Shown: positions 1-22,288 of the stretch, piece by piece | Numbering within the stretch: the first letter of the stretch is position 1 | Layout of the letters: each line of letters starts with the position of its first letter | IMG/VR virus record: IMGVR_UViG_3300023174_000683 | Span: 1 to 22,288 of that record | Source of the DNA: a virus | Direction: 5' to 3' (one strand) | DNA length: 22,288 nucleotides | Made by a program: the position numbers and the translations under genes | The notes under the pieces: model-generated | The model's database searches: none | Told to the model about the DNA's origin: nothing | The model's input: only the letters and a program-made list of their open reading frames with translations

Positions 1-482
1 GTGACCCCGTCCTCCACCGTCAGCACAATGACCCGGTCAAAGTGGTAGTGATTGATCAGGCTCTGCACATCCATCATCACCTTCAAACTGCTGGCGCAGG
101 CCGATGAGTCGGTGGTGACCATGTCCATGTTGCCAAACGCCTGCGCGGTACGGCCAGCGTAAACCTGCGTCAGCGTGAACGGCAAAAACTTGTAGACATA
201 GTTCAGGCTGTTGTTGGGGTAGGGGCGCTGGTTGATTCCGGCAAAGTGCGCGTTACCAGCCGCCAGAATGAACGCGGTCTTGCCGACCTGATTCTCACGA
301 AGGTAAGTCAGCAACTCGGGGTCAAGCACTTTCTCGGCGAGTTTATGCGGGGCATAGAACATCCCGGTCTTGGCACGAGCATAGGTGTCAGGGAACCAGT
401 GAGCCTTCTGTGGATAGACGATGTCGTCAAACAGCGCGGCCTCGGTGGTCGATGCGGTGCGGTAGTGGGTCAGGTAGATCAC
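1..482 (-). CDS. Beta-ketoacyl-ACP synthase-like protein (ketosynthase), 3' end outside the window
   Basis: About 160 residues of a longer protein are present; the ORF is still open at base 1. Around residues 123-134 it reads TTDSSACASSLK, the ketosynthase nucleophile region, with C129 as the expected acyl-accepting cysteine. The following helix and the strand ending LTVEDG (154-159) fit the thiolase-fold pattern seen in FabF/FabB. The N-terminal part is shorter and more divergent than in bacterial FabF. The start is GTG at 482-480, overlapping the stop of the ACP gene as GTGA, with AAGGAG eight bases upstream. By family, such enzymes condense an acyl chain with malonyl-ACP; the adjacent ACP gene is the obvious carrier. 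The histidines of the catalytic triad would lie beyond the window, so activity cannot be judged. The substrate and the role in infection are unknown. Confidence 0.75.
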   Translation of the reverse strand, partial: MIYLTHYRTASTTEAALFDDIVYPQKAHWFPDTYARAKTGMFYAPHKLAEKVLDPELLTYLRENQVGKTAFILAAGNAHFAGINQRPYPNNSLNYVYKFLPFTLTQVYAGRTAQAFGNMDMVTTDSSACASSLKVMMDVQSLINHYHFDRVIVLTVEDGV

Positions 483-763
483 TTGATCTGCTCCTTGGCC
501 TTTTCGACAGACTCAGGCTCCATCGTCTTGTGAGCCATGATCTGGTCATGCACTTCCTGCACCGTGGTGGGGTGCCACTCTTTGGAGGTCTCGTCATCGA
601 TCCCATACAACTCGGTCAGATACATCATCATTACCAGACCGTCGAGGCTGTCAATCCCGAGATCGGCCATCTTGTCTTCCATCGAAGACGCGGGTGTAAA
701 TGACATATGCACGGGCTTTGCCACCCGTGCCACCATGTTGAATAGTTCGATGAAGTCAGTCAT
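479..763 (-). CDS. Acyl carrier protein
   Basis: A 94-residue acidic protein with the ACP signature LGIDSLDG at residues 35-42. S39 is the expected attachment serine for 4'-phosphopantetheine. Helix I fits residues 2-16, helix II is the unusually Met-rich stretch GLVMMMYLTELYGI after the serine, and TTVQEVHDQI resembles the usual ACP C-terminal helix. The length is close to that of bacterial AcpP plus a short charged tail. It overlaps the preceding 86-residue gene as ATGA and the ketosynthase gene as GTGA, so the ACP and synthase are likely made together. To work it would need a host phosphopantetheinyl transferase, since none is visible here. I infer it carries the acyl chain for the neighbouring synthase. 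Confidence 0.9.
   Translation of the reverse strand: MTDFIELFNMVARVAKPVHMSFTPASSMEDKMADLGIDSLDGLVMMMYLTELYGIDDETSKEWHPTTVQEVHDQIMAHKTMEPESVEKAKEQIK
491..496 (-). promoter_or_regulatory. Ribosome binding site setting the GTG start of the ketosynthase gene
   Basis: On the minus strand this reads AAGGAG, eight bases before the GTG at 482. It lies inside the last codons of the ACP gene. Together with the GTGA overlap it supports GTG as the real start and suggests translational coupling of the two genes. Confidence 0.7.
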
Positions 764-1020
764 TGTTCTGGTCGCTCTGTCGGCTGATTTATGGCTCCAA
801 CCAAGGCCGAAGCCCAGTCTTGCCAGTCGTTATAGGTGTAGGGGCCGGGGATGCCTTCATTTGTGAAAACATCAATTGCCTTTAACCCGGATGCCCACTC
901 CTGCCAGTTTGTTTGTGCATTTGGAACAGCCAGTTGCTGTCCCGCGTATGCCTCGCACATGAGCGCCGCCCACGACTCGAAAGTGTGATACCGAGGATCG
1001 TAGACAACAGCCAATGCCAT
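760..1020 (-). CDS. Trp-rich small protein, probably tail-associated
   Basis: An 86-residue protein that I know only as a conserved phage hypothetical. It shows three degenerate copies of an aromatic-x-x-Trp-Ala motif: FESWA at 14-18, WQEWA at 39-43 and WQDWA at 66-70. The last two are followed by similar hydrophobic helices, and a GIPGP turn sits between them. The start ATG at 1020 has GAGG upstream and lies one base after the stop of the nozzle gene. Its stop overlaps the ACP start as ATGA. The position directly after the nozzle gene suggests a tail role, but the coupling to ACP leaves a link with the acyl system possible. No function can be assigned. Confidence 0.8.
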   Translation of the reverse strand: MALAVVYDPRYHTFESWAALMCEAYAGQQLAVPNAQTNWQEWASGLKAIDVFTNEGIPGPYTYNDWQDWASALVGAINQPTERPEQ

Positions 1021-1021
1021 A

Positions 1022-2839
1022 TTACGGCCTCACATCGCCAATGTTGGCGTGCAACAGAACTTTGCCCAACTGGTAATTGCCGCCCTGCACATTGCTCGTA
1101 AAGATCAAGCGCAATTCGCGGCGTTGCTCACGCAAGTCAATTTTGCGCGTATCAGGATCAAACGGGTACGGCGCTGAAGTCACATCCTCTGCTTGGGCAA
1201 ACGCTCGGCCAGTGACTTGAAAGGTCATCTCTCCAGACTGGATGAAGTCAGGCTCCATGCGCTCCAAGTGCAACCAGTAGTTGTCACCAACCGGGGTTGT
1301 CTGCGAAGGCCCACCCTGCACCCAACCAAGGTCGGATGTCTGGAAGTAACTTTCAATGGCATTGGTTCTGTCGCCAATAACTTCGTCTGTTCCAATTTCG
1401 TGTTGCCACAAAGACACCCGACCGGGCACAGTTGTAAATTCAGCATCAACTGGACTTGCCTCTGTTGATGTTGCGTTTTCGCTCATGGTTACATCAAAGT
1501 AACCCGGAGTTGCACTGGGCGCGATTGCCAAAATAGAAGCGCCGTCGGGTACAGACACGCAATCTTTGATCAGCAAGCCAATTGCAATCTGGTTTGTGAT
1601 CGGCACTTTGATGACCGCATTTCCAGACACCGATGTAATGGTGGTGGTCAACACAGTCTCCGCAACAGAAAGGTCTACGCCCGCGTTGATTGGGTACTTG
1701 AACACCTGAGAGAAGTACCCGGCGGTGCGACGAGAGCCGAGAGCCTGACCGCCGTCGTACCAGCAGTTCTCGCGAATGTTGTAAATGATGCAGTCGTTGC
1801 ATTCTTCGGAGTCGCCCGAAGGGTAGAACCACCAAATCTCACCAAAGCGAGGCACTTTCGTTGCCCACACTTTTTGGCGTTGGGCGTAGTTCAGGTTGTC
1901 AAAGAAGTAGTTCTGGTTGAAGTCGTTCTTGAGTTCTTTGACCACGCCGTTATACAGCAGGAATCGGTCAACGCCAATCCAGTAGTAAATGCCGTCGTAC
2001 TCAATGACGCACTGGCTTGAAAGGATCGATGACTGGCTAGAAATGATGTCGTAGCGCCAGTAAAAAGTTTCTGGGGTTCCGGCCACCGTTACGGTTGTCG
2101 GCGTGTACGAAACCCGAATCAAAGAATCCAGCGCCCAGAACAAGCCCGAAGGCGCGTTTGAGCCGCCTCGAACGGGTAGACCTTTGACAATTTTGGTGGA
2201 GGCCACATTGGTCTCGTTGGAGTCCGGGCCGTTCCAGTTGAACGGGTCGCCTGCGGTACTGTTTTTGATAAGGCCGTTATCTCCATACACAAAAACATAG
2301 GGGTGGAGAACAACCACCCCGCCAGACACTTCAATTGGATCACCAGTTGGTGATGGGCCGTTTGTATCGGTCAACTGCGCCAGTGTTGTGCCGTTAATAT
2401 CGCCAGCAAGAACAGGAGTTACTGCCGTCTGATCAATCTGCGCCAAATTTTGGCCGGGGTGAGCCAACAACAGTTGATTCCCAGTCCCTTGCGAGTCGAA
2501 AAGCGAATCGAATTGCCAGAGATTTAAGTCTGATGGCGTGAAGTTTGACAGCGTAAATTGGTTAATGCCCGCACCAACACCGTTGTTGTCAATTGCCAAA
2601 ACTTCAAGGCCATCGTTGTAGCCGTTAAAAATTTGGTTAATGCCATCAACCGAGTTGACATAGATTCCACGAGAGTAACCGTGAGCATCGCCAACAATCT
2701 GACGGTAGCCACCGATCTTGCGCGGACGACCGCGCTGAAACCTTACCCACCGACCATCGGTGTAAAAGTTCATGTCAAAGATCGTCCCGTCCCGTTGCAC
2801 TCCGGGCTGGGTGTCGATGGCAAATACCTTCTTGGTCAT
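1022..2839 (-). CDS. Tail nozzle / DNA stabilisation protein, P22 gp10-like
   Basis: A 605-residue protein with the opening typical of the P22 gp10 (stabilisation protein) group: a DGRWVRF motif near residue 28 followed by GRPRKIGGYR at 37-46. Repeated segments with aromatic strands (for example FWALDSLIRVSY and YYWIGVDRFLLYNG) fit a beta-propeller. In P22 this protein caps the gp4 ring and closes the tail channel. Residues of about 391-471 look like a separate small beta-domain inserted into the propeller, with the pattern IGLLIKDCVSVPDGASILAI seen in phage fibre modules. The start ATG overlaps the stop of the fibre gene as TGATG. The nozzle role is inferred from motif and context. Confidence 0.8.
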   Translation of the reverse strand: MTKKVFAIDTQPGVQRDGTIFDMNFYTDGRWVRFQRGRPRKIGGYRQIVGDAHGYSRGIYVNSVDGINQIFNGYNDGLEVLAIDNNGVGAGINQFTLSNFTPSDLNLWQFDSLFDSQGTGNQLLLAHPGQNLAQIDQTAVTPVLAGDINGTTLAQLTDTNGPSPTGDPIEVSGGVVVLHPYVFVYGDNGLIKNSTAGDPFNWNGPDSNETNVASTKIVKGLPVRGGSNAPSGLFWALDSLIRVSYTPTTVTVAGTPETFYWRYDIISSQSSILSSQCVIEYDGIYYWIGVDRFLLYNGVVKELKNDFNQNYFFDNLNYAQRQKVWATKVPRFGEIWWFYPSGDSEECNDCIIYNIRENCWYDGGQALGSRRTAGYFSQVFKYPINAGVDLSVAETVLTTTITSVSGNAVIKVPITNQIAIGLLIKDCVSVPDGASILAIAPSATPGYFDVTMSENATSTEASPVDAEFTTVPGRVSLWQHEIGTDEVIGDRTNAIESYFQTSDLGWVQGGPSQTTPVGDNYWLHLERMEPDFIQSGEMTFQVTGRAFAQAEDVTSAPYPFDPDTRKIDLREQRRELRLIFTSNVQGGNYQLGKVLLHANIGDVRP

Positions 2840-4410
2840 CAGAATGTCCCGCCAGTGATGCCTGTAGTAAAGGTGCCAGTGGTGCCGGAAACGGTGCTAG
2901 AAAAGACCCCCGTGGTTCCAGATACCGATCCACCCGCGTAGGACGCACCAGTCACAGCGCCAGAAAAAGCGCCAGTGGTTCCAGACACCGCACCAGTAAA
3001 TGCGCCGACTCCAGTGACATTCAGCCCCGTGGTTCCAACGGTAGCAACCTGAGAACCGTTGGCTGAAATGCCAACAGTGTTGGCGCTGACGCGATAGATG
3101 CCAGTGTCAGTGTCGCCAGTAAAGGTAATAGATGGCGATGCGGCAGAACCGCTTCCCGTAACAAGAGAAGTTCCGGTAATCGTTGTGCCAGTGATTGCCG
3201 TACCGCTGATGGTGCCGTTAATTGCCAAGCCTGTTGCGGTAAGCGTGAACAAGTTCACACCAAGAATTGCAATGTCAAATTCGCCAGCGGCTCCGCGATA
3301 AACACCAGTCCCGGTCTCTGCCGCAAAGTTTAGAGATGGCGATGCGACCGTACCGTTGGCAAGAGAAATAGAACTAGAACCCGCCAAGATTGTGTTGGCG
3401 TTGAACAGGTTCACAGAGTCGCAAATCAGCGTGGCTTGGTTACCGCCAGTCAAGATAGCCGAAGCACCGAGACCTGTTGAAATCGTGACAGTAAAGTTGC
3501 TTGCGCCACCAACGGTTTCGTTGATGATGTAGTACACCTGAACGGTCGGGGGAACAATGACGGTCACATTACCAGTCAAGGTTCCCGTGTACTTCTGGAT
3601 CACATTGGATGCTTCAGAAGCGGTCAGTGTATAAGTGCCAGTCGTAACCGCCTTGGTCAACTGAGTGAAGTTAAACTGAGTGGACTTGCCAAGGCCAACC
3701 GTGTAAAAAGTAGTTCCGCTACAAACAATAATTGCGGAATCGGCAGGCTGAAACACAACCGACGCCGATGCATTGATTGTGTTACCCCCGGTGCCAGTAA
3801 CCGTCAAGGCACCAGTTCCGCTATTGCGCAGGAACATGAACCAGTTGTCGCCAAGCGTAGCGGCAGAGTCCAAAGTCAGAGTTCCAGCGCCACCAGTCCA
3901 CACATAAGTGCTAGAGCGGTCGGTGGTGGTCACCGTTTGGTTGGAAGAGAATGTTGTGACGGGCTGTGCTTGGTTGAGCGTCTGGCCGATAGCCAGCAGG
4001 CCATAACCAGCCAAAGTGGCCGCATCAGCGCCAGAAGACCCAATACCAAAAGCAATAATTCCCCAAGTGCCAGACTCGTCAGGATTCTCGGTGATGTAAA
4101 TGTATTGCGCCTGCCCCGGTGTAATAGTCACAATGGTGTTGACGCCATCGTAATCTTTGACCGTGAGGTTTGTTGCGCCTGTGTTTCGGATCAGCGCATC
4201 TTGGCCCACCGATGCCTGATTGGCCGGAGGCATCAAAAGGTAGAAAGCCGCGTTCGGCGTTTCCACTTCCATGATTCGAGCGGCGGCATCGTCAGTCGAG
4301 GTGCCGTTAATCGGCCACTGCAACTGAGTCGTCGCGGTCAGGGTGATGGCGCGATAAGAGACATCTGTGGGCTGAACCACATTGCCTGTAAATGGGCTGT
4401 TATATGACAT
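2839..4410 (-). CDS. Tail fibre with conserved virion-anchoring N-terminus
   Basis: A 523-residue Ser/Thr/Gly-rich protein. Residues 1-150 form a conserved block (SPFTGNVVQPTDVSYRAITL at 5-24, a GQDALIRN motif at 69-76, and a GTWGIIAFG motif near 114-122) that I recognise from fibres encoded beside P22-type tails, likely the part that joins the tail. Residues 270-340 resemble a phage structural beta-domain. Residues 354-398 and 423-465 are two related copies of an ASPSxxFxxxTxTGxYR module. The C-terminus is a low-complexity run of SGTTGxF repeats ending in GGTF. It sits between the adaptor and nozzle genes, which fits a fibre attached to that ring. The receptor is unknown. Confidence 0.8.
   Translation of the reverse strand: MSYNSPFTGNVVQPTDVSYRAITLTATTQLQWPINGTSTDDAAARIMEVETPNAAFYLLMPPANQASVGQDALIRNTGATNLTVKDYDGVNTIVTITPGQAQYIYITENPDESGTWGIIAFGIGSSGADAATLAGYGLLAIGQTLNQAQPVTTFSSNQTVTTTDRSSTYVWTGGAGTLTLDSAATLGDNWFMFLRNSGTGALTVTGTGGNTINASASVVFQPADSAIIVCSGTTFYTVGLGKSTQFNFTQLTKAVTTGTYTLTASEASNVIQKYTGTLTGNVTVIVPPTVQVYYIINETVGGASNFTVTISTGLGASAILTGGNQATLICDSVNLFNANTILAGSSSISLANGTVASPSLNFAAETGTGVYRGAAGEFDIAILGVNLFTLTATGLAINGTISGTAITGTTITGTSLVTGSGSAASPSITFTGDTDTGIYRVSANTVGISANGSQVATVGTTGLNVTGVGAFTGAVSGTTGAFSGAVTGASYAGGSVSGTTGVFSSTVSGTTGTFTTGITGGTF
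3034..3351 (-). repeat. Two-copy ASPSxxF...TGxYR module within the fibre gene
   Basis: Residues of about 354-398 and 423-465 of the 523-residue fibre are divergent copies of the same module. Each has an ASPS start, a TGxYR motif about 13 residues later and a TATGL or GTTGL end. This is internal duplication within a coding region. Confidence 0.6.
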
Positions 4411-4412
4411 GA

Positions 4413-5048
4413 TCAGGTATCCAATACTGCGGCTTGACGGTCACCAATACGCTGGACATCCTCTTGCTTGAGGGTCTGCATGATCTGGTCGTAGTTGGCC
4501 TGCCACATGGGCATCCGCTCGTCGTTCTTCAAGAACGGCATAGCCTGCAACAAAGACCCATACAGAAGCGCCTGCGGGGCGTAAATGGTGAACCAGTTTG
4601 TCTGGTTGGAAGAATCGAGCGGCTGGATGCGCTCGTAGTACAGAACCTCGAAGTTGTAATCGACATCGGGTGTGGGAACGACCAACCAATGGGTGTAGTC
4701 GTAATCGCCGTAGTACACAGGGGTGCCCGTCTGGGTGGCATCGGGCCAGTACTCGCGCAGGTACTCGTACTTGCGCAGGAGGACAGGCTGGCGGCTACCG
4801 TTGACCACCACATTCATGGACACCGTTTTGTGCCAACGGGCGGGCTTGTCAATGATGGCTTGGGTGGCCGTCATCGTGCTGGTATTGACCGTCAGGTTCC
4901 CGAGGAACTTGATCTGGCTGGCGATGATCTGCTCGGCCAGCATGATGAAAAGGGGGATTTTTTCGAGGGTGGCGGTGTCTGACCGCTCCAGATAGGACTG
5001 GATATTTTCGACCAAACTGTCATAAGTCATAACACTAGCGGTCGTCAT
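4413..5048 (-). CDS. Phage adaptor protein, SU10-type
   Basis: A 211-residue protein with the layout of the phage adaptor (gp6-like) group: an N-terminal helical pair (SLVENIQSYLERSD, then LAEQIIASQIKFLG), a middle region with GTPVYYGDYDY and LVVPTPDVDYNFEVLYYE, and a C-terminal helical part beginning YAPQALLYGSLLQAMP. Members form a ring between portal and tail nozzle. The ATG at 5048 has GAGGTG upstream; a second ATG seven codons in is possible but lacks a better site. It is followed two bases later (TGATCATG) by the fibre gene and then the nozzle. Why there is both this gene and a gp4-like one at 13178 is unclear; they may form two different rings. Confidence 0.7.
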   Translation of the reverse strand: MTTASVMTYDSLVENIQSYLERSDTATLEKIPLFIMLAEQIIASQIKFLGNLTVNTSTMTATQAIIDKPARWHKTVSMNVVVNGSRQPVLLRKYEYLREYWPDATQTGTPVYYGDYDYTHWLVVPTPDVDYNFEVLYYERIQPLDSSNQTNWFTIYAPQALLYGSLLQAMPFLKNDERMPMWQANYDQIMQTLKQEDVQRIGDRQAAVLDT

Positions 5049-5077
5049 GCAGTCACCTCGTATATTTGTTTCAACAT
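5045..5077 (-). other. Possible 10-codon leader ORF before the adaptor gene
   Basis: In the 47-base gap between the lysozyme stop and the adaptor start, the minus strand reads AGAGGGGG, six bases, then ATG and ten codons (MLKQIYEVTA), ending in a TGA that overlaps the adaptor ATG as ATGA. The site is stronger than that of many real genes here. It may be a coupling leader or chance. Confidence 0.35.
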
Positions 5078-5095
5078 TTTAATCCCCCTCTTTAA

Positions 5096-5536
5096 CTAAA
5101 ACAAGGCACACTCCGCCGTTCGCCTTTTCACCAAACCCGGCAAGACCTTTCCACCCCCTTTATTCCAGAGCATCAATTGCTCTTTTGCGCCATCCCAATC
5201 TTGTGCATTGATCTTGCGCTTGAGGGTGCTGGTTTGAAGCCTCCCGACTCCAAGGTTGTAGCAAAAGTCCACCACCGCATTGCACTTGCGCTCATCAGCC
5301 GCAAGGATCGGGCACTGCCGCAAAACTCCGGGCAGGTAGGTGTGTTCCAGTTCCGCCATCAACAAAGCCCGCGCCGTGGGTTCATCCATCGGGGGGTCTT
5401 GCAGGGTCACTTTGCGACCGTCAGCGTAGTAGGTTGACCCGTAGCCAATTGTAGGAATTCCAGCGGGACAGAGATATGGCCGAGCCTTGTAGCCCTCGAA
5501 CTGACGGCACAGGGATGCGGCTATCTCTAGGTTCAT
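5096..5536 (-). CDS. Endolysin, GH24 lysozyme
   Basis: A 146-residue lysozyme of the phage type (glycoside hydrolase family 24), which cuts the glycan strands of peptidoglycan. The motif FEGYKARPYLCPAGIPTIGY starts at residue 13, giving the family triad spacing E14-x8-C23-x5-T29, with Cys in the middle place where T4 lysozyme has Asp; this Cys form is common in phage relatives. VVDFCYNLGVG (88-98) is the second conserved family block. No signal peptide is visible, so export should depend on the holin. The start ATG overlaps the stop of the holin gene as ATGA. Confidence 0.92.
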   Translation of the reverse strand: MNLEIAASLCRQFEGYKARPYLCPAGIPTIGYGSTYYADGRKVTLQDPPMDEPTARALLMAELEHTYLPGVLRQCPILAADERKCNAVVDFCYNLGVGRLQTSTLKRKINAQDWDGAKEQLMLWNKGGGKVLPGLVKRRTAECALF

Positions 5537-6027
5537 AGTCCACGCTGTTTCAGGGTTCTATCAAGGAACCAGTAATTGATCGTGCCACTGACCAGCGCCA
5601 TAAAGTCCGGCGTCATCATGGTGCTGAACACTTCCCTTGCAACAGCGCCACCAGCCCATGCTTGGAATGCGTACCAAAGGTGTACAAATGACCAGAGCAA
5701 AATGACCCAGTAGGTCACCACTGGGCGCACAGAAGCGGAAAGAGCGGCAGACCATCCGCCTGCGGCTTTTGCCATCTCTGCCTGCTGATTGATTGCGGCG
5801 TTGAAGGCGTCCATCACGCCAACATCAACGGCGGCATCTCGTGCCGCCCCGATTTCTGCCAACTTCATCTGACCGCGCACTTGCTCCAGTTCGCACTGGC
5901 GGTCAAACATCTTGAGTTCGTGTTCGCGCTCGTTCTTCTTGTCGAAAAACTTCAAAACTTCGGGGGCCAGACGAAAAACGCCCCCAATTAGGGAGCCAAA
6001 AATTCCGCCGCCAAGTATTTCCAACAT
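5533..6027 (-). CDS. Holin, three-membrane-segment GTA-type
   Basis: A 164-residue protein resembling the family known as holin of 3 TMs, first named in gene transfer agents. There is a short Gly-rich hydrophobic N-terminus (LEILGGGIFGSLIGGVFRL), a charged coiled region at about 29-60, the motif SVRPVVTYWVILLWSF at 99-114, a long membrane stretch, and a last hydrophobic segment ending YWFLDR. Such proteins are thought to open the inner membrane for the lysozyme. It starts with TAATG overlap after a strong GGGGGG-containing site and overlaps the lysozyme gene, as expected for a lysis cassette. Assignment rests on motif and context. Confidence 0.8.
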   Translation of the reverse strand: MLEILGGGIFGSLIGGVFRLAPEVLKFFDKKNEREHELKMFDRQCELEQVRGQMKLAEIGAARDAAVDVGVMDAFNAAINQQAEMAKAAGGWSAALSASVRPVVTYWVILLWSFVHLWYAFQAWAGGAVAREVFSTMMTPDFMALVSGTINYWFLDRTLKQRGL

Positions 6028-6302
6028 TATCTGCCCCCCTTGTTCATTCTTTCGCGCTCCTCAAGCAGTCTGACCTTGACTTGCAACTCATTGATGTGTT
6101 GCATCAACTGCTCTTTTTGGATAGCGCGGCGTTCTGCGCTGATAGGGCTGTCGGTCGGGATGCCCTCTTTGGTGATCAGGGCGGGCATTTGGCCTTCAAT
6201 TTTGGTAAGACGCTCGGAAAACGATGCAACCTGTCCCAATAGCCACGCGATGCAGGCCACAACGATAGGAATAATTGCCTTCAGAACATCAGACCATGCC
6301 AT
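6027..6302 (-). CDS. Small membrane protein with coiled coil, lysis-associated
   Basis: A 91-residue protein: an N-terminal membrane segment (LKAIIPIVVACIAWLLGQV, residues 7-25), then a charged region with an ITKEGIPTDSPISAERR motif and a C-terminal coiled coil ending in LLEERERMNKGGR. I chose the ATG at 6302, preceded by AGGGGG and overlapping the previous stop as TGATG; an upstream in-frame start would extend deep into the preceding gene. The layout suits an inner-membrane spanin (Rz-like) or an accessory holin, but no outer-membrane partner is evident. It is a conserved phage family whose exact role I do not know. Confidence 0.8.
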   Translation of the reverse strand: MAWSDVLKAIIPIVVACIAWLLGQVASFSERLTKIEGQMPALITKEGIPTDSPISAERRAIQKEQLMQHINELQVKVRLLEERERMNKGGR

Positions 6303-6514
6303 CAATGCCCCCTGTGGAACCAGTTTGAAAAATATCCGATGGCGGAGGAAATAGCAGACACCAGGGCCATGCCAGCCCAAAAGCCGCCTTTGCCCTTGTT
6401 GGCTAACTCAAGGAGTTCCTCCATGCCGCGCTCAAGTTTGTCTACCTTCTTGTCTAGGTCTTGAACTTTCTGCCAGAGAACCCCGTATTTAACTGGGTCA
6501 ATCTCTGCGCTCAT
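6302..6514 (-). CDS. XhlA-like small membrane protein
   Basis: A 70-residue protein with an N-terminal heptad region (WQKVQDLDKKVDKLERGMEE, about residues 14-33) and one C-terminal membrane segment (FWAGMALVSAISSAIGYF, about 45-62) followed by WFHRGH. This layout resembles XhlA-type haemolysin enhancers that work with holins. The start is ATG at 6514, one base after the preceding stop; an upstream alternative would add eleven mostly basic residues inside the previous gene. Two adjacent single-span proteins and a 3-TM holin make this lysis cassette rich in membrane proteins. Confidence 0.75.
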   Translation of the reverse strand: MSAEIDPVKYGVLWQKVQDLDKKVDKLERGMEELLELANKGKGGFWAGMALVSAISSAIGYFSNWFHRGH

Positions 6515-6515
6515 G

Positions 6516-6677
6516 TCATTCTTTCTTTTCCGCTTGCGCCTCTTCAAGAGCCTTTGCTTGAGGGACGCCTTGCTGAATGATTTCGCTGATCAGCATACTG
6601 ACCTGTTCATAAGGTTGCTTGCCAAGAATCGCAAGAAGCGCGTTTACTTGGTCAACTGAGAGTTGCAAGTTAATCAT
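6516..6677 (-). CDS. Small conserved phage protein, 53 residues
   Basis: ATG at 6677 and TGA at 6516-6518 encode MINLQLSVDQVNALLAILGK and a further 33 residues that continue as a helix-rich chain (YEQVSMLISEIIQQGVPQ) with a charged tail (EEAQAEKKE). I recognise this type (a hydrophobic helix with VNALL and PYEQV, then LI..I) as a frequent unnamed phage protein near tail and lysis genes. It abuts the upstream stop with no gap, and the next gene begins one base after its stop, so it is well anchored in the operon. The function is unknown. Confidence 0.75.
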   Translation of the reverse strand: MINLQLSVDQVNALLAILGKQPYEQVSMLISEIIQQGVPQAKALEEAQAEKKE

Positions 6678-6986
6678 TTAAGTTCCATCTCCATTTGGGT
6701 CTTGTCTTGGAGGAAGCGTAGAGATAGTCCACTCAAAAGCGCACACTCCATTTGCATAAACAGGAAGTTCTGAGCAAATAGCCTGTTCAGTATTGAGATC
6801 AAAATCAGGTCTATTTTGATTTACCTCAACTACAAAAGAACCATCCTCTGATGCTGTGGTTCCAATGTACTTTTCTGCCAGACTTTTTGTGTCGCCAAAA
6901 TTTGTATATGGATTTTCCACGGCCAAATCTTGATGTGTGTAAGGATACTTAACAACAGCCCCGTCTTTTATTTTTGCGTATTTCAT
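6678..6986 (-). CDS. Small fibre-associated protein, possible tail chaperone
   Basis: A 102-residue protein beginning MKYAKIKDGAVVKYPYTHQD, an N-terminus that occurs in many small phage proteins encoded just after receptor-binding genes. A VENPYTNF motif follows at 23-30. The rest is acidic, with two cysteines (70 and 82 by my count) and a short WTISTLPPRQDPN tail. The ATG has GAGGG upstream and lies seven bases after the adhesin stop. By position it could be a fibre-assembly helper, but the sequence shows no known chaperone domain. The base composition is visibly AT-richer than the head genes, like that of the adhesin. Confidence 0.75.
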   Translation of the reverse strand: MKYAKIKDGAVVKYPYTHQDLAVENPYTNFGDTKSLAEKYIGTTASEDGSFVVEVNQNRPDFDLNTEQAICSELPVYANGVCAFEWTISTLPPRQDPNGDGT

Positions 6987-6993
6987 ATATCCC

Positions 6994-8103
6994 TCACAAT
7001 TTTGTTACAACTACAAAACCATAACTTTCTGAAGATACGCTGTTGGTTACCGTCTGAATAAAACCAGCCGCAGAACCGTTGATAAACGATCCGCCAGCGC
7101 CACCGCAGGTTGCATTATTTGTTGCGTAAGTTCTTTGGTTGTATGAAGATGTTGCGGAGTCTGTCTCATAACCACCAATCCAGCCACCAGAGCCACAAGA
7201 ATAAGAGTTCTGTGTATTTTGACCACCGCCTCCACCAAAACCACCCGAATTTGCAGAAGAATAAGAACTACTGTTATATCCAAATGAACCATAACCTCCA
7301 CGAACAAATGGATACGCTATAGCGTAAGCGTTTCCTGTTGCGCCACTAGAATAAGAAGATGGATCATCATAAGCATTCCATGTTTTAATAAAAGCGTTAT
7401 TAGGGTCGCTAGTAGTAATAAAGGCGGGGTAGTACATACCCGCCGCGCCATTTGGGCCACTACCGCCCGTCACACTAGAACGACCGCCACCAATCACACG
7501 ATTGGACGCCCCACCTTCTTGCGTCACGCCAGAGGGGTGACTGGTGTACTGATAACCATTTTGGTATCTTGCTCCAGCACCAGCAACGCAAATCACTTGC
7601 GTGTTTGTGACAGAGGATAGACCGCTTTCCGGATTAGTAAGATATGCGGCAGGAACCCTGACAACAAAAGTTCCGCCACTCCCGGCGGCAGAAGTATTTG
7701 ATGGAGAAGGATTGCCGGGTTGACCACATAAAATATAAATTTTTTCACCTTCAGTAAGGGTGATGTCTACGGTTATTCGAGCGCCGCTACCGCCAGCACC
7801 TAAAGTTCCAGAGTCCCCCAAACCATTTGGGGCTTGAGCAAGAATTCGATAGCCTCCGGTTGCGGGCACAGTCCAAACCTGAATGCCAGAAGTTGTTGTA
7901 TTAAAAAACGAAGTGCTATTCAACCAAGGATATGTTGCGGTGTCATAAAAAGCCAAACACTGAGCGAGTGTTGGCCCTATGTATCCGCGCAAATTTGTTG
8001 TTCGAAAAGTAAACGAGGTAAACGCATATAAACCGCCGCCAGCGCCACTTGTAAATCCAAACGCTTTAGCAGAAGCCGCGCCTCGTGTGTTAATGATTGG
8101 CAT
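6994..8103 (-). CDS. Glycine-rich adhesin with ALK/LTK-like domain
   Basis: A 369-residue protein. Residues of about 28-66 form a short conserved phage segment (TFRTTNLRGYIGPTLAQCLA at 32-51). From about residue 72 it follows the pattern of the glycine-rich ALK/LTK domain: VWTVPATGGYRILAQAPNG, then LGAGGSGARI, LTEGEKIYILCGQPGN, SGGTFVVRV and ICVAGAGA, followed by many Gly clusters up to GGFGGGGGQ near 287-295 and a hydrophobic end GFVVVTKL. Such polyglycine folds also occur in phage adhesins, so this is a good candidate for the receptor-binding tip. AAGGAG precedes the ATG. The gene is AT-richer than the fibres upstream, suggesting separate acquisition. Confidence 0.75.
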   Translation of the reverse strand: MPIINTRGAASAKAFGFTSGAGGGLYAFTSFTFRTTNLRGYIGPTLAQCLAFYDTATYPWLNSTSFFNTTTSGIQVWTVPATGGYRILAQAPNGLGDSGTLGAGGSGARITVDITLTEGEKIYILCGQPGNPSPSNTSAAGSGGTFVVRVPAAYLTNPESGLSSVTNTQVICVAGAGARYQNGYQYTSHPSGVTQEGGASNRVIGGGRSSVTGGSGPNGAAGMYYPAFITTSDPNNAFIKTWNAYDDPSSYSSGATGNAYAIAYPFVRGGYGSFGYNSSSYSSANSGGFGGGGGQNTQNSYSCGSGGWIGGYETDSATSSYNQRTYATNNATCGGAGGSFINGSAAGFIQTVTNSVSSESYGFVVVTKL

Positions 8104-8114
8104 AAGAAAACTCC

Positions 8115-9077
8115 TTACGCAAACTTGGTCTGTGATGCAAACACGGTAAATGTCCCGGAACCAGTCTTAACAATTGCGTAGGTATACACATCAATCGAAG
8201 ATGCGTTGCCAGAAGATGGTGCCGTACCACCCTGCCATTTCGGAGTAACCGAAGAGCCATCAATTTGGAATGCGCTGTTGTAATAAGCGGTTCCACCATT
8301 CGTCACCATAAAAGTCACGGTGACTGTCTGACCAGTAGACATTAATGTGTTAAGACTTGTACCACCTGCGCCCCGAACATTCAGAGTCCAGTTGCCAGAA
8401 GCATTGCTGGTGTAGTACAGAACAGACTGAGTCGTCACATCAAAGTTGATGGTTCCAGTGGCGGCTGTTGCAGAAACAGTCGTAGTCTCTGCCGCATCAT
8501 TCAAAACGATTGCCAACGCGCTAGACGAGCCAGTAAATGTTTGGGTCGCTGTGAAGGTGGTTGCGGTGCCCGGCGCAACATAGTCAGTGCCTGCGGTTGC
8601 GTTTGCAAGCGCACCGCCGCTGTTGGCCTTTAAAATGGCAGTGCCAGAAGGTGGAGCAAGGTAATCCGTGCCAGCCACAGCATTTGCAAGTGCGCCGCCA
8701 CTGTTGGCTTTCAAAATTGAGGTGCCAGAAGGAGGAGCCAAATAATCGGTTCCTGCGGTAGCGGCAGAGATTGCTGTGCCGTTGCCCTTTAGAACACCAG
8801 TCACGCTGGTTGAAAGTGTGATTGCGGGCGTCGTGGTTGCGTTGGCAACAGTGCCAGCAAGACCATTTGCCGAAACCACAGAAACACTTTGAACAGTGCC
8901 AGATGTGCCATCAGCCGAAGCCAACAGAAACACCGAACCAGTGTTGTCCTTGGCGTAGAGTTTTTTGTCGGTGATGTTGATTGCAAGTTCGCCGTTTGCG
9001 AGGTTGCCAGCCGACGGCACATTAGTTGCCGTGGTGCTGTAGTACAACTGAATTGGGGTGTATCCTGTTTGAGCCAT
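8115..9077 (-). CDS. Tail fibre protein with Mtd-like N-terminal motif
   Basis: A 320-residue protein. Residues 8-54 (IQLYYSTTATNVPSAGNL, then NGELAINITDKKLYAKD) match the GELAIN...KLY pattern found at the front of many phage receptor-binding proteins, including the Mtd N-terminal type. Residues 108-161 are two almost identical 27-residue repeats starting AGTDYLAPPSGT, with a third partial copy. Residues of about 185-320 form a compact C-terminal domain seen in other phage fibres, with QIDGSSVTPKWQGGTAPSSG and VYTYAIVKTGSGTFTVFAS. TGAGGA precedes the start. No reverse transcriptase or template repeat is seen, so there is no sign of a diversity-generating system. Confidence 0.75.
   Translation of the reverse strand: MAQTGYTPIQLYYSTTATNVPSAGNLANGELAINITDKKLYAKDNTGSVFLLASADGTSGTVQSVSVVSANGLAGTVANATTTPAITLSTSVTGVLKGNGTAISAATAGTDYLAPPSGTSILKANSGGALANAVAGTDYLAPPSGTAILKANSGGALANATAGTDYVAPGTATTFTATQTFTGSSSALAIVLNDAAETTTVSATAATGTINFDVTTQSVLYYTSNASGNWTLNVRGAGGTSLNTLMSTGQTVTVTFMVTNGGTAYYNSAFQIDGSSVTPKWQGGTAPSSGNASSIDVYTYAIVKTGSGTFTVFASQTKFA
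8595..8756 (-). repeat. Tandem 81-base repeat (27 residues x2) in the fibre gene
   Basis: Two consecutive copies of a 27-residue unit, AGTDYLAPPSGT(S/A)ILKAN and seven more residues, differ at only two positions. A shorter third copy starts AGTDYVAP. The DNA copies differ mostly at third codon bases, so the protein repeat is kept while the DNA drifts. Confidence 0.85.
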
Positions 9078-9086
9078 GATTTATCC

Positions 9087-9305
9087 TCAGAAAGTTCCGC
9101 CAGACAACGCGCCCCAAGTCGGAGCGGATGCGCCAGCAAGTAAAACATACCCCTGAGTGCCAAGGCTCAAGGTATTCATTGCAGAAGTTCCCGCGCCGTA
9201 AGGCAGTGCGCCTACGCCAACGGTACTAAGCCCAGTCCCGCCGTTTGCGGGAGTCAAAGGAACAGGGAGTGTGAGTCCAAGTGTTCCATCAAGAGTGATT
9301 GCCAT
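9087..9305 (-). CDS. Short fibre-like protein, possible fibre fragment
   Basis: A 72-residue protein with a common phage fibre motif: NGGTGLSTVGVGALPYGAG in the first half and GTQGYVLLAGASAPTWGAL in the second. Full-size fibres usually carry this as one module among many, so this gene looks like a single module kept as its own gene or left over from recombination. It ends in GGTF, the same ending as the 523-residue fibre. AAGGGG precedes the ATG and the gene is intact. A 33-base gap without a clear signal separates it from the large fibre gene. Confidence 0.65.
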   Translation of the reverse strand: MAITLDGTLGLTLPVPLTPANGGTGLSTVGVGALPYGAGTSAMNTLSLGTQGYVLLAGASAPTWGALSGGTF

Positions 9306-9338
9306 TATTTACCCCTTTTCAGACCATTTTATTGGTTA

Positions 9339-12300
9339 TCAGAAAACAATCCAACGACTACCAGTAGAAACAACCACCGTTGCACCTGTGGCAATTGTGA
9401 TTGGGCCAACTGATTCCCCATTTTGATTCGGATCAAATGTGTAATTACCAGAGATTGTCCGGTAGTTCACATAAATACACCCGTCTGCCGCCGCTCCACC
9501 ACCACCGCCAAGTGCGCTCCATGCGCCAGCGGAGTACCCCTCATACGAGACCGTATCGGTGTTGTAGCGGATCATGCCCGCCACAGGGGTCGCAGACCTC
9601 TGAAGCGATGTGCCAGAAGGTATCTTGATCTGTCCAGTACCGGAGAAAGTCCCGTCGCCAGTTGCGGTCAGGGTCGTGAAGCCGCCAGCCCGAGGCGTCG
9701 TGCCACCCACCACCACATTGTCAATTGCACCAGTTACACCGGGGCCAATCGTGACAGTTCCCGTCGGGTTGATGCTGGCGCTAGTCGATACTGTAAGGTT
9801 CGTAAAAGTGCCGTTGGCCGCAGTCGTGCCGCCAATTACCATGCCGTTGATAGTTCCGCCAGTCAAAGTGGCGTTAGACGAGGTCACAGCGCCGGAATAG
9901 CCGCCATTTCCCGTAATCAGACCCGTAAAGGTCGATGTTCCGGTAACTCCGAGGGTTCCACCAACAGTTGCATTACTGCTGGAACTGAGGGTCGTAAACG
10001 CGCCAGTGGAGGGCGTTGTGGCCCCAATAGTCGTGTTGTTGATCGAACCACCTGTAATGGTGGCATTTGAGGTCGTAACCGCGCCAGAAACGCCTCCATT
10101 GGCCGTAATCAGCCCGGTGAAGGTCGAGGTACCAGTCACACCCAAAGTGCCGCCTACGGTCGCATTTCCGGTCGCGGACAGCGTTGTGAATGCGCCAGTC
10201 GATGGTGTAGTCGCGCCAACCGATGTGCCATCAATAGTGCCGCCCGTTACCGCAACGCTGTTGGCGTTCTGGACAGACATGGTTCCCAAGCCGGAAACCT
10301 GCGTGTTGGCGATGGCAATTGGCGTGTCTGCCAGCGCGGTCAGTTGACCTTGGGCGTTGACGGTTGCGGTCAGAGTCTTGTTGGCCGCACCGTAAGAGCC
10401 AGATGTCACCGCCGTGTTGGTGATGCTGAACTGGGTGCCACTGAGGGTCAGTCCGGTTCCTGCGCTGTACACCTGCGCGGCGAAGAACTGGGTAAATGTA
10501 ATGCCAGTGGTGCCAAAAATAATCGGCCCAGTGGTGGTCATCACATACGACTCGCCAGCCCCGGTATTGCCGGACTGAACATAGAAGTAGTCACCTTCGC
10601 CCAAAGCGGAAGTGCTGGTGGGCGAGTAGGTATTTGTGTCAGAAGACCGCGTCAAAACCCAGTTTGTGGAGCCAGAGCCAACCGTGGTAACCGTGTAGAC
10701 GCCGTTTTGGAAGGCGCTGGCTTGGTTGTAAACCAGCACACGGTTACCGACCGACAAGGACACGCCATCAATCGACAGAGCGGCCTGCGCCCCGGCGTTT
10801 GTCAGAGTAGCGCCAACACCAGCGTTTGCGCGGCTTGTGATCGACAGACCCGTGCCGTTGGTCAGCGTAGTAATCTCAGCGCCAGAATAGGTAAGCGTCA
10901 GGGTAATCGATGTTGAACTCGGAACGGTCTTCACAAAGTAAGCCGTGCCAGCAATAATGCCGTTGGTGGTTACACCAAAGGAGATGACATCGTTGACGGC
11001 CAAGCCGTGAGCAGAACCAGTCGTAAGAGTGGTGCCCCCGGTGATAGTCGTCCAAGTCGGTGTCGTGCCGCCGTTTGCGTAGGTGGCGGTCAGTGCAGTT
11101 GGGGTTCTAACCAGAACGGGTGTGTGAATGTGCAGGCCCGTGCCAGCCAGCGTGTCCACATATGCCTTGTTGGTGATGTCGTTGGCATTGACCGGAGCCT
11201 GAGTCACCTGCCCGGTGTTCATCAGGGCGTTGGTAAAGGTTGCCGCCGCAGGGGTCGTGCCACCAATCACCGTGTTGTTGATTGCACCCGGAGTCGTCGG
11301 GTTCAACGCAAGATTGGTTGTCGCCGTCAGATCGGTAAAGGTGCCAGCAACGGGCGTCGTATTGCCAATCGTGACATTGTTGATCGTGCCAGTCGTGCTG
11401 GGGGCCAGCGTGACATTGGTATTGGCCGTCAGGTTGGTAAAAGTACCAGCCGCAGGCGTGCTTCCGCCGATCACAGAGTTGTTGATCGTCGAGGCGGCAT
11501 TGATCGCAACACCAGAGAATGTGCCGCCTGTAACCGTCTTGCCCGTAAAGGTCAGGGCCGAAGGCAGAGAAATCACGGGCGTCTGACCGCCAGTGGATGT
11601 AATCTCGTTTGCCGTTCCAGATACAGAAGTCACCGCACCGATGTCGGTCGCCGAGATCGCAATGTTGGCGGCGGCGGTCAGTTGACCCTGCGCGTTGACC
11701 GTGTAACTGGGGACTTGGTAGGTCGAACCGTAACTTCCGGCGGTCACACCAGTGTTGGAGATTGAAATAGTGCCCGTGGAGGTGATTGGGCCGCCTTGGA
11801 GGCCCGTTCCGGTTCCAACCGAGGTAACACCCACACCAACCGCAATACCGCCCCAAATGCCGTTTGCGTAGCCTTCAAAAGTCTCTGTGGTGGTGTTGTA
11901 GCGAATCGTGCCGTTGGTGAACGGCGGAGAGCGTTGACCAGTGGTTCCGCGAGGCAAGACCATGCCCGCGTTACCGGGCATCACTGGGTTATCGGTGATC
12001 GAGACAATCGGGGTGGTCGTGTTGTTGACCACAGTGATCTGATTGGCCGTACCGATCACATTGGTGACCGTGCCATCGCCGATACCAAACGAGTACCAAG
12101 TGCCGTTTTGCAGACCCTCGAAACGATTGGTGGTTGTGTTGTAGCGTGCGGTGCCGTTGACGGCCAAGCCATCGCGCTCTGCGGTCTGGCCTTTTGGCAA
12201 CACCATGCCAGCCACGCCACTGATGACGGGGTTGTCGGCAATCGCCACAGTGGGCGAGTTGCCGTTTAGGGCGTTACCGTAAGCAACGCTAATCTGACCA

Positions 12301-12803
12301 ACAGTGCCGTTGATCGATACGGGGTAGATCGAAGAGCCAGCCGTTACAGCAACCAGACCAGTGCCGGAGAACTGCGCGAAAGTCGCGGGCAAACCGGACA
12401 GTGACAGAGTCGGGTCACCGGAAATGCCGGAGCCGTTGGAGATCGACAGGCCAGCGTTTGCAACAGCAATAGATCGATTGACCAGAGTTGTCGAGTTTGT
12501 CTTGACCTGAATGCCCGCAGGAGAGTTCAACAGCGACAGCAGTGCGCCAGTAGTCGAGATGTTGTACAGACCCTGTGCGCCCGCATCAGTGATCGACAAG
12601 CCATTGGTCGCGCCAAAGTAGCGGCTGTTGGGCAGTGTCGGCTCTTGATTGACCGTCAGGAAGGTTTGGGTCTGCGACGGCGATGCGGCAATCGCACCCG
12701 TCGTGGTCTGCACGGTTACGCCATTTTGGACGATAGGAACCGCCTCGGTGCCTGTTATGGCACCAGCGGTTGGTAGTTGGGTAATGGCGACTTGTGCTGA
12801 CAT
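9339..12803 (-). CDS. Large mosaic tail fibre, 1154 residues
   Basis: A long Thr/Gly/Asn-rich protein built of repeats. Residues 191-238 and 272-318 are two copies of an AGMVLPxG...RYNTTTxxFEGxxNGxW module, with a third, shorter relative at 1057-1097. Residues 440-530 hold several NNxxIGxxTPxxGTFT units. Residues of about 543-775 form a known phage structural domain (ITNKAYVD at 543-550, NRVLVYNQ at 687-694, NGVYTVTTVG at 700-709, ITFTQF at 768-773), apparently interrupted at about 578-660 by another module (AHGLAVNDVISFG...GIIAGTAYFVKTV). Residues 863-990 are a tandem 64-residue repeat. The C-terminus ends TGSRWIVF. It starts directly after the zinc-ribbon gene stop, with little ribosome binding site. 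Likely a trimeric fibre or a tail-side appendage. Confidence 0.8.
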   Translation of the reverse strand: MSAQVAITQLPTAGAITGTEAVPIVQNGVTVQTTTGAIAASPSQTQTFLTVNQEPTLPNSRYFGATNGLSITDAGAQGLYNISTTGALLSLLNSPAGIQVKTNSTTLVNRSIAVANAGLSISNGSGISGDPTLSLSGLPATFAQFSGTGLVAVTAGSSIYPVSINGTVGQISVAYGNALNGNSPTVAIADNPVISGVAGMVLPKGQTAERDGLAVNGTARYNTTTNRFEGLQNGTWYSFGIGDGTVTNVIGTANQITVVNNTTTPIVSITDNPVMPGNAGMVLPRGTTGQRSPPFTNGTIRYNTTTETFEGYANGIWGGIAVGVGVTSVGTGTGLQGGPITSTGTISISNTGVTAGSYGSTYQVPSYTVNAQGQLTAAANIAISATDIGAVTSVSGTANEITSTGGQTPVISLPSALTFTGKTVTGGTFSGVAINAASTINNSVIGGSTPAAGTFTNLTANTNVTLAPSTTGTINNVTIGNTTPVAGTFTDLTATTNLALNPTTPGAINNTVIGGTTPAAATFTNALMNTGQVTQAPVNANDITNKAYVDTLAGTGLHIHTPVLVRTPTALTATYANGGTTPTWTTITGGTTLTTGSAHGLAVNDVISFGVTTNGIIAGTAYFVKTVPSSTSITLTLTYSGAEITTLTNGTGLSITSRANAGVGATLTNAGAQAALSIDGVSLSVGNRVLVYNQASAFQNGVYTVTTVGSGSTNWVLTRSSDTNTYSPTSTSALGEGDYFYVQSGNTGAGESYVMTTTGPIIFGTTGITFTQFFAAQVYSAGTGLTLSGTQFSITNTAVTSGSYGAANKTLTATVNAQGQLTALADTPIAIANTQVSGLGTMSVQNANSVAVTGGTIDGTSVGATTPSTGAFTTLSATGNATVGGTLGVTGTSTFTGLITANGGVSGAVTTSNATITGGSINNTTIGATTPSTGAFTTLSSSSNATVGGTLGVTGTSTFTGLITGNGGYSGAVTSSNATLTGGTINGMVIGGTTAANGTFTNLTVSTSASINPTGTVTIGPGVTGAIDNVVVGGTTPRAGGFTTLTATGDGTFSGTGQIKIPSGTSLQRSATPVAGMIRYNTDTVSYEGYSAGAWSALGGGGGAAADGCIYVNYRTISGNYTFDPNQNGESVGPITIATGATVVVSTGSRWIVF
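9834..10217 (-). repeat. Tandem 192-base repeat (64 residues x2) in the large fibre
   Basis: Residues 863-926 and 927-990 are copies of a unit starting GATTPSTGAFTTLS and containing the stretch ATVGGTLGVTGTSTFTGLIT in both. At DNA level the period is 192 bases, measured between the matching atcag words at 9916 and 10108. Confidence 0.8.
11850..12233 (-). repeat. Two-copy AGMVLP / RYNTTT module in the large fibre
   Basis: Residues 191-238 and 272-318 share DNPV, AGMVLP, a G(T/A)xRYNTTTxxFEG core and an NGxW end, with a period of about 81 residues. A shorter relative with RYNTDTVSYEG lies near residue 1079. These are internal duplications of a fibre building block. Confidence 0.75.
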
Positions 12804-13178
12804 TTATGTACTCGTATTGTCGGGCGGGTTCGGCGCAATTGTGTCCTTGTTCCCGGTCAGCGTCGGCGTTTGCGTGTTCTGCTCGGTAGAAATCTGGAAC
12901 TGGCTTGTTCCATCCATTGACTGGCTTCCAGTCATCAGATAGTTGTCGCCAGCATTGATCGAGGTGTCAGGACGCGGAAACCGCAGGTTGATACGCTCGG
13001 TCTTACGGGCGGCAAGGCGGTAAGGGTCAAACTGATCCCTGCACCCTTGATCGCACACCCGCAAGCCGGGGAAATTGGGGTCTGGCCCCAGCGACACAAA
13101 CGGGCGCTTCATCTTGCATCGGTCGCATACGCCGATGGCAACCGAAGTCAGCCCTGTGGTGTCGAGAAAGATAGGCAT
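12804..13178 (-). CDS. Zinc-ribbon-like phage protein
   Basis: A 124-residue protein with four cysteines placed as C18-x2-C21 and C42-x3-C46, the second pair in GLRVCDQGCRDQFDPYRLAA. This is a likely zinc-binding ribbon and a frequent small phage protein near the head-tail genes. The second half (from about 70) is polar and low in structure. The ATG overlaps the stop of the gp4-like gene as TAATG, and the large fibre starts immediately after its own stop, so it is made together with both. A role in tail assembly or as a metal-binding adaptor is inferred only from position. Confidence 0.75.
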   Translation of the reverse strand: MPIFLDTTGLTSVAIGVCDRCKMKRPFVSLGPDPNFPGLRVCDQGCRDQFDPYRLAARKTERINLRFPRPDTSINAGDNYLMTGSQSMDGTSQFQISTEQNTQTPTLTGNKDTIAPNPPDNTST

Positions 13179-14239
13179 TAGGCGGTATACACCGAGATAT
13201 TCGGTGCCCAGTAAATTGGTGAGCGGTCGCGCTCTTCCTGCTCGGCGTTGTACAGATGCTTCTCTGCCATCTTCTCCAAGTAGTTGATGCGATCCATTGC
13301 AACTTGCGGCAATTCCAGCGCCATGCGGTGGGCCAGCATCATCTGCACGGCCTCATACCAACGCTGGGGGATTTCCAACTCGTCAGTCAGCGCACCAACA
13401 TCATCGATCTGGCGCGAGTACCAGCAAGTCATTTGCACAAACGCAGTTGACGGCACAGGCCAAATGTTGATCTGGGGCTTTGGAATCTGGCGGTTGAACC
13501 AATACTGGTACGGCTGGTTGGCCGTGAAGTTCTTGTTGGGCAGGTTGGTGTAGTCATCGCGGTTCAGCGAAGACATCTGCACCTCAAGAGAGTTGTTCCC
13601 GAAGTACAACTCGCGCACAGACAGCGTGGTGCCGTTGTAGGCGCGGCAACGATAGTAGGGGACGGTCTGTCCCGCAACGATGTCAGTCCAAATCCACTGG
13701 TTGTTCACCACATCAATGGTGCCCAGATCAACCAGCGTGTTCCAAGTCGTGTTGTCCTCGGAGTATTCGTAGATGATTGACCATGTGCCCGTGGCCGCAG
13801 GTAACAAGCCAATCGAGCCGATGTACACAGGATTGGTAGGGCCGTAGTTGACAGCGATGTTGCCGTTTGCAGAAGTTTGCGTACAGACGGTCTCAATGTC
13901 GTTGTCGTAGGCGTTTGCAATTGTTCCGCCAGCAGAAGTGGTGTACGAGCCACTTGGTCGATCCATTGTGCGATACAGCACATTCCAAAGGTCAATAGTG
14001 CCCTTGGGTAGTTCGTAGATGTAATTGTCTGGGATGAGTCCAATGACTTTTTTGGTCATTGTCCAAAATTGGATGCCTCGGTTACCAAGGTCAGACAACA
14101 GGAAGTACAGGGATTGGCGGGCGGAAACAACTTGCTCGGAGGTCAACTCCTCGGCCAACTTGCCACAGCGGCGTGCGCCGTGATCGATCAATGTCTGAAC
14201 ATTGATTACTGTGTTCCCGACGGTTCCCGAATACGGCAT
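13178..14239 (-). CDS. P22 gp4-like head-tail adaptor with inserted discoidin-like domain
   Basis: A 353-residue protein. Residues 12-95 and 216-353 together fit the P22 tail accessory factor gp4 pattern: LIDHGARRCGKLAEELTSEQ, YELPKGTIDLWNV, then LNRDDYTNLPNK, INIWPVPST and IPQRWYEAVQMMLAHRMALE followed by a helical end. Between them, about residues 97-215, lies a beta-rich stretch with the discoidin/F5-8 type C pattern: ANAYDNDIET, IGSIGL, a WSIIYEYSEDNTTW motif and YYRCRAYNG. The insertion would face outward from the ring and may bind sugar. AAGGAG precedes the start. In P22, gp4 binds the portal and carries gp10; both partners are encoded here. Confidence 0.75.
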   Translation of the reverse strand: MPYSGTVGNTVINVQTLIDHGARRCGKLAEELTSEQVVSARQSLYFLLSDLGNRGIQFWTMTKKVIGLIPDNYIYELPKGTIDLWNVLYRTMDRPSGSYTTSAGGTIANAYDNDIETVCTQTSANGNIAVNYGPTNPVYIGSIGLLPAATGTWSIIYEYSEDNTTWNTLVDLGTIDVVNNQWIWTDIVAGQTVPYYRCRAYNGTTLSVRELYFGNNSLEVQMSSLNRDDYTNLPNKNFTANQPYQYWFNRQIPKPQINIWPVPSTAFVQMTCWYSRQIDDVGALTDELEIPQRWYEAVQMMLAHRMALELPQVAMDRINYLEKMAEKHLYNAEQEERDRSPIYWAPNISVYTA

Positions 14240-14248
14240 ATTGACTCC

Positions 14249-14497
14249 TTACCAACCGGGACACTTCCACCGCTTCAGCGATGCTTTGGCGCGTGGCGCG
14301 TCCCCTTTTGAATGTTCGACAACTCCTGACATCCGGGCACAGAATGAATCTTTGCGCGAACCGCCTTGAGGTTGGGGAGCCTTCAAGTTACTCCCGGTCT
14401 CTCTATTGTACTTTTCTCGGCCCTTTTGTGTAAGCCCCGCGCCTTTTTTGGTCGGTAGTTTTTCGCCTCTGCCAACGGCCAGTGATGGGTTTTTCAT
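14249..14497 (-). CDS. Small basic phage protein, DUF6321-like
   Basis: An 82-residue basic protein with GAGLTQKGREKYNRETGSNL (about 19-38), then KAPQPQGGSRKDSFCARMSG (39-58) and the end LKRWKCPGW. This matches a family I know from memory as DUF6321, present in many phages and of unknown function. I chose ATG at 14497: AGGTGG sits just upstream, inside the preceding gene, and an upstream in-frame start would lie well inside that gene. It is followed nine bases later by the adaptor gene, so it is expressed with neck proteins. The family label should be checked. Confidence 0.8.
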   Translation of the reverse strand: MKNPSLAVGRGEKLPTKKGAGLTQKGREKYNRETGSNLKAPQPQGGSRKDSFCARMSGVVEHSKGDAPRAKASLKRWKCPGW

Positions 14498-14501
14498 AGT
14501 T

Positions 14502-14741
14502 CTACCACCTGTACTTTGAAGTTTTTTGCGCAATCTTTTTTGGTTGCGCTACAAATTGTTTTCCGGCGGCTTTTCCTGCTCTTTTTGCTTTCGTCGTAGC
14601 ACTGTATTCAGCAGAACTGAGAGCCTTAATCGCATTTTCTGGAAGGTATCTTTCACCAGTGTCAGAAGATCGTTTCCCACTTTTAGTCCTCCATTTTTGG
14701 TCGCCCCAATTTTTCAGTGACTGTTGAGGCTCTTTAATCAC
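14502..14741 (-). CDS. Small basic phage protein, DUF5872-like
   Basis: A 79-residue basic protein if it starts at the GTG at 14741. It contains KEPQQSLKNWGDQKWRTKSG, a TGERYLPENAIKALSSAEY motif and FVAQPKKIAQKTSKYR. I recall this as a family (DUF5872-like) found in phages and in some large algal viruses, function unknown. No ATG exists before the conserved part; the GTG overlaps the stop of the previous gene by eight bases and has GGTGG upstream. In relatives I remember, the WSARKAQ part encoded by the previous gene and this part form one chain, so the ORF may be the second half of a split gene. The region is AT-richer than its neighbours. Confidence 0.7.
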   Translation of the reverse strand: MIKEPQQSLKNWGDQKWRTKSGKRSSDTGERYLPENAIKALSSAEYSATTKAKRAGKAAGKQFVAQPKKIAQKTSKYRW

Positions 14742-15048
14742 GATAGCCACCACCAGCGTCTTTGTACTTCTTGGCGACAAGTTGTGCTTTGCGTGCAGAC
14801 CATTGACCAGCGGCAGTGCCTTGCACCGCCTGCGACTTGACCTGAGACACGATGCGCTTGCGCAACTCTGGCTTGGTGTAGTTGCCAGCCTCGTTTACGC
14901 TTGAGCCACCGTCTTTGAATTTTTTACCTTTGTCAGCGGCGGCAAAGTCTTTGCCCACCGACTGAGGAATGCCAACCTTCTTGGCAAAAGAAGGGTTGTG
15001 CGCAACCGCCGCCATCAATTTATGTTGAGAGGGTGACTTGCTTGGCAT
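14734..15048 (-). CDS. Small basic structural-type protein with WSARKAQ motif
   Basis: A 104-residue protein. The N-terminus MPSKSPSQHKLMAAVAHNPS and the motif AKKVGIPQSVGKDF belong to a frequent phage type. Residues 43-52 (KKFKDGGSSV) carry a double-glycine motif like those in the 393-residue protein upstream. The C-terminal part, TKPELRKRIVSQVKSQAVQG followed by GQWSARKAQLVAKKYKDAGG and GYRD, is a separate conserved module. The gene begins two bases after the previous stop (TGATCATG) and lacks a clear binding site, so coupling is likely. Function unknown; it may be packaged or act in assembly. Confidence 0.75.
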   Translation of the reverse strand: MPSKSPSQHKLMAAVAHNPSFAKKVGIPQSVGKDFAAADKGKKFKDGGSSVNEAGNYTKPELRKRIVSQVKSQAVQGTAAGQWSARKAQLVAKKYKDAGGGYRD

Positions 15049-15050
15049 GA

Positions 15051-15455
15051 TCAGGCGTAGGATTTAACCATCTCAAGAACAACGGTGTATGTGTCGCCAG
15101 CACTTGCGTCTGCTGTACTGAAAACAATGTTTCCATTTTTGCCAGCGCCAGCATTGTTTGTAATGCCACCAATTTTTGAAAAATCATTTTCGTAATTGGT
15201 GTTGATGGTGGATAAAAAGAAAGGGACATCAGTAGTTGCATCCCAATACATACGAACTTCCATGCCGTGACAAACAGAAGTAATTTTTGTCACTGTCACG
15301 CCAGTACAGGCTTTGCCAGAGTTGCTGGGCGCAAGATTCGCCACATTTACTTTGGTCACAGCCGTTTCACCAGTGCCATCACTGATGTTTGTGAATTTCA
15401 TAATCGCCAAACGCTCGCCATCAAGGAGTGTTTGCGTTGTAACCGCATCAGCCAT
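15051..15455 (-). CDS. Probable virion structural protein, 134 residues
   Basis: A soluble 134-residue protein with LLDGERLAIMKFTNISDGTG at 10-29, then AVTKVNV, a cysteine pair (49 and 62 by my count), EVRMYWDATTDVPFF and GNIVFSTADASAGDTYTVVL near the end. The beta-rich pattern and the location between capsid and neck genes resemble unnamed structural proteins I have seen in other phage head modules. GGGGAAGAG lies upstream of the ATG. A UUCG hairpin sits in the 46-base gap before it. Function not known. Confidence 0.75.
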   Translation of the reverse strand: MADAVTTQTLLDGERLAIMKFTNISDGTGETAVTKVNVANLAPSNSGKACTGVTVTKITSVCHGMEVRMYWDATTDVPFFLSTINTNYENDFSKIGGITNNAGAGKNGNIVFSTADASAGDTYTVVLEMVKSYA

Positions 15456-15477
15456 ATTCTCTTCCCCAATTAGAAGC

Positions 15478-15493
15478 GGGGGCCGAAGCCCCC
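15478..15493 (-). terminator. UUCG hairpin after the Lys/Gly-rich gene
   Basis: On the minus strand: GGGGGC, loop TTCG, GCCCCC; a perfect 6-base-pair stem closed by a stable UUCG tetraloop. It lies in the 46-base gap between the 393-residue gene and the next gene. There is no following T run, so it is better seen as a transcript-stabilising or attenuating hairpin than a strong terminator. Confidence 0.55.
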
Positions 15494-15501
15494 ACTAGAT
15501 T

Positions 15502-16683
15502 TCAACAAGCGCGTCCACCGCGTCTTTTACCCGCTGGCGTGACAGTTACAGACTCTTTGGTCTTGGTCACACTTTCAGGCTTTGGAATGTCGGCCTTGGG
15601 CATAAAGTAATCTTTTGCCTTGCCAGCCAATTCCTTGACCATGCTCAAAGGGTTCAATGCCTCTTCAAGTTCCATACTGTGCTTTCTGGAAGCGTCGTAT
15701 GCACCTTTGGACAAATCAACAGCCTTTTTCCTCTCATAATCAGTGATTGAACCCTGACCAGAGGGGGAACCGCCGTCAGCCATCTTCATCTTGCCGTACT
15801 TGCTGTAGACCTCGTTTGACTGAGCCTTGGCCTGCCGCATGGCAGTCGCATTCTCAGCCGCGTAGTTCTTGCGCAAGCGACCTTCAGCCGGAGTGACAGA
15901 GCCACCCTTTTTGAAGGTGCCGGACAGTTGATTGATGCTTACGGGCGTGGAGGGCTTTTTGCGGCCTTGAGGCATCGCGACGGGGGAGCCGCTTGAATTA
16001 ACAGTACCCCCCGCCGCGTAGGCTTTTTTTGCCTTACCGCCCATCTTGTAGCCACCGCCGTTGGACTTAGCCACACCACCAGTAGCGTAGCCACCGCCGT
16101 TGCCGTTCTTCACGCCGCCAGTGTTGGCAGGAGAATGATCGACCTTGGCCGTAACCATCTTGGTGTTGCGATATGCACCGCCTTGGCCTTCGGTGTTGAT
16201 GATGCCGCCCTTGGCGTAACCACCTTGACCGTTTGCCACACCACCAGTCTTCAGACCTTTGTGGCCCTTGCTGGCGGGCTTGGACTCGTGAGACTTCAGT
16301 TCTTTTTCAAGACCCTTCATCTTCGACATCTCAGCCTTGTGCATTGCCGAGGACTCGCCGCCTTCAGCCTTGCCACCCTTTTTCATGGGGGTGGTGGAAG
16401 GCATCGAGGGGTTGCCAATCGGCATCTTGGGTGCCATAGCCTTACGGCGTGCGGCCATAGAAGGCTTGCCGGGAGCGCGTACAGGAGCGTTTACGGCAGG
16501 ACGACCGACAAGAGCCGGAGTTCCTGCCAGTGCGCCCATAGCGCCGCCGCCATCGGCCATCTTCTTGTGACCAGATTCGGACTTGCCGCCCTTCTTCATG
16601 TTCACATGACCGCCCTTTTTGAGTTTCAACTCAACGGTCGGTTCAGTGGTCATCATTTTGACCATAGGTTTGAATTGGCCCAT
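15502..16683 (-). CDS. Lys/Gly-rich repetitive protein with many double-glycine motifs
   Basis: A 393-residue basic, low-complexity protein. Short basic stretches ending in GG recur along most of its length: LKKGG, MKKGG, MADGG, LKTGG, YAKGG, YATGG, YKMGG, YAAGG, FKKGG and a final RRGGRAC, the last residue being cysteine. Between them are Pro/Ala-rich runs (residues of about 55-95) and a C-terminal helical part with LSMVKELAGKAKDYFMPKAD. I chose ATG at 16683, with GAGGGGG upstream; a TTG fifteen bases earlier also opens the frame. No known domain. The basic charge could suit binding of DNA or the capsid interior, and the GG sites could be protease cut sites, but both are guesses. Expressed between capsid and neck genes. 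Confidence 0.8.
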   Translation of the reverse strand: MGQFKPMVKMMTTEPTVELKLKKGGHVNMKKGGKSESGHKKMADGGGAMGALAGTPALVGRPAVNAPVRAPGKPSMAARRKAMAPKMPIGNPSMPSTTPMKKGGKAEGGESSAMHKAEMSKMKGLEKELKSHESKPASKGHKGLKTGGVANGQGGYAKGGIINTEGQGGAYRNTKMVTAKVDHSPANTGGVKNGNGGGYATGGVAKSNGGGYKMGGKAKKAYAAGGTVNSSGSPVAMPQGRKKPSTPVSINQLSGTFKKGGSVTPAEGRLRKNYAAENATAMRQAKAQSNEVYSKYGKMKMADGGSPSGQGSITDYERKKAVDLSKGAYDASRKHSMELEEALNPLSMVKELAGKAKDYFMPKADIPKPESVTKTKESVTVTPAGKRRGGRAC

Positions 16684-16694
16684 AGTGTGCCCCC

Positions 16695-17144
16695 TCAACC
16701 TTTCTGAGCGTAGACCACCGTGAGGCGGAAGACACCCTGAGTGGTGGAAATGGTGCCGTTGGGGTCAACGGTCATAACCACGGAAGTGTTGTTGCCGATG
16801 TCTGCCATAGCGGCGCACTGAGCGGTCGTAAACGACAGCGCAATACGGCCACCAGCGATAGCATTCGTTGACGACAGGTACTGAGTACCAGCGGCGGCGG
16901 TGCCAATCGTGACCGGGCAAGTAGTAGCAGTACCGCCGCCAACCACTGGAGTCACCATCGTATCAACAAAAATGTTGATGATCTGTGAGCCAGCAGGCAG
17001 GACTTCAGTAACGCTAGAAGCGGAACCATCTGCGTTCGTAGTTACGGTACTTGTCTGGCTCAAAACGACGAAACCGCCGTCGGTAGAGTCAGTCAGCGTG
17101 CCAGAACCGGAGCGCAGGGCGGAACCAAAGTAGGTTTGTGCCAT
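16695..17144 (-). CDS. Small beta-rich structural protein, possible capsid decoration
   Basis: A 149-residue protein that is Ser/Thr/Gly/Ala-rich and has no charged core. SVTEVLPAGSQIINIFVDTM (about 44-63) and TTQGVFRLTVVYAQKG (the end) suggest a compact beta-barrel like small capsid cement or fibre-base proteins. It follows the major capsid gene after a hairpin and has AGGAG before the ATG. Many phages encode a decoration protein at this spot. I cannot name a family with certainty, so the decoration role is inferred from size, composition and place. Confidence 0.75.
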   Translation of the reverse strand: MAQTYFGSALRSGSGTLTDSTDGGFVVLSQTSTVTTNADGSASSVTEVLPAGSQIINIFVDTMVTPVVGGGTATTCPVTIGTAAAGTQYLSSTNAIAGGRIALSFTTAQCAAMADIGNNTSVVMTVDPNGTISTTQGVFRLTVVYAQKG

Positions 17145-17162
17145 ATCAATCTCCTGTTAAGA

Positions 17163-17180
17163 GGGAGGCCGAAGCCTCCC
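17163..17180 (-). terminator. UUCG hairpin after the major capsid gene
   Basis: On the minus strand: GGGAGGC, loop TTCG, GCCTCCC; a perfect 7-base-pair stem with a UUCG loop, eight bases after the capsid gene stop. No T run follows. It may protect or attenuate the transcript after the most highly expressed gene. It is the same design as the hairpin at 15478. Confidence 0.6.
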
Positions 17181-17188
17181 AACTTGGT

Positions 17189-18103
17189 TTACACACCGGG
17201 GGTACCGTACATTGCACGAGGATCAGTGAAACCGACCTGATAACGCTCTGTCGCCTTGTAGCGCATAGAGTCAGTCTCGAAGTCGCCTTCCATTGTCTTC
17301 TCCAACTTACGGCGCATCAGCAACTTCATGCCTTCAGGCGCGTCGGTCTGCACCCACCATGCGGTGGACGAAGTCAGACGGCTGATAACAGCGGCACCCT
17401 CATCCAGCAAGCCGATAGACTTGACGGGGTTGATGTCGTTGTTGGCGTTGCCAGCACGCAGAACGCTCTTCAGGAGAACTTCGGCTTGGAAGACATTACC
17501 GGGAGCGACCACCAGTTGGCGGGGCACCAGACGAATCTTCTTGCCGTTGTTGTCCACAGCCTGACGAATCTGGATCAGCATCTGTTCCAGAGAAGTCTGC
17601 GAAAGGTTCGCGGCAGTAGAGAGCAGGTTGGAGAAAGTGCCGTTCACAATGGGGTGAGAAGCACTGTTCAGAGCCACACCGTCACCGCCGGGGTAAGAGG
17701 CATTGAACGCGCGGTTCAACACATTAGCCGACAGCGTTTCTTTGGTCTCAATCAGAGACTGAGCCAAGTGACGAGCGTAAACCTGACCAATACGGATATG
17801 GTCACCGTCCTCGACCAAAACCTTGGTCAGAGCGAATGCCAAACCAAAGACTTGGTAGACATAACGCTGGAGGAACAGCACGCCACCCTGCTGATAAGAC
17901 ACAGGAGTGCCATCAGGCAGTTGGGGAGCGGCACCAAAACCGTACAGGACGGGTTCTTCGTGGTAGTTACGGGGAATGCCTTCTTGTTCAGTGAAGACAC
18001 GGCTCCATTCATCAGTGCGTTGATCGTATACACCATCAAAGCACTCATTCAGAATGGGTTCAACAATTGACCGAAAGTCGGTACTGCGCATCGGAGCGGC
18101 CAT
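17189..18103 (-). CDS. Major capsid protein, HK97-type
   Basis: A 304-residue protein placed after the scaffold and a decoration-like gene. The pattern FNASYPGGDGVALNSASHPI (about 134-153), the helix LEQMLIQIRQAVDNNGKKI, the strand LVVAPGNVFQAEVLLKS and the end KATERYQVGFTDPRAMYGTP are typical of HK97-fold major head subunits of the short, roughly 300-residue type. It would form the icosahedral shell. No N-terminal delta domain or protease is seen, in line with a separate scaffold gene. Its ribosome binding site is the best in the window, as expected for the most abundant virion protein. Confidence 0.9.
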   Translation of the reverse strand: MAAPMRSTDFRSIVEPILNECFDGVYDQRTDEWSRVFTEQEGIPRNYHEEPVLYGFGAAPQLPDGTPVSYQQGGVLFLQRYVYQVFGLAFALTKVLVEDGDHIRIGQVYARHLAQSLIETKETLSANVLNRAFNASYPGGDGVALNSASHPIVNGTFSNLLSTAANLSQTSLEQMLIQIRQAVDNNGKKIRLVPRQLVVAPGNVFQAEVLLKSVLRAGNANNDINPVKSIGLLDEGAAVISRLTSSTAWWVQTDAPEGMKLLMRRKLEKTMEGDFETDSMRYKATERYQVGFTDPRAMYGTPGV

Positions 18104-18111
18104 TTTTCAGT

Positions 18112-18119
18112 CCTCCTTA
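18112..18119 (-). promoter_or_regulatory. Near-perfect ribosome binding site of the major capsid gene
   Basis: The minus strand reads TAAGGAGG, complementary to the end of bacterial 16S rRNA over eight bases, and overlaps the stop codon of the preceding gene. Together with the hairpin after the gene it suggests the capsid gene is tuned for high output. Confidence 0.8.
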
Positions 18120-18689
18120 AATAGCGTTCACGGACGCATTAAACTGCGACTCGTTAACTTGAACTTGCACAACGGTGTATGCATCTCCCCAAGCGTTATC
18201 AACGCCGGGGGTCAAACCAACAATCTTCAATTGCGCAGAAGAACCAGCGGCAACAACCGAGGTGCTAATGGTGCATTGAGACAGTCCAGTGGTCGTGGAG
18301 CCTGCGGTCACATTGCTGAAGTCAGACTGAGCGCCCAGAGTCGTTTGCGCCAACGAGCCATCGGCTTGAATGTCGTAAACGATGTTGGGATCGCTGTAGT
18401 AATAGGCAACAGCGGAACCAGTCACATAAGCAGTATTTGCGGGGAAATAGTTGCTCACGCGACGACGGCCAGTAGTGTCAGTCCACTCGAAGCCAGCGAA
18501 GGCACCGAGGAAAGCGTCACCAGCGGCGGCGGCTTGTAGAACGCCAGTGGTAGCCAACTTGACGGGCTGGCCCTTCAAGATGTCACTGGTATAGCCAGAG
18601 AGAATACCGTCAGCCAAAGCGACAGCGCGATCCAGACCAGAAGGGTGGAACGAGGGGCGCAGACCGAACGGAGCATTGGTCGAAGACAT
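18117..18689 (-). CDS. Probable capsid decoration or stabilising protein
   Basis: A 190-residue protein starting MSSTNAPFGLRPSFHPSG. It has LGAFAGFEWTDTTGRRRVSN, a YFPANTAYVTGSAVAYYYSD stretch, IQADGSLAQTTLGAQSDF and LTPGVDNAWGDAYTVVQVQV near the end, a beta-rich pattern I have seen in proteins encoded just before HK97-type capsid genes in related phages. AAGGAG precedes the ATG. The next gene starts 13 bases later, behind a site that overlaps this gene's stop. A role on the capsid surface fits but is not shown by a named domain. Confidence 0.75.
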   Translation of the reverse strand: MSSTNAPFGLRPSFHPSGLDRAVALADGILSGYTSDILKGQPVKLATTGVLQAAAAGDAFLGAFAGFEWTDTTGRRRVSNYFPANTAYVTGSAVAYYYSDPNIVYDIQADGSLAQTTLGAQSDFSNVTAGSTTTGLSQCTISTSVVAAGSSAQLKIVGLTPGVDNAWGDAYTVVQVQVNESQFNASVNAI

Positions 18690-18722
18690 AGTCTTACTCC
18701 TTGTTTGGTTAACTTTCGCCCG

Positions 18723-19259
18723 CTATGAAAAAATTGGAGCGGGCAACGGTTTATCGATACTTTCCAAACCTTCGCCTTCTACCTGTCCCAACTTACGACC
18801 GGAACTATCTCGGCCAGCGGCTTGTTCTGCTTGCATACGAATTTTGTTCGCTTCCTCAAGCGGAGCCTCATGGTGGAAATGAGCCATGACCTCTTGATAC
18901 ATTTCCATCGGAATTTTGTACAAGAGCATCTCATTACACGAGATAAAACCAGTGTGTTCCCCAGCCTTGACTTTGTTATTCTCCATACCGGGCACTTCCT
19001 CCGCTTTCACGGGGACATATCCGAGGCGAATACGCTTGTCGATACTGTCATAACTGTTGGTGGTTGATAGCCAGCAAAGGTGCCATCCCTTCATTTCGGG
19101 AACGGCAGGCAATGCGCTTTGTGTCCATTCGTCCTTCCACATCTTGCGACGCTCATCGGCTGACACGAAATTATCCTCTGGTGCCTCTCGACTTTTATCA
19201 AGACTCGCGCGATTTTCGCGTCCACCAGCAGATAGAGATTTTTTCAAACGAGAATCCAT
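18723..19259 (-). CDS. Conserved head-module protein of unknown function
   Basis: A 178-residue protein. The start is ATG at 19259 with AGGAG eight bases upstream; an in-frame ATG 13 codons earlier would lie inside the scaffold gene and lacks a site. The N-terminal 45 residues are basic and look disordered. The core has KGWHLCWLSTTNSYDSIDKR near 57-76, LGYVPVKAEEVPG and CNEMLLYKIPMEMYQEVMAH, a compact fold I know as a recurring unnamed phage protein between scaffold and capsid genes. The C-terminus is again charged and Gly-rich. A head-assembly role is inferred from order only. Confidence 0.75.
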   Translation of the reverse strand: MDSRLKKSLSAGGRENRASLDKSREAPEDNFVSADERRKMWKDEWTQSALPAVPEMKGWHLCWLSTTNSYDSIDKRIRLGYVPVKAEEVPGMENNKVKAGEHTGFISCNEMLLYKIPMEMYQEVMAHFHHEAPLEEANKIRMQAEQAAGRDSSGRKLGQVEGEGLESIDKPLPAPIFS

Positions 19260-19263
19260 TTTC

Positions 19264-20247
19264 TTAACTCCTATAACCTTGGTTTTGTTTGGCTTCAATT
19301 GCGTAGCGACGAATCATCTTCGCCCGCTTATCAGGGTCGTCCCACATTCCAGCATCTTTCATGGCTTGGACTTGATCGCGTGTTAACGCGAATTGGTTCT
19401 TGCCAATCACATTACTCGATGCACTCTCGCGGCCTGAACTTGTCACCACATTCCTTGGTCTTGAATTCCGATTCGGTTTCTCGTCGGTATCACCAGTATA
19501 ACGGTGTGGCAAATACTTTTGCAAGCGGTTGTCAAGTTCGTCCCAATACTGCGGAGTCTTGGGGTTCCAACCCTCTTCGGCCATAGCCTGATCGATGGTC
19601 AAAGCAACCCGAGAGTCGGGGTCTTTGCCATTCGGGTCATACCAAGAGTTGTTCTCCATCCAAGTGCTTGCGTACTTCTGCAATTGAGGATCGGGAGCGC
19701 GAATTGTGCGTTCGCGTTGAGGCGCGGTGGCCTTTTTCATTACCGCATCCAGTGCTTCGTACTGTCGGCGGGCCTCGAACCACATTTCTTGCGCAGAAGT
19801 CAGCAATTCACCGTTGCCAGTCTGAGTTGCTTCGGCAATTTTCTGTTTTGCGAACAGAATTCGGTTGGCTTGGTCTTCTTTCGCCTTGTTCAGGCGTGCA
19901 AGATCGCTTCCATGCGACTTTTTCTCCAAAACAGCGAGTCGTTCGAGCAGTTCTTGGTTCTGACGGCTCAAAAAATCGAGTTTGTGGTCTTTTTCGGTCG
20001 CAACTTGCTTGTGGTACTCCTTGCGCTTCTGACGCTTGAGGCGTTTTTGCTCTCGGAGAGCCTCGGCATCGGCGTCAATCTCGCCACCAGCGGCCATTTC
20101 AGCCTCTCTGGCACGATCATCCGCCTCGTCGGAGTCTTCGGTCTCGTTTTGTGTGGGTGACGGGATACTGGGAGGCAACTCGACGGTCGCGGAACCGTCT
20201 TTTTCCTCTTGAATTACGATCACTTCTTGTTCGTTTTCTGTACTCAT
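19264..20247 (-). CDS. Scaffolding protein
   Basis: A 327-residue, highly charged protein that is mostly helical. An acidic N-terminus (residues 1-60, rich in Glu/Asp) is followed by a long coiled coil from about 63 to 165 (LREQKRLKRQKRKEYHKQVA, then LSRQNQELLERLAVLEKKSH), a middle part with YASTWMENNSWYDPNGKDPD and a C-terminal helix-turn-helix-like end (LTRDQVQAMKDAGMWDDPDK) with basic residues. Position before the capsid gene, size and composition fit a head scaffold, which guides shell assembly and then leaves. It overlaps the GroES-like gene as ATGA. No protease motif is visible. Confidence 0.8.
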   Translation of the reverse strand: MSTENEQEVIVIQEEKDGSATVELPPSIPSPTQNETEDSDEADDRAREAEMAAGGEIDADAEALREQKRLKRQKRKEYHKQVATEKDHKLDFLSRQNQELLERLAVLEKKSHGSDLARLNKAKEDQANRILFAKQKIAEATQTGNGELLTSAQEMWFEARRQYEALDAVMKKATAPQRERTIRAPDPQLQKYASTWMENNSWYDPNGKDPDSRVALTIDQAMAEEGWNPKTPQYWDELDNRLQKYLPHRYTGDTDEKPNRNSRPRNVVTSSGRESASSNVIGKNQFALTRDQVQAMKDAGMWDDPDKRAKMIRRYAIEAKQNQGYRS

Positions 20248-20681
20248 ATGAATGCCTTCATTGCAAGGGGATCACCTGTGAGTTTTGCGATGACTTCATG
20301 GTCGTTTAGCACCATGAAGAGGGCTGGGTCTTCGTTTTCATCCTCGCCGGGGACAGGAACCTCCCAGCGGTCGCCGCCCCACTTGGGCACGCGAAGGTAA
20401 TCACCAACCTCACACCATGACCCTTCAGGCCACGGCTCCATCGTGTCGCGCTTTTTGAACGCGAGTGGCCCAATCGCAATCACTTTTGCGACCATGTTCT
20501 GCCACTTCTCAGTTTCTTTGGTCTCTTGAACCAAAACAATCCCGGCACTCGTTACAGTTTTCTTTGTTCGACGCAGTTGAACCAAAATTCTTGCGCCAAG
20601 GGGTTTTGCACCGGGGTCTACAGCAGGAAAGGCTTCCCGCAAATCAGCGGCATTACCCGCTACCGTGCTATCTATCGTCAT
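20244..20681 (-). CDS. GroES-like co-chaperonin (Cpn10)
   Basis: A 145-residue protein with the Cpn10 pattern. GARILVQLRR (29-38) is the first strand. A mobile-loop-like segment ends in SAGIVLVQET (45-54), where IVL at 48-50 is the GroEL-binding tripeptide. VAKVIAIGP is the next strand, and GDYLRVPKWGGDRWEVP with LFMVLNDHEVIAKL form the end of the barrel. It is longer than GroES (about 97 residues) because of a 25-residue N-terminal extension and an acidic insertion (GEDENEDPA). By family it would cap host GroEL; T4 gp31 does this for its capsid protein. Its place directly before scaffold and capsid genes suggests the same job. Confidence 0.85.
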   Translation of the reverse strand: MTIDSTVAGNAADLREAFPAVDPGAKPLGARILVQLRRTKKTVTSAGIVLVQETKETEKWQNMVAKVIAIGPLAFKKRDTMEPWPEGSWCEVGDYLRVPKWGGDRWEVPVPGEDENEDPALFMVLNDHEVIAKLTGDPLAMKAFI

Positions 20682-20853
20682 CTTTTTCCCTTAAAAGGTT
20701 GTTGAGGATTTCAAGGGCTTCCTCAAGACCCGCGAGGTGTCCGACCAGACGCTGGTAAGCAGGGTAGTCAGCGGCATTACCTGCCGCCAATCCCTGCAAA
20801 ACAGCCTCTTTACGCGCTTCTACAGCACTGATGAAGTCGGATACATACCTCAT
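20668..20853 (-). CDS. Small phage protein, 61 residues
   Basis: A 61-residue mostly helical protein: FISAVEARKEAVLQGLAAGN, then ADYPAYQRLVGHLAGLEEAL and an end rich in Asp, EKDDDR. It is a recurring small protein between portal and capsid genes in phages; no function is known to me. Its ATG overlaps the previous stop as ATGA, and its last 14 bases overlap the GroES-like gene, whose own AAGGGA site lies inside it. Confidence 0.75.
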   Translation of the reverse strand: MRYVSDFISAVEARKEAVLQGLAAGNAADYPAYQRLVGHLAGLEEALEILNNLLREKDDDR

Positions 20854-21029
20854 GCGTTTCTCTTGTCTACGCCCTTGTTTTGGGAGAAATTCCCGTGGTC
20901 GCTGTTAGCCTCTGGTTGGGTCGCTTTTGATTGCTCTTTCAGTTGTTGACCGTTGATCCACGCGCCAGTCGCATTGCGGTGCTGTTGGCGAACGGCTTCG
21001 GATTGCTCATCTTGAGTAGTAACAGGCAT
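20850..21029 (-). CDS. Small polar phage protein, 59 residues
   Basis: ATG at 21029, TGA at 20850-20852. The product begins MPVTTQDEQSEAVRQQHRNA and continues with TGAWINGQQLKEQSKA; it is Gln/Asn-rich, polar and probably disordered. AGGAG lies just upstream, inside the last codons of the portal gene, and the stop overlaps the next start as ATGA. The good binding site and tight packing support it as a real gene. Function unknown. Confidence 0.7.
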   Translation of the reverse strand: MPVTTQDEQSEAVRQQHRNATGAWINGQQLKEQSKATQPEANSDHGNFSQNKGVDKRNA

Positions 21030-21030
21030 T

Positions 21031-22288
21031 TCATTCTCCTAAGTTGCGTTGGGTAACATTTTGCAGTTTCACAGCAGTCTGCTCCTGCTCTTGCCGTAGT
21101 TTGACTTCGTCTACGGTCAACTCTGCGGTCTTCATTCGCTCTGTCGTGAGGTTGTCCTCGGCGTTCATGGCGATCTTGACCTGACGATCCTTGTCCTTCT
21201 GAGCCATTTCGGCTTGGAATTTCTGCGTATCGAACTGCAAGCGGGCCTGATCTTCTGCGGCACGGCGCTGAGTCTCGGCCATAGACGCCTGCAACACGGC
21301 CTGTGCCTCGCCATCCATAGGCGGTGCGGGCGGTTTGAACTGTTGCATGATCTGACCGAGTTGCTCCAGCGCAGGCAACAGCCCTTGGAACACCTCTTCG
21401 GTGTCCATTGAGAGGTGCGTAGACGCCAAAGCAATCGCGTTGTCGATCTGCTTGACCAGTTTGCTGTCCTCGTACTTACCAAACTGCACACCTGTGTCGC
21501 CTTGGACATAGGTAGACATCTGGTTGGTGTACCAGAGCATCATGTGTTGCTTGATGTGTTCCAGCACATTGGGGATAAATTTTGGCGCGATCAAGCGGTT
21601 TGATCCCAAAGCGGGATCAAGCGCAAAGGCCAAGTGGGCTTGAATGTGGGCCAACTGATCCTGACGCGGGTAGGCGAAGGCTGGTCGGCCCAATGCCATA
21701 GCGGAATTCTCGTCTGCGGCATTCATCTCCGCAGGCTTGCTGGCATTTGGGATCAACTCGTTCACATTGGGAATCTTCAACTGCTTGAGCATCCGGTTCA
21801 CAACGGCACGCTGATCAAAAATCTGCGGGAACGCTTGCGACAATTGCAACACCGACTGCATCTGAGCCACGCGCTGGGTCTCAGAGAAGATGTGGGGATC
21901 ACTTACAGGGATAATGTCGCTGTTGCGCTTGAAGTCTTCGCGCTTCACAGGCAACTCTGCCACCACATCGCCGCGCTTTTGCTCGTCCAGATACCAACGG
22001 TTCAAGCGGCCAATGATGCCGATCACGCGGCGCTGGCTCTCATGCAGGCGCGAGTGAATCGAAGAGAACACCACAGCACCTTGCTCGATCAACGCCTGCG
22101 TTGTGCCCACAGGCATCGTGGACTTGGCATCGGCAATCTTCTCCTCTGCGGTGGTCACCACACCCTTGGCGGCGTCGGTGATCCAGCCCAGCAACTGGAA
22201 CAGCACAGGCGAAGGCGGGTTGAACGGCATGGGCATCGCAATCTTGCGGATGTCGTCCACGCCGGGGGCGCTTTCCACCTCGGTGACT
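21031..22288 (-). CDS. Portal protein, N-terminal part outside the window
   Basis: At least 418 residues of the C-terminal part of a portal protein are visible; the frame stays open to the window edge, so the GTG at 22278-22276 is not the real start. FNPPSPVLFQLLGWI, then IHSRLHESQRRVIGIIGRLN, VSDPHIFSETQRVAQMQSVL and VVNRMLKQLKIPNVNELIP fit the crown and helical barrel region of P22-type portals. The last 90 residues form a long charged coiled coil (ASMAETQRRAAEDQARLQFD onward). The portal is the DNA entry ring to which terminase and the adaptor bind. The terminase genes should lie beyond the right edge. Confidence 0.85.
   Translation of the reverse strand, partial: VTEVESAPGVDDIRKIAMPMPFNPPSPVLFQLLGWITDAAKGVVTTAEEKIADAKSTMPVGTTQALIEQGAVVFSSIHSRLHESQRRVIGIIGRLNRWYLDEQKRGDVVAELPVKREDFKRNSDIIPVSDPHIFSETQRVAQMQSVLQLSQAFPQIFDQRAVVNRMLKQLKIPNVNELIPNASKPAEMNAADENSAMALGRPAFAYPRQDQLAHIQAHLAFALDPALGSNRLIAPKFIPNVLEHIKQHMMLWYTNQMSTYVQGDTGVQFGKYEDSKLVKQIDNAIALASTHLSMDTEEVFQGLLPALEQLGQIMQQFKPPAPPMDGEAQAVLQASMAETQRRAAEDQARLQFDTQKFQAEMAQKDKDRQVKIAMNAEDNLTTERMKTAELTVDEVKLRQEQEQTAVKLQNVTQRNLGE

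Follow-up and report, generated by a model that had tools for sequence, protein, structure and literature searches.

Toxin-activating acyltransferases of the HlyC/ApxC type have a GNAT fold without the CoA-contacting elements and take their acyl chain from acyl-ACP (PMC8339906), and in a related system CdiC of class IV CDI lipidates the delivered protein (PMC8510554). In many podoviruses a gp13-type GNAT occurs beside the ejection proteins; a study of cobaviruses took the GNAT next to their internal virion proteins as the counterpart of T7 gp13, and morphogenesis of the virion is the only role suggested (PMC6775973). In T7 itself, gene 13 lies between gene 12, which encodes the nozzle, and internal protein gene 14. 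Phage genes for acyl carrier proteins (ACPs) have already been reported (PMC5463345, PMC11705849), as has fabG-acpP-fabF in roseobacter prophages (PMC8224337).

Here we analyse a viral locus in which known protein classes occur in an arrangement and context that we did not find described. Within the open-access literature, we found no description of a virion operon with a unit of ACP, ketosynthase (KS) and GNAT and no phage with a virion-linked set of acyl-chain enzymes, the phrases phage ketosynthase and phage-encoded ACP gave no match, and a survey of freshwater phages (PMC6802176) makes no mention of ACP, KS or the GNAT-fold gene described below.

Results

The window, by which we mean the whole 22,288-base IMG/VR fragment analysed, holds the bulk of one virion operon on its minus strand, where all of the following genes lie. 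The operon runs from the portal protein gene (partial, 21031..22287, database match) at the other end of the fragment through the major capsid protein (17189..18103, 77-89% identical to those of Caulobacter phages RW/RLK and Manatee Spring phage MW202545), fibres, an SU10-type tail adaptor (4413..5048, profile match) and a nozzle-like virion structural protein (1022..2839, PHROG 3287) to an 86-residue ORF termed S86 (760..1020), the ACP (479..763) and the KS (3..482), which is cut by the contig end. The S86 stop overlaps the ACP start in ATGA (760-763), and the ACP stop overlaps the KS start in GTGA (479..482), as in translational coupling; an AAGGAG ribosome-binding site (491..496) lies 8 nt 5' of the KS GTG start. 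With these 4-nt overlaps between neighbours, the coupling of ACP and KS within a late virion operon claimed in a preliminary description is upheld, and its coordinates, motifs and residues for the pair proved correct on re-reading. Its placement of the pair at the end of the operon did not hold, as the operon of relatives continues through a further gene, G3, and through genes for internal proteins; the end in the window is apparent because the contig edge cuts KS. Promoter and terminator signals around ACP-KS did not rise above those of shuffled sequence, so that the pair appears to belong to the late operon, and neither a promoter/terminator of its own nor a host-like gene, the marks of a phage moron or auxiliary metabolic gene, was found for it. 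Elsewhere in the window, a GroES-like co-chaperonin gene (145 aa, 20244-20681, minus strand) adjoins the portal gene; MW202545 and QDWS535 have equivalents, which carry the annotation chaperonin 10 kd subunit / GroES.

The window ACP (94 aa) carries LGIDSLDG with the phosphopantetheine-site serine S39 (DSLD), as judged from the ORF and profile matches. Taken alone it is a weak Pfam match, with 14.1 bits against a PP-binding cut-off of 20.8, and it also matches TIGR00517 (E 6e-5) and the PHROG 'acyl carrier protein' (E 0.0016). A scan of viral contigs gave 12 ACP relatives, and homologues retain DSL-D; the serine is present in all 144 distinct copies, within DSLD in 143 and DSMD in one.

The KS fragment in the window comprises the first 160 residues, with TDSSACASS and active-site C129, and scores 22.8 bits on Pfam ketoacyl-synt against a cut-off of 20.8. 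The scan of viral contigs gave 150 KS relatives, and the full-length protein, 371 aa in locus L014, scores 41.9 bits on ketoacyl-synt and 47.4 bits on Ketoacyl-synt_C, both above the 20.8 gathering score. Alignment with cellular KS proteins places C129, H271, K299 and H304 at FabF C163, H303, K335 and H340. The C129/H271/H304 triad and K299 were invariant in the first set of KS sequences; over all loci gathered (164 distinct sequences, 142 full length), the Cys and both His are kept in 142/142 distinct full-length copies, with ten exceptions being misses of a stricter pattern (K[SC]HGTGT, ACTS or VDSSAC) in which Cys and His are present on reading. The predicted structure (mean pLDDT 70, weak at 11-52 and 78-104) aligns with Streptococcus pneumoniae FabF over 340 residues with Z 31.7, which indicates a double thiolase fold. 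Thus the catalytic His residues and complete thiolase-type fold that the preliminary description sought beyond base 1 are found in the relatives, the fold as a prediction. An inactive or decoy KS was ruled out by the invariant triad and a dN/dS of 0.08.

Several features set this KS apart from its cellular counterparts. Residues 11-98 are phage-specific, and the alignment bears out the early remark that the N-terminal part is unlike FabF, the first 98 residues being largely particular to the phages. Matches of the L014 protein to FabF structures fall mostly from residue 99 onward, and matches to cellular proteins mostly begin near that residue. The gate reads AAGMG where FabF has FGFGG, and the HGTGT motif is present; with 102 bits on TIGR03150 against an equivalog score of 494, and FGFGG missing, the protein falls outside FabF (KAS II) proper. 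Identity to cellular KS proteins is 24-32%, the best match among 296 genomes being 28% over residues 99-336, and phage copies are 59-100% identical. At no more than ~32% identity to any cellular KS, the phage gene is not a recent host copy, and a recent host capture of fabF-acpP was rejected on these values. Phage MW202545 (ctpbd312, Manatee Spring) and BFVD entry A0A6J7X0R1 belong to the same family, with the KS automatically annotated as 3-oxoacyl-ACP synthase / FabB; in MW202545 the ACP and G3 are annotated as hypothetical. Besides A0A6J7X0R1, three BFVD matches at E < 0.001 comprise one phage type-I/II-like KS and two type III PKS.

The gene order nozzle, S86, ACP, KS, G3 and INT, an amphipathic protein gene, recurs in all loci on long enough contigs, save for the ACP-KS losses named below. 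An adjacent ACP accompanies KS in 201/201 loci and an adjacent G3 in 197/197, counts that include some loci on overlapping contigs and events that are not independent. G3 occurs without ACP and KS in at least three lineages, namely L186, L282 and the L290/L342/L343/L344 group, the last of which has sisters (L284-L286, L345, L349) that carry ACP-KS. In L282:3024-3146 a decayed KS C-terminus (KIGH...GLL.TL.LLDN) lies directly 5' of an intact G3, and this apparent remnant is a loss of ACP-KS. Since KS is always found with G3 and G3 sometimes alone, ACP-KS appears dependent on G3, not the reverse. Caulobacter phage RLK, whose capsid is 77% identical, has an S86 homologue adjoining its nozzle gene and other virion genes, and ACP, KS and G3 are all absent.

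A further comparison comes from L108, a phage contig from the bin of a Balneolaceae MAG, which carries ACP-KS-G3-INT with a KS 59% identical. Its major head protein family, phrog_9953, differs from that of the window, and L108 has no detectable match to the window capsid, portal or nozzle. The presence of the block alongside an unrelated capsid family suggests that it travels as a unit. Values of dN/dS across ACP, KS and G3 are 0.070-0.083, indicating strong purifying selection. Distance correlations (Mantel r) are 0.87 for KS-ACP, 0.73 for G3-ACP, 0.56 for ACP-nozzle and 0.49 for G3-nozzle. Small W-rich or D-W repeated-module proteins, mutually dissimilar in sequence, stand 5' of ACP in both phage types (window 760-1020; L108:7361-7708).

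G3, which the preliminary description missed, is a gene of ~149 codons directly 3' of KS in the relatives. The protein has no Pfam or PHROG match, and its AlphaFold model (pLDDT 90) shows a GNAT fold. Every one of the 50 best-matching PDB chains belongs to a GNAT-type acetyltransferase or acyltransferase (Z 9.8-11.5, best RimI at 11.5), and BFVD matches include a podovirus 'internal virion protein A'. Motif A for the CoA pyrophosphate, Q/R-x-x-G-x-G/A, is missing; between beta4 (66-73) and alpha3 (from 77) only three residues of the CoA-pyrophosphate loop remain, A-D-[TS], and they belong to an N-A-D motif that is nearly invariant. Lacking this loop, G3 is a GNAT-fold protein and not a canonical acetyltransferase. 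The related phages Roseobacter CRP-901 and Alcaligenes QDWS535, without ACP or KS, have annotated GNATs at the G3 position with loops of the R-x-x-x-x-[AF] type (R-x-x-x-x-A in CRP-901, whose GNAT passes the Pfam GNAT cut-offs); G3 shares fold and position with these proteins and no detectable sequence homology. Similarly, G3 gave no match to PF11090, the T7 gp13 comparison reached an hhalign probability below 1, and no HlyC-type Pfam family was listed at E up to 5. Given no sequence match to gp13, G3 as modelled resembles T7 gp13 in fold and position and is not a member of its family.

H59 and D75 of G3 are conserved in most copies and form a candidate His/Asp pair; H59 is present in 121/126 distinct G3 sequences from KS-bearing loci and is Ile or ambiguous in the other five. 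A strict H59-D75 dyad was considered and is not claimed, in view of these five and of the secondary structure, in which H59 and D75 lie at opposite ends of the beta3-beta4 hairpin. Position 59 is Q or N in L290, L342 and L343, which have lost ACP-KS, and His in the sisters L284-L286, L345 and L349; L344, also without ACP-KS, keeps His. By these sequences, a link between loss of H59 in three of the four L290-group members and loss of ACP-KS is suggestive only. A role for G3 as a malonyl-ACP decarboxylase like MadA was discarded, because the GNAT domain of MadA is not the decarboxylase (PMC8666670).

Beyond G3 lie INT and then further internal-protein-like genes, the last of which encodes a transglycosylase-like protein. 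INT is presumably an internal or ejection protein. Nearly every copy starts with M-[SG]-[AG]-[VI] (for example at L014:11562), followed by an amphipathic V/G/D/E repeat; once the Met is removed, the small second residue would leave Ser or Gly exposed. A 1337-aa protein encoded in the virion operon between terminase and portal (L094:18528-20000; record G004 38528-42541, minus strand) scores 51.8 bits in Pfam for a GDSL lipase/acylhydrolase domain and is a candidate acyl-removing enzyme in the same phages. In the Balneolaceae-MAG phage (L340:14648-15346), a protein of 232 residues encoded close to the tail genes resembles a 2OG-Fe(II) oxygenase by eye, and HTVC023P has several annotated 2OG oxygenases in the same neighbourhood.

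Further acyl-chain genes, whose presence the preliminary description had anticipated, were only partly borne out: the acyltransferase-like G3 follows KS, but other enzymes of fatty-acid synthesis were not found. No phosphopantetheinyl transferase of the AcpS type was detected in 11 near-complete phage records, and no FabG-type reductase or FabD/AT-type acyltransferase in 12; positive controls matched in these searches. The twelfth record, the Balneolaceae MAG, contains cellular phosphopantetheinyl transferases and stands outside the AcpS count. A complete phage fatty-acid synthase was rejected on these results, which make general fatty-acid synthesis by the phage unlikely. With no phage AcpS found, a host enzyme would be required for the ACP to carry 4'-phosphopantetheine, and from gene content the phage would also need host malonyl-ACP and acyl-ACP.

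Discussion

We tentatively favour, at somewhat less than even probability, a reading in which the window contains the 5' portion of an acyl-transfer cassette of three genes, ACP-KS-G3, located in the late tail/ejection operon of a family of uncultured short-tailed phages. On this reading KS and ACP would provide acyl-ACP as the donor, and G3 would transfer the chain to a virion or ejection protein. Host AcpS would load phosphopantetheine onto S39 of the ACP. The phage KS would then take host malonyl- and acyl-thioesters and, on the phage ACP, make or select one acyl chain, perhaps a 3-ketoacyl chain. G3, in the T7 gp13 position and with its CoA pyrophosphate loop lost, may accept this chain from acyl-ACP as HlyC/ApxC do and pass it to a protein of the phage, with the amphipathic INT encoded next as the most likely acceptor; the acylation could aid particle assembly or passage of DNA through the membrane. 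Synteny, the obligate linkage of KS, intact catalytic residues, predicted folds, purifying selection and the missing fatty-acid genes all speak for this cassette. Overall, they suggest that a lipid-like chain is put on the phage's own protein, rather than host metabolism simply being altered, and INT is the obvious candidate acceptor. Of the roles offered in the preliminary description, acylation of a virion protein appears from the sequences to fit best, and a change in host lipids less well.

Several points weigh against the cassette. G3 persists in lineages that lack ACP and KS and is therefore not reliant on the phage pair; its donor could be host acyl-ACP, or it may have no enzymatic role. 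As judged from the alignments, G3 is without a sequence match to HlyC or T7 gp13, and its H59 is not strictly conserved. Finally, vertical inheritance from one insertion site could by itself account for the linkage. A more specific version of the acyl-transfer reading is possible, if doubtful: KS and ACP would make a particular chain, and a gp13-like GNAT that has come to use acyl-ACP in place of CoA would acylate an ejection protein, perhaps INT on a Lys or at its conserved M-[SG]-A N-terminus, thereby lipid-anchoring the DNA-delivery channel.

Rather unlikely, but the foremost alternative, is that ACP and KS are auxiliary metabolic genes that alter or boost host fatty-acid or phospholipid synthesis, with the neighbourhood of G3 a chance insertion site. 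Phage ACP and fabF-type genes have been described as metabolic (PMC8224337, PMC11705849, PMC5463345), and the KS retains the FabF-type triad. Against this stand the translational coupling of ACP-KS to late virion genes with no sign of its own promoter or terminator, the failure to find FabG, FabD and AcpS, the 24-32% identity to cellular KS proteins, at which no recent host copy is seen, and the constant company of G3 even in phages with another capsid type.

Independent action, with G3 serving in assembly as a gp13-like factor and ACP-KS retained through its position as an accessory pair unrelated to it, we regard as unlikely. It would account for the several phages that have G3 without ACP-KS and for the related podoviruses with a GNAT at the G3 position and neither ACP nor KS. 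Yet KS never occurs without adjacent G3 (197/197), even with another head module; Caulobacter phage RLK is without all three together; and ACP distances track those of G3 and KS (0.73 and 0.87) more than those of the nozzle (0.56).

Improbable, too, is a minimal ketide synthase in which KS and ACP, with G3 for loading or release, yield a short beta-ketoacyl signal, inhibitor or released small molecule. The HGTGT motif with the AAGMG gate suggests a changed substrate, and the missing AcpS, FabG and FabD leave a two-protein elongation unit, but neither a reductase nor a malonyl-transferase partner was found in the relatives, no release partner was seen, and the virion-operon placement would go unexplained. 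Least probable is a structural role, with acyl-ACP and a KS dimer as chaperone or scaffold parts for tail or ejection-protein assembly and no product released, for although ACP-KS sits among morphogenesis genes and ACP is a structural subunit in mitochondrial complex I, a pure scaffold needs neither the catalytic residues kept in 142/142 copies nor strong purifying selection.

If ACP and KS do feed G3, the locus would offer a direct test of the function of a gp13-like protein and would define a phage protein-lipidation step of possible importance for DNA delivery across membranes. It also cautions that not every phage acpP or fabF gene amounts to 'auxiliary metabolism'.

Reported phage acpP and fabF genes occur in host-like fabG-acpP-fabF prophage clusters or as lone ACP genes, not in a conserved ACP-KS-GNAT unit of the virion operon. 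The phage KS is like FabF/KAS II in both Pfam KS domains, the Cys-His-His and Lys residues and the predicted fold (Z 31.7 over 340 residues), and unlike it in a structural-alignment identity of ~22%, a length shorter by ~40 residues, the phage-specific stretch 11-98 and the AAGMG gate. G3 shares with T7 gp13 and phage GNATs the position between nozzle and internal proteins, the size and a GNAT-type fold, whereas phages of the gp13 type have no ACP or KS at that place and their proteins do not match G3 in sequence. HlyC, ApxC and CdiC differ in using host ACP with, as far as these two studies state, no ketosynthase of their own (PMC8339906, PMC8510554), and they bear no sequence relation to G3. 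What the toxin-activating acyltransferases have in common with G3 is a GNAT fold without CoA-contacting elements and an adjoining protein that meets membranes, and for G3, as for them, an acyl-ACP donor would be expected.
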